NCBI RefSeq assembly: GCF_000376385.1
Contig: NZ_AQWN01000005.1
Location: 62,001 to 126,000 of the forward strand
Length of the DNA: 64,000 bases
DNA from: Desulfurispora thermophila DSM 16022
GTDB taxonomy: Bacteria; Bacillota; Desulfotomaculia; Desulfotomaculales; Desulfurisporaceae
Direction: 5' to 3'
This document shows, piece after piece, positions 1 through 64,000 of the stretch. The notes beneath the pieces were generated by a model. It did not search any database, was not told the origin of the DNA, and saw nothing but the letters and a program-made list of their open reading frames with translations. The stretch's first letter is position 1. Each line of letters begins with the position of its first letter. The position numbers and the translations under genes were made by a program.

Positions 1-2
1 CC

Positions 3-44
3 GCCGCGCTGCAGGACAGAATGGCCGGGCGGAGCGGGAAATGA
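3..44 (+). CDS. murE: C-terminal tail of UDP-MurNAc-tripeptide synthetase MurE (partial)
   Basis: The window opens in a reading frame giving AALQDRMAGRSGK and then a stop at 42-44. MurE proteins commonly end in an Ala/Arg-rich helix after a DDRE motif, and murE normally lies directly upstream of murF in dcw clusters, so this is read as the last 13 codons of murE. Only position and a short tail support the call; the body of the gene is outside the window. Confidence 0.5.
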   Translation, partial: AALQDRMAGRSGK

Positions 45-56
45 TGAATAATTTGG

Positions 57-85
57 AATTCGGGCGAGCGAAGGACGCACACCTG
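57..85 (+). repeat. Repeat family A, right-end fragment
   Basis: This short stretch between murE and murF matches the right end of the ~210-bp palindromic element (ATTCGGGCGAGCGAAGGA followed by a GCACACC-like end). Only the terminal ~29 bp are present, so it looks like a decayed or deleted copy. Confidence 0.6.
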
Positions 86-123
86 CAAATTACTCAACGT
101 AAAGCTGTAATGGGGGAAATCAT

Positions 124-1602
124 GTGCTACAGTCAACCATAGCCCGGGTAATCCTGGATATCTGGCACAATTTGCCGCAGGTGGGTGCTGCGCCCGCCGC
201 ACTGCGCCTGCTCCTGCCCGGGGGCGGGCAGATCCCCCTGCCGGCGCCAGCCGGGCAGGCGCAGGAGGAAATGCAGCAGCTCAGCCGGCATCCCGCCCTG
301 CAGGGCTTGTGCACGGGGGTGAGCACCGACTCACGCCAAACTGCCCCCGGGCAGGCCTTCTTTGCGCTGGCCGGGCAGAATTTTGACGGCCACCAGTTTG
401 CGGGGCAGGCCTGGGAGAAGGGAGCCGCCCTGCTGGTGCTCTCCCGCGCCACCCCCGCTTTGCCGGAAAGGGCTGTGGCCCTGCTGGTGCCCGATGTGCT
501 GACCGCCCTGCAGGCGCTGGCACGGGCCTGCCGGGAGCGCTGGAACCGGCCGGTGATAGCGATTACCGGGAGCACGGGCAAAACCTCCACCAAAGACCTG
601 CTGGCCGCCGCCCTGGCCGGACGCTACAATGTGCTGAAAACCGCCGGCAACTACAACAATGAACTGGGCGTACCGCTGACCCTGCTGGAACTGGCGCCCC
701 AGCACGACCTGGCGGTGCTGGAAATGGCCATGCGTGGCAGGGGAGAGATTGCCGCCCTTTGCCGGATTGCCCGGCCGAACGCCGGCATCATTACCAATGC
801 CGGCCAGGCTCATATCGAAAGACTGGGATCGCAACAGGCCGTGGCCCGGGCCAAGGCCGAGTTGCTGGAATACATTCCGGAGGATGGCTTCGCCCTGGTG
901 CACGGCGATAGCCCCTATCTGCCCGATTTGACCGGACAATGTCCGGGACGCGTTTATTTTTTTGGCCAGAGCGAGCGCTGCCATTACCGGTTGCTGACCT
1001 GGCAGGTCGGGGAGGAGGGAAGCCGTTTTGCCCTGACTACACCGCAGGGAGAGCAGGAATACTTTGTTCCCCTGCCCGGGTTGCACCAGGTGATCAACTG
1101 CCTGGCCGCCGTAGCGGTGGCCGGTCAGCTGGGACTTTCCCCGGCGGAGATCCAGGCCGGGCTTTTGCGGGCCAACCTGTCCGCCATGCGGCAGGAGATT
1201 GTGGAAAAGGCCGGCATCAAGTTTATCAATGACGCCTACAATGCCAACCCCGCCTCCATGCGTGCCGCTCTGGAAGCGTTGCCTCTTTACGGGCAGGGAC
1301 GGCGCAGGGTGGCCGTATTGGGCGATATGCTGGAGCTGGGCGAGTACTCCGTTCCGGCCCACCGGGAGATGGGCCGCCTGGCCGCGGGCTGTGGCCTGGA
1401 CCTGCTGGTGGCCGTGGGCGAAGCAGCGGCTGATCTGGCCCGGGCGGCTGTGCAGGCCGGTATGCCGGCCACCCGGGTGGTGCATTTTACTTCTTTTGAT
1501 ACGGCTGCGCCCCAACTACCCGTTCTGCTGCGGCCCGGTGACTGTGTGCTGCTCAAGGGTTCGCGGGGCATGCGCCTGGAGCGCGTACTGGAACTATTTT
1601 AA
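124..1602 (+). CDS. murF: UDP-N-acetylmuramoyl-tripeptide--D-alanyl-D-alanine ligase MurF
   Basis: Cytoplasmic ATP-dependent ligase that adds D-Ala-D-Ala to the UDP-MurNAc-tripeptide, completing the pentapeptide precursor. The 492-aa product has the Mur N-terminal substrate motif GVSTDSR (around residue 64), a P-loop AITGSTGKTS (around 146-155), the central ligase core with NAGQAHIERLGS, and the C-terminal domain with FINDAYNANPASM and AVLGDMLELG. Start is GTG 124 behind a GGGGGA-type site; an overlapping ATG at 122 is out of frame. The N-terminus before STDSR is about 40 residues longer than in many MurF proteins, so the true start could be internal. It is followed by mraY after 45 bp. Confidence 0.95.
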   Translation: MLQSTIARVILDIWHNLPQVGAAPAALRLLLPGGGQIPLPAPAGQAQEEMQQLSRHPALQGLCTGVSTDSRQTAPGQAFFALAGQNFDGHQFAGQAWEKGAALLVLSRATPALPERAVALLVPDVLTALQALARACRERWNRPVIAITGSTGKTSTKDLLAAALAGRYNVLKTAGNYNNELGVPLTLLELAPQHDLAVLEMAMRGRGEIAALCRIARPNAGIITNAGQAHIERLGSQQAVARAKAELLEYIPEDGFALVHGDSPYLPDLTGQCPGRVYFFGQSERCHYRLLTWQVGEEGSRFALTTPQGEQEYFVPLPGLHQVINCLAAVAVAGQLGLSPAEIQAGLLRANLSAMRQEIVEKAGIKFINDAYNANPASMRAALEALPLYGQGRRRVAVLGDMLELGEYSVPAHREMGRLAAGCGLDLLVAVGEAAADLARAAVQAGMPATRVVHFTSFDTAAPQLPVLLRPGDCVLLKGSRGMRLERVLELF

Positions 1603-1647
1603 TTGGCAGCCCGCTGCGATGCAAAAACCGACACAAGGAGAACTACC

Positions 1648-2640
1648 ATGTGGCAGGACTACCTCATATTGCTTAAACCGGCAGTGCTTTCCTTTTTCAT
1701 CACGGCTTTGTCCGGAATATTCCTCATTCCCTGGTTGCGCCGGCTCAAATTCGGCCAGCAAATTCGCCACGACGGTCCCGAACGGCACCTGGGCAAGGCC
1801 GGCACGCCCACCATGGGCGGGATCATGTTTGTGCTGGGCGGTGCGGCCGGTACCCTGGCCTTTGCCTGGCGTGAACCGGCGGCCTGGCTGGTGCTGATCA
1901 CCATGCTGGGTTTTGCCCTGGTGGGCTTTGCCGACGATTTCATCAAAGTAGTGCGCCGCCGCTCCCTGGGGCTGCGGGCGCGGGAAAAACTGTTGGGGCA
2001 GTTTCTGGTCTCCCTGCTGCTTGTTGTGGTCGCCCTGGTTTTCCTGCAGCGGGGCAGCCGGGTGATCCTGCCCTTCAGCGGTTTTGCCGCACCCGGCGGA
2101 GTGTCCCTGGACCTGGGCGGTTTGTTTTACACCATCTTTGCCCTGCTCGTCGCCGTGGGGACGGCCAACGCCGTCAACCTCACCGACGGCCTGGACGGCC
2201 TGGCGGCCAGCGTTACCGTGCTGGTCAGCGCCTTTTTCGCCCTGCTGGCCGTCCTGAAAGGACAGGGCGGAGTGGCTGTCAGTATGGCCGCTCTGGTGGG
2301 CGGCTGTTTGGGTTTTCTGGTCTACAACCGTCACCCGGCGCGGGTGTTCATGGGCGATACGGGTTCACTGGCCCTGGGCGGTGCCCTGGCCGCGGCGGCC
2401 ATTTTGCTGCGCGCCGAGCTCTTTTTGCTGCTGGCCGGCGGGGTGTACGCCCTGGAAGCCCTTTCGGTAATCATTCAGGTGTTCAGCTACCAGAAATTGG
2501 GCCGGCGGGTGTTTCGCATGAGCCCGCTGCACCACCATTTTGAGCTGGGCGGCTGGAGTGAAAACCGGGTGGTGGGCGTGTTCAGCGCCCTGACGCTGCT
2601 CCTGTGCGTGCTGGCCCTGCTGGGCTCGTATCGTTTGTGA
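1648..2640 (+). CDS. mraY: Phospho-N-acetylmuramoyl-pentapeptide-transferase MraY
   Basis: Integral membrane enzyme that transfers phospho-MurNAc-pentapeptide to undecaprenyl phosphate, making lipid I. The 330-aa product is strongly hydrophobic with about ten membrane segments and carries the family's acidic and histidine motifs: ADDFIKV (near 96), NLTDGLDGLA (near 176), FMGDTGSLALGG (near 236) and PLHHHFEL (near 295). Start ATG 1648 has an AAGGAG site at 1635-1640; the frame is open further upstream but without a comparable site. Confidence 0.96.
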   Translation: MWQDYLILLKPAVLSFFITALSGIFLIPWLRRLKFGQQIRHDGPERHLGKAGTPTMGGIMFVLGGAAGTLAFAWREPAAWLVLITMLGFALVGFADDFIKVVRRRSLGLRAREKLLGQFLVSLLLVVVALVFLQRGSRVILPFSGFAAPGGVSLDLGGLFYTIFALLVAVGTANAVNLTDGLDGLAASVTVLVSAFFALLAVLKGQGGVAVSMAALVGGCLGFLVYNRHPARVFMGDTGSLALGGALAAAAILLRAELFLLLAGGVYALEALSVIIQVFSYQKLGRRVFRMSPLHHHFELGGWSENRVVGVFSALTLLLCVLALLGSYRL

Positions 2641-2669
2641 GCGGACAGCTTTAGGAGACGTAATCCTGT

Positions 2670-2785
2670 CGCGGCAGTTGTCCAAAGCGAGCGACTTACG
2701 GAGCACCGGTAACGGCACAGGTGCGGCCCGCAGCCGCGCCGTAGTGCCGTCGCTGCGCAGTCCAGCGAGCGTGGACACTGCCGCG
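2670..2785. repeat. Repeat family B: 116-bp imperfect palindrome between mraY and murD
   Basis: Ends are inverted repeats: CGCGGCAGTTGTCCA at 2670-2684 and TGGACACTGCCGCG at 2772-2785, differing by one extra T. Both ends are followed inward by a GCGAGCG-like segment, and inner arms (ACGGCAC against GTGCCGT) also pair. No coding potential or transposase is seen. It resembles family A in design (GC-rich, nested palindromes) but not in sequence; this is the only copy in the window. Confidence 0.65.
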
Positions 2786-2800
2786 CAATCGAGATGTGGG

Positions 2801-2825
2801 AAGTTAGAAGTGAGAAGTGAGAAAG
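2801..2825 (+). repeat. Heptamer tandem repeat (GTGAGAA type)
   Basis: Units GTTAGAA, GTGAGAA and GTGAGAA follow one another directly upstream of the murD start. The seven-base period matches the period of two other short arrays in this window, although the unit differs. Confidence 0.5.
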
Positions 2826-2841
2826 GAACGATCAACATAAC

Positions 2842-4197
2842 ATGAACTGGCAGGAACAAAACATACTGGTGATTGGCGCCGGCAGGAGCGGCCAGGCCGC
2901 GGCCCGCTTTTTGCTGCGGCACGGTGCTATGGTTACTCTGGCCGACAAAAACATCCAGCCCCCCGGCCCTCCGGCGTTGCAGGAGCTGCAGCAAAAAGGT
3001 GCCCGGCTGGTTCTGGGCGCCTATCCACCCGTGGCCGGTAGCGACTTCACCCTGGTGGTCACCAGCCCGGGCGTGCCTTTAAGCGAGCCCCCCCTGCAGG
3101 AAGCACAGCAAAGCGGCCTGCCCCTGTGGGGCGAACTGGAACTGGCCTGGCAGGTGACCGGGGCGCCGGTGGTGGCGGTTACCGGCACCAACGGCAAGAC
3201 CACCACCACCACTCTGCTGGGCGAAATGAGCCGGGCGGCCGGATACCGCACCCTGGTGGCCGGCAACATCGGCCTCCCCCTGGTGGACGAAGTGGAAAAC
3301 TACGGCCCCGGCGACCTGATCGTAGCCGAAGTATCCAGTTTCCAGCTGGAGACCATCCATACATTCCGCCCGCGGGTGGGGCTGGTGCTCAACCTCACCC
3401 CGGACCATCTGGACCGGCACGGCAGCATGGAAAACTACGCCGCGGCCAAGGCCCGGATCACCATGAACCAGGGGCCGGAAGACTTCCTGGTGCTCAATTA
3501 CGATGATCCCTGGACGCGGGCCATGGCCGGCAACACCCGGGCCCGGGTCATATTTTTCAGCCGCCGGCATAACTTAGAGCAGGGAGTGTTTGTCCAGGAC
3601 GGCCGGATGGTGGCCGCTTTACCGGGCGGGCGTCAGGAAATCATGCCGGTAAGCCAAATTCGCCTGCCCGGCCTGCACAACCTGGAAAACGCCCTGGCCG
3701 CCGTGGCCGCCATGCTGGCCCTGGGTGTACCGGCCGGTACCCTGGCCGGCGTGCTGCGCACCTTCCCCGGTGTGCCCCACCGGCTGGAAAGCGTGGCCGA
3801 AATAAACGGCGTGCTCTATGTCAACGACTCCAAAGGCACCAACCCCGACGCCAGCAGCAAGGCCGTGGCTGCCTACGACCGGCCGCTGGTCTTAATCCTG
3901 GGCGGCCGCAACAAGGGTAATGACTTTGTGCCCCTGCTGCAGCAGGCCGCTCCCAAATTGCGCGCCCTGGTTGTGGTGGGAGAATGCCGCCGGGAGATTA
4001 TCCAGGCCGCTCGGACAGTGGGGATAGACCCGGTTTACGAGGCCGGCGACTACCGCCAGGTGGTGGAACTGGCCCGCCGTGCGGCCCAACCCGGCGATGT
4101 GGTGCTGCTGTCGCCGGCCTGCGCCAGCTGGGATATGTTTCGCAATTTTGAAGAGCGCGGCGAGTGTTTCAAACAGCTGGTGCGGGACTTGCTGTAA
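2842..4197 (+). CDS. murD: UDP-N-acetylmuramoylalanine--D-glutamate ligase MurD
   Basis: Cytoplasmic ligase adding D-glutamate to UDP-MurNAc-L-Ala. The 451-aa product has an N-terminal Rossmann motif VIGAGRSGQAAARF, the ATP P-loop VTGTNGKTTTT (around 113-121), the AEVSSFQLETI segment containing the residue usually carbamylated or metal-bound nearby, NLTPDHLDRHGSM, and the C-terminal NDSKGTNPDA and LSPACASWDMF motifs. Start ATG 2842 follows a GAAAGGAACG site. Length is normal for the family. It is separated from mraY by 200 bp holding repeat B and a heptamer array. Confidence 0.97.
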   Translation: MNWQEQNILVIGAGRSGQAAARFLLRHGAMVTLADKNIQPPGPPALQELQQKGARLVLGAYPPVAGSDFTLVVTSPGVPLSEPPLQEAQQSGLPLWGELELAWQVTGAPVVAVTGTNGKTTTTTLLGEMSRAAGYRTLVAGNIGLPLVDEVENYGPGDLIVAEVSSFQLETIHTFRPRVGLVLNLTPDHLDRHGSMENYAAAKARITMNQGPEDFLVLNYDDPWTRAMAGNTRARVIFFSRRHNLEQGVFVQDGRMVAALPGGRQEIMPVSQIRLPGLHNLENALAAVAAMLALGVPAGTLAGVLRTFPGVPHRLESVAEINGVLYVNDSKGTNPDASSKAVAAYDRPLVLILGGRNKGNDFVPLLQQAAPKLRALVVVGECRREIIQAARTVGIDPVYEAGDYRQVVELARRAAQPGDVVLLSPACASWDMFRNFEERGECFKQLVRDLL

Positions 4198-4296
4198 ACT
4201 ATTCATTCTAAGCCGTTGGTGCTGTCCGGTGCGCAGATCGGGCGAATGGGGAAAATACGGTCACTATATAGGTGGGCGAAAAAGGGGGAAAGAAAT

Positions 4297-5400
4297 ATGC
4301 TGCCGAGCTACCGCAAACCGCCTGACTTTCTGCTGTTTGCCACCGTGTGCCTGCTGCTCAGCATCGGCCTGATCATGGTCTTCAGCTCCAGCTTTTACTA
4401 CGCCATGTTCCCCCCCTTCAACAGCCACAGCTACTTCTTAAAACGCCAGGCCGCCTACGCCGTGCTGGGCATCGGCGGCATGCTGGTAATGATGCGTTAC
4501 GATTACCGCAAGCTGAAAAAACTGTCCAAATACGCCCTGCTAGTGGCCTTTTTGCTGCTCATCGCCGTGCTCACTCCCCTGGGCGACAGCCGCCTGGGCG
4601 CACAGCGCTGGCTGGATCTGGGTATAATCAGCTTTCAGCCTTCCGACCTGGCCAAGCTCTGCCTGGTCATCTTCACCGCCCACAGCATGGCCCAAAACCG
4701 GTCCAGAATACATACATTCAGCTACGGCATGTTGCCTTATCTGCTAATTATGATTGCCGCCGGCGGCTTGATCATGCTGGAGCCCGATCTGGGCACCACC
4801 TTGACCCTGCTGGGAACAATCTATATTATGATGTTTGTAGCCGGTGTACAGTTAAGCCGCCTGCTGATCCTGTTCGGCATCGGTGTTGCCTCCATTTTAC
4901 TGCTGATCTACTTTGAACCCTACCGGCTCAGGCGGCTTCTGGCCTTCCTCGACCCGGAAAAAGACCCCACCGGGGCGGGCTGGCACATCCTGAACTCGCT
5001 CATGTCGCTGGGTTCCGGTGGCCTGTTGGGCCTGGGGCTGGGTCAGGGGCGGCATTCCAAATTCCTCTACCTGCCCGAGCGGCAGACCGACTTCATCTTT
5101 GCCGTCATCGGGGAAGAACTGGGCTTTATCGGCGCGGCACTGGTTATATTGCTCTTTGTCCTCTTTGTCTGGCGGGGGCTGAAAATAGCCGTGGCGGCGC
5201 CCGATGCCTTTGGCAGCATGCTGGCGGCCGGCATTGTGGTGGGCATCGGCCTGCAGGCCTTTATCAACATCGGTGTGGTGACCAGCACTCTGCCCATCAC
5301 GGGCATCACGCTGCCCTTTATCAGCTTTGGCGGCACCTCGCTGGTCTTCAACCTGCTGGCCGTGGGCATACTGCTGAACATATCGCGCCAGTCAAGGTGA
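4297..5400 (+). CDS. ftsW: SEDS-family lipid II polymerase FtsW/SpoVE
   Basis: Membrane glycosyltransferase of the SEDS family that polymerises lipid II at the septum (FtsW) or spore cortex (SpoVE). The product is about 367 aa with around ten membrane helices; seen motifs include GLIMVFSSS near the N-terminus, GDSRLGAQRWLDLG, FQPSDLAKL, MLEPDLGTT, QTDFIFAVIGEELGF and the C-terminal GITLPFISFGGTSL. ATG 4297 is preferred because a GGGGGAAAG site precedes it; the frame extends upstream to 4216. In this cluster position the gene could serve either role, and sequence alone does not separate them. Confidence 0.92.
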   Translation: MLPSYRKPPDFLLFATVCLLLSIGLIMVFSSSFYYAMFPPFNSHSYFLKRQAAYAVLGIGGMLVMMRYDYRKLKKLSKYALLVAFLLLIAVLTPLGDSRLGAQRWLDLGIISFQPSDLAKLCLVIFTAHSMAQNRSRIHTFSYGMLPYLLIMIAAGGLIMLEPDLGTTLTLLGTIYIMMFVAGVQLSRLLILFGIGVASILLLIYFEPYRLRRLLAFLDPEKDPTGAGWHILNSLMSLGSGGLLGLGLGQGRHSKFLYLPERQTDFIFAVIGEELGFIGAALVILLFVLFVWRGLKIAVAAPDAFGSMLAAGIVVGIGLQAFINIGVVTSTLPITGITLPFISFGGTSLVFNLLAVGILLNISRQSR

Positions 5401-5437
5401 CCATTGGACAAGGAGCAGCAAGAAAGCGGGTGGAATT

Positions 5438-6559
5438 GTGCACTTTGTCGTTACAGGCGGGGGAACCGGCGGACACATCTACCCGGCCCTGGCCATCGCC
5501 CGGGGCCTGCTGGAAAAATACCCCGGCGCTACAGTACACTACCTGGGGAGTGAAAGGGGTCTGGAAAAAGACATCGTCCCCCGGGCGGGCCTGGAATTCA
5601 CCGCCCTGCCCCTGGCCGGCCTGCAGCGCCGCATCACCCTGCACAACCTGCGGGCGGGAGCCCTGGCCCTGGCCGCGGTGGGCCGGGTGCGGCGCCTGCT
5701 TAAGGTCCGGCGCCCGGCCGCCGTCATCGGCACGGGGGGGTACGTCTGCGGCCCCGTGGTGCTGGCGGCGGCCAGCCTGGGCATCCCCACCCTGATCCAC
5801 GAACAAAACGCCTTCCCCGGCCTGACCAACCGCTGGCTGGCCCGGCTGGTGGATACGGTGGCCCTCACCTTTCCCGAGGCCGCACCGTATTTCAAAGGCC
5901 GGGCCAAAAAAGTGGTCACCGGCCTGCCCGTGCGTCCCGAACTGCTCAGGGTGGACCGGGAAAAGTGCCGGCAAAACCTGGGCCTTTTGCCGGGCCAGCT
6001 GCTGCTCCTGTCCTTTGGTGGCAGTCAGGGCGCCCGCAGTATCAACCGGGCCATGCTGGAAATGTGCCGCCAGCTGGCCGGACGTTCCGATATCTGCCTG
6101 CTGCATGTTACCGGGCCGGCTCAGTACGAGTGGTTCCGGCAGGAACTGCAGGCGGCAGGTATTAATGAGGATAAATTTGCCAATATTAATATTAAACCTT
6201 ATCTGCATAACATGCCGGCAGTGCTGGGCGCTGCCGATCTGGTTATCTGCCGGGCGGGAGCGGCCACGATTGCGGAAATCACCGTGCTGGGGCTGCCGTC
6301 CATCCTGATACCCTATCCCCACGCGGCGGGCAATCACCAGGTACATAACGCCCGCGCCCTGGTGCGGGCGGGAGCGGCCATCATGATCAGTGATGCCGAA
6401 CTGACGGGGCAGCTGTTGCAGCAGAAGGCGGGCGAACTGCTGGAAAACCGTCCGCTGATGGCCAGTATGGCCCGGTCGGCCGCGGGTCTGGGGCGGCCGC
6501 GCGCTCTGGAAGAAATCCTGTCTGCGGTGGCGGAGTTGGTGCAGCGGGGCGGCTTGTAG
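5438..6559 (+). CDS. murG: UDP-GlcNAc:lipid I N-acetylglucosaminyltransferase MurG
   Basis: Peripheral membrane GT-B enzyme that converts lipid I to lipid II on the cytoplasmic face. The 373-aa product starts at GTG 5438 with the diagnostic VVTGGGTGGHIYPALA glycine-rich loop, continues with IGTGGYVCGP and IHEQNAFPGLTNR, then the C-terminal domain with SFGGSQGARSIN, ICRAGAATIAEI and the UDP-binding PYPHAAGNHQ. It lies 37 bp after ftsW and is followed by a repeat-bearing gap before murC. Confidence 0.96.
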   Translation: MHFVVTGGGTGGHIYPALAIARGLLEKYPGATVHYLGSERGLEKDIVPRAGLEFTALPLAGLQRRITLHNLRAGALALAAVGRVRRLLKVRRPAAVIGTGGYVCGPVVLAAASLGIPTLIHEQNAFPGLTNRWLARLVDTVALTFPEAAPYFKGRAKKVVTGLPVRPELLRVDREKCRQNLGLLPGQLLLLSFGGSQGARSINRAMLEMCRQLAGRSDICLLHVTGPAQYEWFRQELQAAGINEDKFANINIKPYLHNMPAVLGAADLVICRAGAATIAEITVLGLPSILIPYPHAAGNHQVHNARALVRAGAAIMISDAELTGQLLQQKAGELLENRPLMASMARSAAGLGRPRALEEILSAVAELVQRGGL

Positions 6560-6610
6560 CCGGCCCCGCCGCTTTCGTATATATGAATAGCGTAATCAAG
6601 GCGTAATCAA

Positions 6611-6672
6611 GCGGGTGTGCTATTCCTGAGCGAGTCCGGTACGTAATTCGGGCGAGCGAAGGATACACACCC
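6611..6672 (+). repeat. Repeat family A, 62-bp internally deleted copy
   Basis: The murG-murC gap contains both termini of the ~210-bp element joined directly: a left end GCGGGTGTGC plus CCTGAGCGAGTCCG and a right end ATTCGGGCGAGCGAAGGA ending in ACACACCC. The whole middle, including the central hairpin, is missing. The rest of the 250-bp gap shows no convincing promoter. Confidence 0.75.
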
Positions 6673-6810
6673 TTATCTGGCAATATACAATAGTGCAAGT
6701 GCAGAGAACGTTGCTTTGCTCATTAACAATTGCCGCCCCCGCTGCATACTATATTACATCCTCTTCTGTCCCGGGTGGGAGCAAGGCTGCGGGAGCCAGA
6801 GCTTAAGGAG

Positions 6811-8229
6811 ATGAGAAAAAAATTGCAGATCCCCCGAAACGTTCACTTTATTGGTATAGGCGGTGCCGGGATGAGCGGCCTGGCCAAAATTCTTTTGGAA
6901 CAGGGCCACACCGTAACTGGATCGGACATCCAGGAAAGCAGCACCGTCCAGAAACTGCGTGCCCTGGGGGCGCAGATAGCCATTGGACACAGAGCGGAAA
7001 ATATCGGCCCCGCTGGTATGGTTGTGGTATCCACCGCCATCAAACCCGGTAACCCGGAGCTGGCTGCGGCCAGAGAGAAAAATTTGCCCGTGTGGCACCG
7101 GGGTGAGTTGCTGGCTGCCCTGATGGATTTAAAGCGCGGTGTGGCCATAGCCGGTGCGCACGGCAAGACCACCACCACTTCCATGCTGGCCCTGGTGCTG
7201 GAGAAAAACCGTCTGGACCCCGCCATAGTTGTGGGAGGTGAATTGAAAGACCTGGGCATAAATGCCAAATGGGGCGGCGGGGAATACATGGTGGCCGAAG
7301 CCGACGAAAGCGACGGGTCTTTTTTGCGCCTTTCGCCCTGGTGCGAGATCATCACCAATATTGAAGACGACCACCTGGATTACTACGGTTCGCCGGAAAA
7401 CATCCGCCGGGCTTTCGGCCAGTTTATGGACCGGGTACGGCCGGGCGGGGCGGTGGTGGCCTGCACCGATGACCCCGGTGTGCGGGCGGTGCTGGCCGGC
7501 TACCGGGGGTCGCTTTTGACCTACGGTTTGCACGATGAGCGGGCGGACTATACCATGCGCCAAATTGAACTCAGCCCTGACTGTTCCCAGGGTGAGGTGT
7601 ATAAGCGGGGCCAGCGCCTGGGCCTGTTAAGACTGGCCGTTCCCGGCCGGCACAACTTGCAAAACGCCCTGGGGGTAGTGGCGGCAGCCGGTTTCCTGGG
7701 TCTGGATTTTGCTGCGGTAGCCCGCGTGCTGGCCGAGTTCAGCGGGGCGGGGCGGCGCTTTCAATTGCTGGGCGAAGTGGCCGGCATCAGGGTGGTGGAC
7801 GACTACGCCCATCACCCCAGCGAGATAGCCGCTACTTTGCGGGCGGCGCGACAACTGGGCTATGGACGGGTGGTGGCTGTATTCCAGCCGCACCGCTATA
7901 CTCGTACGGCGCTGCTCAAAGACCGCTTTGCTACGGCCTTTCAGGATGCCGATGTGGTGATCGTCAGCGATATTTACAGCGCGGGAGAGAACCCCATCCC
8001 CGGCGTGAACGCGGCCATGCTGGCGGAGTTAATCCAGCAGTGCCACCGCAGCAGTGTCAAATATCTGGCCGGCCGGGAGGAAATAGTGGAGTACCTGCTG
8101 CAAATAGCCCGGCCGGGCGACTTGATCCTGACCATGGGCGCCGGCAATATCTGGCAGGCCGGACGGGAACTGGTACATGGCCTCTGGACGAGAGAGGAAG
8201 AAAGCACCTATGGAAAGGCTGTACGCTGA
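6811..8229 (+). CDS. murC: UDP-N-acetylmuramate--L-alanine ligase MurC
   Basis: Cytoplasmic ligase adding L-alanine to UDP-MurNAc. The product has HFIGIGGAGMSGLA near the N-terminus, the ATP P-loop GAHGKTTTTSML (near residue 115), VAEADESDGSF, TNIEDDHLDYYG, the NALGV/AAAGFLGL region and the C-terminal DDYAHHPSEIAAT motif. The start is uncertain: ATG 6811 abuts an AAGGAG site with no spacing, so TTG 6823, twelve bases after that site, may be used. The frame is open upstream to 6730. Its end overlaps murB by 20 bp. Confidence 0.95.
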   Translation: MRKKLQIPRNVHFIGIGGAGMSGLAKILLEQGHTVTGSDIQESSTVQKLRALGAQIAIGHRAENIGPAGMVVVSTAIKPGNPELAAAREKNLPVWHRGELLAALMDLKRGVAIAGAHGKTTTTSMLALVLEKNRLDPAIVVGGELKDLGINAKWGGGEYMVAEADESDGSFLRLSPWCEIITNIEDDHLDYYGSPENIRRAFGQFMDRVRPGGAVVACTDDPGVRAVLAGYRGSLLTYGLHDERADYTMRQIELSPDCSQGEVYKRGQRLGLLRLAVPGRHNLQNALGVVAAAGFLGLDFAAVARVLAEFSGAGRRFQLLGEVAGIRVVDDYAHHPSEIAATLRAARQLGYGRVVAVFQPHRYTRTALLKDRFATAFQDADVVIVSDIYSAGENPIPGVNAAMLAELIQQCHRSSVKYLAGREEIVEYLLQIARPGDLILTMGAGNIWQAGRELVHGLWTREEESTYGKAVR

Positions 8230-9115
8230 ACTAAAAAAGGTCCTGAGGGGCCGGGTGCGGCGCAGCGAGCCCATGTGGCGCCATACCAGCTGGCGCATTG
8301 GCGGACCGGCTGATATTCTGGTGGAACCGGCCAGTGTGGCCGATGTGGAACACACCATGCAAATGGCTGCCGCCCGGGCTGTGCCGGTAACCGTGATCGG
8401 GGCGGGGACCAATGTGCTGGTGCTGGATGGCGGCATTCGCGGCGTGGTGCTGAAAATCGGCTATGGCATGGCCGCTCTGGAAATCAATGGTTTGCGCATT
8501 ACCTGCGGTGCCGGCCTCAAACTGGGCCGGCTGGCCCACGCCGCCTGCGCGGCCGGTATCAGCGGCCTGGAATTTGCCTGCGGCATTCCGGGCAGTGTGG
8601 GCGGGGCCGTGGTCATGAACGCCGGTGCGGCCGGCGGCCAGATGAGCCAGGTTGTGGAGTGGGTGCGGGTTTTCCAGCCGGGTGAAGGCTTAAAAGTGCT
8701 GGCGGGCGGCGAACTGGGCTTTGCCTACCGTTATTCAGCCTTGCAGCAAAGTAGAGCGGTGGTGCTGGAGGTGGGCCTCGGGGGGCGGCCGGGTGACAGC
8801 GAGTCCATCCGGCAACAGATGCAGCAAAACCTGGCCGGTCGCCTGGCACAGCAGCCCCTGGAGTGGCCCAATGCGGGCAGTGTTTTTAAAAACCCCCCCG
8901 GCCGGGCGGCCGGACAGCTGATAGAGGCTGCCGGTCTGAAGGGATATACCATCGGTGGGGCACAAATTTCCTCCCGGCACGCCAACTTTATTATCAACCT
9001 GGGGCAGGCCCGGGCGGCCGATGTGCTGGCCCTGATTGAACTGGCCCGGGCGGAAGTGAAGAGGAAATTCGACGTCGAGCTGGTGTGCGAAGTGCGGATA
9101 CTGGGTGAGGCGTAA
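8210..9115 (+). CDS. murB: UDP-N-acetylenolpyruvoylglucosamine reductase MurB
   Basis: FAD-dependent cytoplasmic reductase that turns UDP-GlcNAc-enolpyruvate into UDP-MurNAc. The product is about 301 aa, with HTSWRIGGPADI, the FAD-binding GAGTNVLVLDGGIRG, FACGIPGSVGGAVVMNAGA, the YRYS motif, and PNAGSVFKNPPG with the catalytic serine, typical of the short (type II-like) Firmicute form. ATG 8210 has an AGAGGAAG site and overlaps the end of murC, indicating translational coupling. Confidence 0.96.
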   Translation: MERLYAELKKVLRGRVRRSEPMWRHTSWRIGGPADILVEPASVADVEHTMQMAAARAVPVTVIGAGTNVLVLDGGIRGVVLKIGYGMAALEINGLRITCGAGLKLGRLAHAACAAGISGLEFACGIPGSVGGAVVMNAGAAGGQMSQVVEWVRVFQPGEGLKVLAGGELGFAYRYSALQQSRAVVLEVGLGGRPGDSESIRQQMQQNLAGRLAQQPLEWPNAGSVFKNPPGRAAGQLIEAAGLKGYTIGGAQISSRHANFIINLGQARAADVLALIELARAEVKRKFDVELVCEVRILGEA

Positions 9116-9130
9116 AGCGGGGTGGAATTT

Positions 9131-10384
9131 ATGCCCAGGTTGATGATTGTGGGTGGCCATCGCCTGCTGGGGCGGGTGAAAGTCAGCGGCAGCAAAAACG
9201 CCTCGCTTCCGGTCCTGGCGGCGGCACTGCTCTGTCCCGGCCGGTGCGTTATTGCCGATGTACCGGAATTAAGCGATATTGCCGTGATGTGCCAGGCCCT
9301 GACCTGTCTGGGCGCCAGGGTGCAGCGCGCCGGCGGTCAGGTGGAAGTGGATGCCTCCTGTGTCAACACTCTGGAACTGAATGACGAGTTAACCCGCCGG
9401 ATGCGGGCCTCCAACCTGGTGCTGGGGCCGCTCCTGGCCCGCTTCGGGCGGGCCGTGGTGGCCTATCCGGGTGGTTGCAACATCGGTTCCCGGCCCATGA
9501 ACCTGCATTTGAAAGGCTTAAAAATGCTGGGGGCGGAGATCAGCGAGAGGTACGGGTATATTTACGCCACGGCCGAACGGCTGGTGGGAGCCGAGATTAT
9601 CCTGGATATGCCCAGTGTGGGGGCGACCGAGAACCTGATCATGGCGGCGGTGCACGCGGCGGGAGTTACGGTAATTAAAAATGCCGCCCGTGAGCCCGAA
9701 ATTGTGGACTTGCAAAACTTTTTAAACGCCATGGGCGCCCGGGTGCGCGGGGCGGGTACCGATGTGATCAAAATTGAAGGGGTGGAAAGACTGGAGCCCG
9801 CCCGGCACACAGTTATTCCCGACCGGATTGAGGCGGGAACCCACATGATTGCAGCGGCCATCACCCGGGGTGATGTGTGTATAACCAACGTTATTCCCGA
9901 ACATGTGGAGTCGCTGACGGCCAAATTGCGGGAAGCCGGGGTGCAGGTGGAGAGCGGCGATGACTGGATCAGGGTGGTGGCCGGTGGGCGGCCCAGGGCT
10001 GTAGATGTGCGCACGCTGTATTATCCCGGTTTTCCCACCGACTTGCAGCCGCAGTTCATGGCCTTGATGGCGCTGGCGGAAGGAACCAGCATCATCAGTG
10101 AAACCATATTTGAAAACCGGTTCAAGCATGTCAGCGAGCTGCGCCGGATGGGGGCGGACATCAACCTGGAAGGTCACACGGCCATCATCAAGGGGGTACC
10201 GCGGCTCTCCGGGGCGGTGGTGGAAGCCTCTGACCTGCGGGCCGGAGCGGCACTGGTGCTGGCCGCCCTGGCGGCGGAAAATGGCAGCATCATAGAAAAT
10301 GTAGAACACATAGACCGTGGTTATGAAAAGCTGGAAAGAAAATACAATACCCTGGGGGCCAGGATTATGCGGGTGCACAGCTAA
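9131..10384 (+). CDS. murA: UDP-N-acetylglucosamine 1-carboxyvinyltransferase MurA
   Basis: First committed step of peptidoglycan synthesis: transfer of enolpyruvate from PEP to UDP-GlcNAc in the cytoplasm. The 417-aa product has the family start motif [15 protein letters not shown], the active-site loop [14 protein letters not shown] whose Cys is the fosfomycin target in this family, and the C-terminal [15 protein letters not shown] and [18 protein letters not shown] 9131 is chosen over GTG 9122 because GGGGTGGA then sits about five bases upstream. It follows murB by 15 bp, likely in one operon. Confidence 0.97.
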
Positions 10385-10411
10385 TCCGGCCCTTTTTTCT
10401 TTCTGCACTTA

Positions 10412-10451
10412 CTGGACAAGTTTGTACCGGCTGCTATATCATGGATACAAT
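10412..10451 (+). promoter_or_regulatory. Candidate sigma-A promoter upstream of ftsQ
   Basis: Two overlapping possibilities are seen: TGGACA (10412) with TATATC 17 bp downstream, and TTGTAC (10422) with TACAAT 18 bp downstream. Either would start transcription shortly before ftsQ. Matches are partial. Confidence 0.3.
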
Positions 10452-10495
10452 AATAGATAACCTCCTTGAAATTTGACTGCACAGGGGGGACCTTT

Positions 10496-11218
10496 TTGCC
10501 TGTACGTTATAACCGGATCCTGGGTATCTTTTTCCTATTTCTGGCGGTGACGGCAGCCTTTGTCTTGCTGCGTTCGCCTGTTTTTCAGATCCAGCAAATA
10601 ACTGTGCAGGGTAACATTACTCTCTCCCGGGACAAGATTGTGGATATGAGCGGTCTTTGGCCCGGACAAAATATTTTCAAGGTCGACCTGGGAGCAGCCC
10701 GGACGCGCCTTTTGAGCCTGCCGGCCGTGAGAAACTGCCACTTAAGCCGCCGTTTGCCCGACCGGATTATAATTACAGTTCAGGAGAGGCAGGCTGTAGC
10801 GGCGCTACCGGCGGCCGGCGGTCTGTGGCTGGTGGATGAAGAGGGCGTGGTGATTGGGCCGGCCCGTTATCTGGGGTTGCGCCTGCCCCTTTTAACCGGC
10901 AGCGGCCAGCTGACCCCGCGGGCCGGCCAGCATCTGGAAGGTGCAGCTTTAAAAACAGCTCTGGCGGTGGTGCGGGCCTGGCCGGGCGATTTGCTGGCCC
11001 GGCTGGCCGAGATCAATGTCAGCCCGGAGGGCAGCATTACGGTTTACACCCTGCCGGGTATTCCCTGCCGGGTGGGGCAGCCGGCGGATCTGCCCGAGAA
11101 AGGGCACCTGTTGCATGAATTGCTGGTGCAGAAAGCGCCGCAGGCCCGCCTGGTTCAGTACATAGATGTATCCAGCGCCAGCCTGCCGGTAATCAAATAT
11201 AAATCCAGGACGGGGTGA
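10496..11218 (+). CDS. ftsQ: Cell division protein FtsQ/DivIB
   Basis: Bitopic divisome protein linking cytoplasmic and extracellular division factors. The ~240-aa product has a short basic N-terminus, one membrane helix (about residues 6-27), then a POTRA domain starting at SPVFQIQQITVQGN and continuing through PAVRNCHLSRRLPDRIIITVQER, followed by the FtsQ/DivIB beta domain. TTG 10496 is chosen because a GGGGGGA site lies five bases upstream; the frame is open to a TTG at 10466. It overlaps the next gene by four bases (GTGA). Confidence 0.88.
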   Translation: MPVRYNRILGIFFLFLAVTAAFVLLRSPVFQIQQITVQGNITLSRDKIVDMSGLWPGQNIFKVDLGAARTRLLSLPAVRNCHLSRRLPDRIIITVQERQAVAALPAAGGLWLVDEEGVVIGPARYLGLRLPLLTGSGQLTPRAGQHLEGAALKTALAVVRAWPGDLLARLAEINVSPEGSITVYTLPGIPCRVGQPADLPEKGHLLHELLVQKAPQARLVQYIDVSSASLPVIKYKSRTG

Positions 11219-11898
11219 GGCCATTGCGTCTGAAACCACTGCATTTTTCCGCCCTGCTGGTCGGGTTGGTGATGGGTCTGCTGTTCAGCGTGCAGTTCAA
11301 ACTAACCCGCGACATTGCCCAAACCCAGCCGGTGCAGAGGGCCAAAACCATGGCCGGCCAGCTGGAACAGGCGCGCAGCGAGAGGGATGAATGGCAGAAA
11401 AAAGTGGCCGGGTTGCGCGATGAACTGGATCATACTCTGGCCCCCCGGGCCCTGGGTGACCTGCAGGCCGAACTGGAAAAAGCCCGCATCCTGGCCGGCA
11501 ATACGCCGGTGGTCGGTCCCGGTCTGGAAGTGCGCCTCTCCGACAGCAACTTGGCGGTCAAACCGGGTGAAAATCCCAACCTGTACGTTTTGCACGATGA
11601 GGACGTGCTGAAAGTGATTAACGAGCTGAAAGCAGCCGGCGCCGAGGCCCTGGCCATCAATGAACAACGCCTCACCGCCACCAGCGAAATTCGCTGCATC
11701 GGGCCCACCATCCTGACCAACAAAAGCCAGCGCCTTTCACCGCCCTTTGTCATATACGCCATTGGCAATCCCGAGACCATGCTGTCCGCCTTGAACATGC
11801 GCGGCGGTGTGGTGGAGAGCCTGCGCTTCTGGGGCATCCAGGTGAGCATGCATAAACTGGACCGGATTACCATTCCGGCGCTGGCAGGGGGGTTTTAA
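11215..11898 (+). CDS. DUF881 family protein, first of two tandem paralogues
   Basis: A 227-aa protein with one N-terminal membrane helix (about residues 10-28), a coiled-coil stretch (about 40-95, Glu/Gln/Arg-rich) and the DUF881 domain with VGPGLEVRLSDS, YVLHDEDVLKVINELKAAGAEALAINEQRL and SPPFVIYAIGNP. DUF881 proteins lie next to ftsQ/ftsZ in many clostridia and are thought to act at the envelope during division; the biochemical role is unknown to me. Start GTG 11215 overlaps the ftsQ stop; TTG 11224 is an alternative. Confidence 0.85.
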   Translation: MRPLRLKPLHFSALLVGLVMGLLFSVQFKLTRDIAQTQPVQRAKTMAGQLEQARSERDEWQKKVAGLRDELDHTLAPRALGDLQAELEKARILAGNTPVVGPGLEVRLSDSNLAVKPGENPNLYVLHDEDVLKVINELKAAGAEALAINEQRLTATSEIRCIGPTILTNKSQRLSPPFVIYAIGNPETMLSALNMRGGVVESLRFWGIQVSMHKLDRITIPALAGGF

Positions 11899-11900
11899 AT

Positions 11901-12605
11901 TTGAAACAACCCTGGACGACCAGTATATCACTCCTGCTGGTGGCGGTTTTTTTGGGAGCCTTTTTGACCCAGCAGTTCCGGGTCACCAGTTATATTGAGC
12001 AGGGCATTCCTTCCGACCGGGCCCAGCAGCTGCTGGTGGAACTCAAACAGGTGGAGAAGGACACCCAGCGTTTGCAAAGCGAATACGCCGACCTGCAGGA
12101 CAAATTGCAGCGGGCCCGCCAGGGGCAGCAGCAGGCCCGCCAGGCGCTGGAGGACGAACTGGCCAAAACCAGACAGGCGGCCGGTCTGGTTCCGCTATCG
12201 GGGGCGGGCCTGGAAATAACCATGGACAATCCGCAAAATGCTGCGGCGCCCGGCAGCCTGTTCATTGTGCGCGACGAAGACCTGCTGCGGCTGGTCAACG
12301 AACTGCGCGCCGCGGGGGCGCAGGCCATTGCCATCAACGGGCAGCGCATCATTGCCACATCGGAAATCCGCCTGGCCGGTTCTTTTATCAATGTCAATTT
12401 AAGTCGCATTTCACCACCTTATCATGTGCTGGTGGTGGGTAACCGGCAAAAGCTGCGCAGTGCGCTGGAAATACCGGGCGGTCTGGCTGATTATTTGCGC
12501 GACCTGGGGATAGAATTAAAAATTATGGAGCACGATGCCATTACTGTTCCCGGCTTTAGCGGTGACGTGCAATTCGCGTACGCCAAAACAGCAGCCGGGA
12601 AATGA
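11901..12605 (+). CDS. DUF881 family protein, second tandem paralogue
   Basis: A 234-aa homologue of the preceding protein with the same plan: an N-terminal membrane helix, a Gln-rich coiled coil (about residues 45-90) and the DUF881 domain (LSGAGLEITMDNP, FIVRDEDLLRLVNELRAAGAQAIAINGQRI, SPPYHVLVVGN). The shared motifs point to an old tandem duplication. TTG 11901 lies behind a GGGGGG stretch. It overlaps sbp by four bases (ATGA), so this is a tightly packed operon. Confidence 0.85.
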   Translation: MKQPWTTSISLLLVAVFLGAFLTQQFRVTSYIEQGIPSDRAQQLLVELKQVEKDTQRLQSEYADLQDKLQRARQGQQQARQALEDELAKTRQAAGLVPLSGAGLEITMDNPQNAAAPGSLFIVRDEDLLRLVNELRAAGAQAIAINGQRIIATSEIRLAGSFINVNLSRISPPYHVLVVGNRQKLRSALEIPGGLADYLRDLGIELKIMEHDAITVPGFSGDVQFAYAKTAAGK

Positions 12606-12967
12606 AAGAGAGGATGAGGGTTTTGGGGCTGAGCATCTGGTTGGCGCTGGTGGGTCTGGGGCTGGGTGTTTTGTTGGGCTTAAATATCCCGGTAATTCTG
12701 CCCCAGGTGTATGCCAAGTATTTCTCCGTGGCCGCCCTGGCGGCGCTGGACTCTGTGTTTGGCGGCCTGCGTTCGGCCCTGGAGGAAAGCTTTGATAACC
12801 GGGTTTTTCTCAGCGGTTTTTTCAGCAACGCCTTGCTGGCGGCCGGCCTGGCCTTTGTTGGCGAGCGATTGGGTATAGACCTTTACCTGGCGGCCGTGGT
12901 AGCTTTTGGTGTGCGCATTTTCAACAACCTGGCCATCATCCGCCGCCATTTGATTAAAAAACGCTGA
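12602..12967 (+). CDS. sbp: Small basic protein family (Sbp, DUF1290)
   Basis: A 121-aa membrane protein with about three hydrophobic segments and the family core LNIPVILPQVYAKYFSVAAL and ALDSVFGGLRSALE, ending in the basic tail RRHLIKKR. Sbp proteins sit beside ftsZ in many Firmicutes; their function is not established. ATG 12602 overlaps the DUF881 stop; ATG 12614 is also possible. A 177-bp gap with no clear promoter separates it from ftsZ. Confidence 0.85.
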   Translation: MKERMRVLGLSIWLALVGLGLGVLLGLNIPVILPQVYAKYFSVAALAALDSVFGGLRSALEESFDNRVFLSGFFSNALLAAGLAFVGERLGIDLYLAAVVAFGVRIFNNLAIIRRHLIKKR

Positions 12968-13144
12968 AAATTTATTTGTTACTGTGCCGGCGGGTAAAGG
13001 AAAAACCTGATTGGCGTTGAAATAAAAGTAAAAGGAAGAGTGCCTGGCTTAACATAATTATAGCTGTCAACCTGTTAACTGTCTGAAAAATACAGGGCGT
13101 GTTTCTTTTGCGATAAGCTGGTAGCGGTATGGAGGAGGAAAAAA

Positions 13145-14203
13145 ATGCTGGACTTCGAGCTGGACCTCAATCAGTTTGCCAATATCAAAGTCATCGGTGT
13201 GGGAGGCGGTGGTAACAACGCGGTCAACCGCATGATCAGCTCCGGGCTTAAAGGTGTGGAATTCATTGCTGTGAACACCGACGCCCAGGCCTTGCAGATG
13301 TCGCTCACCAACCAGAAAATCCAGATAGGCATCAAGCTGACCAAGGGGTTGGGAGCGGGGGCCAACCCGGAAATCGGCCAGAAGGCGGCGGAAGAAAGCC
13401 GGGAGGAAATTATGGCCGCCCTGAAAGGGGCGGACATGGTCTTTGTCACGGCCGGGATGGGGGGTGGTACGGGTACCGGAGCGGCGCCGGTGGTGGCGGA
13501 GATTGCCAAAGAACTGGGGGCGCTCACTGTGGGCGTGGTGACCAAGCCCTTCACCTTTGAAGGGCGCAAGCGCATGACCCAGGCCGAGACCGGTATCCAG
13601 AACCTGAAAGCGCGGGTGGACACACTGATTACCATCCCCAACGACCGGCTGATGCAGGTGATTGACAAAAACACATCCATTGTGGAAGCCTTTCGCATCG
13701 CCGACGATGTGCTGCGCCAGGGTGTGCAGGGCATTTCGGACTTGATAGCCGTGCCCGGTCTGATCAACCTGGACTTTGCCGATGTGAAGACCATCATGAA
13801 AGAAACCGGTTCGGCCCTGATGGGCATCGGTACGGCCAGCGGGGAGGGCCGGGCCACCGAGGCGGCCAAAATAGCCATCTCCAGCCCGTTGCTGGAAACC
13901 TCCATTGAAGGAGCGCGCGGCGTGCTCCTGAACATCACGGGTGGCACATCTTTGAGTCTGTTTGAAGTGAACGAGGCGGCCGAAATCATTTTCCAGGCCG
14001 CCGATCCCGAGGCCAACATCATCTTCGGGGCGGTGATCGACGAGCGCCTGGAGGATGATGTGCGGGTGACCGTGATCGCCACCGGTTTCGAGCACCGGGT
14101 GAGCAAAAAAGAGCGCCTGCGTACCGATGTGGTGGAACCCCGCCCCATCGGGCCCAAGGATGACTACGAGATCCCTGTCTTCCTGCGCCGTCAGGGGCGG
14201 TAA
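13145..14203 (+). CDS. ftsZ: Cell division GTPase FtsZ
   Basis: Tubulin homologue that polymerises into the Z-ring at midcell. The 352-aa product has [24 protein letters not shown], the tubulin signature [13 protein letters not shown], the T7-loop region [11 protein letters not shown], and a C-terminal peptide [13 protein letters not shown] that binds FtsA, SepF and other partners. Start ATG 13145 has a GGAGGAGG site. There is no ftsA directly upstream, where most Firmicutes have it; sepF lies about 19 kb downstream in this window. Confidence 0.97.
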
Positions 14204-14268
14204 AATTGGGTTGGCGGCACAGGTACCGCCGCCGTGTGCAGCAAAATAACGAGGGTAATTGGGGAAAG

Positions 14269-14301
14269 AAGCTGTCCTGTTTGGGACGGCTTTTCTCTTT
14301 T
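14269..14301 (+). terminator. Rho-independent terminator after ftsZ
   Basis: AAGCTGTCC pairs with GGACGGCTT (one G-T wobble) around a six-base loop, followed by TTCTCTTTTT. It separates the division operon from the sporulation genes. Confidence 0.7.
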
Positions 14302-14310
14302 TATCACCTT

Positions 14311-14359
14311 TCTCGACAGGCATATTATTACAAAATTTACCAGGCAATTATTGTATAAT
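14311..14359 (+). promoter_or_regulatory. Candidate sigma-A/Spo0A-type promoter for spoIIGA-sigE
   Basis: A perfect TATAAT lies at 14354-14359. The nearest -35-like hexamer, TTACAA at 14328, gives a long 20-bp spacer; a 22-bp spacer is known for the Bacillus spoIIG promoter, which depends on Spo0A. TCTCGACA at 14311-14318 matches the reverse Spo0A box (TTCGACA) with one change. The assignment is inference from this resemblance. Confidence 0.4.
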
Positions 14360-14479
14360 TCTTATCAGACAATTGTCCCTTTTCCCGGCTGTCTGGCTTT
14401 TTTATGCTGCCGGTCATATTCATGGCAGGGCGGCCATATAATGGGTAGTGGTACGCCCGCCGGCAAAGGTGGTGAGCTT

Positions 14480-15403
14480 TTGCCTGCCCAGGTGGTATAC
14501 GGAGATGTGGTGCTAATTACCAACTTTTCTATTGATTATTTTCTGCTGGCGGTCTGCGCCAGATTTGCCCGCCTGCGGGTGAGACACTGGCGTTTGGCGG
14601 TGGCCGCCACCGGCGGAGCGGTATACGCATTGCTGGCCGTGCTGGGATGGAGCGACTTCCTGTACACACTGCCGTGCAAACTGTTGGTTTCACTGTTCAT
14701 GCTGGGGCTGGCCTTCTGGCCGGTGCCGTGGCAAGGTTTTTGCCGTTCACTGCTGTTTTTTTATCTGGTCTCCTTCACCCTGGCCGGCCTGTTTTTAGCC
14801 CACAGCTTCTGGCTGGAGAGGGAAGGTTTTTCCGGCCTGGTGACCCGTTCTTTTGTGGTCATGCAGGAGCAGGCAGTCTGGGCCATGCCCCTGGCGGCGG
14901 CGCTGGGGGTGATGTTGCTACGGCGCGTGCCGCCGGCCTGGGAAGAATTGTGCCGCCTGGAGAAGTGCACGGTGACTGTGCGCCTGGGCGAGCCTCTGGG
15001 GGGTGTTATGTTATCCGCCCTGGTGGATACGGGTAACAAGCTGGTGGAGCCGGTAAGCCAGTGCCCGGTGCTGATTGTGGCCTGTGATACTGTGGTGGGG
15101 CGGTTGCCGGTAGAGGTGGCGCATTTCTGCCGGGATGTGCTGGCCGGGCGGTCAACCACGGCAAATGCGCCGCCCGGCACATTGCTGTTGCCCTTTTGCA
15201 CAGTGGGGGGACAGGGCTATTTGCCCGCAGTGCTGGTGCAGCAGGTGGAGATCCTGGCCGGCAACCGGAGCATCATCCGGCAGCAGGTGCCGGTCGCTCT
15301 GGCCGGCAGTGGCCTGGTGGCACACTGTAGTCCTGCCGCACTGCTCCCCTCTGACTTGCTGGTCGAGACGCTTGCTAAGGCAGGTTGGTCCTGGCGGGGG
15401 TGA
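14480..15403 (+). CDS. spoIIGA: Sporulation sigma-E factor-processing peptidase SpoIIGA
   Basis: Membrane aspartyl protease that activates pro-sigma-E in the mother cell after receiving the SpoIIR signal. The N-terminal half has about five membrane helices beginning with [19 protein letters not shown], and the C-terminal half holds the catalytic motif [12 protein letters not shown]. The start is uncertain: TTG 14480 has an AAGGTGGTG site at correct spacing, while ATG 14441 and GTG 14492 are also in frame. Length (~307 aa) fits the family. sigE, its substrate, starts five bases after its stop. Confidence 0.92.
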
Positions 15404-15407
15404 AAAG

Positions 15408-16142
15408 ATGAGCTGGCGCAGGTTGACGGTTGTGTTTGTAAAGTGGTGGCGGGAGGTTGTCAAGCGGTGGCGCCTGTTCTGGCAGGAGCCGGCCGGGGTG
15501 CACTATGTGGGCTCCAGTGAGGCCCTGCCGCCCCCCTTGAGCAGTGATGAAGAAAGCACACTGCTGGAAAAATTGGCGGCGGGAGATGCCGGCGTACGCG
15601 GTGTGCTTATCGAGCGCAATCTGCGTCTGGTGGTGTATATTGCCCGCAAATTTGAAAACACGGGTGTGGGCATAGAAGACCTGGTTTCCATCGGCACCAT
15701 CGGCCTGATTAAAGCAGTGAATACCTTTGAGCCGGCCAAGAAAATAAAGCTGGCCACCTACGCTTCCCGCTGTATTGAAAACGAAATTCTCATGTATCTG
15801 CGGCGCAACAGCCGTACCCGGACCGAGGTTTCCTTCGACGAGCCGTTGAACATCGACTGGGACGGTAACGAACTGCTGCTGTCCGATGTTATGGGCACGG
15901 AAAACGATATAATTTATAAATACCTGGAAGAAGATGTGGAACGCAAATTGCTACATCTGGCCTTGCAAAAACTCAGCCAGCGCGAGCGCAAGATCATGGA
16001 AATGCGTTTTGGACTCAACAACAGTCCGGAAAAGACCCAGAAAGAGGTGGCCGATCTGCTGGGTATTTCCCAGTCGTACATTTCCCGCCTGGAGAAGCGG
16101 ATTATTGGCCGCCTGCGCAAAGAGATCAGCCGTATGGAATAG
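15408..16142 (+). CDS. sigE: RNA polymerase sporulation sigma factor sigma-E
   Basis: Mother-cell sigma factor made as an inactive precursor. The 244-aa protein has a basic, amphipathic N-terminal pro-sequence ([20 protein letters not shown]) upstream of the sigma-70 core: region 2 with [36 protein letters not shown] and [18 protein letters not shown], and region 4 with [15 protein letters not shown] and a helix-turn-helix [20 protein letters not shown] 15408 has a GGGGGTG site. The spoIIGA-sigE pair is the standard spoIIG operon. Confidence 0.97.
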
Positions 16143-16151
16143 TTTGTTCGG

Positions 16152-16181
16152 GTATAAAGCATTTGCCCCCCGGCAATAACT
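16152..16181 (+). promoter_or_regulatory. Candidate sigma-F promoter of sigG
   Basis: GTATA (16152-16156), exactly 15 bases, then GGCAATAACT (16172-16181). This matches the described sigma-F pattern GYWTA-N15-GGNRANANTW at all but one fixed position. In Bacillus sigG is first transcribed by sigma-F, so the position, 36 bp upstream of the ATG, makes sense. Confidence 0.55.
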
Positions 16182-16217
16182 AAACCTGAGCCGAAAAAAG
16201 TCGAGGTGGGGGCGTAA

Positions 16218-16991
16218 ATGCTTGTCAACAAGGTAGAGATCTGCGGTGTAAACACAGCCAAACTGCCCGTCCTGACCGGAGCACAAATGCGCTCCCTGTT
16301 TGAAGCCATGCACAAAGGTGATCGCGAAGCCCGCCAGAAGCTGGTCAACGGTAATCTGCGGTTGGTTTTGAGCGTCATCCAGCGCTTTACCAACCGGGGC
16401 GAATATGTGGACGATCTTTTTCAGGTGGGCTGTATCGGTTTGATGAAGGCTATAGACAATTTCGACCTTTCCCAGAACGTAAAATTTTCCACCTACGCCG
16501 TGCCCATGATCATTGGCGAGATCCGCCGCTACCTGCGCGACAACAATCCCATCCGGGTCAGCCGTTCGCTGCGCGATGTGGCCTATAAAGCCCTGCAGGT
16601 GCGCGATGCCCTGGTCAACAAATATTCGCGCGAGCCGTCCATTAATGAAATTGCCGGTGAGCTCAAACTGCCCCGCGAAGAGGTGGTTTTTGCCCTGGAT
16701 GCCATCCAGGAGCCTGTTTCGCTCTTTGAGCCCATCTATCACGATGGCGGTGACCCCATCTTTGTCATGGACCAGATCAGCGATGAAAAAAACCATGACG
16801 CTTCCTGGCTGGAGGGTATAGCCATTCGGGAAGCTCTAAGCCGCCTGGGTGAGCGGGAAAAACACATCCTGCGCCTGCGCTTTTACGAGGGCAAAACCCA
16901 GATGGAGGTGGCCGAGGAAATTGGCATCTCCCAGGCCCAGGTTTCCCGGCTGGAAAAGGCGGCGCTGGGCCATATGCGGAAGTATTTGTGA
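16218..16991 (+). CDS. sigG: RNA polymerase sporulation sigma factor sigma-G
   Basis: Late forespore sigma factor. The 257-aa protein begins NKVEICGVNTAKLPVL, the hallmark N-terminus of sigma-G, then has region 2 (NGNLRLVLSVIQRF, DDLFQVGCIGLMKAIDNF, FSTYAVPMIIGEIRRYLRD), region 3 (REPSINEIAGELKLPREEV) and region 4 (LGEREKHILRLRFYEGKTQ, IGISQAQVSRLEK). ATG 16218 follows a GAGGTGGGGG site. A terminator follows the gene. Confidence 0.97.
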   Translation: MLVNKVEICGVNTAKLPVLTGAQMRSLFEAMHKGDREARQKLVNGNLRLVLSVIQRFTNRGEYVDDLFQVGCIGLMKAIDNFDLSQNVKFSTYAVPMIIGEIRRYLRDNNPIRVSRSLRDVAYKALQVRDALVNKYSREPSINEIAGELKLPREEVVFALDAIQEPVSLFEPIYHDGGDPIFVMDQISDEKNHDASWLEGIAIREALSRLGEREKHILRLRFYEGKTQMEVAEEIGISQAQVSRLEKAALGHMRKYL

Positions 16992-17008
16992 ACAGTTACC
17001 GGACAGTG

Positions 17009-17047
17009 AGCCGGCAGACGCGCAGGCGGGCCGGCTTTTTATTTTTT
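17009..17047 (+). terminator. Rho-independent terminator after sigG
   Basis: AGCCGGC (17009-17015) pairs with GCCGGCT (17030-17036), followed by TTTTATTTTTT. The T-tract runs directly into the putative promoter of spoIIR. Confidence 0.7.
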
Positions 17048-17077
17048 GTATAAAACCCGCGCTAAATGGCAAAAAAT
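17048..17077 (+). promoter_or_regulatory. Candidate sigma-F promoter of spoIIR
   Basis: GTATA (17048-17052), exactly 15 bases, then GGCAAAAAAT (17068-17077): again one mismatch to GYWTA-N15-GGNRANANTW. The pair of matches upstream of sigG and spoIIR, both known sigma-F targets in Bacillus, supports each other. The predicted start would leave a leader of about 30 bases. Confidence 0.55.
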
Positions 17078-17117
17078 GTAGTATAAAACTTCTTTAGTTG
17101 CGGGTTGATGGTACAAT

Positions 17118-17843
17118 ATGACATTATGCAACTGGTTTGCCAACTTGTTGACCGCCCAAAGGGAAGACCGTGCTGCAGACCGGGAAAAACAGCGGGGCGG
17201 ACTGTGGATGGGAATTTTCCTGTTGCTGGCCTTGAGTGTGCTCTGGTCCGTTTATCAGCAGCAGTATGATCAGGCGCGTGGCCAGGTGCGCCTGCAAATT
17301 GTGGCCCGCAGCAACACGCTGGCCGATCAGCGGATCAAGCAACAGGTGAGCCAGGCCGTGCTGGCCCGTTTGGCCCAACAGGGCGTGAGGGTTACGGGGA
17401 GCATGCCGGCCGGCTTACCCAGCAATGAGCAAAACCATACTGTCAGGGCCCGAATTGCCCCTGGGCCGTCTCATCCTGGGGCATGGAAAAATCAAAGGTT
17501 AAACCCGCCGGTTCTGTCCAGCGCGGCCCGGCAGGCGTTATTGCGGGCCGGGGCGGATTACCCGGTAACCATCACCCTGGGCGAACGGGATTACCCGGCC
17601 AAAGTGCTGGGTGGCCCGCTGCCGCGCACAGTGCCGGCCGGGCGCTATCTGGCCCTGCAGATTGAGCTGGGCGAGGGGCGGGGCTACAACTGGTGGGGAG
17701 TGCTCTACCCGCCCCTGTGTTTTGGTGTGAAAAGCTGGCCGGAGCAGAGCCATGCAATTGCTGCACCGGATAGCAGCAAAACAAGAGGAGTAGAGCTGCG
17801 CAGCTATTTCTGGGATAAACTGCAGGCCTGGCTGGCGCGGTAA
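17118..17843 (+). CDS. spoIIR: Stage II sporulation protein R (SpoIIR)
   Basis: Secreted forespore signal that triggers SpoIIGA to process pro-sigma-E across the intermembrane space. The 241-aa product has an N-terminal membrane or signal segment (about residues 30-46), the RLQIVARSNTLADQRIK motif (family RxHVIANSDSxxDQ), PVTITLGERDYPA, PAGRYLALQIELGEG and the diagnostic NWWGVLYPPLCF. No strong ribosome site precedes ATG 17118, so the start is less certain. Its position after sigG puts signal, receptor and substrate within 3.4 kb. Confidence 0.9.
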   Translation: MTLCNWFANLLTAQREDRAADREKQRGGLWMGIFLLLALSVLWSVYQQQYDQARGQVRLQIVARSNTLADQRIKQQVSQAVLARLAQQGVRVTGSMPAGLPSNEQNHTVRARIAPGPSHPGAWKNQRLNPPVLSSAARQALLRAGADYPVTITLGERDYPAKVLGGPLPRTVPAGRYLALQIELGEGRGYNWWGVLYPPLCFGVKSWPEQSHAIAAPDSSKTRGVELRSYFWDKLQAWLAR

Positions 17844-17943
17844 AGTTAGCTGCAAAAGCGCCGGTATACAAACAAAGCTGGCGCATATACATATAACGGG
17901 TACATTGCGGGGGCCGGCTGTTGGCGGGGAGGTGGCGGCAGTG

Positions 17944-18225
17944 GTGAAGATTTCCGACCTGCGCCTGCGCGAGGTGATCAACATTGTGGACGGGCGGCGC
18001 CTGGGGCCGATCAAGGATATTGATATCGACCTGGCGGAAGGTCGTATTGCCGCCATTGTGCTGGCCGTGCCCGGCAGCCGGCTGATGGGTTTCTGGGGGC
18101 GGGAGGACGAGATCATCGTGCCCTGGGAAAAGATTGTGCGCATTGGGGTGGACGTAATACTGGTGGAAATCGGTCCGCCCTACGAGGACAGGCGGGAATA
18201 CCCAGGCGGGGGGTATTTGAGGTAG
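17944..18225 (+). CDS. ymxH: PRC-barrel protein, YlmC/YmxH sporulation family
   Basis: A 93-aa protein formed by one PRC-barrel: ISDLRLREVINIVDGRRLGPI, DIDIDLAEGRIAAIVL and the EDEIIVPWEKIVRIGVDVILVE strand. The YlmC/YmxH family is common in spore formers and lies downstream of sigG (as ylmC) in Bacillus; function is unknown. Two tandem GTG codons (17941, 17944) follow a GGGGAGGTGG site; 17944 has the better spacing. Confidence 0.8.
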   Translation: MKISDLRLREVINIVDGRRLGPIKDIDIDLAEGRIAAIVLAVPGSRLMGFWGREDEIIVPWEKIVRIGVDVILVEIGPPYEDRREYPGGGYLR

Positions 18226-18378
18226 CCGGATGGCAGATTTCGGACATCGGTGGTAGAGGTGATTAAATTTTTATTAACAAACAGCACCGCTCGGGTGGCC
18301 GGGCAGGAAATTGCTGGTGGAACAGGTTGCGGCTCTGCTGTCAACAGGCCGCTGTATCCTTTTTTAGTAAATTTATCA

Positions 18379-18416
18379 CACCGGGGGAGGGCTATCTCCT
18401 CCGGTGCATTTTTTTT
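18379..18416 (+). terminator. Rho-independent terminator in the ymxH-nrdR gap
   Basis: An 11-bp stem (CACCGGGGGAG with CTCCTCCGGTG, one G-T pair) around GGCTAT is followed by eight T residues. The 379-bp gap from 18226 to 18604 holds this terminator and a possible promoter; no gene in it is convincing. Confidence 0.8.
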
Positions 18417-18431
18417 AGCCCCGGACATATT

Positions 18432-18460
18432 TAGGTACTGTTGTCCAGATATAGTATAAT
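18432..18460 (+). promoter_or_regulatory. Candidate promoter region of nrdR-nrdD
   Basis: A perfect TATAAT at 18455-18460 lies after the terminator and before nrdR; the -35 region is weak. The overlapping GATATAGTATAAT is AT-rich in the manner of NrdR boxes (ACACWATAT type), but only half of such a site can be argued. Confidence 0.3.
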
Positions 18461-18604
18461 ACTTTCTAAGGCTGCACTACATAATGTTGCAAACATGTGC
18501 TCCGATAGGGCGGCCGGGTGACTGCCGGTTGCCGGAGGGTTACGGGGAAGAAAACCGGGCGCTTTAAAGGGGCGATGTTCCACGCACCGGGTGGTGATTT
18601 ATGG

Positions 18605-19057
18605 ATGAAATGCCCTTTTTGCCAACAGGCCGACAGCCGGGTGCTGGATTCCCGGCCGGTGGAGGAAGGCGCGGCGGTGCGCCGGCGGCGGGAGTGCGCT
18701 ACCTGCGGCAAACGTTTCACCACCTATGAGCGGTTGGAAGAGCAACCGCTGATGGTGGTGAAAAAGGACGGGCGGCGCGAGCCCTTCAGCCACCAGAAGC
18801 TGCTGCACGGTCTGGCCCTGGCCTGCCGCAAACGGCCGGTGTCCACCGAAGAGTTGTCCGATTTGGTGGCGGCCATCGAGCGCCAGTTGCGCCAGACCGC
18901 GCTGGCCGAGGTGGAAAGCCGCCGCATTGGCGAGCTGGCCATGCAGCTGCTGCGCCATCTGGACGAGGTGGCCTACGTGCGTTTCGCCTCGGTTTACCGC
19001 GAGTTCAATGACGTGCACAGCTTTGTCAGGGAAATAGAAAAACTGGGCCGGTATTAG
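18605..19057 (+). CDS. nrdR: Transcriptional repressor NrdR
   Basis: Nucleotide-sensing repressor of ribonucleotide reductase genes. The 150-aa product has an N-terminal zinc ribbon (MKCPFCQQADSRVLDSR ... RECATCGKRFTTYER) and an ATP-cone (MVVKKDGRREPFSHQKLLHGL through DEVAYVRFASVYREF), the standard NrdR architecture and length. ATG 18605 gives the canonical MKCPFC start. It lies 30 bp upstream of nrdD, its likely target. Confidence 0.96.
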   Translation: MKCPFCQQADSRVLDSRPVEEGAAVRRRRECATCGKRFTTYERLEEQPLMVVKKDGRREPFSHQKLLHGLALACRKRPVSTEELSDLVAAIERQLRQTALAEVESRRIGELAMQLLRHLDEVAYVRFASVYREFNDVHSFVREIEKLGRY

Positions 19058-19087
19058 GCCGTTATCTGCAGAAAAGGTGGGAAAGGT

Positions 19088-21103
19088 ATGTTCAAGATTA
19101 TTCGCAAGCGCGATGGGCGGGAAGTGCCCTTTGACGAAACCAAAATCACCGATGCCATCTTCAAAGCGGCGCGGGCCGTGGGCGGGGAAGACCGCCAGAC
19201 GGCCATGGAATTGACCATAGAAGTGCTCAAAATGCTCAAGAAAAAGTACAACGGCAATGTCTTCGGCGTGGAGGACGTGCAGGACGTGGTGGAAAAGGTG
19301 CTCATTGAAGCCGGGCACGCCCGCACCGCCAAAGCCTACATACTTTACCGGGACAAGCGCACCCGCATCCGCGATGCCAAGAGCGACCTGATGGATGCGG
19401 TGGAGGAAATCCTGGAGGAAACCAGCCGGGAAAACGCCAACATCAGCAATTCCCCCTCGGCCAAGATGCTGCAGATCGCCAGCGCGGCCAGCAAGAAATA
19501 TTACTTGAGCCGCCTGTTGCCCGAGGAAATGGCCGCCGCCCACCGCCGGGGCGACATCCATATTCACGACCTGGACTACTACGGCAAAACGCTCAACTGC
19601 CTGCAGATCCCGCTGGGCCGCCTGCTCACCGAGGGTTTCAACACCGGGCACGGCTACATCCGGCCGCCCCGCCGCCCCACCTCGGCCACGGCTCTGGCCG
19701 CCATAATATTACAGAGCTCCCAGAACGACATGTACGGTGGCCAGTCCTTTGCCGCCTTTGACCGGGATATGGCTCCCTTTGTGGAGCAGGCCGATGACTT
19801 TGAAACCTACCAGGCCATGGAAGCACTGGTATATAATCTCAATTCGATGCATAGTAGAGCGGGGGCTCAAGTGCCATTTTCTTCCATTAATCTGGGCACC
19901 GATACCAGCGAGGCGGGGCGGCGGGTGACCCGCAACCTGTTGCTGGCCTATGAGGCCGGCCTGGGGCGGGGCGAAAACCCCATTTTCCCCAACATTATCT
20001 TCCGGGTGAAGCAAGGGGTGAACTTCAACCCCGGCGACCCCAATTACGACCTGTTCCAGCTGGCCGTGCGGGTGGCGGCCAGGCGCCTCAACCCCACCTT
20101 CAGCTTTATGGATGCCAGCTTCAACCAGCCTTACGGTGACCTGGTCAGCTACATGGGTTGCCGCAGCCGGGTGATGGCCAACCGGCGGGGTCCCGAGGTC
20201 ACCGACGGGCGGGGCAACCTTTCCTTCACCACCATCAACCTGCCCCGCCTGGCCATCAGAGCCGAGCGCAGTTTAAAACGTTTTTACGCTTACCTGGATG
20301 AGGTGCTGCGCCTGACCATTGAGCAACTCTACCACCGCTTTACCGTGCAGGCCCGCCTCAAGGTCAAGGACATGCCCTTTGTCATGGGCCAGGGCCTTTA
20401 TCTGGGTTCCCAGGGCTTAAAGTCCTGCGACCCCATTGAGCCGGCCATAGTTAACGGTACCCTGGCCGTGGGTTTCATCGGCCTGGCCGAGACGCTCACC
20501 GCCCTGACCGGCTATCACCACGCCCAGAGTGAGGAGGCAAAAGAGCTGGGTCACCAAATTGTCTCCCACATGCGCCGGGCTGTGGATGAGGCCTGTGAGG
20601 AATTTGACCTCAACTACACACTGCTGGCCACGCCGGCCGAGGGTCTCTCCGGTCGTTTTGTTCGCATGGATCGTAAAGAGTATGGGATTATTCCCGGCGT
20701 GACCAATAAAGACTATTACACCAACTCCTTCCATGTGCCGGTGGGATATCCCATCAGCAGTTTTGAGAAAATAAGCATTGAAGGGTCTTTTCATAAATAC
20801 TGCAACGCCGGGCACATCAGCTATGTGGAAATGGCCGCGCCGCCCGTGCACAACCTGGCGGCCATGGAGAAGATCATCCGCCACATGGCGGCCTGCGATA
20901 TGGGTTACGCCGCCGTCAACTACCCGGTGGACTTTTGCACGGGTTGCGGTACCAGCGGCGTGATCAACGAGGACCGCTGTCCCGCCTGCGGCTGCCCGGA
21001 AATCCGCCGCGTGCGCCGCATCACCGGGTACCTCTCCACGGTGGATCGCTTCAACGACAGCAAAGTGGCCGAGCTTTACGACCGCACAGTGCACGAGTTT
21101 TAG
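19088..21103 (+). CDS. nrdD: Anaerobic (class III) ribonucleoside-triphosphate reductase NrdD
   Basis: Oxygen-sensitive glycyl-radical enzyme making dNTPs from NTPs. The 671-aa product starts with an ATP-cone (IIRKRDGREVPFDETKITDAI), then the NrdD barrel (DIHIHDLDYYGKTLNCLQIPL, YVEMAAPPVHNL), a C-terminal zinc site (CTGCGTSG ... CPACGCPEI) and the glycyl-radical motif RRITGYLST near residue 648. ATG 19088 has a GGAAAGGT site. Its activase nrdG lies 3 kb downstream, separated by an unrelated oxidoreductase pair. Confidence 0.96.
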   Translation: MFKIIRKRDGREVPFDETKITDAIFKAARAVGGEDRQTAMELTIEVLKMLKKKYNGNVFGVEDVQDVVEKVLIEAGHARTAKAYILYRDKRTRIRDAKSDLMDAVEEILEETSRENANISNSPSAKMLQIASAASKKYYLSRLLPEEMAAAHRRGDIHIHDLDYYGKTLNCLQIPLGRLLTEGFNTGHGYIRPPRRPTSATALAAIILQSSQNDMYGGQSFAAFDRDMAPFVEQADDFETYQAMEALVYNLNSMHSRAGAQVPFSSINLGTDTSEAGRRVTRNLLLAYEAGLGRGENPIFPNIIFRVKQGVNFNPGDPNYDLFQLAVRVAARRLNPTFSFMDASFNQPYGDLVSYMGCRSRVMANRRGPEVTDGRGNLSFTTINLPRLAIRAERSLKRFYAYLDEVLRLTIEQLYHRFTVQARLKVKDMPFVMGQGLYLGSQGLKSCDPIEPAIVNGTLAVGFIGLAETLTALTGYHHAQSEEAKELGHQIVSHMRRAVDEACEEFDLNYTLLATPAEGLSGRFVRMDRKEYGIIPGVTNKDYYTNSFHVPVGYPISSFEKISIEGSFHKYCNAGHISYVEMAAPPVHNLAAMEKIIRHMAACDMGYAAVNYPVDFCTGCGTSGVINEDRCPACGCPEIRRVRRITGYLSTVDRFNDSKVAELYDRTVHEF

Positions 21104-21123
21104 CACAATTTTATTTTTTGGTG

Positions 21124-21333
21124 GCGGGTGTGCATCCATCGCTCGCCCGAACTCCGTACCGGGCAGCACCAGCGGCTCGGTCGCGGGCGGACCGGGCCGC
21201 CCCAGATTCGACATCCTGTCTCAACTGGGGTTGGCGCGGACGTCCTGTCCGCGCCTCCCGGTCCGCTACCGCGCCCTCGCCGGGTGCTGCAACCGGTACT
21301 CCGGACGGGCTCGCTCAGGAAGGACACACCCGC
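21124..21333 (-). repeat. Repeat family A, full-length 210-bp copy (inverted orientation)
   Basis: This copy fills the nrdD-ferredoxin gap. On the minus strand it reads from GGGTGTGTCCTTCCTGAGCG to a GCACACCC end, with the central hairpin GGCGCGGAC-AGGAC-GTCCGCGCC shared by all three full copies. Arms of about 35 bp near the two ends are imperfectly complementary. It is about 85-90% alike by eye to the copies at 34061 and 38726. Open frames across it are artefacts of its GC-rich sequence. Confidence 0.85.
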
Positions 21334-21357
21334 CTGCAGTGAGTGAGGGATTGGCTT

Positions 21358-21765
21358 ATGCCCAAAGTACTTACCGCGCCGGGGATGAAAAAATGCATCG
21401 GCTGCTACTCCTGCATGCTGGCCTGCGCCCGCACCACCCAGGGCAGCCTGTCGCCCCAGAAAGCCGCCCTGGCCATTCGCACGGTGGGCGGGCTGCAGAG
21501 CCGCCTGGTGGCCGATATCTGCCGCGCCTGTCCCGATGCCCCCTGCGCGCAGGCCTGCCGCTGCGGGGCGTTGGTGCCACGTTCCGGGGGCGGGGTTAAA
21601 TTCAACCCCGCCTTGTGCCTGGGCTGCCGGGACTGTGTGGAGGCCTGCATTGTGCAGGTGATCAAGTTCGATGAAGTGAAAAACCGACCCATCGTCTGCA
21701 TCCAGTGCGGCACCTGCACTCGCTACTGCCCGCATGGTGTGCTGCTAATGGAGGAAAGAGCATGA
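21358..21765 (+). CDS. 4Fe-4S ferredoxin-type electron-transfer protein
   Basis: A 135-aa cytoplasmic iron-sulfur protein of the HycB/DmsB-like polyferredoxin type. Cys motifs: KKCIGCYSCMLAC near the start, CRACPDAPCAQAC in the middle, CLGCRDCVEAC and CIQCGTCTRYCP at the end, enough for about four [4Fe-4S] clusters. It overlaps the next gene by four bases (ATGA), so it most likely carries electrons to or from that AOR-type enzyme. ATG 21358 is preferred over an in-frame GTG at 21343. Confidence 0.9.
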   Translation: MPKVLTAPGMKKCIGCYSCMLACARTTQGSLSPQKAALAIRTVGGLQSRLVADICRACPDAPCAQACRCGALVPRSGGGVKFNPALCLGCRDCVEACIVQVIKFDEVKNRPIVCIQCGTCTRYCPHGVLLMEERA

Positions 21766-23498
21766 ACGGTCCCAAGCTGCGCGTTTTGCAGATCGACCTC
21801 ACCGAACGCCGGGTGGGCGTGCTGCCGGCCGACGGTCTGGAGCATTACCTGGGCGGCATCGGGTTGGCCGCCAAACTGTTCGCCGGGCTGGTGGACGTGC
21901 AGGCCGCACCGCTGGATGCCCACCAGCCCGTGGTGCTGGCCGGGGGAGCGCTGGCCGCCTTCTTCCCCATGTGCACCAAGGGTGTGGCTGTCTTTCGCTC
22001 GCCCCTCACCGGCGGCTGGGGGGAGAGCTATGCCGGTATGCGCCTGGCCCTGGCCCTGCGCCTGGCCGGCTGGGATGCCATAGTGATTACCGGCCGGGCG
22101 GACCGGCCGGTGTACCTGTCCATCGGGCCGCACGGCGTGCGCTTTAAAAGTGCCGCCGCCCTCTGGGGGCTGGACTGCGAGGAAGCCGGCCGCCTGCTGC
22201 GCCAGCTGGAGCCGGGGCGGGGTTTCCGTTCCTGTTTGCGCATCGGGCCGGCCGGTGAAAAGGGCGTGGCTTTTGCCAGCGTAAATGTGGATACCTACCG
22301 CCATTTCGGCCGCCTGGGCCTGGGGGCCGTGCTGGGGGCCAAGAATTTAAAAGCCATCGTCATCTATGGCGACCGGGACTATCCCGTACCTCAGCCCAAA
22401 CAGTACCGGGAAATTTATGACCAGATCTACCGGCAGGCTGTGCGCACCGATGTGATGGAAAAGTACCACGCCCTGGGCACTTCGGTCAATGTGAGCGTGC
22501 TCAGCGAACTGGGGGCTCTGCCCACCCGCAACCTGCAGCAGAGCACCTTTGAGGCGGCGGAGAGAATCAGCGGGCGGGCTTTTGCCGAGGGCAGTCTGGT
22601 GCGCAAGGTGGCCTGCGCCGGTTGCCCGGTGGGCTGCATCCACATCGGCCTGCGGCGGCGCCAGTTCGCGCCCGGTTACGAGTACGAGTCGGTGGCCCTG
22701 TCCTACGATCACGAATTGATATACGCCCTGGGTTCGTTGCTGGGCATGAGCAGCCCGGAAAAGGTTTATGACCTGATCGAAGCTGTGGAGCTTTACGGCC
22801 TGGATGCCATCTCCGCGGGTGTGCTGCTGGCCTGGTTGACCGAGGCCCAGCAAAACGGGTTGTTGCGGGAGGAAGACCTGGGCTGCTGGCTGGAATTCGA
22901 CCGGGTGGAGGGGTATTTAAAAGTGCTAGAAAACCTGGTGGAGCAGCCCAGTGAGCTATACGCCCTGTTGGCACAGGGGCTGGCCCGGGCGGTGGAGCGG
23001 CTGGGCGGGAAGGAGTACGCCCTGTGTTTGGGTGGGCACGAAATGGCCGGCTATCACACCGGCCCGGCCAACCTGCTGGGGCTGGCCGTGGGGGCGCGCC
23101 ATTCCCACCTGGACAACGCCGGTTACGCCATCGACCAGAAAGCGAGCAAGAACGGCTGGGACAGCGCCCGCATGGTACATGAGATCATGGCCGAAGAAAA
23201 GTGGCGCAATGTGCTGAATTGCCTGTGCATCTGCCTTTTTGCCCGCGAGGTTTACACGCCGGCTGTGGTGCAAAAGGCCCTGGCGGCAGTGGGTATAGAG
23301 AGAACCGGGGAGGAGCTCATGGCTCTGGGTGAGGAAATATTCCAGCTCAAAAACCGCCTGCGCAGCCAGCTGGGATACAGCAGCGAGCGGCTCTACTTCG
23401 CGCCGCGTTATTTTGCCACCCCGGCCCTGGGGCGGCAGATTGACCCGGCCCAGCTGCAGGAAATGCTGGAACTTTATCGTCAGCAGGCAGGAGTGTAG
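21762..23498 (+). CDS. Aldehyde ferredoxin oxidoreductase (AOR) family tungsten/molybdenum enzyme
   Basis: Family members oxidise aldehydes or reduce carboxylates with a bis-pterin W/Mo cofactor and one [4Fe-4S] cluster. The 578-aa product has the N-terminal YLGGIGLAAKLF, GGWGESYAG, RLGLGAVLGAKNLKAIVIYG, the cluster-binding CAGCPVGC, and a distal Cys in CLCICLFAREVY. ATG 21762 has a GGAGGAAAG site. The C-terminal domain is slightly shorter than archaeal AOR (about 600 aa). Substrate cannot be read from sequence; with the polyferredoxin it forms a two-gene module. Confidence 0.9.
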   Translation: MNGPKLRVLQIDLTERRVGVLPADGLEHYLGGIGLAAKLFAGLVDVQAAPLDAHQPVVLAGGALAAFFPMCTKGVAVFRSPLTGGWGESYAGMRLALALRLAGWDAIVITGRADRPVYLSIGPHGVRFKSAAALWGLDCEEAGRLLRQLEPGRGFRSCLRIGPAGEKGVAFASVNVDTYRHFGRLGLGAVLGAKNLKAIVIYGDRDYPVPQPKQYREIYDQIYRQAVRTDVMEKYHALGTSVNVSVLSELGALPTRNLQQSTFEAAERISGRAFAEGSLVRKVACAGCPVGCIHIGLRRRQFAPGYEYESVALSYDHELIYALGSLLGMSSPEKVYDLIEAVELYGLDAISAGVLLAWLTEAQQNGLLREEDLGCWLEFDRVEGYLKVLENLVEQPSELYALLAQGLARAVERLGGKEYALCLGGHEMAGYHTGPANLLGLAVGARHSHLDNAGYAIDQKASKNGWDSARMVHEIMAEEKWRNVLNCLCICLFAREVYTPAVVQKALAAVGIERTGEELMALGEEIFQLKNRLRSQLGYSSERLYFAPRYFATPALGRQIDPAQLQEMLELYRQQAGV

Positions 23499-23546
23499 CA
23501 GGATTTTGTCGGGCAATAGCGAAACCAGCAAGAGGAGGTGAAAAAA

Positions 23547-23918
23547 ATGGACTTGCTGGAAAAAGCCTACGAACTGGGCCGGCATATTGCCACCACCGAA
23601 GAGTACATAAAAATGCGCGATGCCGAGGAACAGGTGCGCCGTGACCGGGAAGCCCGGCGTATTGTCAAGGATTTTCAAGATCTGCAGAGCTCTTATACCC
23701 GCATGCAAATGCAGGGGCACAGCCTGACGCCCGAAAATCTGCAGACGCTGCGCGATGCCGAGGCCAAAGCCATGGCCAACCCGGTGGTGAAAAACTACTA
23801 CGAATGTACGCTGCGCTTTCACGAGTTGTGGGAGAGCATTAATGACAAAATTCGTCAGGGTGTGACGGGTGAAGTGCCGCAAAGTGAGCCCCGGGCACCT
23901 TCCTGCAGCGGTGGTTGA
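23547..23918 (+). CDS. ylbF: YlbF/YmcA family protein
   Basis: A 123-aa helical protein (LLEKAYELGRHIATTEEYIKMRDAEEQVRRD, then AEAKAMANPVVKNYYECTLRF) of the com_ylbF/YmcA family. In Bacillus, YlbF, YmcA and YaaT form an Fe-S-carrying complex affecting RNase Y and Spo0A phosphorylation; whether this homologue does the same is unknown. ATG 23547 has a GAGGAGGTG site. The C-terminus ends in SCSGG. Confidence 0.85.
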   Translation: MDLLEKAYELGRHIATTEEYIKMRDAEEQVRRDREARRIVKDFQDLQSSYTRMQMQGHSLTPENLQTLRDAEAKAMANPVVKNYYECTLRFHELWESINDKIRQGVTGEVPQSEPRAPSCSGG

Positions 23919-24000
23919 AGCGTGTAAATCTTTCCCGGCCGGCGGCCGGGCAAATCTGGACAAACTACTTTTGATGACCTTTTACTATGTAACGCTTTGC

Positions 24001-24030
24001 ACAGGCCGCAAGTGGCCTGTTTTTATTTTT
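24001..24030 (+). terminator. Rho-independent terminator before nrdG
   Basis: ACAGGCC and GGCCTGT form a perfect 7-bp stem with a six-base loop, followed by TTTTATTTTT. It ends the AOR-ylbF transcript and implies a separate start for nrdG. Confidence 0.75.
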
Positions 24031-24130
24031 AGAGATTTATGTCAGGGAAAAATTGTTGATTGGCAGGAAAAAGGTCACCTGTTGTCAAATTTAAATTATG
24101 TCAGCAAAACTTGTGAGGGCAGGTGGGTCG

Positions 24131-24655
24131 ATGCACCGGCAAAAAGAATTATTTTTACGCCTGGCCGGCATTGTGGACGAGAGCGTGGTGGACGGACCCG
24201 GCCTGCGCCTGGTGGTGTTTGCCCAGGGCTGCCCGCACCGCTGTCCCGGCTGCCACAACCCGCACACCTGGGATGAGCAGGGCGGGGAACTGGTAGCGCT
24301 GGCCGCCGTGCTGGAGCGGGTGGCGCGGAACCCATTGCTGCAGGGCATCACCCTGTCCGGCGGCGAGCCCTTTTGGCAGGCGGCGGAGCTGGCCGCGCTG
24401 GCGGCCGCGGTGCGCCGGGCGGGGCTGGATGTGATGACCTACAGCGGCTACACCTGGGAAGAACTGCGGGAAATGGCCGGGCAGCGGCCGGCCGTGGCTG
24501 AACTATTGCAGCAGACCGACTATCTGGTGGATGGTCCCTTTATGCTGGCCCGGCGGGCACTGGATTTACCCTTTCGCGGCTCGTCCAACCAGCGGATTAT
24601 TGACGTGCCGGCCTCCCTGCGGGCCGGTCGGGTGGTGCAGGTGCCCTGGGCCTGA
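24131..24655 (+). CDS. nrdG: Anaerobic ribonucleotide reductase-activating protein NrdG
   Basis: Radical SAM activase that installs the glycyl radical in NrdD. The 174-aa product has ESVVDGPGLRLVVFAQGCPHRCPGC with the CxxxCxxC cluster motif, HNPHTWD, TLSGGEPF and DYLVDGPF. ATG 24131 is preferred (AGGTGGG site); the frame extends to ATG 24098. Its spacing from nrdD is unusual, since nrdD-nrdG are normally adjacent. Confidence 0.93.
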   Translation: MHRQKELFLRLAGIVDESVVDGPGLRLVVFAQGCPHRCPGCHNPHTWDEQGGELVALAAVLERVARNPLLQGITLSGGEPFWQAAELAALAAAVRRAGLDVMTYSGYTWEELREMAGQRPAVAELLQQTDYLVDGPFMLARRALDLPFRGSSNQRIIDVPASLRAGRVVQVPWA

Positions 24656-24754
24656 GTGGCGGATGCCTCACTAATAATAGCCAGGGCCGGATCTGGCGCA
24701 GGACATGCTTTAAATAAAAACATAATGAGAGTTGTCAATGAAGGAGGTATGGAC

Positions 24755-26314
24755 ATGCGGCTGAAAATTGGCGCCCGCCTGGCGCTGGGCTTTTTGCTGC
24801 TGCTGCTTTTTCTGGCGGCGGTGGCGGGAGAAAGCATGCTGTCATTAAGCGATCTGGGCCGCCAGGTGGGCCGTCTGGTGCAGGCCAACCGGCAAGAGAC
24901 CCTGGCCCTGCAGGCCCAGAACGACATGGAAATGGCCGTGTCGGCCCTGTATGGGTACCTTTACTTCAATAGTCCCACTTATTTAGCCCGCTACAGCCGG
25001 CAGATTGAGCTGGTCAAACAATCTTTGAACGGGCTGGCAGCCCTGGTGGGAGCGGAGGACAGGGCGCTGGTGGAAAAATATACAGCCATGGTTCAGGACT
25101 ATGATCGCACGGTGAAAACCGACCTGGTTCCCAAAGTGGATGCCGGAGAAAAGCCCGAACACATCCAGGTGGTGGCGGCCCAGATCCGGCCGGTGCAGGA
25201 AGCCATCCAGGAGGGCATGAAAACGCTGGCCGAGAGCGGGTGCGGCCTGATGAGCCGGGCGGTGGCCGATTTAGACCGGCGGGTGGACAGTGCCCACCGC
25301 GTTATTCTGCTTACCGGCGGGGCGGCGGTATTGCTGGCGGCGCTGATCAGCGTGCTGATTTACCGCAGTGTGAAAAAACCCGTGCAGGCCGTGCTGGCAG
25401 GGGCGCAGCGGTTTGCAGCCGGGGACTTCACCTCAACCATCAATCTGCCGGCCCATGATGAAATTGGCCAGCTGGCGGCCGAACTCAACCGCATGGCCGA
25501 AAACCTGCGCGAGCTGGTCTCCAGTGTGCTGGGCATTGCCAACACCGTGGCCGCCCAGAGCCAGCAGCTGGCCGCCGCCGGCCAGCAGGCCAGCGCCACA
25601 GTGGAAGAGGTGGTCAGCACGGCCACCCAGGTTTCCACCACCTCCGCCCAGGGGGCGGATAATGCCGCCCGGGCGGCCGAGGAAGTGGGCCAGGTGGAAA
25701 AAACCGGCCTGGAAGGTCTGGCGGCGGTGGAGGACACGGTGCGCAAAATTGCCTCCATCAAGGATGCGGCTGAGGACATTTCCCGGGCGGTGCAGGATCT
25801 GGGCCACCTGTCCGGCAAAATTGGCGAAATCACTGCGGTGATCACCGGTATTGCCGAACAGACCAATTTGCTGGCGCTGAACGCGGCCATTGAAGCGGCG
25901 CGGGCCGGGGAGCACGGGCGCGGTTTTGCCGTGGTGGCGGAAGAAGTGCGCCAGCTGGCCGAACAGTCGGGCAACGCGGCCAAGGAAATCGCCGGTTTGA
26001 TTGACCAGATCAAAGCCGGAGTGGAGACCGCCGCCGCGCGCATGGCACGCGGTACCCATGAAGTGGAGCAGGGCGTGGCCGTGGCCGACGGGGCCAACCA
26101 GGCGCTGGTGCGCATCGGTCAGGCCATGCGCCGCAACCTGCAACTGGTGGAAGATATTGCGGCGGGGGCGCGCGAGTCCAGCAACGGTATGCAGCGGCTG
26201 ACCGGCGCTGTGGAACAGATTTCCGCCACTGTGCAGCAGGTGGCCAGCGCGGCCCAGGACCTCTCCCGGGTGAGCGGTGAACTGCTGCAGGCTGTGGAAA
26301 GGTTCAAGGTTTAA
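24755..26314 (+). CDS. Methyl-accepting chemotaxis protein
   Basis: Membrane chemoreceptor of about 519 aa. Two membrane helices (about residues 8-30 and 185-208) flank a helical periplasmic-type sensor of about 155 residues with a 4-helix-bundle look. A HAMP linker follows ([22 protein letters not shown]), then the cytoplasmic signalling domain with the hairpin tip [19 protein letters not shown] and methylation-type Glu/Gln helices. ATG 24755 has an AAGGAGG site with seven-base spacing. The ligand is unknown; no che genes are nearby. Confidence 0.93.
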
Positions 26315-26319
26315 AGCAC

Positions 26320-26346
26320 AAAAGCCCGGTGATGAGCCGGGCTTTT
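26320..26346. terminator. Terminator after the chemoreceptor gene
   Basis: AAAAGCCCGG and CCGGGCTTTT form a perfect stem around TGATGAG; the A- and T-rich flanks allow function on both strands, fitting its place between convergent genes. Confidence 0.75.
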
Positions 26347-26433
26347 GCCGTATAGCGCAGCGTTTTACCGGGCGGTGCGGCCAACATTATTAAATATTGA
26401 GCGGCGAGAATCAGTGCCGGGCGGCTGAGAGTT

Positions 26434-26679
26434 TTAATGACCGCAGGTACTGCAACTGCCGCCGCTGCAACTGCCGCAGCTGCTGCTGCTCGTGCTGCCG
26501 CGGAAAGAGGTGGTCAGGCCGTTCTGCCCTTTGCTGCAGGCGGCAAATACACTGAATAGCCGGCGCGGGGAGGGCTGACCGCACTGCGGGCAGGTGAGGC
26601 TGCTGCCGTCTTCCCCAACTGAACACAGGCGCTCAAACTTATGCCGGCACTTCTCACACTGAAACTCATAAATGGGCAT
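26434..26679 (-). CDS. FmdB-family zinc ribbon protein
   Basis: An 81-aa protein beginning MPIYEFQCEKCRHKFERL, with two CxxC pairs (CEKC and CPQC) forming the FmdB/CxxC_CxxC_SSSS zinc ribbon, and a Ser/Cys-rich tail (SSSSCGSCSGGSCSTCGH). Proteins of this type are annotated as putative regulators; no function is shown. A clear AGGAGG site precedes the start on the minus strand. It is transcribed away from the nuclease gene. Confidence 0.85.
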   Translation of the reverse strand: MPIYEFQCEKCRHKFERLCSVGEDGSSLTCPQCGQPSPRRLFSVFAACSKGQNGLTTSFRGSTSSSSCGSCSGGSCSTCGH

Positions 26680-26837
26680 GGGTGAAACCTCCTTATACTC
26701 AAATTAGCGCTTTTGGGGGCCAAAGTCAAGTCCGGCGCAGTTTTTTCCCACCGGCCGGCAGGGATTTGTCCCTGGCAAAGGGAATTTATACTCATGTGGA
26801 AATGTGAATACAGCCTTTTTGACAGGGAGAGAAGCTC

Positions 26838-28394
26838 ATGCAGATAACATTTTACGGCGCTGCCGGTACGGTCACCGGTTCCTGCTACCTGCTGGAAGCC
26901 GGGCAGAGCCGCGTGCTGGTGGACTGCGGCATGTTTCAGGGGCCCCGGGCCATCCGCGAGCGCAACTACGGCCGTTTCCCCTTCGTGCCGGCCACAGTGG
27001 ATGCGGTCCTGCTCACCCATGCCCACATTGACCACAGCGGCCTGTTGCCCAAACTGGTCAAACACGGCTTTCGCAAGAACATTTACGCCACAGCGGCCAC
27101 GACCGATCTGTGCGCTGTCATGCTGCCCGACAGCGGCCACATTCAAGAAATGGAAGTGGAACGCCTCAACCGCAAAAACCGCCGCGCCGGCCGGGCTTTG
27201 CTGGAACCCATCTACACGGCGGACGAGGCCCGCGCCTGCCTGGAGAACTTTGTGCGGGTGGAATATAACCAGCTGGTGCGGGTTACCCCGGAAGTGAGCG
27301 TGCGCTTTATTGACGCCGGCCATATTCTGGGTTCGGCCATGCTGGAGGTGTATGTCTACGAGGGGCAGACCCAGACCAAGGTGCTGTTTACCGGTGACCT
27401 GGGCAGCCGGGGCAAACCCTTTGTCCGGGATCCGGAAAACGTGCGCGAGGCCGACTATGTAATCATGGAATCCACTTACGGCGACCGGCAGCACCGCGAT
27501 GCCGGCAACCGGCGGCAAATGCTGCAACTGGTGGCCTGGGAAACCTACCACAAGGGCGGCAATCTGGTCATACCCGCCTTTGCCGTGGAGCGGACCCAGG
27601 ACCTGCTCTACGACATTAACCTGCTGGTGCGCGAAGGCAAGTTTCCCCCCATGCGCGTGTATATTGACAGCCCCATGGCCATTGCCGCCACCGAAGTGTT
27701 CAAAAAACACCCGGAAATATTTGACGAGGAAACCCGCCAGCTGATCGCCCGCGGCGAAAACCCGCTTAAGCTGCCCGGTCTCACCTATACGGTCAGCGCG
27801 GAAGAGTCTTTGCAACTCAACAAAATCCAGGGCGGGGCCGTCATCCTGTCGGCCAGTGGCATGTGTGACGCCGGGCGGATCAAACACCACTTAAAGCACA
27901 ACCTGTGGCGCCCCGAGAGCACCATTCTGTTTGTGGGTTACCAGGCCCAGGGCACCAAGGGGCGGCGGCTCCTGGAAGGGGTCAAACAAATCCGCATTCA
28001 CGGCGAAGACATTGCCGTGCGCGCCGATATCCGGCAGATCGACGGTTACTCCTCCCACGCCGACCAGGATGCCCTGCTGAACTGGCTGGGCGCCTTCAGC
28101 GCCCCGCCGCGCCAGGTCTTCCTGGTGCACGGCGAGCCACAGGCGGCGCAAACCCTGGCCGGTTTAATCAAAGAGCGTCTGGGGTACAATGTGCACATAC
28201 CGGTCTGGCAGGAGACCGCCGCCCTCACCCCCGGTTTGACCGTTACCGCCGAGCAGGTGCGCCAGCTGTACGAGCTGGTGGCCGGCAAGATGCAGTCGCT
28301 GCTGCAAAGCGGCGCTGCCAGCAGCGCTTACGCCGACATCGCCCGCACCCTGGCCCAGCTCAACGGCCTGCTGGAAAGTACGGCTGCTGAATAA
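26838..28394 (+). CDS. Metallo-beta-lactamase/beta-CASP exonuclease-like protein
   Basis: A 518-aa cytoplasmic protein of the CPSF73/Ysh1-like RNA-processing group. Metal-binding motifs HAHIDHSG, DAGHILGSAM and FTGDLG are present, followed by the beta-CASP insertion (MESTYGDR, IPAFAVERTQDLLY, ILSASGMCDAGRI) and the RMMBL domain (IDGYSSHADQDALLNW, VHGEPQAA). The order and spacing of motifs are complete. RNA substrate and role are unknown; it differs from RNase J in layout. The site before ATG 26838 is GGGAGAG. Confidence 0.9.
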   Translation: MQITFYGAAGTVTGSCYLLEAGQSRVLVDCGMFQGPRAIRERNYGRFPFVPATVDAVLLTHAHIDHSGLLPKLVKHGFRKNIYATAATTDLCAVMLPDSGHIQEMEVERLNRKNRRAGRALLEPIYTADEARACLENFVRVEYNQLVRVTPEVSVRFIDAGHILGSAMLEVYVYEGQTQTKVLFTGDLGSRGKPFVRDPENVREADYVIMESTYGDRQHRDAGNRRQMLQLVAWETYHKGGNLVIPAFAVERTQDLLYDINLLVREGKFPPMRVYIDSPMAIAATEVFKKHPEIFDEETRQLIARGENPLKLPGLTYTVSAEESLQLNKIQGGAVILSASGMCDAGRIKHHLKHNLWRPESTILFVGYQAQGTKGRRLLEGVKQIRIHGEDIAVRADIRQIDGYSSHADQDALLNWLGAFSAPPRQVFLVHGEPQAAQTLAGLIKERLGYNVHIPVWQETAALTPGLTVTAEQVRQLYELVAGKMQSLLQSGAASSAYADIARTLAQLNGLLESTAAE

Positions 28395-28412
28395 GTGAAG
28401 GATGCACACCCG
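28395..28412 (+). repeat. Repeat family A, short right-end fragment
   Basis: GAAGGATGCACACCCGTG is identical to the right terminus of the copy ending at 34269, and lies in the gap before pgeF. Only about 18 bp remain. Confidence 0.5.
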
Positions 28413-28475
28413 TGCTTGGCTCGGTGGTAGTTTCAAGCAAATATTGCGATGTTTAGCACTACAGGGAGGAATACT

Positions 28476-29300
28476 GTGCCGGACGGTTATCAAATTGTCA
28501 GCCATGCGGATGTCACCTGCATCACTTTTGATATACTGGCGCGCAGCGGTGTTGCCGGCCACTGCTTTACCACCCGTCTGGGCGGTGTCAGCAGCGGCCC
28601 CTACGCCGGCCTGAACCTGGCCCTGCACGTGGGCGACCGGGAGCAGGATGTGCTGGAAAACCGCCGCCTGGTTTGTGCGCGGCTGGGGGCGTCCCTGGAC
28701 GACATGGTGGCCGGGCAGCAGGTGCACGGCGCCAATGTGGCCGTGGTGGGTGAGGCGCAGCGCGGGGCGGGGGCGCGCCAGTACGCCGGCGCCCTGCCGG
28801 ATACCGACGCCCTGGTCACCGGCCGGCCCGGCCTGGTGCTGGCCAGCTTTTACGCCGATTGTGTGCCCGTGTTTTTGTTGGACCCGCAGCGCCGGGCGGC
28901 AGGCTTAGCGCACGCCGGCTGGCAGGGAACCCGGCGCAAGATTGCCGCCCGTGCCGTGCAGGTCATGCAGAGCGCCCTGGGCTGCCGCCCGCAGGATATC
29001 CTGGCCGTTATCGGACCCTCCATCGGTCCCTGCTGTTACACAGTGGGTGCTGATGTTTACCAGCATTTCGTAGCTGCTTTCCCCCGGCATATTGATGCTC
29101 TGGCCCGGCCGGCCGGGCCGCACAAGTGGCACCTGGACCTCTGGCAGTCCAACCGCCTGGTGCTGCTGGAGGCCGGTCTGGCGGAGGGCAACATCTACAC
29201 AGCCCGCCTGTGCACCAGCTGCCGGGAAGACCTGTTTTTCTCCTACCGCCGGCAGGGCGGGCGGTGCGGCCGCATGGCGGCGCTCATGCGTTTGCTGTAA
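28476..29300 (+). CDS. pgeF: Laccase-domain purine nucleoside phosphorylase / peptidoglycan editing factor PgeF (YlmD)
   Basis: A 274-aa enzyme of the DUF152/YfiH family. Members phosphorolyse or deaminate purine nucleosides, and the E. coli homologue affects peptidoglycan fidelity. Zinc ligands are seen in AGQQVHGANV, YADCVPVFL and AHAGWQGT; other motifs are TTRLGGVS and IGPSIGPCCYTVG. GTG 28476 is chosen for its AGGGAGGAA site. In Bacillus the homologue ylmD lies just before ylmE; here a regulator and pstB lie between. Confidence 0.9.
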   Translation: MPDGYQIVSHADVTCITFDILARSGVAGHCFTTRLGGVSSGPYAGLNLALHVGDREQDVLENRRLVCARLGASLDDMVAGQQVHGANVAVVGEAQRGAGARQYAGALPDTDALVTGRPGLVLASFYADCVPVFLLDPQRRAAGLAHAGWQGTRRKIAARAVQVMQSALGCRPQDILAVIGPSIGPCCYTVGADVYQHFVAAFPRHIDALARPAGPHKWHLDLWQSNRLVLLEAGLAEGNIYTARLCTSCREDLFFSYRRQGGRCGRMAALMRLL

Positions 29301-29302
29301 CA

Positions 29303-29331
29303 GTCTTCAGACGTCGGACTTCGGACGTCAG
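29303..29331 (+). repeat. Heptamer tandem repeat (ACKTCRG type)
   Basis: Four seven-base units, TCTTCAG, ACGTCGG, ACTTCGG and ACGTCAG, lie directly after pgeF. A second array of the same unit is found at 34593. Confidence 0.6.
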
Positions 29332-29382
29332 GATAATATGATTGTCATGTGTTCGATGATAGAATTAAGGGGAGTGAAATCC

Positions 29383-30084
29383 GTGCCCACAGTGCTGGTT
29401 GTGGAAGATGACGAACACATCCTGGAGCTGATCAAATTCCACCTGGAAAAAGAGTCCTACCGGGTGCTCGCCGCCGCGGACGGCGAACAGGCCCTGGTGC
29501 TGGCCCAGCAGCAGCGTCCCGATCTGATCGTTCTGGACGTCATGTTGCCCGGTCTGGACGGCCTTTCGGTCTGCCGCCGCCTGCGCCAGGACAGGGCCAC
29601 TGCAGCCATTCCCGTGATCATGGTCAGCGCCCGGGGGGAAGAGCTGGACAAAGTGCTGGGGCTGGAAATCGGTGCCGATGATTATGTAACCAAGCCCTTT
29701 TCACCCCGCGAACTGATGGCCCGGGTGCGGGCCCGCCTGCGCAACCGTCAGGAGAATGACGGCAAGCCGGGTCAGGACCGGCTGGATTTCGGCCGTCTGG
29801 TCATTGACCAGGCCAGGTATCAGGTATTGCTGGACGGGCAGCGGCTGGAACTGACGCCCAAGGAATTTGATCTGCTGCGCTTTCTGGCTGCCGAGCCCGG
29901 CCGGGTCTTCTCCCGGGATTATCTGCTGGAAAAAATCTGGGGTTATGATTACACCGGCGACTCCCGCACTGTGGATGTACACATCCGGCATCTGAGACAA
30001 AAAATGGAACAGGTGGCGGGAGATGTGCAGTTCATCGAGACCGTGCGCGGTGTGGGTTACCGGTTTAGCGAACGGCTGCCGTAG
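29383..30084 (+). CDS. OmpR/PhoB-family response regulator
   Basis: A 233-aa two-component transcription factor. The receiver domain shows VVEDDEHILELI, the phosphoacceptor in LIVLDVMLPGLDG, and KPF; the winged-helix output domain shows LTPKEFDLLRFLA, LLEKIWGYDY and DSRTVDVHIRHLRQKM. GTG 29383 has an AAGGGGAG site; the frame remains open far into pgeF without a better start. No histidine kinase gene is adjacent. Its place before pstB suggests phosphate control (PhoP/PhoB), which is inference. Confidence 0.92.
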   Translation: MPTVLVVEDDEHILELIKFHLEKESYRVLAAADGEQALVLAQQQRPDLIVLDVMLPGLDGLSVCRRLRQDRATAAIPVIMVSARGEELDKVLGLEIGADDYVTKPFSPRELMARVRARLRNRQENDGKPGQDRLDFGRLVIDQARYQVLLDGQRLELTPKEFDLLRFLAAEPGRVFSRDYLLEKIWGYDYTGDSRTVDVHIRHLRQKMEQVAGDVQFIETVRGVGYRFSERLP

Positions 30085-30158
30085 AAACGCTGGTCATTTA
30101 CCTTCCAGTATTTGAAAAACTTATTACTGCCTGTCTTAATTACTTTTTAATCAATTAC

Positions 30159-30185
30159 TAACACAAAGCTAAAGCCCCTGTGTTA
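30159..30185. promoter_or_regulatory. Inverted repeat in the leader of pstB
   Basis: TAACACA (30159-30165) and TGTGTTA (30179-30185) are exact inverted repeats 13 bases apart, 52 bp upstream of the pstB start. It could be an operator or a short leader hairpin; it is not followed by a T-tract. No clear tandem Pho-box is visible. Confidence 0.3.
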
Positions 30186-30236
30186 CAGTAAGCATTGTCG
30201 GACTATGTGCGGATAAATTATTGCGGGGGATGCTTT

Positions 30237-30998
30237 TTGGCTGGGCAGAACAAAATCGCGGTTACCGGTCTGAATTTATTTTACGGTGATTTTCAGGCCC
30301 TTTACGATATCAATATCCAGATTCCACCCCATCATATCACGGCGCTGATCGGCCCCTCCGGGTGTGGCAAGTCCACCTTTTTGCGCACCCTGAACCGCAT
30401 GAACGACCTTTATCCCGGGGTGCGCGTCACCGGGCAGGTTTTGTTGGACGGGGAGGACATTTACGCTCCCGGCACCGACGTGGTGGCGCTGCGCAAGCGG
30501 GTGGGCATGGTTTTCCAGCGGCCCAATCCCTTTCCCATGAGCGTGTACGATAACGTGGCCTACGGCCCGCGCATTCACGGTATCAAAAACAAGCGCCAGC
30601 TGGATGAGATTGTGGAAATGAGCCTGCGCGGAGCGGCGCTGTGGGAGGAAGTGCAGGACCGCCTGTTCAAGCCGGCCCTGGGCCTATCCGGCGGGCAGCA
30701 GCAGCGCCTGTGCATTGCCCGCCTGCTGGCCGTGGAACCGGAAGTGCTCTTGATGGATGAACCCAGTTCGGCTCTGGACCCCATTTCCACCCTGAAGATT
30801 GAAGAGCTGATTCAAGTTCTAAAACGCGATTACACCATTGTCATCGTCACCCACAATATGCAACAGGCGGCGCGGGTCTCCGACAGCACAGCCTTTTTTC
30901 TGTGCGGTGAGTTGATCGAGTTCGGACCCACGGAAGAAATATTCACCCGGCCGGTGGACAAACGCACCGAGGATTATATTACCGGCCGTTTCGGTTAA
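30237..30998 (+). CDS. pstB: Phosphate ABC transporter ATP-binding protein PstB
   Basis: Cytoplasmic ATPase of the high-affinity phosphate importer. The 253-aa product has [17 protein letters not shown], Walker [38 protein letters not shown] (typical of PstB), the signature [17 protein letters not shown] and Walker [16 protein letters not shown] 30237 fits the GGGGGAT site and PstB length. The partner genes pstS, pstC and pstA are not in the window, so this copy is an orphan here. Confidence 0.93.
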
Positions 30999-31024
30999 AA
31001 AAAGCCCCAGGGGGGCTTTTTTTT
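30997..31024 (+). terminator. Rho-independent terminator after pstB
   Basis: GCCCC-AGG-GGGGC flanked by A7 and T8 immediately after the pstB stop. Confidence 0.85.
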
Positions 31025-31081
31025 GCAGGATTTACCATGCCGGGCGTCGAATAAAAAACGCTTCAAGGAAAGTGGTGCGAT

Positions 31082-32005
31082 TTGACAAAAAAAGGCAGGC
31101 AAAAGTCGCCCGCACTTCGCCCCGCTGCATTATTACTTGTACTGGTGGGGCTCTTGCTGGCGGGTTTGCTGATTAACCAGTTTTATGGTTTTTTGCTGCA
31201 CCACTGGGTGCGGACGGAAGCTCTGAGCGAGGGTCGGATGTTGGTGACCTTGCCTCTGGAAGGTTACCTCGGTAAACAGGAATACCCTGGACAGCCGGTG
31301 CCGGACGGTGGGCGCTTTACGCCCCTTCTGCCCCGGGGCCAGCGGGTGCGCCGGGGTCAGGTGGTGGGTAAAATCAGCCGGGGTCCCGGGGCGGTGGAGG
31401 AGGTTGTCAGCGCGCCGGCCAGCGGCATTTTCTGGCCGGAAGTGGATGGCCTGGAGCGGCTGCTCAGCCCGGACAAGCTGGAGCTGCTGACGCCGGACAG
31501 GCTGGCTGACCTGGGTGAGCAGGCCGGTGCGGCGGAAGGCAGGGCCGGGCAGGTAAGCGCTGTAGCGGGCAAAATCATTGACAACCTGGGACCGGTATAC
31601 CTGCTGGCCGGGCTGCCCGCGCAGGCTCCCGCGCTGCCGGCCGGGGATGCAGTCACCATCTTGTGGCAGGGGCGTAAATTGAGCGCCCGGTTGGAACAAC
31701 AAACCGGCTCCTGGGTTTTTTTCCGGCTGGATAACTATCCGCAGAATCTGGTGGTGCAGCGCCGTATTTCCTGTCAACTGGTGCTGGAAAGCCGGCGCGG
31801 TCTGGTGGTGACGCAGGGCAGTGTGCGGCGCATTGACGGACGGGATTGCCTGCTGGTGGTGGCGGGACGCCGGGCCAAAGCGGTACCGGTGGAAATTAAG
31901 GCGCAGGACGGGAAATACTTGTTAATTGAAGGTGCATCCCTGGCCCTGGGCCAGCGCTATATTACCGGCCCGGCCTGGATCAGGCCCGGGCAGCGGGTGG
32001 AGTAA
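31082..32005 (+). CDS. HlyD-like membrane-anchored protein of unknown function
   Basis: A 307-aa protein with an N-terminal membrane helix (about residues 14-33) and a soluble part containing a lipoyl/barrel-sandwich-like pattern (LPRGQRVRRGQVVGKI ... VSAPASGIFW) as in HlyD-type adaptors. It lacks the long coiled-coil hairpin of true efflux adaptors and has no transporter next to it. Position before yggS-sepF suggests a link to envelope or division. TTG 31082 follows GGAAAGTGG; the following gene is 14 bp away. Confidence 0.65.
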   Translation: MTKKGRQKSPALRPAALLLVLVGLLLAGLLINQFYGFLLHHWVRTEALSEGRMLVTLPLEGYLGKQEYPGQPVPDGGRFTPLLPRGQRVRRGQVVGKISRGPGAVEEVVSAPASGIFWPEVDGLERLLSPDKLELLTPDRLADLGEQAGAAEGRAGQVSAVAGKIIDNLGPVYLLAGLPAQAPALPAGDAVTILWQGRKLSARLEQQTGSWVFFRLDNYPQNLVVQRRISCQLVLESRRGLVVTQGSVRRIDGRDCLLVVAGRRAKAVPVEIKAQDGKYLLIEGASLALGQRYITGPAWIRPGQRVE

Positions 32006-32019
32006 GGTGACAGATAAAC

Positions 32020-32724
32020 ATGCAGCAGGATTTAAGGCGTAATATCGCTTTGGTGCGACAAAAAATTGCCCGGGCCGCCCGGCTGGCGGGCCGGGACCCG
32101 GCACAGGTAACCATCGTGGCGGTGACCAAAACTGTCACACCGGACGTGGCCGCGCTGGCCCTGCAGGAGGGGCTGGCCCACCTGGGGGAAAACCGGGTGC
32201 AGGAACTGTTGCACAAGCAGGAAAAGCTGTCCGGTTTGCCGGCAGTCTGGCATTTGATCGGTCACCTGCAGACAAACAAGGTCAAATACCTGCCGGGCAA
32301 GGTGGCTCTGGTGCATTCCCTGGACAGCTGGCACCTGGCCCGGGAGATAAGCCGCCGTTTTCAGGCGGCGGGAGAAGTGTGCCGCGCTCTGGTGCAGGTC
32401 AACGTCTCCGGAGAAAAAAGCAAACACGGCTTTGCTCCCGGCGAGGTGGCCGACTTTCTGGCGGCGGCCCGGGAACTGCCCGCTCTGGAATTGTGCGGCT
32501 TTATGACCATGGCCCCCCTGGTGGATGAGGCGGAAGAAGCGCGGCCGGTTTTCCGGCAGTTGAAAACGCTGGCGGCCTGCTGGCAGGCCGACCACCCCGC
32601 ACTGGATTTGAGTATATTGTCCATGGGTATGAGCAACGACTACGAAGTGGCCGTGCAGGAAGGCTCCACCATGGTGCGCATTGGGTCGGCCATTTTCGGG
32701 TGGAATGGTTTCGGACAGTGTTAG
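32020..32724 (+). CDS. yggS: YggS/YlmE family pyridoxal 5'-phosphate homeostasis protein
   Basis: A 234-aa alanine-racemase-fold protein binding PLP, needed for vitamin B6 and amino-acid balance rather than a known reaction. The PLP lysine is in VAVTKTVTPD; further motifs are LGENRVQEL, WHLIGHLQTNK, QVNVSGEKSKHG, MTMAP and SMGMSNDYEVAVQEGSTMVRIGSAIFG. ATG 32020 has a TAAGGTGA site. It heads the ylm-type group, as ylmE does in Bacillus. Confidence 0.95.
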   Translation: MQQDLRRNIALVRQKIARAARLAGRDPAQVTIVAVTKTVTPDVAALALQEGLAHLGENRVQELLHKQEKLSGLPAVWHLIGHLQTNKVKYLPGKVALVHSLDSWHLAREISRRFQAAGEVCRALVQVNVSGEKSKHGFAPGEVADFLAAARELPALELCGFMTMAPLVDEAEEARPVFRQLKTLAACWQADHPALDLSILSMGMSNDYEVAVQEGSTMVRIGSAIFGWNGFGQC

Positions 32725-32778
32725 AGCGTGCTATACAGCTCGAGCAGAATAATCTACGAAGTTGGGGAGGTATGCAGT

Positions 32779-33222
32779 GTGGCGCGGGGTATAATGAGCA
32801 AAGTGATGGATTTTTTCGGATTTGAAGAAGAGAAGGGCGAAGTAACGGAAAATGTGGAACAAGAGGAATACCAGGAAGAACAACTGTTGCCGGCCCGGCG
32901 CAACAAGGGGCAGGTGGTCAGCCTGCATACGCAGCGACAGGTGCGGGTGGTGGTGGCCGAGCCACGCGTTTATGAAGACGTGCAGACCCTGGCCGACCAC
33001 TTGAAAAACCGCCGGCCGGTCATAGTCAACCTGGAAAAGGCCGATCCGGAAATGGGGCGGCGGGTGATTGACTTTTTGAGCGGGGCCATTTATGCTTTAA
33101 ACGGTAGCCTGCAAAAAGTGGGCAGCGGCATTTTCCTCTGTGTGCCCAGCAATATGGATATCACCAGCGAGATCCGGGACCAGGTTAAAGAAAAGACCGG
33201 TCTGCCCTGGCTGGGACGGTGA
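32779..33222 (+). CDS. sepF: Cell division protein SepF
   Basis: FtsZ-binding membrane anchor. The ~147-aa product has an N-terminal segment (SKVMDFFGFEEE) serving as membrane-binding helix, an acidic linker, and the C-terminal DUF552 domain: VRVVVAEPRVYEDVQTLADHL, RRPVIVNLEK, RRVIDFLSGAIYALNGSLQK and FLCVPSNMDI. GTG 32779 has a GGGGAGG site; ATG 32794 is an alternative. With ftsA missing near ftsZ, SepF is the visible candidate for tethering the Z-ring. Confidence 0.93.
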   Translation: MARGIMSKVMDFFGFEEEKGEVTENVEQEEYQEEQLLPARRNKGQVVSLHTQRQVRVVVAEPRVYEDVQTLADHLKNRRPVIVNLEKADPEMGRRVIDFLSGAIYALNGSLQKVGSGIFLCVPSNMDITSEIRDQVKEKTGLPWLGR

Positions 33223-34037
33223 GACATTTGACAGGAGAGTATAAGATAGGCTTTCTGGGCGGCGGGGCCATGGCCGGGGCCATGCTGGCCGGCCTGTTGC
33301 AAAACGGCTTTGCGCCGGAAAGGCTGTACGTCACCGATATAGATGAAAACCGCCGCCGCTGGCTGGCGGAGCAATTTGCCGTGCATGTGTTGCCCGACAA
33401 TGCTTCACTGGCCGCAGCAGTGGATATAATGATCGTAGCGTTAAAACCCCACCTGGTGGCCGGTGTGCTGGCCGGGGTGGCCGGCAGCCTGGGGGAAGGC
33501 GTTCTGGTCATCTCCATCGCGGCCGGTGTGGGCACGCAGCAGCTGGAGGAAGCCCTGGGGCGTCCGCTGCCCGTGGTACGGGCCATGCCCAACACAGCCG
33601 CCCTGGTGGGGGCCGCGGCCACAGCCGTCTGCGCCGGCCGGTACGCGCAAGAGCAACACATGGAAATGGCCCGGCAGGTGCTGGCGGCGGTGGGCCCGGT
33701 AGTGGAAGTGCCCGAGAACCTGATGCCGGCGGTGACCGCTTTGAGCGGCAGCGGCCCGGCTTATATGTTCCTGATTATCGAAGCGCTGGCCGATGCCGGC
33801 GTGGCCCAGGGTCTGCCCCGTCCGGCAGCCCTGCAACTGGCCGCCCAGACCATGCTGGGCGCGGCGCAGCTGGTGCTGAAGACCGGCCAGCACCCGGCGG
33901 CTTTGAAAGATCAGGTGACCACACCGGCCGGCACCACCATTGCCGCCCTGCAGGTGCTGGAAGAGGGTGCGCTGCGCGGCGTGCTGGGCCGGGCGGTGGC
34001 CGCGGCGGCCCGCCGCTGCCTCGATTTGGAAAAGTAA
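33219..34037 (+). CDS. proC: Pyrroline-5-carboxylate reductase ProC
   Basis: Last step of proline synthesis, NAD(P)H-dependent reduction of pyrroline-5-carboxylate. The 272-aa product has the Rossmann motif IGFLGGGAMAGAMLAGL, VALKPHLV, VVRAMPNTAALVGAA, and the C-terminal TALSGSGPAYMFLIIEALADAG and DQVTTPAGTTIAALQVLEEG. GTG 33219 overlaps the sepF stop (GTGA). proC also lies beside sepF in several other Gram-positive and cyanobacterial genomes. Confidence 0.95.
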   Translation: MRHLTGEYKIGFLGGGAMAGAMLAGLLQNGFAPERLYVTDIDENRRRWLAEQFAVHVLPDNASLAAAVDIMIVALKPHLVAGVLAGVAGSLGEGVLVISIAAGVGTQQLEEALGRPLPVVRAMPNTAALVGAAATAVCAGRYAQEQHMEMARQVLAAVGPVVEVPENLMPAVTALSGSGPAYMFLIIEALADAGVAQGLPRPAALQLAAQTMLGAAQLVLKTGQHPAALKDQVTTPAGTTIAALQVLEEGALRGVLGRAVAAAARRCLDLEK

Positions 34038-34060
34038 ATCGTTAGCTTGCAGCATAAGCA

Positions 34061-34269
34061 GGGGTGTGCTAATCCTGAGCGAGCCCGTCTGGAGTACCGG
34101 TTGCAGCACCCGGCGAGGGCGCGGTAGCGGGCCGGGAGGCGCGGACAGGACGTCCGCGCCAGCCTTGGCTTTCGACAGGAGGTCGAATCAGGGGCGGCCC
34201 GGCCCGCCCGCGACCGAGTTGCTGGTGCTGCCCGGTACGGAGTTCGGGCGAGCGAAGGATGCACACCCG
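34061..34269 (+). repeat. Repeat family A, full-length 209-bp copy
   Basis: This copy fills most of the proC-yggT gap. It runs from GGGGTGTGC to GCACACCCG, with left arm CCTGAGCGAGCCCG and right arm TTCGGGCGAGCGAAGG, and the same central GGCGCGGAC/GTCCGCGCC hairpin as the other full copies. A further local stem, TTCGAC with GTCGAA, is exact in this copy. No direct-repeat target duplication is seen in the flanks. Confidence 0.85.
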
Positions 34270-34326
34270 TGATGGAGGGTTGCTTGTTTCGCAATAAAGA
34301 ACTGAGAATAGAAAGAACGGTGGACA

Positions 34327-34590
34327 ATGGGACTGGACTTTATTGTTAACGTAGCCTTTCAAGTATACGACTGGCTGATCTTCATCCGCATCATCCTGTC
34401 CTGGATCAGGCACAATCCCTACCAGCCGGTGATCCGCTTCATCTACGAAGTCACCGAGCCCGTACTGGGCTTTTTCCGGCGCATCATTCCGCCCCTGGGC
34501 GTGATTGACATCTCGCCCATTGCCGCGTTTTTCGCCCTGGAACTGCTGCGCCAGCTGGTGGTGGGACTGATCCGCAGCGTGGGACTGTAA
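34327..34590 (+). CDS. yggT: YggT family membrane protein (YlmG)
   Basis: An 87-aa protein with two membrane helices separated by a loop: VYDWLIFIRIILSWI, then TEPVLGFFRRIIPPLGVIDISPI and a C-terminal helix. The RRIIPPLGxIDxSP motif is the family signature. YggT/YlmG proteins lie between sepF and ylmH in Bacillus and are linked to osmotic or division phenotypes. ATG 34327 lies behind a weak GGTGGA site. Confidence 0.9.
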   Translation: MGLDFIVNVAFQVYDWLIFIRIILSWIRHNPYQPVIRFIYEVTEPVLGFFRRIIPPLGVIDISPIAAFFALELLRQLVVGLIRSVGL

Positions 34591-34592
34591 AA

Positions 34593-34622
34593 CGGACGTC
34601 GGGCGTCAGACTTCGGACTTCA
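34593..34622 (+). repeat. Heptamer tandem repeat (ACKTCRG type), second array
   Basis: Units ACGTCGG, GCGTCAG, ACTTCGG and ACTTCAG directly after the yggT stop; the same unit family as at 29303, also just downstream of a stop codon. Confidence 0.6.
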
Positions 34623-34701
34623 GTAGCACTGGCCGTCGGGTACTGGAGTGGTGGTGCCGGTGCGGAGGGAGAACAATTTCAGGAGGTTGCAGTACATAAA
34701 A

Positions 34702-35451
34702 GTGGAAGAGCAGGAACTATTGAAGCGCGGGCAGGATCTGGCCCGCCAGGTGATAAGCAAAGGGCGCCCGGCCGTGACCGATTTTCTGGATCCGGCCAGT
34801 CTGGATATGCTAAAATTAAACCTGGCTCGCCGGGGTGAGGTGGGAATGCGGGCGGACGGCGGTTATGAAGGCGCCGAGCGGCAGCGCCTGGTGCTGTTTC
34901 CCCCCGATTGGCCGGAGCAGCAGGCCGACAGCCAGATCGTATGCCTGGAAATCACAGGCAGCTTCGGCGACAAATCACCCTCCCACCGCGATTACCTGGG
35001 TGCCCTGCTGGGTTTGGGCATCCGGCGGGAAAAACTGGGCGACATCCTGGTGGAGCGGGAGCGCGCCCTGGTCTTTGCCGACAAAAAAGTGGCCCGCGTC
35101 ATTTTAGAGCAACTTACCGCCGTGTCCATCTGGCCGGTTACCGTGCGCCAGGTGGAAAAAGAGCAAATTGTCGTGCCGGACAAGTCCTACCGGGAAATCA
35201 AGGCCAGTGTGGCCTCGCTGCGCCTGGATGCGGTGGCGGCGGCCGGTTTCGGCCTGTCCCGCAGCAAAATCCTGCCCTTTATTGCTGCCGGCTATGTGCA
35301 GCTGAACTGGCGCGAATGTCTGAACCCGGCCGACCGGGTGCAGGCCGGGGATGTCATCTCGTTGCGCGGCCGGGGTAGGATCAAAGTGGTGGACGCGGGT
35401 GGCACCTCGCGGCGCGGCCGCACCTTTGTCCTGTTGCACCGGTATGTGTGA
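34702..35451 (+). CDS. ylmH: YlmH family S4-domain RNA-binding protein
   Basis: A cytoplasmic ribosome-associated RNA-binding protein. It has the YlmH core (TDFLDPASLDMLKLN, SHRDYLGALLGLGIRREKLGDILV) and a C-terminal S4 domain (LRLDAVAAAGFGLSRSKI, AGYVQLNWREC, VQAGDVISLRGRGRIKV). The start is unclear. A perfect AGGAGG at 34681-34686 lies 15 bases before GTG 34702, abuts TTG 34687 and is nine bases before an ATA codon at 34696; further GTG codons lie at 34648-34660. The protein is 249-268 aa depending on this choice. Confidence 0.88.
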   Translation: MEEQELLKRGQDLARQVISKGRPAVTDFLDPASLDMLKLNLARRGEVGMRADGGYEGAERQRLVLFPPDWPEQQADSQIVCLEITGSFGDKSPSHRDYLGALLGLGIRREKLGDILVERERALVFADKKVARVILEQLTAVSIWPVTVRQVEKEQIVVPDKSYREIKASVASLRLDAVAAAGFGLSRSKILPFIAAGYVQLNWRECLNPADRVQAGDVISLRGRGRIKVVDAGGTSRRGRTFVLLHRYV

Positions 35452-35462
35452 GGGGAAAGCCC

Positions 35463-35750
35463 ATGCTATATTTTAAAAGTGACGCCGGGGGAGTTACATT
35501 TAAAGTGCGCGTGCAGCCCCGCGCCGCCCGGGATGAACTGGGCGGCCTGTGGGATGACAGCCTGAAAATCCGCCTGTGCGCTCCGCCGGTGGAAGGCGAG
35601 GCCAACCGGGCCTGCTGCAAGTTTTTAGCCGGTCTGCTCCGGGTGCCGGTCAGCGCGGTGGAAATATTGAAAGGTCAAACCGGCCGCAGCAAACTGGTGC
35701 GGGTGAGGGGCCTTGATGAGCAACAGGTTCGCCAGCGCCTGGGGTTGTGA
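35463..35750 (+). CDS. yggU: DUF167/YggU family protein
   Basis: A 95-aa single-domain protein with the YggU pattern: FKVRVQPRAARDELGG, LKIRLCAPPVEGEANRACCKFLA and VEILKGQTGRSKLVRV. Function is unknown. It occupies the position between ylmH and ileS where divIVA stands in Bacillus. ATG 35463 has a GAGGGGA site. Confidence 0.88.
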   Translation: MLYFKSDAGGVTFKVRVQPRAARDELGGLWDDSLKIRLCAPPVEGEANRACCKFLAGLLRVPVSAVEILKGQTGRSKLVRVRGLDEQQVRQRLGL

Positions 35751-35784
35751 ATAAATGGCCAATTTACCCGTGGAAAATGCCATG

Positions 35785-35824
35785 CCGCCCGTCAGTTTAT
35801 CCGGGGCGGGTTTTTCGCTTTTTG
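35785..35824 (+). terminator. Terminator upstream of ileS
   Basis: CCGCCC and GGGCGG form a stem followed by TTTTTCGCTTTTT. No T-box motif is visible in the 166-bp leader, which is notable because many Firmicute ileS genes have one. Confidence 0.55.
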
Positions 35825-35916
35825 TACCTGTTCACCAAATATTACCGCATCCGCATGTTTCCGGCCGGTGCGGCCGGTTGGCATACAACCAATTGTGAAC
35901 TGGAAGGAGCTAACCC

Positions 35917-38703
35917 ATGGATTATAGCAAAACACTCAATCTGCCCCAGACCGACTTTCCCATGCGGGCCAATTTGCCCCAGCGGGAGCCCGAGATACTC
36001 AAATTCTGGGAAGAAATAAACATTTATGAACTGGTGCAGCGTAAAAACAGCGGCCGGCCCAAATTCATCCTGCACGACGGGCCTCCTTACGCCAACGGGC
36101 ACATCCACCTGGGGCACACTCTGAACAAAGTGCTCAAGGACATGGTGGTGAAATTCCACAGCATGAGCGGTTACAACGCCCCTTATGTACCGGGCTGGGA
36201 CACCCACGGTTTGCCCATTGAACAGCAGGCCATCAAAGCCCTGGGCATCAGCCGCCATAAAACCGATGTGCTGGAATTCCGCCGCAAGTGTAAAGAATAT
36301 GCCTTAAAATTTGTCGAAATCCAGAAGGAAGAGTTTAAACGCCTGGGAGTGCGGGGCGATTGGCAGCATCCCTACCTCACCCTGATGCCCCATTTTGAAG
36401 CCGCCCAGATCGGTGTTTTCGGCGAGATGGCCCGGCGGGGCTACATTTACAAGGGCTTAAAGCCGGTTTACTGGTGCGCCGGCTGTGAGACCGCCCTGGC
36501 CGAGGCCGAGGTGGAATATAACGACAAAAAATCGCCCTCCATATATGTGGCCTTTGCCGTGCAGGACGGCCGGGGCCTTGTGCCCGAGCAGGATACTTAT
36601 TTTGTCATCTGGACCACCACCCCCTGGACACTGCTGGCCAACCTGGCCATCTGCCTGCACCCGGAACTTACTTATGTGTTGCTGGACGCCGGCACGAAAA
36701 AATATGTGGTGGCCAGAGAACTGGCGGGCAGTTTCCAGACCGCTGTGGGTCTGGAAAACGCTGTGCAGGTGCGCGAATTTAAAGGCAGCGAACTGGAGCA
36801 CATTGTCTGCCGCCATCCCTTTATTGACCGCACCTCGCCTGTAATTCTGGGCGATCATGTTACACTGGAGGCCGGTACCGGTTGTGTGCACACCGCGCCC
36901 GGGCACGGGCACGAAGACTTTCTGGTAGGTCAGAAATACGGCCTGCCCGTGCTGTCGCCCGTGGACGGCCGGGGCCGCTTTACGGCCGAGGCGGGTCAGT
37001 TTGCCGGCCAACTTTACCACGAGTCCAATGCCGGTATTATCGAAACACTGCGTCAGCGGGATGCGCTATTGGCCGCGGGTCAGATCACGCACAGCTATCC
37101 CCACTGCTGGCGTTGCAAACAGCCCGTCTTTTTCCGGGCCACCGAGCAATGGTTCGCTTCGGTGGAGGGGTTCCGCCAGGCCGCCCTGCAGGCCATTGAC
37201 CGGGTGAAATGGATCCCGGCCTGGGGCCGCGACCGCATTTACAACATGATGGCCGGGCGGGGTGACTGGTGTGTCTCCCGCCAGCGCACCTGGGGCGTGC
37301 CCATCCCCATCTTTTACTGCACCGCCTGCGGCAAACCGGTCATTACCGGGCAAACCATCAGCCATTTGCAAAACCTGTTTAAGCAGCACGGCTCCGACAT
37401 CTGGTTTGCTGCACCGGTGGAAGAGCTCATCCCGCCCGGTCTTACCTGCCCGGACTGCGGGGCGAGCGCCTTCAGCAAGGAGACCGACATCATGGACGTT
37501 TGGTTTGACAGCGGCTCCAGCCACCTGGGCGTCCTGCAGCAGCCCGAAATCTGGCCCGAACTGGCCTGGCCGGCCGATCTCTACCTGGAAGGCAGCGACC
37601 AGCACCGCGGCTGGTTCAACAGCTCACTTTCCACCGCGGTGGCCGTTACCGGCCAGGCACCCTACCGGGCCGTGCTGACCCACGGCTTTGTGGTGGACGA
37701 GCAGGGCCGCAAGATGAGCAAATCGCTGGGTAATGTGGTGGACCCGCTGCAAGTGATCCAGCAAATGGGCGCCGATGTGCTGCGCCTGTGGGTGAGCTCG
37801 GCCGACTACCGGGGCGACCTGGCAGTTTCGCCCAATATCTTAAAGCAAATTGCCGAAGCCTACCGCAAGATCCGCAACACCTGCCGCTTCTTGCTGGGCA
37901 ACCTTTACGACTTCACCCCGGGCCGGGACGATGTCCCCTATGAGCAAATGCTGGAAATTGACCGCTGGGCGCTTTTAAAGACCCACCGGTTGATAGAAAA
38001 AGTGCTGCAGGCCTATCGCGATTACGAGTTTCACGTGGTCTACCACGCTGTGCACCACTTCTGCACAGTGGATATGAGCGCCCTTTATCTGGATATAATT
38101 AAAGATCGCCTGTACACCACCCGGCCGGACGGTCCGGCCCGGCGCAGCGCCCAGACCGTGCTCTACCACATTCTGGATGTGCTGGTGCGCCTGCTCACTC
38201 CGGTGCTGGCCTTCACCAGCGAGGAAATCTGGCGTTATTTGCCCAAAAAAGAGGGGCAGCCCGTCAGTGTACAGTTGCTGGACATGCCCCTGGTGAACGA
38301 AGCCTATCTGGATCCCGAACTGGAAGAAAAATGGGAGAAACTGCTGGCTGTGCGCGCCGTGGTCACCCGGGCGCTGGAAAAGGCCCGCCAGGAGAAGCTG
38401 ATTGGCAATTCCCTGGAGGCGGCCGTGCGCCTGTACGCAGACGGTGAACTGCTGGCTTTCCTGCAGCCGCTGCAGGAGGATCTGCCCACGGTGTTTATTG
38501 TTTCCCAGGTGGAACTGGTGGCCGGTCCCGCGCCCGCTGCCGCTTTCACCGCCGAGGAGCAGCCCGGCTTGGCCGTGCTGGTGGAGCGGGCGGCCGGCGA
38601 AAAGTGCCAGCGCTGCTGGATGTACCACCCGGCGTTGGGTCGGGACGCGGCGCATCCCGCGCTGTGCCCGCGCTGCGCCGCGGTGGTTAATGCTAATAGT
38701 TAA
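35917..38703 (+). CDS. ileS: Isoleucyl-tRNA synthetase
   Basis: Class I synthetase charging tRNA-Ile, 928 aa. The HIGH region is HDGPPYANGHIHLGHTLNK, followed by the CP1 editing domain (TTTPWTLLANLAI, GTGCVHTAPGHGHEDF), DVWFDSGSSH, the KMSKS motif GRKMSKSLGN, the anticodon-binding domain and a C-terminal zinc finger (CQRCWMYH ... CPRCAAVV). Features fit the bacterial-type IleS. ATG 35917 has a GGAAGGAG site. Confidence 0.98.
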   Translation: MDYSKTLNLPQTDFPMRANLPQREPEILKFWEEINIYELVQRKNSGRPKFILHDGPPYANGHIHLGHTLNKVLKDMVVKFHSMSGYNAPYVPGWDTHGLPIEQQAIKALGISRHKTDVLEFRRKCKEYALKFVEIQKEEFKRLGVRGDWQHPYLTLMPHFEAAQIGVFGEMARRGYIYKGLKPVYWCAGCETALAEAEVEYNDKKSPSIYVAFAVQDGRGLVPEQDTYFVIWTTTPWTLLANLAICLHPELTYVLLDAGTKKYVVARELAGSFQTAVGLENAVQVREFKGSELEHIVCRHPFIDRTSPVILGDHVTLEAGTGCVHTAPGHGHEDFLVGQKYGLPVLSPVDGRGRFTAEAGQFAGQLYHESNAGIIETLRQRDALLAAGQITHSYPHCWRCKQPVFFRATEQWFASVEGFRQAALQAIDRVKWIPAWGRDRIYNMMAGRGDWCVSRQRTWGVPIPIFYCTACGKPVITGQTISHLQNLFKQHGSDIWFAAPVEELIPPGLTCPDCGASAFSKETDIMDVWFDSGSSHLGVLQQPEIWPELAWPADLYLEGSDQHRGWFNSSLSTAVAVTGQAPYRAVLTHGFVVDEQGRKMSKSLGNVVDPLQVIQQMGADVLRLWVSSADYRGDLAVSPNILKQIAEAYRKIRNTCRFLLGNLYDFTPGRDDVPYEQMLEIDRWALLKTHRLIEKVLQAYRDYEFHVVYHAVHHFCTVDMSALYLDIIKDRLYTTRPDGPARRSAQTVLYHILDVLVRLLTPVLAFTSEEIWRYLPKKEGQPVSVQLLDMPLVNEAYLDPELEEKWEKLLAVRAVVTRALEKARQEKLIGNSLEAAVRLYADGELLAFLQPLQEDLPTVFIVSQVELVAGPAPAAAFTAEEQPGLAVLVERAAGEKCQRCWMYHPALGRDAAHPALCPRCAAVVNANS

Positions 38704-38725
38704 AGCTAAAGGTCAATTCAACCCT

Positions 38726-38935
38726 GCGGGTGTGCTTTTCCTGAGCGAGTCCGTCCGGAGTGCCGGCTCAAGCATCCAGCGAGGGCGTGGCAACGGGCCG
38801 GGAGGCGCGGACAGGACGTCCGCGCCAGCCCCAGTTGAGATAGGATGTCGAATCTGGGGCGGCCCGGCCCGTCCACGTCCGAGCTGTTGATGCTGCCCGG
38901 CACGGAGTTCGGACGAGCGAAGGAAACACACCCGC
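38726..38935 (+). repeat. Repeat family A, full-length 210-bp copy
   Basis: This copy lies just after ileS, bounded by GCGGGTGTGC and CACACCCGC, with the shared central hairpin and a CCCCAG/CTGGGG side stem. A further degenerate end fragment in the opposite sense (GACGGGCTC then GGAAGGCGCACC) follows at about 38946-38974, suggesting repeated insertion or rearrangement here. Confidence 0.85.
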
Positions 38936-38994
38936 ACTGGTTAACTCCGACGGGCTCACCCCGGAAGGCGCACCTTCATAACGAGCAATGCTGG

Positions 38995-39168
38995 TCAGTT
39001 GTTCCGCAGCCGCCGGGCCAGGAGGCCGCCGATGCGGCCGCTCTCCACACCATTTAAAGCGCCCCAGCCCTGGCTGCGGATCTTGTCCGCCAGTCCCAGC
39101 TCGGCGGCGATTTCCCACTTCAGCGCCTCTTTGCGCAGCTCGGCTGCGCTTTTCTTTTTCCTGGTCAC
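38995..39168 (-). CDS. Small acid-soluble spore protein, alpha/beta type
   Basis: A 57-aa basic protein encoded on the minus strand from GTG 39168, with an AAGGAGGAGAG site five bases upstream. It has the alpha/beta SASP signature: KWEIAAELG, which contains the germination-protease cleavage context, GWGALNGVESGRIGGLLARRL and a Lys-rich N-terminus. Such proteins coat and protect spore DNA. It lies 21 bp after the deacetylase gene on the same strand, so the two are probably co-transcribed late in sporulation. Confidence 0.85.
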   Translation of the reverse strand: MTRKKKSAAELRKEALKWEIAAELGLADKIRSQGWGALNGVESGRIGGLLARRLRNN

Positions 39169-39189
39169 ACTCTCTCCTCCTTGGCCTGG

Positions 39190-39978
39190 CTACTGCGCTG
39201 GAGCCACCTGTCCGGCCCGCAAGAGCTCGGATACCGTGACAAATTTATAACCGCGCATCTGCAGTTCTTTAATGACCAGTTCCAGCGCCTGGACCGAATT
39301 GGTGCGGTCACCGCCGCAGTCGTGAAAGATCAATATGTCACCCTTTTGTACATGGTGGGTGATGCGTTCGGCAATCCGCCGGGGTGGGGTGCCGGCCCAG
39401 TCCTTGGCGTCATCGGCCGCTGTCCAGAGCACTACCGTGTATCCCTTGCGCCGGGCGGCCTGAAGCTGAGCGGCACTGATTTGCCCGCCCGGTGGCCGGA
39501 AGAGGGTGGTGCGGTGACCGGTTATCTTGTACACGGCTTCTTCAGCCATATCCAGTTCCTTCTCCATGTGGGCGATGGATTTGAACCCGTACGGGTGGTA
39601 AAAAGTATGGTTGCCAATTTCGTGCCCGGCGGCGTGGATGCGGGCAATCAGGTGCGGTGAACGTTCCACCTGCCGGCCCACCACAAAAAATGTCGCCCTG
39701 GTCTGGTATTTTTGCAAAATATCCAGCACCTGCGGTGTGAAGGTATTGCTGGGCCCGTCGTCAAATGTAAGAGCCAGCAGGGGCTGCTCTGTGGGCACCC
39801 TGGTGACGACCGCAGCTGTAGAATTGTCACTTTTTTTCCGGTCCGCGGTTGATGTTTTGCCGGTGACCGCCCAGTTGCAGTTGTGCGCTGCAGCGGGAAA
39901 GGCAAGACAAAGCAACGTGCCCAGTGTGATGCATAAGATCACAAAATAAGCAGGCTGTTTTTCCACCATCCTTGGCAA
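39190..39978 (-). CDS. Polysaccharide deacetylase (NodB family), exported, spore-type
   Basis: A secreted or membrane-anchored deacetylase of about 262 aa. The N-terminal signal segment (VEKQPAYFVILCITLGTLLC) is followed by the NodB domain with LTFDDGPSNTF (catalytic Asp), GHEIGNHTFYHP (metal-binding His pair), LFRPPGGQ and DILIFHDCGG. Related enzymes (PdaA/PdaB) modify spore cortex glycan. The start is uncertain: TTG 39978 and ATG 39969 are near an AAAGGAG site, while the frame is open to 40056. The SASP gene follows directly. Confidence 0.9.
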   Translation of the reverse strand: MPRMVEKQPAYFVILCITLGTLLCLAFPAAAHNCNWAVTGKTSTADRKKSDNSTAAVVTRVPTEQPLLALTFDDGPSNTFTPQVLDILQKYQTRATFFVVGRQVERSPHLIARIHAAGHEIGNHTFYHPYGFKSIAHMEKELDMAEEAVYKITGHRTTLFRPPGGQISAAQLQAARRKGYTVVLWTAADDAKDWAGTPPRRIAERITHHVQKGDILIFHDCGGDRTNSVQALELVIKELQMRGYKFVTVSELLRAGQVAPAQ

Positions 39979-40085
39979 TGTGTGGCCAGCTCCTTTATCA
40001 CCGGAAAAAGGGGGCGGCAATAGCCGCGCAAAAGTATCCGGCTTTATCATCTGCATAATGACATAAAATAGCTTGTGCCGGTAGA

Positions 40086-40117
40086 CAAAAAATAAACCTT
40101 CTCAATATTTGAGAAGG
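40086..40117 (-). terminator. Terminator after the cotE-like gene
   Basis: On the minus strand CCTTCTCAA and TTGAGAAGG form a perfect 9-bp stem with loop ATA, followed by TTTATTTTTT. Confidence 0.85.
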
Positions 40118-40152
40118 CGATCAAATTCTGGCATTGTGTGCCGCCAGCTGCT

Positions 40153-40665
40153 TTATGCATCCATTTCCAGCACTTTTACCCGCACTTTGGTTTCGCCCAG
40201 TACTTCCACATAAATACCCAGTTCAAAATCCAGCCGGATGCGCCCATCGACAACTTTCGCCTCCTGACAGACCGGTGCCTTGATCATACTGGCCCGGGCG
40301 CCCAGCAACTGCTGGCTCTGTGTGTCAAAGTCCTGCAGCGGGATGATTTCTTCAAAGTTGATGGCCTGCTTGATCAGGTCGGTGCTGCGGCCGCCGCCGG
40401 TTGCGTACCAGATGTGCACCTCAAAGATGCCGTCGATGCGCACACCGGTGCCGTCGTTGCCCGTCACTATTTCCGGTTCCCGCAGGCTGACCTGGGTGAT
40501 GGCGGTGCCCAGCACCTGGTGCACATCGGATCCGCCGGCAGTAGAAAACTGCTGGGTGTAATGGAAAAACTTCTTGGCAGTGCCACAGACAGCCTTGGTA
40601 ATAATCTCCCGGTAGCCGCTGCGGGTGGGCAAGGGCCTTGCTTCAGGCATGTTTTGTTCGCTCAC
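40153..40665 (-). CDS. cotE: Outer spore coat morphogenetic protein CotE-like
   Basis: A 170-aa protein resembling Bacillus CotE, which organises the outer spore coat in the mother cell. Seen features are the near-identical start motif GYREIITKAVCG, the YDVNVWY-like FEVHIWYATGG, and the C-terminal VEVLGETKVRVKV. It has an N-terminal extension of about 20 residues before the YREII motif. GTG 40665 is chosen for an AAAGGAGGG site. A strong terminator follows. Confidence 0.88.
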   Translation of the reverse strand: MSEQNMPEARPLPTRSGYREIITKAVCGTAKKFFHYTQQFSTAGGSDVHQVLGTAITQVSLREPEIVTGNDGTGVRIDGIFEVHIWYATGGGRSTDLIKQAINFEEIIPLQDFDTQSQQLLGARASMIKAPVCQEAKVVDGRIRLDFELGIYVEVLGETKVRVKVLEMDA

Positions 40666-40833
40666 TTGACGTCGTCCCTCCTTTGGCTGAGGAAATATCA
40701 CCATATACTATGATCCACACCCGGTGGTTGTTACAGGAACCTGGCGCACTCCGGCCGGTAAAACAAGATCGGGTGGTGACAGGAGGCCACCGGCGGTTTA
40801 TACTGTAAAGAAAGCGCGGGTGGTGATGCTTGT

Positions 40834-41424
40834 ATGGCACCTCTGGTCATGGCCGTGCTGGGTAGTCCACGGCTTGTCGGCAACAGCGCGGTAATGCTGG
40901 AAACATTCTGCCAGGGGGTAAGTGATGCCGGCGGCAGGGTGGAACTTTACAACCTGGCCCGGTTGAGAATTGCCCCCTGTCAGGCCTGTGGCGGTTGTGA
41001 GCAGGACGGGGAATGTGTGGTGCAGGACGATATGGTTGGGCTGTACCGGGCTTTGGAACGGGTGGACGGTCTGGTGCTGGCCGCACCGGTGTACTTCGGC
41101 ACCATCAACGCCCAGACCAAGGCCTTCATCGATCGCTGCCAGGCGCTCTGGGCGCGCCGTTTTGTGTTGGACCGTCCGCCTTTATCGCCCGGTAAAAAGT
41201 GCTTTTATCTCTGTGTGGGCGGGCGGCCAACCTTGCATTATTGCCAGAATGCCCTGGCTGTGCTGAAAAACCTCTGCTATGTATTGAACATGGAACTGGC
41301 TGGTCACCTGGCCTTTCCCGGCGTGGACAAGCCGGGCGAAATTATTGCCCTGGCGGATGCCCTGCGCCAGGTGCGCCAGGCGGGGAAAGAGTTTACCCGG
41401 TCTTTAGTCCAAAAGAGGGAGTGA
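40834..41424 (+). CDS. NADPH-dependent FMN reductase / flavodoxin-fold iron-sulfur flavoprotein
   Basis: A 196-aa flavodoxin-like protein: VLGSPRLVGNSAVML is the FMN phosphate loop, followed by CQACGGCEQDGECVVQDDM, a Cys cluster common in iron-sulfur flavoproteins, and APVYFGTINAQTKAFIDR. The Cys spacing CxxCxxC plus a further Cys could hold an Fe-S cluster or simply a Zn/redox site. Substrate is unknown. It lies 5 bp before larE, so the two are probably co-transcribed. Confidence 0.85.
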   Translation: MAPLVMAVLGSPRLVGNSAVMLETFCQGVSDAGGRVELYNLARLRIAPCQACGGCEQDGECVVQDDMVGLYRALERVDGLVLAAPVYFGTINAQTKAFIDRCQALWARRFVLDRPPLSPGKKCFYLCVGGRPTLHYCQNALAVLKNLCYVLNMELAGHLAFPGVDKPGEIIALADALRQVRQAGKEFTRSLVQKRE

Positions 41425-41429
41425 AATAA

Positions 41430-42290
41430 ATGCTGGATGTAGCCGGTAGTGCTCAGGGCGGGATGGATGAGCTGGAGGAGCTCAGGTCGGCCGGAGAAAG
41501 GTTAAGGCAAATTCTATCCGGGTACGGCAGTGTGCTGGTGGCCTTTTCCGGTGGGGTGGACAGCACCCTGCTGCTGGCCGCGGCGCTAAAAGTGCTGGGT
41601 AGGGAAAAGGTGCTGGCCGTGACGGCGGACGCTCCGTTTATCAAGCCCGGTGCCGTGCAGCGGGCCGGGCAACTGGCACAGGGAATGGGGGCGCGCTGGC
41701 TGGCCCTGCCCGGCCGGCAGATGGACGACCCTTCCTTCACCGCCAACACGCCGCAGCGCTGCTATTACTGCAAAAAGATATTGCTGGCCAATCTGGCCGA
41801 CCTGGCCGCCCGCCAGGGTCTGTGCGGCGTCGTGGAAGGCAGCAATGCCGATGACGCCCGGGCTTACCGGCCCGGCCGGCGGGCGCTTAAGGAAGCCGGT
41901 GTGGGCAGCCCGCTGGAAGAAGCGGGGCTGGGCAAGGCCCTGGTGCGGCAGCTGGCCCGGCGGTGGGGGCTGCCCAACTGGCAGCAGCCGGCCGAGAGTT
42001 GTCTGTGCACGCGCATCCCCTACCACACACCCCTTACACCTTCGCTTTTGGCTCAGGTTGCCGCCGCCGAGGAGTTGCTGCACCGGCTGGGCTTTACCCT
42101 GGTGCGGGTGCGCTGCGAGCCGGGTATGGCCCGCCTGGAACTGGCGGAAAATGAGCTGGAGCGGGCTGTGCAGCCTGATGTTCGTGCCGCCCTGCTGGCC
42201 GGTTTGCGGCAAATGGGCTTTGGCCGGGTGGTTCTGGACCTGGCCGGGTACAGGAGCGGCAGCTGGGATGGCGAGAGATTGTCGGACTAG
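41430..42290 (+). CDS. larE: ATP-dependent sacrificial sulfur transferase LarE-like
   Basis: PP-loop enzyme of the family that thiolates the pyridinium precursor of the nickel-pincer cofactor. The 286-aa product has the AMPylating motif VAFSGGVDSTLLLAAAL, a CYYCKKILL pair, VEGSNADD and ESCLCTRIPYHTPLT in the region of the sulfur-donating Cys. The four Cys residues (CxxC and CxC) exceed the single catalytic Cys of sacrificial LarE and may mark a cluster-binding form. larA, larB and larC are not in the window, so the partner pathway is not shown. Confidence 0.82.
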   Translation: MLDVAGSAQGGMDELEELRSAGERLRQILSGYGSVLVAFSGGVDSTLLLAAALKVLGREKVLAVTADAPFIKPGAVQRAGQLAQGMGARWLALPGRQMDDPSFTANTPQRCYYCKKILLANLADLAARQGLCGVVEGSNADDARAYRPGRRALKEAGVGSPLEEAGLGKALVRQLARRWGLPNWQQPAESCLCTRIPYHTPLTPSLLAQVAAAEELLHRLGFTLVRVRCEPGMARLELAENELERAVQPDVRAALLAGLRQMGFGRVVLDLAGYRSGSWDGERLSD

Positions 42291-42364
42291 TACTACAGCG
42301 TAAACTAGCGGGTGTGCGAAGCATGCACACCCGCTGCTGACAAATTTAAATTGCGCTGTAGTAC
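42290..42364. repeat. 75-bp nested palindrome containing the family A ends
   Basis: Outer inverted repeats GTACTACAGCG (42290-42300) and CGCTGTAGTAC (42354-42364) enclose a perfect 10-bp hairpin GCGGGTGTGC-GAAGCAT-GCACACCCGC (42308-42334). The inner hairpin equals the two outer tips of repeat family A joined together. It lies between larE and the next gene. Confidence 0.7.
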
Positions 42365-42407
42365 CAGATATGGAAAGGAGTGACTGCGCCGCTAGTTGCG
42401 CAAAGCA

Positions 42408-43358
42408 ATGCGGAAAGCAAACCGTCATTATAACAGACCCGGCATTATTCAACCTGTATTGACCCTGTTTTTGGTTTTGTTGTTGGTTTTTCTGGCGGGG
42501 TGCCAGCTGGCTGGTTCAGGGGGCAAATCGGCTACAACCGCTGGGGTTATGGAACAGGGTGCCCGGCCGGACCGGCTGCTGGTGCATGTGCTGGATGTGG
42601 GGCAGGCCGACAGCATCCTGGTGCAGCTGCCGGGCGGCCAAAACATGCTCATTGACGCGGGCAACAACGACGACGGGCCTTTTGTCGTGGATTATCTGCG
42701 CCGGGCCGGTGTGCAATCAATTGATTATTTAATTGGCACCCATCCCCACGAGGACCATATCGGCGGCCTGGATACCGTGCTGAAAAAATTTCCGGTGAAA
42801 CACATATATATGCCGGAAATAGCCTACGATACCAAATCATACCATGACGTGCTGCGAACGGTACAGCAGTGCGGCCTCACAGTGACCAACCCGGCGGCCG
42901 GTCAGGTGTTGCTGCGGGAAAAAGCAGGCAATCAGGAACTGAAAGTGGAAATACTCTGGCCCGACGCCCGCAAAGTGCTTTTCTATGACGAGGTCAACGA
43001 CCATTCCATTGTGACCAGGGTAAGCTACGGGCGGAATAGCTTTCTCTTTACGGGCGATGCCGGGCGCCAGGTGGAAAAGGAACTCATGGACAGCAAAGCG
43101 CCGCTCAAAGCCGACGTTTTAAAAGTGGCGCATCACGGCAGCAACTCGGCCACCAGCAATGCCTTTTTACGGGCGGTGCAGCCGGCGATAGCGGTGATCT
43201 GTGTGGGGCAGGGCAACGACTACGGCCATCCCCACCGGGAGACCATGCAGCGCCTGATCAAAAATAAAATCCGTGTTTATCGCACGGATCAGGACGGCAC
43301 CATTGTTTTTACCAGTGACGGAAAAACTATTGATGTCCAAACAGAAAAACATAACTGA
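42408..43358 (+). CDS. ComEC-like metallo-beta-lactamase lipoprotein
   Basis: An exported hydrolase of about 316 aa. A lipobox (FLAGCQ) ends the N-terminal hydrophobic segment; the rest is a ComEC C-terminal-type MBL domain: VHVLDVGQADSILVQLPGG, LIDAGNN, GTHPHEDHIGGLD (metal ligands), LFTGDAG and LKVAHHGSNSATS. There are no ComEC membrane helices, so this is a free-standing surface form. ATG 42408 or TTG 42396 may be the start. Substrate is unknown; nucleic acid or phosphoester is possible. Confidence 0.85.
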   Translation: MRKANRHYNRPGIIQPVLTLFLVLLLVFLAGCQLAGSGGKSATTAGVMEQGARPDRLLVHVLDVGQADSILVQLPGGQNMLIDAGNNDDGPFVVDYLRRAGVQSIDYLIGTHPHEDHIGGLDTVLKKFPVKHIYMPEIAYDTKSYHDVLRTVQQCGLTVTNPAAGQVLLREKAGNQELKVEILWPDARKVLFYDEVNDHSIVTRVSYGRNSFLFTGDAGRQVEKELMDSKAPLKADVLKVAHHGSNSATSNAFLRAVQPAIAVICVGQGNDYGHPHRETMQRLIKNKIRVYRTDQDGTIVFTSDGKTIDVQTEKHN

Positions 43359-43371
43359 TAATTGTCCGGCA

Positions 43372-43551
43372 TCAGCGCTCGCAGCAACCGCTGCCGTTGG
43401 TTTTCTGACCCCATTCGTCGGTCATATGCCGGCGCAGCACAAATTCATCGCAGGGCCGGTCGGTAGGGGAAACGCTGCGCTGGTTCTTCTGACAGGTGGC
43501 GATGCTGGTGGCCCGCCATTCTTTGTAGTGCAGGCAGTCTTTGCAGTGCAA
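43372..43551 (-). CDS. Small Cys-rich protein, putative zinc ribbon
   Basis: A 59-aa protein from TTG 43551 on the minus strand, with a strong AGGAGGTG site eight bases upstream. It begins LHCKDCLHYKEW, and has CQKNQRSVSPTDRPCDEF and a terminal GSGCCER: a CxxC followed by two spaced Cys, as in small treble-clef or ribbon proteins found in clostridia. It converges on the preceding gene. Function is unknown. Confidence 0.7.
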   Translation of the reverse strand: MHCKDCLHYKEWRATSIATCQKNQRSVSPTDRPCDEFVLRRHMTDEWGQKTNGSGCCER

Positions 43552-43658
43552 GGATTTTTCACCTCCTGTGGGGTGACAAGACGTTTGGCTTTTGCGGGCT
43601 GGCGGCAATAATGCCTCGCCCGCAGGGAAGCTTTGGAAAAGCGGGAGTAGAATGTACT

Positions 43659-44306
43659 ATGGACTGGAAAGAAGAGTTCCGCCGGGGGGATGACCGGCCG
43701 GCAGCTATAGGTATCATGGGCGGTACGTTTGACCCCATTCACTACGGGCACCTGGTGACGGCGGAGAATGCCCGGCACTTTTTTTCCTTGAGCCGGGTGA
43801 TTTTTGTACCGGCCTACCGCCCGCCACACAAGAAACAAAGGCGGATCAGCCCGCCGGAGCACCGGCTGGAAATGGTGCGGCTGGCCATTGCCAGCAACCC
43901 GCACTTTACCGTGTCGGACATGGAAATATCCCGCCGGGGGCCTTCCTATACCATTGATACGGTGCTGGCCATGCAGCAGGCCTACCCCGCTGCCCGGCTC
44001 TTTTTCATCACCGGGGCCGATGCCGTGCTGGAAATATTGAGCTGGCACCGGGTGACCGAGCTATTGCAGAATTGCACCTTCATCGCCGCCACGCGTCCCG
44101 GCTATCAGCTCGGCCAGCTGCGGCACAACCTGTCCGCCCTGCCCGAAGTGTTGCTCAGGCGCATTCTGACCATGGAGGTACCGGCCCTGGCCATTTCTTC
44201 CACCGACATCCGGCAACGCGTGCGGGAGGGACGTCCGGTGAAATACCTGCTGCCCGAAGCGGTGGAGGACTACATATACCGGCAGGCTCTTTATCAGGGC
44301 GATTAG
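43659..44306 (+). CDS. nadD: Nicotinate-nucleotide adenylyltransferase NadD
   Basis: Transfers AMP from ATP to nicotinate mononucleotide in NAD synthesis. The 215-aa product has GIMGGTFDPIHYGHLV (nucleotidyltransferase HxGH), FVPAYRPPHKKQRRIS, DMEISRRGPSYTIDTV, FITGADAVLEILSW and the C-terminal ISSTDIRQRVREG. ATG 43659 follows GGGAG. In Bacillus nadD-yqeK-rsfS are contiguous; here an RRM gene replaces yqeK. Confidence 0.96.
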   Translation: MDWKEEFRRGDDRPAAIGIMGGTFDPIHYGHLVTAENARHFFSLSRVIFVPAYRPPHKKQRRISPPEHRLEMVRLAIASNPHFTVSDMEISRRGPSYTIDTVLAMQQAYPAARLFFITGADAVLEILSWHRVTELLQNCTFIAATRPGYQLGQLRHNLSALPEVLLRRILTMEVPALAISSTDIRQRVREGRPVKYLLPEAVEDYIYRQALYQGD

Positions 44307-44431
44307 CAACTAATCCAAATTGTTTGCTTTTTTCTTAAATTACAAGTTATCACCCAAAAGCTATTATAGCACAGGGATGTTGGTTTTTGTTAACCAAGAT
44401 ATTCCAATATGCATAAAAAATAGTATAGTGG

Positions 44432-44454
44432 AGCCGGTTTAGCCGGCTTTTTTT
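44432..44454 (+). terminator. Terminator-like hairpin in the leader of the RRM gene
   Basis: AGCCGG-TTTAG-CCGGCT followed by seven T residues, 66 bp upstream of the RRM start. An AT-rich -10-like TAGTAT lies only a few bases before it (about 44421). It may end nadD transcription or act as an attenuator for the RRM gene. Confidence 0.6.
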
Positions 44455-44520
44455 CTGCAAATAATACTCTCACCGGTAAAATGCCAGCCTGTTTGAGGGA
44501 AAGAGGTGAGTCAGATTAAT

Positions 44521-44778
44521 ATGAAAACGCTCTATGTTGGCAATTTGCCCTGGGGAACCAGTGCTGATGAACTGCAACAGGTTTTTTCCCGCTACGGGGA
44601 GGTCATCAGCAGCCGGATTATCACCGACCGGGAAACCGGCCGCTCGCGGGGCTTTGGTTTTGTAGAGGTGGCCGACGAAGCGGCCGAGCAGATGATTGCC
44701 GCCTTGAACGGCAGTGAACTGGGCGGCCGCACCATTACCGTGAACGAGGCCAGAGAAAGAGAACGCCCCATGTCATAG
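44521..44778 (+). CDS. Single-RRM RNA-binding protein
   Basis: An 85-90-aa protein consisting of one RRM fold: RNP2 LYVGNLPW, RNP1 RSRGFGFVEV, and INGxxLxGR-like LNGSELGGRTITVNEARERE. These glycine-poor RRM proteins are scattered through bacteria and often respond to cold or stress; the role here is unknown. GTG 44506 and ATG 44521 are both possible starts. A strong terminator follows. Confidence 0.92.
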   Translation: MKTLYVGNLPWGTSADELQQVFSRYGEVISSRIITDRETGRSRGFGFVEVADEAAEQMIAALNGSELGGRTITVNEARERERPMS

Positions 44779-44812
44779 GCGGTGCAAAAAAAATTGAACC
44801 GTTGGGTGCGGC

Positions 44813-44841
44813 AAAAAACCTCCTGTGCGGGAGGTTTTTTT
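44813..44841 (+). terminator. Rho-independent terminator after the RRM gene
   Basis: AAAAAACCTCC pairs with GGAGGTTTTTT around TGTGCG, with a T-tract. Confidence 0.85.
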
Positions 44842-44977
44842 GTGCCTGTTAACAGTTTGTCACTTCGTCCGAACCAGCCGTCGCCGTTTCAATATAAAAA
44901 CTTTTCCCGGCCGGTCGGGAGTAGTATAATGAGTAGTATAATTATGTTACATAATTATGTCCAAGGAGGAATGCTTT

Positions 44978-45355
44978 TTGACATTGTCCCCACAGGAACT
45001 GGCGCAAAGCATTGTGCAGGCGGCGGAAAGCAAAAAGGCATACGGTTTTACCGTGCTGGATATCGGCCGGGTATCCATTATCGCCGACTACTTTGTCATT
45101 TGCAGCGGTCGTTCCACCATCCAGGTGCAGGCCATCGCCGAGGAGATCATCAAACAGGTGGAAGAAAAGTATGGTATCCTGCCCCGGCGGGAGGGCCTGC
45201 GGGAAGGGCGCTGGGTGCTGCTGGACTACGGCAGTGTGGTGGCGCATGTTTTTCTGGATGAGGAGAGGCTTTACTACAACCTGGAGCGCCTGTGGGGAGA
45301 CGCCCCGGTAGCCGATGTGGGTGGGTGGTCAATGCAACCCACGGTAGTAAAATAA
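44978..45355 (+). CDS. rsfS: Ribosome silencing factor RsfS
   Basis: Binds ribosomal protein L14 (uL14) and blocks subunit joining in starvation. The 125-aa product has the family core GFTVLDIGRVSIIADYFVICSG, STIQVQAIAEEI, REGLREGRWVLLDYGSVVAHVFLDEER and YYNLERLWGDAP. TTG 44978 fits the AAGGAGG site at 44962-44968; an upstream in-frame ATG at 44957 would bury that site inside the gene. Confidence 0.94.
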   Translation: MTLSPQELAQSIVQAAESKKAYGFTVLDIGRVSIIADYFVICSGRSTIQVQAIAEEIIKQVEEKYGILPRREGLREGRWVLLDYGSVVAHVFLDEERLYYNLERLWGDAPVADVGGWSMQPTVVK

Positions 45356-45389
45356 GTGATAAAAAGGTAAAAAAATTTAAAATAGCCGC

Positions 45390-45419
45390 TTGACAGCCAA
45401 CTCCTTCCGCCCTTATAAT
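45390..45419 (+). promoter_or_regulatory. Strong sigma-A promoter of the T-box transcript
   Basis: Perfect TTGACA (45390-45395) and perfect TATAAT (45414-45419) with an 18-bp spacer. The predicted transcript begins near 45426, at the 5' edge of the T-box leader. Confidence 0.85.
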
Positions 45420-45425
45420 ACTCAG

Positions 45426-45675
45426 TAAATTAGCCAAAGGCTAAGAACGGGAGTATTAAGCACACACCCTGGCCCGCAGAGAGTTGCCGGCCGGTGCAAG
45501 GCAACGGCAGGGGGTGCCCAACTCGCCCGGGAGCCGGCCGGCGGAAAAGCAGTACGCCGGCCCGGAGGAGCGCCGTTACAGCTCTGTGAGCGGGTCGCGT
45601 TTTGCTGCGCGGCCAAGCGGGGTGGTACCGCGGGAGCACCAGGCTCTCGTCCCTACAGGGGACGAGAGCTTTTTT
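45426..45675 (+). promoter_or_regulatory. T-box riboswitch leader, probable leucine specificity
   Basis: The conserved T-box GGGGTGGTACCGCG lies at 45619-45632, followed by the terminator GCTCTCGTCCC/GGGACGAGAGC and six T residues (45643-45675). Upstream is a Stem I-like structure starting with AGAGAGTTGCC. In its 3' half CCAACTCGCC offers CTC (45522-45524) followed by a purine, the usual Leu specifier. The TGGT of the T-box fits a tRNA with discriminator A, as tRNA-Leu has. Uncharged tRNA would favour read-through. The next gene is an acyl-CoA ligase; leuS comes 2.4 kb later. Confidence 0.9.
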
Positions 45676-45762
45676 AGTTATAGTCCTTGATCAGTGGCGT
45701 GTCATACCACTGCGGAAAAGCCATCCCTGAAATATTGCATATTTTTAGGAGGATTGCCGTCC

Positions 45763-47427
45763 ATGCCCTCTGTCAGCCGCATCACCATTGGCGATATGCT
45801 GGATTACACCGCCGCCCGGTTTCCCCAAAATGAAGCCCTGGTTTACGCCGATCGCGGCCTGCGCTACACCTGGACGCAGCTAAAAAACGTCTGCGAGCAG
45901 CTGGCCCGCGGCCTGATGGCCCTGGGGGTCAACCGCGGCGAGCACATTGCCATCTGGGCCACCAACGTGCCCCAGTGGCCCATTGTCCAGTTCGGCAGCG
46001 CCAAAATGGGCGCCGTGCTGGTCACCGTGAACACGCACTACAAGCTCTTTGAGCTGGAATACCTCTTAAAGCACGCCGACATCACCACGCTGCTCCTGAT
46101 CGGCGGCACCAAGGAAGCCAATTACCTGGAAATGATCTACGAGCTCTGCCCCGAGCTCAAACACTGCCAGCCCGGCCGGCTCAACTCGGCCCGCCTGCCC
46201 CGGCTGAAAAATGTCATCTTTCTGGGTGAGGAACAGCATCCGGGCATGTTCACCTGGTCCCAGGTGCTGGAAGCGGGGGAGCAGGTGTCTTTGGCCGAAC
46301 TGGCCGCCCGCCAGTCGGCGCTGTCGGCCGACGACTGCGTGAACATGCAGTACACCTCGGGCACCACAGGGTTCCCCAAGGGCGTCATGCTCACTCACAG
46401 CAACTTGATTGGCAACGCCATCAGCATTGCCGAGTGCCTGTCTTTCACCTCGCGCGACCGGCTGTGCATCCCCGTGCCCATGTTCCACTGTTTCGGTTGC
46501 GTGCTGGGCACACTGGCCTGCCTGGTTTCCGGGGCCACCATGGTGCCTCTGGAGGCCTTCAACCCGGCAAAGGTTCTGGAAACCGTGCAGAAGGAAAAAT
46601 GCACTGCCCTGCACGGCGTGCCCACCATGTTCATCACCGAGCTGGAGGTGCTGGAAAAGCAGCCCTACGATGTCTCTTCTTTGCGCACCGGTATTATGGC
46701 CGGTGCCCCCTGCCCCATCGAAGTAATGAAGCAGGTGGTGGAGCGCATGAACATGCGCGAGATTGTCATTACCTACGGCCAGACCGAGGCGGCGCCCGGC
46801 ATTACCATGACCCGCACCCACGACCCGCTGGAAGTGCGCGTCTCCACCGTGGGGCGGGCCCTGCCCGGCGTGGAAGTAAAAATTGTGGATCCTGAGACCG
46901 GCGAGACAGTGCCGCCCGGCGTGCAGGGCGAGATCTGCGCCCGCGGTTACAATGTGATGAAGGGCTACTACAAAATGCCCGAAGCCACCGCCGCGGCCAT
47001 TGACAGAGAAGGTTGGCTGCACACGGGCGACCTGGGCGTGATGGATGAGCGCGGCTATGTGAAAATCACCGGACGGCTCAAGGACATGATCATCCGGGGC
47101 GGGGAAAACATCTACCCGCGGGAAATAGAGGAGTTCCTCTACACCCACCCCAAAGTGAAAGACGTGCAGGTGGTGGGCGTACCCAGCGAAAAATACGGCG
47201 AGGAAGTCATGGCCTTCATCTGCCTGAAGGAGGGCCAGCAGGCCAGCGAGGAAGAGATCAAGCAGTTCTGCCAGGGCAAAATCGCCCGTTACAAAATACC
47301 CCAGTACATCAAGTTTGTCACCAGCTATCCCACCACGGCCAACGGCAAAGTGCAGAAGTACAAACTGCGCGAACAGGCCATCCGCGAGCTCAATCTGGAA
47401 AAGGCGGCCATGGTGGAAACAGCCTGA
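45763..47427 (+). CDS. AMP-forming acyl-CoA synthetase (medium/long-chain fatty acid type)
   Basis: A 554-aa ligase of the ANL superfamily that activates a carboxylic acid to acyl-AMP and then acyl-CoA. Motifs: A3 YTSGTTGFPKGVMLTH, A5 ITYGQTEAAPGITMTR, A7 GWLHTGDLGVMDERGYVKITGRLKDMIIRGGENIYPREIE and A10 PTTANGKVQKYKL. ATG 45763 has an AGGAGG site. It is the first gene behind the T-box, so its expression is predicted to rise when leucyl-tRNA is uncharged. The substrate is not readable; branched-chain acids from leucine breakdown are one speculation. Confidence 0.93.
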   Translation: MPSVSRITIGDMLDYTAARFPQNEALVYADRGLRYTWTQLKNVCEQLARGLMALGVNRGEHIAIWATNVPQWPIVQFGSAKMGAVLVTVNTHYKLFELEYLLKHADITTLLLIGGTKEANYLEMIYELCPELKHCQPGRLNSARLPRLKNVIFLGEEQHPGMFTWSQVLEAGEQVSLAELAARQSALSADDCVNMQYTSGTTGFPKGVMLTHSNLIGNAISIAECLSFTSRDRLCIPVPMFHCFGCVLGTLACLVSGATMVPLEAFNPAKVLETVQKEKCTALHGVPTMFITELEVLEKQPYDVSSLRTGIMAGAPCPIEVMKQVVERMNMREIVITYGQTEAAPGITMTRTHDPLEVRVSTVGRALPGVEVKIVDPETGETVPPGVQGEICARGYNVMKGYYKMPEATAAAIDREGWLHTGDLGVMDERGYVKITGRLKDMIIRGGENIYPREIEEFLYTHPKVKDVQVVGVPSEKYGEEVMAFICLKEGQQASEEEIKQFCQGKIARYKIPQYIKFVTSYPTTANGKVQKYKLREQAIRELNLEKAAMVETA

Positions 47428-47542
47428 AATAGTCTGTTGCCCCCGGGGTGGTGGAACAAAAAAGTTCTCCACCCCATTTTTTAATTTTTCATAGTGATTT
47501 TTTTAGGAGTTCGGGTTAAAGTTTATGTAGGGGGTGTTATTG

Positions 47543-47773
47543 ATGGAAAACAGCCTGAGCCGGGCCAGCGGGCTTTTGCAAAAGCTTTCCGGGGAAAACT
47601 TGTGCCTGGCTGTCTCTTTGCTGGAGTTGCTGGCATTAAAAGAAGAGATGGAGGCAACGGCAGAAATATCTACTGATCCCGATCTGGTCGGACAACTGAA
47701 CGGGGCCCGTCATTCCCGCCAGCTGGGTAATTATGACGATTATTGTCCCTGGGAGGCACGGCATGGCCTATGA
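47543..47773 (+). CDS. Putative RelB-like antitoxin
   Basis: A 76-aa protein (NSLSRASGLLQKLSGENL ... ALKEEMEATAEISTDPDLV) with an N-terminal helical part and an acidic C-terminal half, typical in size and layout of an antitoxin. It overlaps the following RelE-type gene by 11 bp, and that coupling is the main reason for the call. An AGGGGGTG site precedes ATG 47543. Confidence 0.65.
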   Translation: MENSLSRASGLLQKLSGENLCLAVSLLELLALKEEMEATAEISTDPDLVGQLNGARHSRQLGNYDDYCPWEARHGL

Positions 47774-48028
47774 AGTAAAAATACATCGGGAGGCCCTGAA
47801 ATTTTACAAAAGCTTGCCAGCCGAATGGCAACTGAGAATAGATCAGGCGGTGGAAAAACACTGCGCCAGGATCCCTGGCGCAGTGATCTTGATATAAAAA
47901 GGTTGCATGGTGAGTACAAAGGTTATTTCAGATTGCGTCTGGGACCAGTACGCCTGGCTTACACTGTCGAACCGGAAAAGGGCCTGATTTATATAGACGC
48001 TTTGGGCTACCGGGGCAGTGTTTATTGA
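47763..48028 (+). pseudogene. RelE/ParE-type toxin interrupted by a -1 frameshift
   Basis: From ATG 47763 the frame reads AYEVKIHREALKFYKSLPAEW, a RelE N-terminus, and stops at TAA 47895. The rest of the toxin, DPWRSDLDIKRLHGEYKGYF then LRLGPVRLAYTV and IDALGYRGSVY, lies in the -1 frame to 48028. The frames join cleanly at GAA-AAA-C in an A5 run (47854-47858): one more A would give an intact ~88-aa toxin. This could be decay of the toxin, a sequencing indel, or slippage. Confidence 0.8.
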
Positions 48029-48064
48029 ACAACACAATTAACTCTTGGGAGGATTAACAAAACA

Positions 48065-50560
48065 GTGTCCAAAGAAAACCGCGAGCGCTACGACTTCAAA
48101 ACCATCGAACCCAAATGGCAGAAAATCTGGGCCGAGCAGCAGCTCTATACCGTGCCCGACCTGAGCGACAAGCCCAAATACTACTGCCTGGAAATGTTCC
48201 CCTACCCTTCGGGCAAGCTGCACATGGGCCATGTGCGCAACTACTCCATCGGCGATGTGGTGGCCCGCTTCAAAACCATGCAGGGCTACCATGTGCTGCA
48301 CCCCATGGGCTGGGATGCCTTCGGCCTGCCGGCGGAAAACGCCGCCATCAAACACGGCAACATCCACCCGGCCGACTGGACATACCAGAACATTGCCACC
48401 ATGCGCGCCCAGCTCAAACAGCTGGGCATCAGCTACGACTGGCAGCGGGAAATTGCCACCTGCCATCCGGCCTACTACAAATGGACCCAGTGGCTTTTCC
48501 TGCAGCTCTACAAGCACGGCCTGGCCTACAAGAAAAAAGCCGCCGTCAACTGGTGCCCCTCCTGCGCCACCGTGCTGGCCAACGAGCAGGTGAAGGAAGG
48601 GGCCTGCGAGCGCTGCAAAACCGCCGTGGAAAAGCGCGAGCTGGAGCAGTGGTTTTTTGCCATCACCCGCTATGCCGACCGCCTGTTGCAGGATCTGGAA
48701 CTGCTCACCGGCTGGCCGGAAAAAGTGAAGATAATGCAGGAAAACTGGATCGGCCGCAGCGAGGGGGCCGAAGTGAGCTTTGCCGTGGAGGGCAGGGAGG
48801 AAAAAATCACGGTCTTCACCACCCGTCCGGATACCCTCTACGGCGTCACCTACATGGTGCTGGCCCCCGAACACCCCCTGGTGGAAAAGCTGATTGAGGG
48901 TAATCCCCGGGCGGCAGAGATCCGCCAGTTCGTTCGCCAGGTGCGATCTTTAAGCGAAATTGCCCGCACGGCCACCGATATGGAGAAAATCGGCTATCAC
49001 ACCGGCGCCTACTGTATCAATCCGCTGAATGGCGAGCGGGTGCCCGTGCTGGTGGCCAACTACGTGCTGCTGGAATACGGCACCGGCGCGGTGATGGGTG
49101 TGCCGGCCCACGACCAGCGCGACTTTGAATTCGCCCGCAAGTACAACCTGCCCATCAAAGTGGTCATCCAGCCGCCCGACCGGCAGCTGGATCCGGACAG
49201 CATGGACTGCGCCTATGCCGATGAGGGCGTGATGGTCAACTCGGGCCCCTTCAGCGGCCTGCCCAACCGGCAGGGCATCCAGGCCGTGATTCGGCACCTG
49301 GAAGAACAGGGTTTGGGGCGGGGTGTGGTCAACTACCGCCTGCGCGACTGGCTGATCTCCCGCCAGCGCTACTGGGGCGCGCCCATCCCCATCATCTACT
49401 GCGACCGGTGCGGTGTGGTGCCCGTGCCCGAAGCCGACCTGCCCGTGCTGTTGCCCTACGACGTGCAGTTCAAGCCCACCGGGCAATCGCCACTGGCCGA
49501 CTGCCCGGAATTCGTGCACACCACCTGCCCGCAGTGTGGCGCTCCGGCCCGGCGGGAGACCGACACCATGGACACATTCATGTGCTCCTCCTGGTATTAC
49601 TTCCGCTACGTCACGCCGCGCCTGGATGAGGCCTGCTGGGACAAAGAAAAAGTGGCCCACTGGCTGCCCGTGGACCAGTACATCGGCGGGGTGGAGCACG
49701 CTATATTGCACCTTTTGTACTCGCGCTTCTTTACCAAGTTTTTGTACGACATCGGCCTGGTGCAAACCAACGAGCCCTTTACCAACCTGCTCACCCAGGG
49801 CATGGTGCTGAAGGACGGGGCCAAAATGTCCAAGTCCAAGGGCAATGTGGTCAGCCCGGAAGAAATTGTGGACACCTACGGCGCCGACACCGCCCGTTTG
49901 TTCATTCTCTTTGCCGCGCCTCCCGAGCGCGACCTGGAGTGGAGCGACCAGGGCGTGGAAGGCTGCGCCCGTTTCTTAAACCGCGTCTGGAGGCTGGTGA
50001 CCGCGCTGGCCGGTGAACTGCCGGCCCCCGGCATCCGGCCCGCCGCTCAGCTGGCCGGCATCAACCGGCAGATGCACCGCATCACCCACCAGACCATCAA
50101 AAAAGTCACCGAGGATATCGGCCACCGCTTCAACTTCAACACCGCGGTCAGCGCCATCATGGAAATGGTCAACGCTATGTACCAGTACAAAGAGGCCCCG
50201 GCCTGCGACCGCGACCCCGGCGTGCTGCGCTGTGCCGTGGACAGCCTGCTTTTGCTCCTGGCTCCCTTTGCTCCCCACATAGCCGAGGAGCTGTGGCAGC
50301 TCACCGGGCACAGCGGCAGCATCCACCGCCAGCCCTGGCCGGCCTGGGATGAAGCCGCCGTGCAGGAGGACGAAGTGACCATTGTGGTGCAGCTAAACGG
50401 CAAGATCCGCGACCGCTTGCTGGTGCCCGCTGGCCTCGATGCCGGGCAGCTGCAGGAAACCGTGCTGGCCCAGGAAAAAGTGCAAAAGCTGCTGGCCGGC
50501 AAGCAGGTGCTCAAAGTGATTGCCGTACCCGGTAAACTGGTGAATATTGTGGTGAAATGA
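48065..50560 (+). CDS. leuS: Leucyl-tRNA synthetase
   Basis: Class I synthetase charging tRNA-Leu, 831 aa. HIGH region [16 protein letters not shown], zinc-type module [13 protein letters not shown] ... CERCKT, the CP1 editing domain ([35 protein letters not shown]), [13 protein letters not shown], the KMSKS motif [12 protein letters not shown] and the C-terminal domain. GTG 48065 lies behind GGGAGG. It has no T-box of its own in the 36-bp gap, so the T-box upstream of the acyl-CoA ligase may control it by read-through. Confidence 0.98.
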
Positions 50561-50581
50561 AATAATATTTTTAAAGAATTG

Positions 50582-50613
50582 TGCGCCCGTCCTCACAGGC
50601 AGGGCGCATTTTG
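50582..50613 (+). terminator. Terminator after leuS
   Basis: TGCGCCC pairs with GGGCGCA (7 bp), followed by TTTT. The T-tract is short. Confidence 0.5.
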
Positions 50614-50623
50614 CTTGATGAGA

Positions 50624-50650
50624 TTGACAGGTGTAGATACTGTGTATAAA
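50624..50650 (+). promoter_or_regulatory. Candidate promoter of mazEF
   Basis: TTGACA (50624-50629) and TATAAA (50645-50650) with a short 15-bp spacer, 24 bp before the mazE ATG. Confidence 0.4.
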
Positions 50651-50673
50651 CTGAAGGCAAGGAGTGATCAGCA

Positions 50674-50913
50674 ATGTACACAACCATTCAGAAATGGGGC
50701 AACAGCCAGGCCATCAGATTGCCCAAAGCTTTGCTGGAAATGGCCAGGCTGCGCGAGAACGACCGTTTAGAAATCAGAGTGCAGGACGGGAACCTGGTGC
50801 TGGTTCCCGTCAGAAAACACCGCACCCTGGCGGAAAGAATAGCCGGATACAGTGGGGAACATCTCTGCCGGGAATGGGAAACCGGAAGGCCGGTGGGTAA
50901 AGAGGTGCTCTGA
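50674..50913 (+). CDS. mazE: MazE-type antitoxin (AbrB/SpoVT fold)
   Basis: A 79-aa protein with the swapped-hairpin AbrB pattern: TTIQKWGNSQAIRLPKALLEMARLRENDRLEIRV and LVLVPVR, then a flexible C-terminal tail. Such antitoxins bind the toxin and their own operator. A good AAGGAGTGA site precedes ATG 50674. The stop overlaps the toxin start by one base (TGATG). Confidence 0.9.
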   Translation: MYTTIQKWGNSQAIRLPKALLEMARLRENDRLEIRVQDGNLVLVPVRKHRTLAERIAGYSGEHLCREWETGRPVGKEVL

Positions 50914-51260
50914 TGTCTTACGTGCCCGCACAGGGAGATATAGTTCTGTTGCATTTTGATCCCCAGGCCGGACACGAACAAAAAGGGAACAGACCGGCGC
51001 TGGTGGTGAGCAATGATCTGTTTAACCGATTTACCGGCCTGGCCATAGTTTGTCCCATCACCAACACCCGGAGGGGGTTTCCTCTACACGTTTCCCTGGA
51101 TGAGAGAACCAGTACTACCGGTGTGATCATGTGCGAACAGGTCAAGTCGTTAGATATTACCGCACGCAAAGCCCTTTTTTTAGAAAAAGTACCTGCCGAT
51201 ATACTGGAGGAAGTTATAGACATTCTGGCCGGTTTTATCGAAATACCACTGCGGGGGTAA
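50913..51260 (+). CDS. mazF: MazF-type endoribonuclease toxin
   Basis: A 115-aa PemK/MazF-fold mRNA interferase. Motifs: GDIVLLHFDPQAGHEQKGNRPALVVSND, VCPITNTRRGFPLHV and GVIMCEQVKSLDI; this matches the full length of the family. With mazE it forms an apparently intact module between leuS and the glycan cluster. Its cleavage sequence cannot be read from the gene. Confidence 0.92.
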   Translation: MSYVPAQGDIVLLHFDPQAGHEQKGNRPALVVSNDLFNRFTGLAIVCPITNTRRGFPLHVSLDERTSTTGVIMCEQVKSLDITARKALFLEKVPADILEEVIDILAGFIEIPLRG

Positions 51261-51406
51261 AGATTTCAAAACCTAATGTATGTTTATGTAAATTTTGTGC
51301 ATATTTCCAGCAGGAAGAAAGGTTAATATGTCGAAGCAACTTTACAATCACCATTTGCAATTGCCATGCGTCACTTTGTAGAACCTTTGATTTGGAAAGG
51401 TGAAAC

Positions 51407-52915
51407 ATGTCCGAACTGGCCACTTTTCCCGTCATAGAAGCGGTAAGCCCCTCCAGCCGGCCCCTGGCCGGGCAGCTGCGGCGTCTGGCCGAGACTGCCG
51501 CCCTGGTATCATTAGATGTGCTGGCCGTGGCGCTTTCCTTCGCCGCTGCTGCCAGCCTGCGCCTGGGTGTGCTGCCTTATCTCAGCAGTGCCTTTGCCCC
51601 CCAGCTGCCGCCGGGCATCCTGGGCAAGATCGGCTGGTTTGCCCTGCTGGTGCCGGCCGCCCTGGCTTACGAAGGGCTGTATACCGGGCGCTACAGTTTC
51701 TGGCAGGAATGCGGCCGGCTGGTCAAGGCGCTGTGCCTGGCTTTTGTCTTTGCCCTGGCCGTAATCACCCTGACCAAAACCACCGCCGAGGTTTCCCGCA
51801 CCCTGGTGGTGCTGGCCTGGCTTTTTGCCCTGCTTTTTCTGCCGGCCGTACGCTATGGCGGCAAACATTTGCTGGCCCGCCTGGGCCTTTGGCGGCGGAG
51901 AGTGCTGGTGCTGGGCGCAGGCCGCACCGGCATTATGATACTGCAGGCGCTCAGTGCCGACCCCTACCTGGGCTACCAGGTGGTGGGCTTTCTGGACGAC
52001 GACCCGCGCAAAAAACACTATACCTGGCCCGGCAGTAACCGGGCGGATGTGCGGGTGCTGGGCGGGTTTAAAGATGTGGGCCGGGTGATGCGGGAGACCG
52101 GTGTTTATAATTTGATTGTCGCCGTGCCCGGACTTACCGGTCGCAAACTGGTTGCGCTGGTTAACTCATTGCAGACCGGTTGTGAATCCATCCTGGTGGT
52201 ACCCGACCTGTTCGGTCTGCCCGTGCTGGGGGCAGAGGCCGACTACTTCTTCAACGAGCAAATCCTGGGCCTGCGCATTAAAAACAACCTGGCCAGTCCG
52301 GTTAACGCTTTTCTCAAGCGGGCCTTTGACCTGGTGGTGGGCAGCATCATCCTCCTGCTGGTTTCCCCCGTCATGTTGCTGATTGCTTGCTCAATTAAAC
52401 TGGACTCACCCGGACCGGTGTTCTATGCCAGTCCGCGCCTGGGGCGGGGGGGCAGGTTGTTCAACTGCTATAAATTCCGTACCATGCACTTGAATAACGA
52501 AGCAATATTGCAAGCCTACCTGCAAAATAATCCTCTGGCTCGCCAGGAGTGGGAAAAATACCGCAAAATAAAAGGCAGCGACCCTCGCGTGACCAGAGTG
52601 GGGCGGTTTTTGCGCAGGACCAGTTTGGACGAATTGCCCCAGCTCTTCAACGTGCTGCGGGGCGAAATGAGCCTGGTGGGTCCCCGGCCCTATCTGCTTA
52701 CCGAAGCTGACTATTTAACCGGTTACCAGGATACCATTTTGCTCACCCCGCCCGGCATTACCGGCCTGTGGCAGGTGAGCGGCCGCAACAAGCTTAAATT
52801 TGCGGAACGAATACGCCTGGAAGCCTGGTATGTACGCAACTGGTCGCTGTGGATGGATATAACGCTGCTTATTCGCACACTCGGTGTGTTAAACAAGAAA
52901 GACGAAGCATATTAA
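51407..52915 (+). CDS. Undecaprenyl-phosphate sugar phosphotransferase (WbaP/WsaP type)
   Basis: Membrane enzyme that starts glycan assembly by placing a sugar phosphate on undecaprenyl phosphate. The 502-aa product has four to five N-terminal membrane helices (to about residue 150), a CoA-binding-like Rossmann domain (VLVLGAGRTGIMIL) and a C-terminal catalytic domain after a further helix: KRAFDLVVGSIILLL, SPGPVFYASPRLG, CYKFRTMH, RRTSLDELPQLFNVL and MSLVGPRPYL. It opens the glycan cluster. Sugar specificity (Gal-P or Glc-P) is not determined. Confidence 0.93.
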   Translation: MSELATFPVIEAVSPSSRPLAGQLRRLAETAALVSLDVLAVALSFAAAASLRLGVLPYLSSAFAPQLPPGILGKIGWFALLVPAALAYEGLYTGRYSFWQECGRLVKALCLAFVFALAVITLTKTTAEVSRTLVVLAWLFALLFLPAVRYGGKHLLARLGLWRRRVLVLGAGRTGIMILQALSADPYLGYQVVGFLDDDPRKKHYTWPGSNRADVRVLGGFKDVGRVMRETGVYNLIVAVPGLTGRKLVALVNSLQTGCESILVVPDLFGLPVLGAEADYFFNEQILGLRIKNNLASPVNAFLKRAFDLVVGSIILLLVSPVMLLIACSIKLDSPGPVFYASPRLGRGGRLFNCYKFRTMHLNNEAILQAYLQNNPLARQEWEKYRKIKGSDPRVTRVGRFLRRTSLDELPQLFNVLRGEMSLVGPRPYLLTEADYLTGYQDTILLTPPGITGLWQVSGRNKLKFAERIRLEAWYVRNWSLWMDITLLIRTLGVLNKKDEAY

Positions 52916-52946
52916 AAATTACCAATAGTGAATGGAGCAGCAGGAA

Positions 52947-53507
52947 ATGAAACAGGTATCTACATTAAAAAAGGGACTAGTAATCTTTCTAACAGGTCTT
53001 TCTGGTGCTGGGAAAACAACTATAGCTGAAGCGTTGAACAAAGAAATATCAAAAAGGTTTGGTCGTGCGATAACGCTGCTTGATGGGGATGTAATAAGGA
53101 AAATATTATCAAGCGAGTTGGGGTTCTCCAAAGAAGATAGAAACATTAACGTAAAAAGAGTTTCTTTTGTAGCAGCGGAAATTGCTAAACACGGTGGCCT
53201 GGTCATTTGTGCTATGATTGCACCTTATTGTGATTCCAGGCGGGAATTTAGAGAAATGGTGGCTAATTATGGCCACTTCGTGGAGGTTTACGTATCCACA
53301 CCACTGGCGGTTTGTGAAAAAAGGGATCCTAAAGGTTTATATACTAAAGCTCGTTTAGGTTTGATCAAAAACTTTACGGGTATTGACGACCCTTATGAAA
53401 AACCAGAAAATCCCGAACTTATTATTGATACTTCAGATATTAGCTGTGCAGAAGCGGTTGACATGATTATTAAATATCTTACCCAGCAGGGATATTTGGC
53501 AGGATGA
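52947..53507 (+). CDS. cysC: Adenylylsulfate (APS) kinase
   Basis: Phosphorylates APS to PAPS, the universal donor for sulfotransferases. The 186-191-aa product is the full stand-alone domain: P-loop FLTGLSGAGKTTIAEAL, LLDGDVIRKIL, LGFSKEDRNINVKRVSFVA, MIAPYCDSRREFR and DPKGLYTKARLG. It is more AT-rich than its neighbours. Its place inside a polysaccharide cluster, with no sulfate-assimilation genes nearby and a sulfotransferase domain encoded 6 kb on, suggests PAPS supply for glycan sulfation. ATG 52932 is another possible start. Confidence 0.93.
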   Translation: MKQVSTLKKGLVIFLTGLSGAGKTTIAEALNKEISKRFGRAITLLDGDVIRKILSSELGFSKEDRNINVKRVSFVAAEIAKHGGLVICAMIAPYCDSRREFREMVANYGHFVEVYVSTPLAVCEKRDPKGLYTKARLGLIKNFTGIDDPYEKPENPELIIDTSDISCAEAVDMIIKYLTQQGYLAG

Positions 53508-53572
53508 CCCGTTTGTGCTGTTAATTTTTTAGCTAAAAGATAAATGTTGTATAGTTTTAAGGAAGATGCGAG

Positions 53573-54415
53573 ATGCAGAAAGTGCTCATCACCGGTGCCA
53601 ACGGCCAGCTTGGCCGGGCGCTGCAAAGACAGCTGAAAAATAAATTATATTTAGTACCCTGTAATTCATCCGAGTTGGACATAACCAGTTTTACTGTCTG
53701 CCGTAAAGTTATTATGGAACACAGGCCGGATGTGGTCATCAATGCCGCCGCCTATACCAATGTGGAGCGGGCCGAGGAAGAGCCCGACGCTGCTTTTGCC
53801 GTTAACGCTATAGGTGCGCACAATCTGGCCCTGGCTTGCCGGGAAAGCGATGCCAAACTTGTTCATATCAGTACCGACTACGTCTTTGATGGTAGCAAAA
53901 ACGTACCTTATGGTGAATATGACGTGCCGAACCCGCTTTCGGTTTATGGTAAAAGCAAACTTTGGGGCGAAAACTTAGTCCGCGAAATTGGTGGCCGGTT
54001 TTTCATTGTTCGCACCTCCTGGCTGTACGGTGACGGAAAAAACTTTGTCCGCACTATGTTGCGTCTGGCCGGTGAGCGGCAGGAGGTTGCCGTGGTTGCC
54101 GACCAGCAGGGTAGCCCTACCTATGCCGGAGATTTAGCTGCATTTCTGGAGCAGCTCATGCAGACCGAATATTTCGGTACATACCACGCCACCAATGCCG
54201 GCAGCTGTACCTGGTACGATTTTGCCCGGCAAATATTCGCTTATGCCCGAAAAACGACCAGAGTGCGGCCCATTAAAACCGAAGAGTACCCGGTAAAAGC
54301 AAAAAGGCCGCGCTATTCTGTGCTGGATAACCGGATACTCCGCCTGCGCGGGTTTGCGCCCCTGCGCTCCTGGCAGGAAGCCCTGGCGGAATACATTCAA
54401 AACGGACTGGTTTAG
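53573..54415 (+). CDS. rfbD: dTDP-4-dehydrorhamnose reductase
   Basis: NADPH-dependent last step of dTDP-L-rhamnose synthesis. The 280-aa SDR protein has [54 protein letters not shown], the catalytic YGKSKLWGE and [19 protein letters not shown] 53573 has an AAGGAAG site. Gene order D-B-A-C is one of several seen for this pathway. Confidence 0.95.
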
Positions 54416-54426
54416 GAGGCCGCAAT

Positions 54427-55500
54427 ATGCACACAGTTCTTGTCACCGGTGGTGCCGGATTCATCGGCTCCAATTTTGTTCGTTATATGCTGAATACATA
54501 TCCAGACATGATCATCATCAATTTGGACAAGCTCACCTATGCCGGCAATTTGGATTCTCTGGCCGGTGTGATGAGTAATTCCCGCCATATTTTTGTCCGG
54601 GGCGGCATTGAAGATCGCTCGTTGGTTGAATATCTGCTGACAAACTATCATCCCCGGGCGGTCATAAATTTTGCCGCCGAGTCCCATGTGGACCGCTCCA
54701 TTGATGGTCCGGCGGCCTTTATCCAGACCAATATTGTGGGTACCTTCCAATTGCTGGAGGCTACCCGTAACTATTATCAAAATCTGCCGGAAGAGAAACG
54801 GGAGCAGTTTCGCTTTCTGCATGTTTCCACCGATGAAGTATACGGCTCTCTCGGACCGGAGGGCTATTTCACCGAGACCACGCCTTATGCGCCCAACTCG
54901 CCTTACTCGGCGTCCAAGGCGGCATCCGATCACTTAGTTAGAGCCTGGAACCATACCTACGGATTACCCGTTCTCACCACCAACTGCTCCAACAACTACG
55001 GGCCCTACCAGTTTCCCGAAAAACTCATTCCCCTCATGATTCTAAATGCCCTGGATGGTAAACCCTTGCCCGTGTATGGCGATGGGCAAAATGTCCGTGA
55101 CTGGCTGTATGTTCTGGATCACTGCCGGGCTATAGATACTGTCCTGCGTCATGGTAAACCGGGCGAAGTATATAACATTGGCGGCAACAGTGAAAAGACC
55201 AATCTAGAAGTTGTGTATACCATCTGCGACATCCTGGATGAAATACGGTCCAGGCCGGATGGCTCTTCCTACCGCTTACAGATAACTTTTGTCCCGGACC
55301 GGCCCGGTCACGACCGGCGCTATGCCATTGATGCCAGCAAAATTAAGCGCGAACTGGGCTGGCAGCCGCTGGAAAACTTCGCTACAGGAATCAGAAAAAC
55401 TGTGGAGTGGTATCTGGCCCACCGGGCCTGGTGCGACCGGGTGACAGACGGCAGCTACCGCCGGGAAAGATTGGGCCTGGGTGGCAAACAAATTAACTAA
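54427..55500 (+). CDS. rfbB: dTDP-glucose 4,6-dehydratase
   Basis: NAD-dependent SDR making dTDP-4-keto-6-deoxyglucose. The 357-aa product has [60 protein letters not shown], the catalytic [31 protein letters not shown] and [15 protein letters not shown] 54427 lies behind an AGGAGG site, 11 bp after rfbD. Confidence 0.97.
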
Positions 55501-55512
55501 TTGAGGTGGATC

Positions 55513-56397
55513 ATGATTAAGAAAGGTATTATTCTGGCCGGTGGCTCCGGCACCCGGCTCTACCCGCTGACCAAAGCTGTGAGCAAACAGCTCATGCCTG
55601 TTTATGATAAACCCATGGTCTATTATCCCTTGAGCACACTGATGCTGGCCGGGATAACCGAAATACTGGTGATTACTACGCCCCATGACCAGCACCTTTT
55701 TCAGGAACTCCTGGGTGACGGCAACCAGTGGGGGATAAATATCCAGTATGCCGTGCAGCCGTATCCGGGCGGGCTGGCTCAGGCTTTCATCATCGGCCGT
55801 TCATTTGTCGGGTATGATAGTTGCGCTCTGATTCTGGGGGATAACATATTCTACGGGCACAGTCTGACCGACCAGATGCGCCGGGCGGTGGCCCGCAAAG
55901 AAGGGGCTACGGTTTTTGCTTACTGGGTGAAAGACCCCGAGCGTTACGGTGTGGTGGAGTTTGACCAAAACGGGCGGGCGATCAGCATAGAAGAAAAGCC
56001 AAAAAATCCGCGCTCAAATTATGCCGTGACCGGTTTGTATTTCTACGACAACAGCGTGGTCGATATAGCTGCCGACCTGAAACCCTCGGCCAGAGGGGAA
56101 CTGGAGATCACCGATGTGAACAAGGCATACCTGGATAAAGGCCAGTTACAGGTGGAAATACTGGGCCGCGGCTATGCCTGGCTGGATACCGGGACGCACG
56201 AATCGCTCCTGGAGGCGGCCAATTTTATCGAGACCATACAAAAACGGCAGGGACTGATGGTGGCCTGCCCGGAAGAAATTGCCTACCGGATGGGGTACAT
56301 AAATGCGGACCAGTTGGCCGCTCTGGCTGAACCTTTGAGTAAAAACAGTTACGGCCAGTATCTGCTCAATCTGCTTAAAGGGGGCAGCAAACTGTGA
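55513..56397 (+). CDS. rfbA: Glucose-1-phosphate thymidylyltransferase
   Basis: First step of the dTDP-rhamnose pathway: Glc-1-P plus dTTP gives dTDP-glucose. The 294-aa product has [72 protein letters not shown] and [19 protein letters not shown] 55513 has GAGGTG just upstream; TTG 55501 is an alternative. The stop overlaps rfbC (GTGA). Confidence 0.97.
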
Positions 56398-56939
56398 AAG
56401 TGACAGAGACCAGCCTGCCCGGCGTGCTGGTCATAGAGCCGGACGTTTATGAGGATAGCCGGGGCTACTTTCTGGAGACCTGGAACTCAGCTCGCTATAG
56501 AGATTACGGCTTGCCGGAACAATTTGTCCAGGATAATATGTCCTTTTCCCACCGGGGCGTCCTGCGCGGGCTGCACTATCAATTGCCGCCCAGGGCACAG
56601 GGCAAACTGGTCAGTGTGGCGGTGGGCAAGGTTTTTGATGTGGCGGTGGATATTCGCAAAGGTTCGCCCTCCTTTGGTAAATGGTATGGTACGGTTCTCT
56701 CGGCGGAAAACAAAAAACAACTCTGGATCCCTGCAGGCTTTGCCCACGGCTTTGTGGTGCTCTCCGAGTGGGCGGTGTTTCTCTATAAGGTTACTGACTA
56801 CTACTCCCCCGAGTGCGAGCGCTGCATTCGCTGGGATGATCCTCACATTGGTATTCGTTGGCCTGTTGATCAAGAGCCTGTTCTTTCGCCCAAGGATCTG
56901 GCGGGTGCTTTGCTGGAGCACGCGGAGGTGTTTGCATGA
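56394..56939 (+). CDS. rfbC: dTDP-4-dehydrorhamnose 3,5-epimerase
   Basis: Cupin-fold epimerase of the dTDP-rhamnose pathway, 181 aa. Motifs: [35 protein letters not shown] with the catalytic His, [31 protein letters not shown] and [13 protein letters not shown]. Translationally coupled to rfbA at its start and to the ABC permease at its end (ATGA). Confidence 0.96.
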
Positions 56940-57784
56940 ATGCTGGTGTTTATACAAACCCCCACCAGGCTCATCCCGCCAGTCCTGTGGCCATGTTTAA
57001 GAGCATATGGCACAATCGCCAGCTGATCTGGCAGATGACCCGGCGTGATGTGGTGGGGCGCTACCGGGGTTCCCTGATGGGGCTGGCCTGGTCCTTTTTT
57101 AACCCGGTGCTCATGCTCTTTGTCTACACATTTGTTTTTTCCGTAGTGTTCAAGGCCCGCTGGGGTGTGGGGGGAGAAGAAAGCAGGGCGGATTTTGCTA
57201 TTATTCTATTCGTGGGCATGATTGTGCACGGCCTTTTTGCCGAGTGCATTAACCGTGCGCCGGGGTTGATTCTTTCCAATGTCAACTATGTCAAAAAGGT
57301 GGTTTTCCCGCTGGAAATACTGCCCTGGGTGGCTTTAGGTTCGGCGCTTTTCAACTGTCTTGTCAGTACATTTGTGTTATTGCTGGCGCAGCTGTTAATT
57401 AACCATGTTTTCCACTGGCACAGTATTTTATTTCCCCTGGTATTGTTACCCCTCATCTTTGCCAGTATGGGCTTTGCCTGGTTTCTGGCCTCACTGGGTG
57501 TTTTTGTGCGCGATATTGGACAGGTTACCGGCATTATTACCACAGTACTTATGTTTATGTCGCCCGTGTTTTATCCTGTATCGGCTTTGCCAGATAAGTA
57601 TAGGGCCTTGCTGCAAATTAACCCGCTTACGCTTATCATTGAAGAAAGCCGCAAGGTACTGGTATTTGGAACACTGCCGGATTGGTCTGCTTTAAGCGTA
57701 GCATTGCTGGCGGGCCTGGGTATTGCTTCTGCCGGCTTCTGGTGGTTCCAGAAAACACGAAAGGGGTTTGCGGATGTCCTCTGA
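56936..57784 (+). CDS. wzm: Polysaccharide ABC exporter permease (Wzm/TagG type)
   Basis: Membrane component of an ABC transporter moving lipid-linked polysaccharide across the membrane. The 282-aa product has six membrane helices and the ABC2 family start MTRRDVVGRYRGSLMGLAWSFFNPVLML, with VVFPLEILPWVALGS and MSPVFYPVSALPD. It overlaps the ATPase gene by 11 bp. Confidence 0.94.
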   Translation: MNAGVYTNPHQAHPASPVAMFKSIWHNRQLIWQMTRRDVVGRYRGSLMGLAWSFFNPVLMLFVYTFVFSVVFKARWGVGGEESRADFAIILFVGMIVHGLFAECINRAPGLILSNVNYVKKVVFPLEILPWVALGSALFNCLVSTFVLLLAQLLINHVFHWHSILFPLVLLPLIFASMGFAWFLASLGVFVRDIGQVTGIITTVLMFMSPVFYPVSALPDKYRALLQINPLTLIIEESRKVLVFGTLPDWSALSVALLAGLGIASAGFWWFQKTRKGFADVL

Positions 57785-59168
57785 TGACGTAGCCATTCGT
57801 GTCAGCAATGTTTCCAAGTGCTATCATATATACGAAAACTCCCAGGATAGACTCAAGCAGTATATTTTCCCGCGCCTGCAGAGGCTGGTGGGCAGACAAC
57901 CCAAAAACTACTTTCGTGAGTTCTGGGCTTTGCGGGACGTTTCTTTTGAGGTGAAAAAGGGCGAAACCGTGGGCATCATCGGCCGCAACGGCTCGGGAAA
58001 ATCCACTCTGTTGCAGATCATCTGCGGTACCCTCACCCCGACCAGTGGCACAGTGGAAACAAAAGGCCGTGTGGCAGCTCTGCTGGAACTGGGTTCAGGC
58101 TTCAACCCGGAGTTCACGGGGCGGGAGAATGTGTACATGAACGGTGCCGTGCTGGGCCTGAGTAAAGAGGAAATTGACGCCCGGTTTGATGACATAGCCG
58201 CCTTTGCCGATATTGGTGAGTTTATTGACCAGCCGGTGAAGACGTACTCGAGTGGGATGTATGTACGGTTGGCTTTTGCTGTGGTTATTAATGTTGACCC
58301 GGAGATATTGATTGTAGATGAAGCGCTATCTGTAGGTGACGAACTTTTTCAGCGTAAATGCTTTTCCCGCATTGAGGCCATTCGCAACAAAGGGGCCACA
58401 ATCCTTTTTGTTTCTCACTCCGGTAGTACAATCGTAGAGCTCTGTAACAGGGCCATGCTATTAGATGCGGGAGAAAAATTGGCTATTGGTGTGCCAAAAC
58501 AAATTGTCGCGCGTTACCAGAAGTTGTTATACGCTCCGGTGGACAAGCAAAAAGCAATACGAGAGCAGATTAAGAGAATGGGTGAACATACTGTAGTTGT
58601 TGAAAAAAATGTTCAGAGTGTTTCAGTAGAATATCCTAAATTGGTTAAAGATAACCAACCATTTAAGGAGAGCTTCGACCCTTATCTCAAGCCCACTAGT
58701 ACAATTGAATATGAATCCCATGGAGCTTATATTGAGTCTCCGGAAATATTAAATTTAGCTGGAGAGAGGGTAAATAACCTGATACGTGGGAAGAATTATC
58801 GCTACGTTTATACTGTACGATTTGCAAAGAGTGCAAGTAATGTGCGTTTTGGTATGCTGATTAAGACTATTTCTGGCGTTGAATTGGGTGGTGGAGTTTC
58901 TGCCAGTTCAATAAGAGATAGTATAGCTTATGTGGAGGCAGGATCTGTTTATAGAGTAGAATTTCGTTTTCAGTGCACGTTAAATCCTGGAGTGTATTTC
59001 CTTAACGCAGGTGTGGTTGGTGATGTGAATGGTAGTGAGACCTATCTGCATCGCTTAATAGACGTTGCTATGTTTCGAGTAATGCCGATTACAGAGAATT
59101 TTGCTACGGGCATTGTTGATTTCGGCTGTTTTTCAGAGATAGAGCTGCAGGAGGCACAGTGTTCATGA
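57774..59168 (+). CDS. wzt: Polysaccharide ABC exporter ATPase with C-terminal glycan-binding domain (Wzt type)
   Basis: The 464-aa product has an N-terminal ABC domain (Walker [30 protein letters not shown], signature-like [15 protein letters not shown], Walker [13 protein letters not shown]) and a C-terminal Wzt_C-like beta domain (about residues 290-460) that in homologues recognises the finished glycan end. Codon use and composition turn AT-rich within this C-terminal part, suggesting that glycan-specific segments were acquired separately. Confidence 0.93.
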
Positions 59169-62100
59169 GCCGAGATAGTAGTAATAATGAAAGCAAAAAA
59201 CTGATTGTAGTACTAGGAATGCACCGGAGTGGTACTAGCGCAATTACGCGAGGGCTACAGGTTCTTGGTGTTGATCTGGGTAATAACTTGATGCCGCCAA
59301 TGGAAGGCGTAAACGATAAAGGTTTTTTTGAGGATCTCGACCTCAACGCACTCAATATTGAGATGTTACAAGCAATAGGGAGTGATTGGCATTATCTTTC
59401 TCCGGTTGATGCTAATGATGTTGAGGCGTTACATAAAAAAGGATTCTATTTCCGTGCTGTTGAGTTGCTTCGTCAGAAAGTTGGTAATACTTCAACCTTT
59501 GGTTTTAAAGATCCACGTGTAGCAAAATTACTTCCTTTTTGGGTACAGGTATTTGCTCATTGTCAGTTTGACGTGGGATATGTTTTGGCACTGCGCCATC
59601 CTCTCAGCGTAGTTAAATCTCTGGCGAAACGTGATGGATTCGATCCTGAAAAGAGCTACCTGCTTTGGTTGGAGCATGTCCTAACAAGTATTTCAAATAC
59701 TTCGGGACAAAAGCGCGTTCTTGTTGATTACGATCGCTTAATGCATTCGCCTGAGCGAGAGTTAGAGCGAATTGCTAGTTGCTTTGATTTGCAAATTAAC
59801 AAAATTGAGTTGCATAGATATAAATCAGATTTTCTTGACAATAAGTTGCGGCATACAGTTTATGATTTAAATGGTCTAATTCTGGATGATGCCTGTCCCC
59901 CTATTGTGCGCGAAATCTATACTGTTCTTCTAGATATTGCTACAGATAGGAGAGGTTTGGGCGATCCTGAATTGCAATCTGATGTAGCTGTTTGGATTAA
60001 CGAGTATCAGCGTATGAAATCAAATTTACGTTTAGTTGATAGACTTTCGGGACAGATAGCCAGCCTCAGCCAGGTGGTGGCCGAAGTGGATGAAAAGATA
60101 GCCAGCCTTAACCAGGCGGTAGCCGAGCGGGATGGACAGATAGCCAGCCTCAACCAGGCAGTGGCCGAGCGAGACGAGCAGATAGCTAGCCTCAATAAGG
60201 CTGTTGTCGAGCGTGACAAACAGATAGCTGAACTAATTCAAGCTGTTGCTGGGTGTGAAGAGCAATTACCTAAGCTTAATCAGTTGGTTACCGAGAGTGA
60301 TGCACATATAGGTATTCTCAAAAAAGCTTTGGCTGAACACAATGTGCAAATTGAAAATCTTAAGCGAATTGTCGCTGAACGGGAGAAGGAGTTAAAAAAA
60401 ATATTTCAATCACGTTCTTGGAAGCTGACGCGCCCCTTAAGGTTTTTTGGTAGGGTTATGCGTGGCGAATGGGCAACAATTATTACTAGTTTGCGGCAAC
60501 GTATTCAATATTGGGGGCGTATACTTTATCGCCAAGCCCCGTTACCGAGTAGTTGGAAGTCTCGTATCGTCAATTTGGCCTATCGGTTTTGCGGTCCTCT
60601 GTTTAAGGGATTGATACACTACGAAATGTGGAAACGTAACCGTGAGGGCTTGAACATTGTACCTCATGGTAACGGTCAAGTATTAGCTAATGATACCGAA
60701 GCTGTTTTGCGCTCGCTCCGATTTGAATATGTGTCTGATCCGGTAGTCTCGATCATCATTCCTACCTATGGAAATATAGGTTATACGCTTTCTTGCATAC
60801 GTTCCATAGCAAATAATCTACCATTGGTACCGATAGAAATAATAGTCATTGAAGATGCTTCCGGTGATACCGAAATTCTGCGACTCAATGAAATACCCGG
60901 ATTGCGTTTCTTGCAAAATGATGTTAACCTTGGCTTTATTCGTTCATGCAATCTTGCAGCGAGCAAAGCGCGTGGCAAGTACCTATATTTCTTAAACAAT
61001 GACACAGAAGTCACTGATGGATGGCTTGATTCGATGCTCGATGTTTTCGAAAGGTTTGCTGACTGCGGCATGGTTGGCTCAAAGCTTATTTACCCGGATG
61101 GCCGTTTGCAGGAAGCCGGTGGTATTGTTTGGCGTGATGCAAGTGCATGGAATTACGGTCGATTTGACGATCCAGGTAAAAGCGTTTATAACTATCTTCG
61201 TGAAGTTGATTACTGTTCAGGGGCATCGTTGCTTATCAGCGCTGAATTATTCAAACGCCTCGGCGGTTTTGATGATCACTATGCACCTGCATATTGCGAA
61301 GATACCGACCTTGCATTCAAGGTGAGAGAAGCCGGTTACCGCGTATTCTATCAGCCGCGTTCTGTTGTGATCCATTATGAAGGTGTGTCAAACGGGACGG
61401 ATATTACCCAGGGGGTTAAATCATACCAGGTTACTAATCAACAGAAATTTTTTAATTGCTGGAAGAGAGTGCTCGATGCGGATCATTTTGAAAACGGAAA
61501 AAATGTTTTTTGGGCTCGTGACCGATCGGGTAAGAGACCATGCGTAGTAGTTATAGACCACTATATACCGCAGCCGGATAAAGATGCTGGTTCAAAAACA
61601 ATGATGCAAATTATGTCATTGTTTGTAGATAGCAGAATGAATGTTAAGTTCTGGCCACATAACTTGTGGTACGATCCCGAATATGCTCCAAAACTGCAAC
61701 AAATGGGAATCGAGGTTTTCTACGGCCCAGAATATAGCGGTGGTTTTGAAAAATGGGTTCAGGAAAACGGCAAGTACGTGGATTATTTCTTTCTCAGCCG
61801 GCCAGATGTTGCAATAGAGTACATTGACCATATAAGACGTTATTCAAAGGCAAAGATTATTTATTATGGGCATGATATTCATCACTTACGTGTTCGCGAG
61901 CAGCGTAGGTTAGAGCCTAATAATGCATTTCTTGCTGTTGAAGAGAAAAGGTTAGAAAAACTGGAACGCAAAATTTGGCTTATGGTGGATGTGATATATT
62001 ATCCTTCTGATGTAGAGACAGCTTATGTAAATGAATGGTTGAAGGAAATGGGTTCTAATTCATTAGCTCATACCATGCCAGGATATGGTTTTGACTCTTT

Positions 62101-62683
62101 TCCTGAAGCACCAGAGAGTAATCTAGATGCGAGATCAGGAATCTTATTCGTAGCAGGTTTTGGACATCCACCAAATATAGATGCAGCAAAATGGTTTGTT
62201 AAAGAGGTTTTACCGCTGATAAAAAAGTGTTGTCCGACAGTTCATCTCTGGCTTGTAGGATCCAACCCAACTTCAGAAGTGCAGGCACTTTCAGGGCCAG
62301 ACGTTACAGTTACTGGTTATGTAACTGAACAAGATCTTGAGCGTTACTACAGTAATGCAAGAGTGGCGGTTGCACCTTTGCGCTATGGTGGTGGTCTGAA
62401 AGGAAAAGTAGTTGAGGCTATGCGTTATGGTCTGCCAATTGTTACCACTTCGACAGGTTTACAGGGGCTTGATGGAATTAAAGATGTTATTCCCCCAATA
62501 GATGATTCGGCAGAATTTGCTGACATGGTGGTTGCGTTACTGTGCGACGATAACCTTTGGAGGAGAGTTTCTTCGTCTATACAGCTTTATGCACGTACAC
62601 ACTATTCTATCTCTGCGATGAAGGAAGTATTAGTACGCCATATGCCACTTATGAACTTTAGAAATGTTAAATCCTTTGAATGA
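59165..62683 (+). CDS. Sulfotransferase / coiled-coil / GT2 / GT4 fusion protein
   Basis: A ~1172-aa multidomain enzyme. Residues about 12-240 look like a sulfotransferase ([20 protein letters not shown], a PAPS 5'-phosphate-type loop; [39 protein letters not shown]). Residues about 297-408 are eight 14-residue repeats of the [14 protein letters not shown] type, a coiled coil. After [11 protein letters not shown] comes a GT2 domain (about 525-760: [35 protein letters not shown]), then a GT4-like domain (about 785-1160: [40 protein letters not shown]). ATG 59165 or GTG 59159 may start it. Confidence 0.88.
60053..60388 (+). repeat. Eight 42-bp tandem repeats inside the fusion gene
   Basis: The 14-residue coiled-coil unit is encoded by 42-bp repeats. 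The first four units (60053-60220) are close to identical at DNA level; the last four have diverged. This gradient suggests recent duplication at the 5' side and possible length variation by slippage. Confidence 0.85.
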
Positions 62684-62789
62684 CTTACCATAGTAAACAG
62701 TGTTTTGGTAGTAGGGAAATTTTTGCGCAATGGATATTTTAATAAAAATATGTGTATTTTTCATGCTTTGGAAGGAGTAGGAAGATTAA

Positions 62790-63806
62790 ATGCTTATACG
62801 TGCACGTGCACCTTTGAGGATTAGCTTTGGTGGTGGGGGAACTGATGTGCCGCCTTATTGCGATGAGAGAGGCGGAGTGGTATTGAGTGCTACCGTTAAT
62901 CGCTACGCATGTGCCACTGTTATTCCAGGAGGGGAAAAGTTTGCTGTGCGTAGTTTGGATTACGATGCTACTATTTCTTACGGCATAGATGACCCATTTG
63001 TATATGATGGACAATTGGATTTAGCAAAAGGAGTTATTGATTATTTTCGCCAAAGGAATGGCTTTACTGAGGGGATGGAAATTTTTCTGCATAATGATGC
63101 TCCACCTGGCTCTGGCTTAGGCTCTTCCTCTGCTATCACTGTAGCATTAATCAGTGCTATTGCAGAGCATCTTCGTTTGCCATTAGATAGTTATCAGATT
63201 GCCGAACTTGCTTATCATATTGAGCGGATAGATGTGGGTATAAAAGGTGGCAAGCAGGATCAATACGCGGCATCTTTTGGTGGATTTAGCTTCATAGAGT
63301 TTCACGATGGTGTTACTGTGGTAAATTCCCTACGTTTACGGTCGGAAATTATTTGTGAACTGGAGTATAGCCTTGTGTTTGCCTATGTAGGTGGACAGCA
63401 TTTTTCCTCGCATATTATTGAGAAACAAGTGGAAAATTACAGGCAGGGCCGGGAAGATTCTGTTCAGGCTATGGACAGACTCAAAGAATTGGCTTACGAG
63501 ATGAAAAAAGCACTGTTATTGGGTAAACTACAGCAATTCGGTGAGTTGCTTGATGTTGCCTGGCAGAATAAAAAGAGGATGGCGGAAGGGATATCTAATC
63601 CCAGGATTGATGAAGTGTATAACGAAGCCCGTCGGGCTGGTGCTCTGGGTGGAAAAGTTAGTGGGGCTGGAGGGGGTGGTTTTATGTTTTTCTTCTGCAA
63701 TCCAGGGCGTCGTTTTGCAGTACAAGAGCGTTTAAAACAACTAGGTGCTCAGTTAGTTAATTTTAGCTTTGTCAAAGAAGGTGTGCAAACATGGTCAGTG
63801 GTGTAA
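62790..63806 (+). CDS. hddA: D-glycero-alpha-D-manno-heptose 7-phosphate kinase (GHMP family)
   Basis: GHMP kinase of 338 aa of the HddA type, which makes heptose 1,7-bisphosphate on the way to GDP-D-glycero-alpha-D-manno-heptose. Motifs: [20 protein letters not shown], the ATP loop [28 protein letters not shown] and [19 protein letters not shown] 62790 has a GGAAGGAG site. It overlaps the start of gmhA, supporting a heptose pathway. GDP-heptose in Gram-positives is known from S-layer glycans. Confidence 0.92.
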
Positions 63807-64000
63807 ATATAAGTTTTTTCGCGAGAGCAGTGGTTGATATTATAGATGAGCACAAAGCATTAATTGATGTGGTACATGATATGGCACCTAGTATAGAACA
63901 ATTTGCTAAATTAATGGCAAAAACACTTGCAAGTGGTTGTAAAATTCTTCTCTGTGGTAATGGTGGATCGGCGGCTGATGCTCAGCACATCGCTGGGGAA
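63791..64000 (+). CDS. gmhA: Sedoheptulose 7-phosphate isomerase GmhA (partial, cut by window end)
   Basis: The first 70 codons start at ATG 63791, overlapping hddA by 16 bp. They include a helical N-terminus and the SIS-domain motif [19 protein letters not shown], which is diagnostic for GmhA. The enzyme converts sedoheptulose 7-phosphate to D-glycero-manno-heptose 7-phosphate, the substrate of the preceding kinase. Confidence 0.9.

Follow-up and report, generated by a model that had tools for sequence, protein, structure and literature searches.

We find that family A, a group of palindromic intergenic repeats, most probably (we put the probability at about 0.7) consists of MITE-type non-autonomous transposons that carry a TwoAYGGAY RNA as cargo; when transcribed, this RNA would be suited to CsrA binding and could serve to titrate the protein or to mark mRNA 3′ ends. 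An earlier note on the same DNA had offered a MITE-like element and a mobile structured RNA as alternatives, and the evidence backs both together. The window, by which we mean the whole 64,000-nucleotide stretch analyzed, corresponds to C5:62001–126000 of a genome assembly of 2.82 Mb in 19 contigs (G000).

Three copies lie in the window, as the earlier note described: A1 (34061–34269, + strand), A2 (38726–38935, +), and A3 (21124–21333, −). Their pairwise identity is 85%–94% (86%–87% and 93%–94% over matched blocks), and they follow proC (33219–34037), ileS (35917–38703), and nrdD (19088–21103), respectively, placements confirmed by matches to TIGR00112, TIGR00392, and TIGR02487. A1 occupies the gap between proC and the next gene in the sense orientation of proC, A2 is likewise in sense orientation, and A3 is inverted and antisense to the transcription of nrdD. 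The shared ends and the central hairpin, GGCGCGGAC-AGGAC-GTCCGCGCC, are evident in the sequences of the copies; in A1 this hairpin 1 spans 34138–34160 (+), with its AGGAC loop at 34147–34151. It is invariant, as had been claimed, but it is not the sole conserved part, for it is followed by another hairpin, whose loop is AGGA (in A1, 34162–34195, +, with a weak inner stem and an AGGAG loop at 34177–34181). The length of about 210 bp similarly holds for the copies but not for the full extent of the element, since many copies in the genome bear outer inverted repeats, TACTACAGCGTAA/TTACGCTGTAGTA. To the three full copies we add a fourth relative, an internally deleted derivative of 73 bp (42291–42363, +) that begins immediately behind the larE stop codon (CTAG) and has both outer repeats, the left being TACTACAGCGTAA (42291–42303, +) and the right reading TTGCGCTGTAGTA on the + strand (42351–42363, −). 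Elsewhere in the window we observed a T-box leader (45434–45657; RF00230, 103 bits) and a 42-bp tandem repeat (GATAGCCAGCCT...; 60050–60259) that looks in frame and perhaps belongs to a coiled-coil gene.

A GTGA beside the element had raised the suspicion of a HEARO/IscB-associated RNA; this identity was rejected, as RF02033 is absent from the Rfam matches. A blind Rfam scan matched A3 (44.2 bits at 21149–21306) and A2 (43.5 bits at 38801–38865) to RF01731, TwoAYGGAY, above the gathering score of 43 bits, and A1 at 37.1 bits, below it. The element is thus not, as the earlier note had supposed, without a described family. A covariance model (R1) built from 27 genome copies, whose conserved RNA core lies at 34103–34231 (+) in A1 and scores 128 bits there, found relatives in 19 of 80 genomes of the order, the source genome included, and these reach up to 67 bits against RF01731. 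Carriers of the related RNA include Pelotomaculum propionicicum, Desulfotruncus alcoholivorax, Desulfoscipio geothermicus, and Desulforamulus putei, which suggests an origin of the window in the Desulfotomaculum–Pelotomaculum group. A degenerate pattern for hairpin 2 led to gut Lachnospiraceae loci exceeding 100 bits to RF01731. The exact core pattern had no match in the genome contig collection, an absence that lineage specificity of the core probably explains.

The predicted fold is a single long stem capped by two hairpins whose GGA motifs are separated by 27 nt, and both hairpins stand on a common outer stem for which there is covariation. Among copies within the genome, 14 of 48 pairs have changes on both sides, compared with 2.6 in shuffles and 0–2 when the pairing is slid. 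Across 17 genomes, the figures are 40 of 48 pairs and 356 cells against 30 pairs and 106 cells in shuffles, in an alignment that was fitted to the covariance model and therefore leans toward covariation. Hairpin 1 has AGGA in all 27 genome copies, and in 2/27 the loop of hairpin 2 is ACGA; in the cross-genome alignment, hairpin 2 has AGGA throughout except for one AGGG, and hairpin 1 has it except in G015 and G045 (GTGAT). In most other copies hairpin 2 contains tandem G·A pairs, as opposed to the weak inner stem of A1, and such pairs have been reported for TwoAYGGAY too (PMC4333381). The loops of family A are AGGAN, one nucleotide shorter than the six-nucleotide AYGGAY terminal loops, and for this reason we class its core as a divergent RF01731 variant, carried by MITEs, rather than as a standard member.

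Repair between the arms of a DNA palindrome could mimic covariation in a stem. The hairpin might accordingly act as DNA, a REP/BIME-like palindrome engaged in transposition or replication with no role as RNA, and its covariation would then reflect hairpin-templated repair; the great length of the palindrome and its many internally deleted derivatives, as palindrome instability predicts, are in keeping with this. Repair does not, however, explain the conserved unpaired loops, and the movement of RNA-free MITEs with the same ends indicates that the palindrome is not needed. Also against this account, one core occurs in two unrelated carriers, and gut Lachnospiraceae loci match RF01731 at over 100 bits. 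We judge this account distinctly unlikely and return to a MITE with an RNA cargo.

Family A is repeated in the genome far beyond chance: blastn places it at 43 sites, with 27 complete or almost complete copies and many fragments (best E values 1e-50 to 1e-106). The RNA core is 85%–97% alike among genome copies, and the 27 copies group into a single clade, with 90% identity inside it and at most 70% to any other genome, showing that the family was amplified in this lineage. The same genome holds a second TwoAYGGAY subfamily (L234–L237) at C5:203491–203618 (−), C2:261368–261495 (+), C8:74916–75044 (−), and C7:148954–149081 (+); in three of these four copies, hairpin 1 carries the canonical six-nucleotide loop. 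At C8:74916 the copy is chimeric, a second-subfamily core being enclosed by family A arms and TACTACAGCGTAA ends.

The outer inverted repeats, which lie beyond the ends described earlier, identify a carrier of IS701 type. They occur at 32 sites, compared with 3 for a reversed-pattern control; eight elements of the genome, 61–404 bp long and in several cases internally deleted, have both outer ends, the 73-bp derivative at 42291–42363 being one of them. IS701-type terminal inverted repeats are thereby present at the level of the family, although only 13/54 ends of full copies score 9/13 or better (control, 1/54). They are not detectable on the three window copies, whose assignment to this type is by family-level ends and not their own. 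Ends of the TACTACAGCGTAA/TTACGCTGTAGTA type are found in 12 of 80 genomes of the order, and one relative (L213 in G035) has a 1226-bp IS with TACTACAGCGTAA ends; the transposase of this IS is broken and gives two separate matches to IS701 (134 and 85 bits). Exact 4-bp YTAR duplications accompany five RNA-free MITEs of relatives (L206, L223, L230, L232, and L233); in this genome the duplication is exact in one of the eight elements, and most others retain 2–3 of 4 bases. In a further relative (G054), at L231:1722–2210 (−), a partial DruA-like protein (PF14236, 72 bits) replaces the IS701 transposase behind a TACTACAGCGTAA left end.

G000 has no IS701 transposase, and its elements are orphans. 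Searches with DDE_Tnp_1 and IS701 for an autonomous partner in this genome gave none with matching ends, and IS1182 was rejected as the carrier here, its two truncated copies in G000 having different ends. Two IS1182-family copies (L183 and L184) break the assembly at contig starts (C3:43–699 and C6:43–699), and each adjoins the same hairpin, GCCACTCCTACACGGAGTGGC. We propose that the elements in this genome were mobilized through IS701-type carrier ends (TACTACAGCGTAA, with a 4-bp YTAR target) and that the transposase has since been lost; the copies would be old, those in the window having probably kept the RNA core while their outer ends eroded. That neither a transposase nor a clear target duplication could be seen, as the earlier note stated, holds for the three window copies and, with regard to IS701, for the genome, but not for relatives, where transposases of the IS701 and IS1182 families occur with matching ends, and where both 4-bp YTAR duplications and duplicated terminator hairpins are seen.

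The carrier of IS1182 type belongs to these relatives. In G010, with 42 copies by R1, and in G007, elements start with TCAGACTGNAGACAAA and end with TTTGTCNACANNCTGA; G010 has 78 such end sites, compared with 0–1 in the control, and RF01731 matches above the gathering score occur in relatives' elements as well. A 1604-bp IS in G061 (L163–L166) has the same ends and a transposase of the IS1182 family (456 bits); at the ends of two contigs there, this IS lies between duplicated hairpins. The flanks of the elements are direct repeats of a host terminator hairpin, with 17 of 20 G010 copies scoring above 11, the highest value among 380 mismatched control pairs. These repeats fold at −11.8 kcal/mol versus −3.3 when shuffled, and the T-tract is kept on the downstream hairpin copy (4.1 T in 8, against 2.15 upstream; p = 0.0007). 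IS1182-family ends together with a duplicated target hairpin were found in both G010 and G007; in G078, no target duplications were seen. Short RNA-free MITEs with IS1182-type ends also lie beside terminators in G007 (L171 and L172) and G010 (L175). Since RNA-free MITEs share the carrier ends, we regard the RNA as cargo.

Mobility, as against conservation at orthologous sites, could be assessed in the G010 lineage, where three sampled G010 sites are empty in six or seven congeners that have the same gene order. The Rfam type of RF01731 is cis-regulatory and the window copies have no visible outer repeats, as might be expected of an ordinary, vertically kept cis-regulatory RNA that was duplicated by chance and is not mobile. 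The empty sites contradict this for the G010 lineage, and the target duplications in relatives, the 27 dispersed monophyletic copies, and the differing neighboring genes of the three window copies also count against it; we give such an origin very little credence. For the transposons of relatives, we suggest instead that IS1182-type MITEs target the 3′ base of intrinsic terminator hairpins for insertion and duplicate the hairpin, an event that would leave the U-tract on the downstream copy only; transcription of the upstream gene would then run on into the element and end beyond it.

Family copies sit just behind stop codons, in short gaps. Their bias toward the sense orientation relative to genes is not significant (pooled 29:18), so that a third or more may lie antisense, which weakens a 3′-UTR reading. 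Position, the rebuilding of a terminator behind IS1182-type copies, and the very stable fold (−128 to −151 kcal/mol) would nonetheless suit a mobile structured RNA that acts at transcript 3′ ends as a terminator replacement, stabilizer, or insulator independently of CsrA, its loops serving another protein or the structure. A stem alone would do for such tasks, however, which leaves the near-invariant AGGA in both loops and the tandem G·A pairs unexplained, together with the co-occurrence of the RNA with csrA. We hold this alternative to be unlikely and favor a transposon-borne RNA with CsrA as its partner.

That the loops hardly vary while the stems have diverged speaks for a bound partner, for which CsrA is the best candidate. 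TwoAYGGAY has been predicted to be a CsrA-binding sRNA (PMC4333381), and CsrA prefers GGA in loops and weak stems, with the consensus RUACARGGAUGU (PMC7652899). In family A, GGA is exposed in hairpin loops with flanking AC/GU (CAGGAYG and CAGGAKG), as in CsrA-binding RNAs. Judged by motif and predicted stem, hairpin 2 fits the preference of CsrA better than hairpin 1, which is very stable, a property that SELEX data suggest to be unfavorable for CsrA (PMC7652899). The genome has csrA, with fliW upstream of it. We surveyed 398 genomes of the phylum, of which 49 have RF01731: csrA is present in 47/49 of these and in 244/349 others (p = 2.3e-5; by genus, p = 3.6e-4), counts that take no account of deeper relatedness and involve a gene that also tracks motility, so that the co-occurrence supports the link and does not prove it. 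Two RNA-rich genomes, G063 and G240, have no detectable csrA.

If transcribed, the RNA would present a long stem and two GGA-exposing hairpins, probably bridged by one CsrA dimer, and many copies could together titrate the protein or flag mRNA 3′ ends for it. We advance more tentatively the possibility of a mobile CsrA sponge, in which two unrelated families of selfish MITEs independently carry a putative CsrA-binding RNA that is co-transcribed as the 3′ end of an mRNA. Were this so, transposition would rewire or titrate a global regulator, and Firmicutes would have a first RNA antagonist of CsrA; the antagonist known there is a protein, FliW, rather than an sRNA (PMC4682653). Any benefit from the RNA could go to the host or to the transposon, or there may be none. 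TwoAYGGAY has been without a function since 2010, and its transposon setting, GGA loops, and linkage to csrA suggest both a partner that can be tested and a route by which the RNA spreads. If our main reading is right, two transposon families disperse a structured regulatory RNA as their cargo, one of them by insertion at terminators that leaves genes unbroken, and the control of CsrA in Firmicutes gains an RNA layer.

Family A shares with TwoAYGGAY (RF01731; Weinberg et al. 2010, PMC2864571) the two-hairpin core, long outer stem, and GGA in both loops, and differs in its five-nucleotide AGGAN loops, high copy number in MITEs, and transposon inverted repeats at the ends; in the part of the literature naming TwoAYGGAY that we consulted, we found no report of its mobility. 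IS701-family MITEs have the same type of inverted repeats, and 4-bp YTAR duplications that are exact in MITEs of relatives but mostly inexact in this genome; family A differs in carrying a structured RNA as cargo. IS1272/TnSha1, of the IS1182 family, likewise has a transposase aimed at terminator hairpins, but it reportedly removes a portion of the hairpin and generates no duplication (PMC4923244), whereas the elements in G010, G007, and G061 duplicate the whole hairpin (about 17–29 bp). REP/BIME elements are similarly palindromic, intergenic, and high in copy number; family A differs in its size of about 210–260 bp, its transposon ends, and its conserved two-hairpin RNA core. Loops in RsmE structures are six-nucleotide ANGGAN, unlike the five-nucleotide loops here, a difference that counts against our reading. 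The CsrA-sequestering sRNAs of the CsrB/RsmY type also present repeated GGA-loop hairpins, but these are one-locus sRNAs of Gammaproteobacteria, with many sites in CsrB, whereas family A has two sites per molecule, dispersed over many loci of a FliW-bearing Firmicute.
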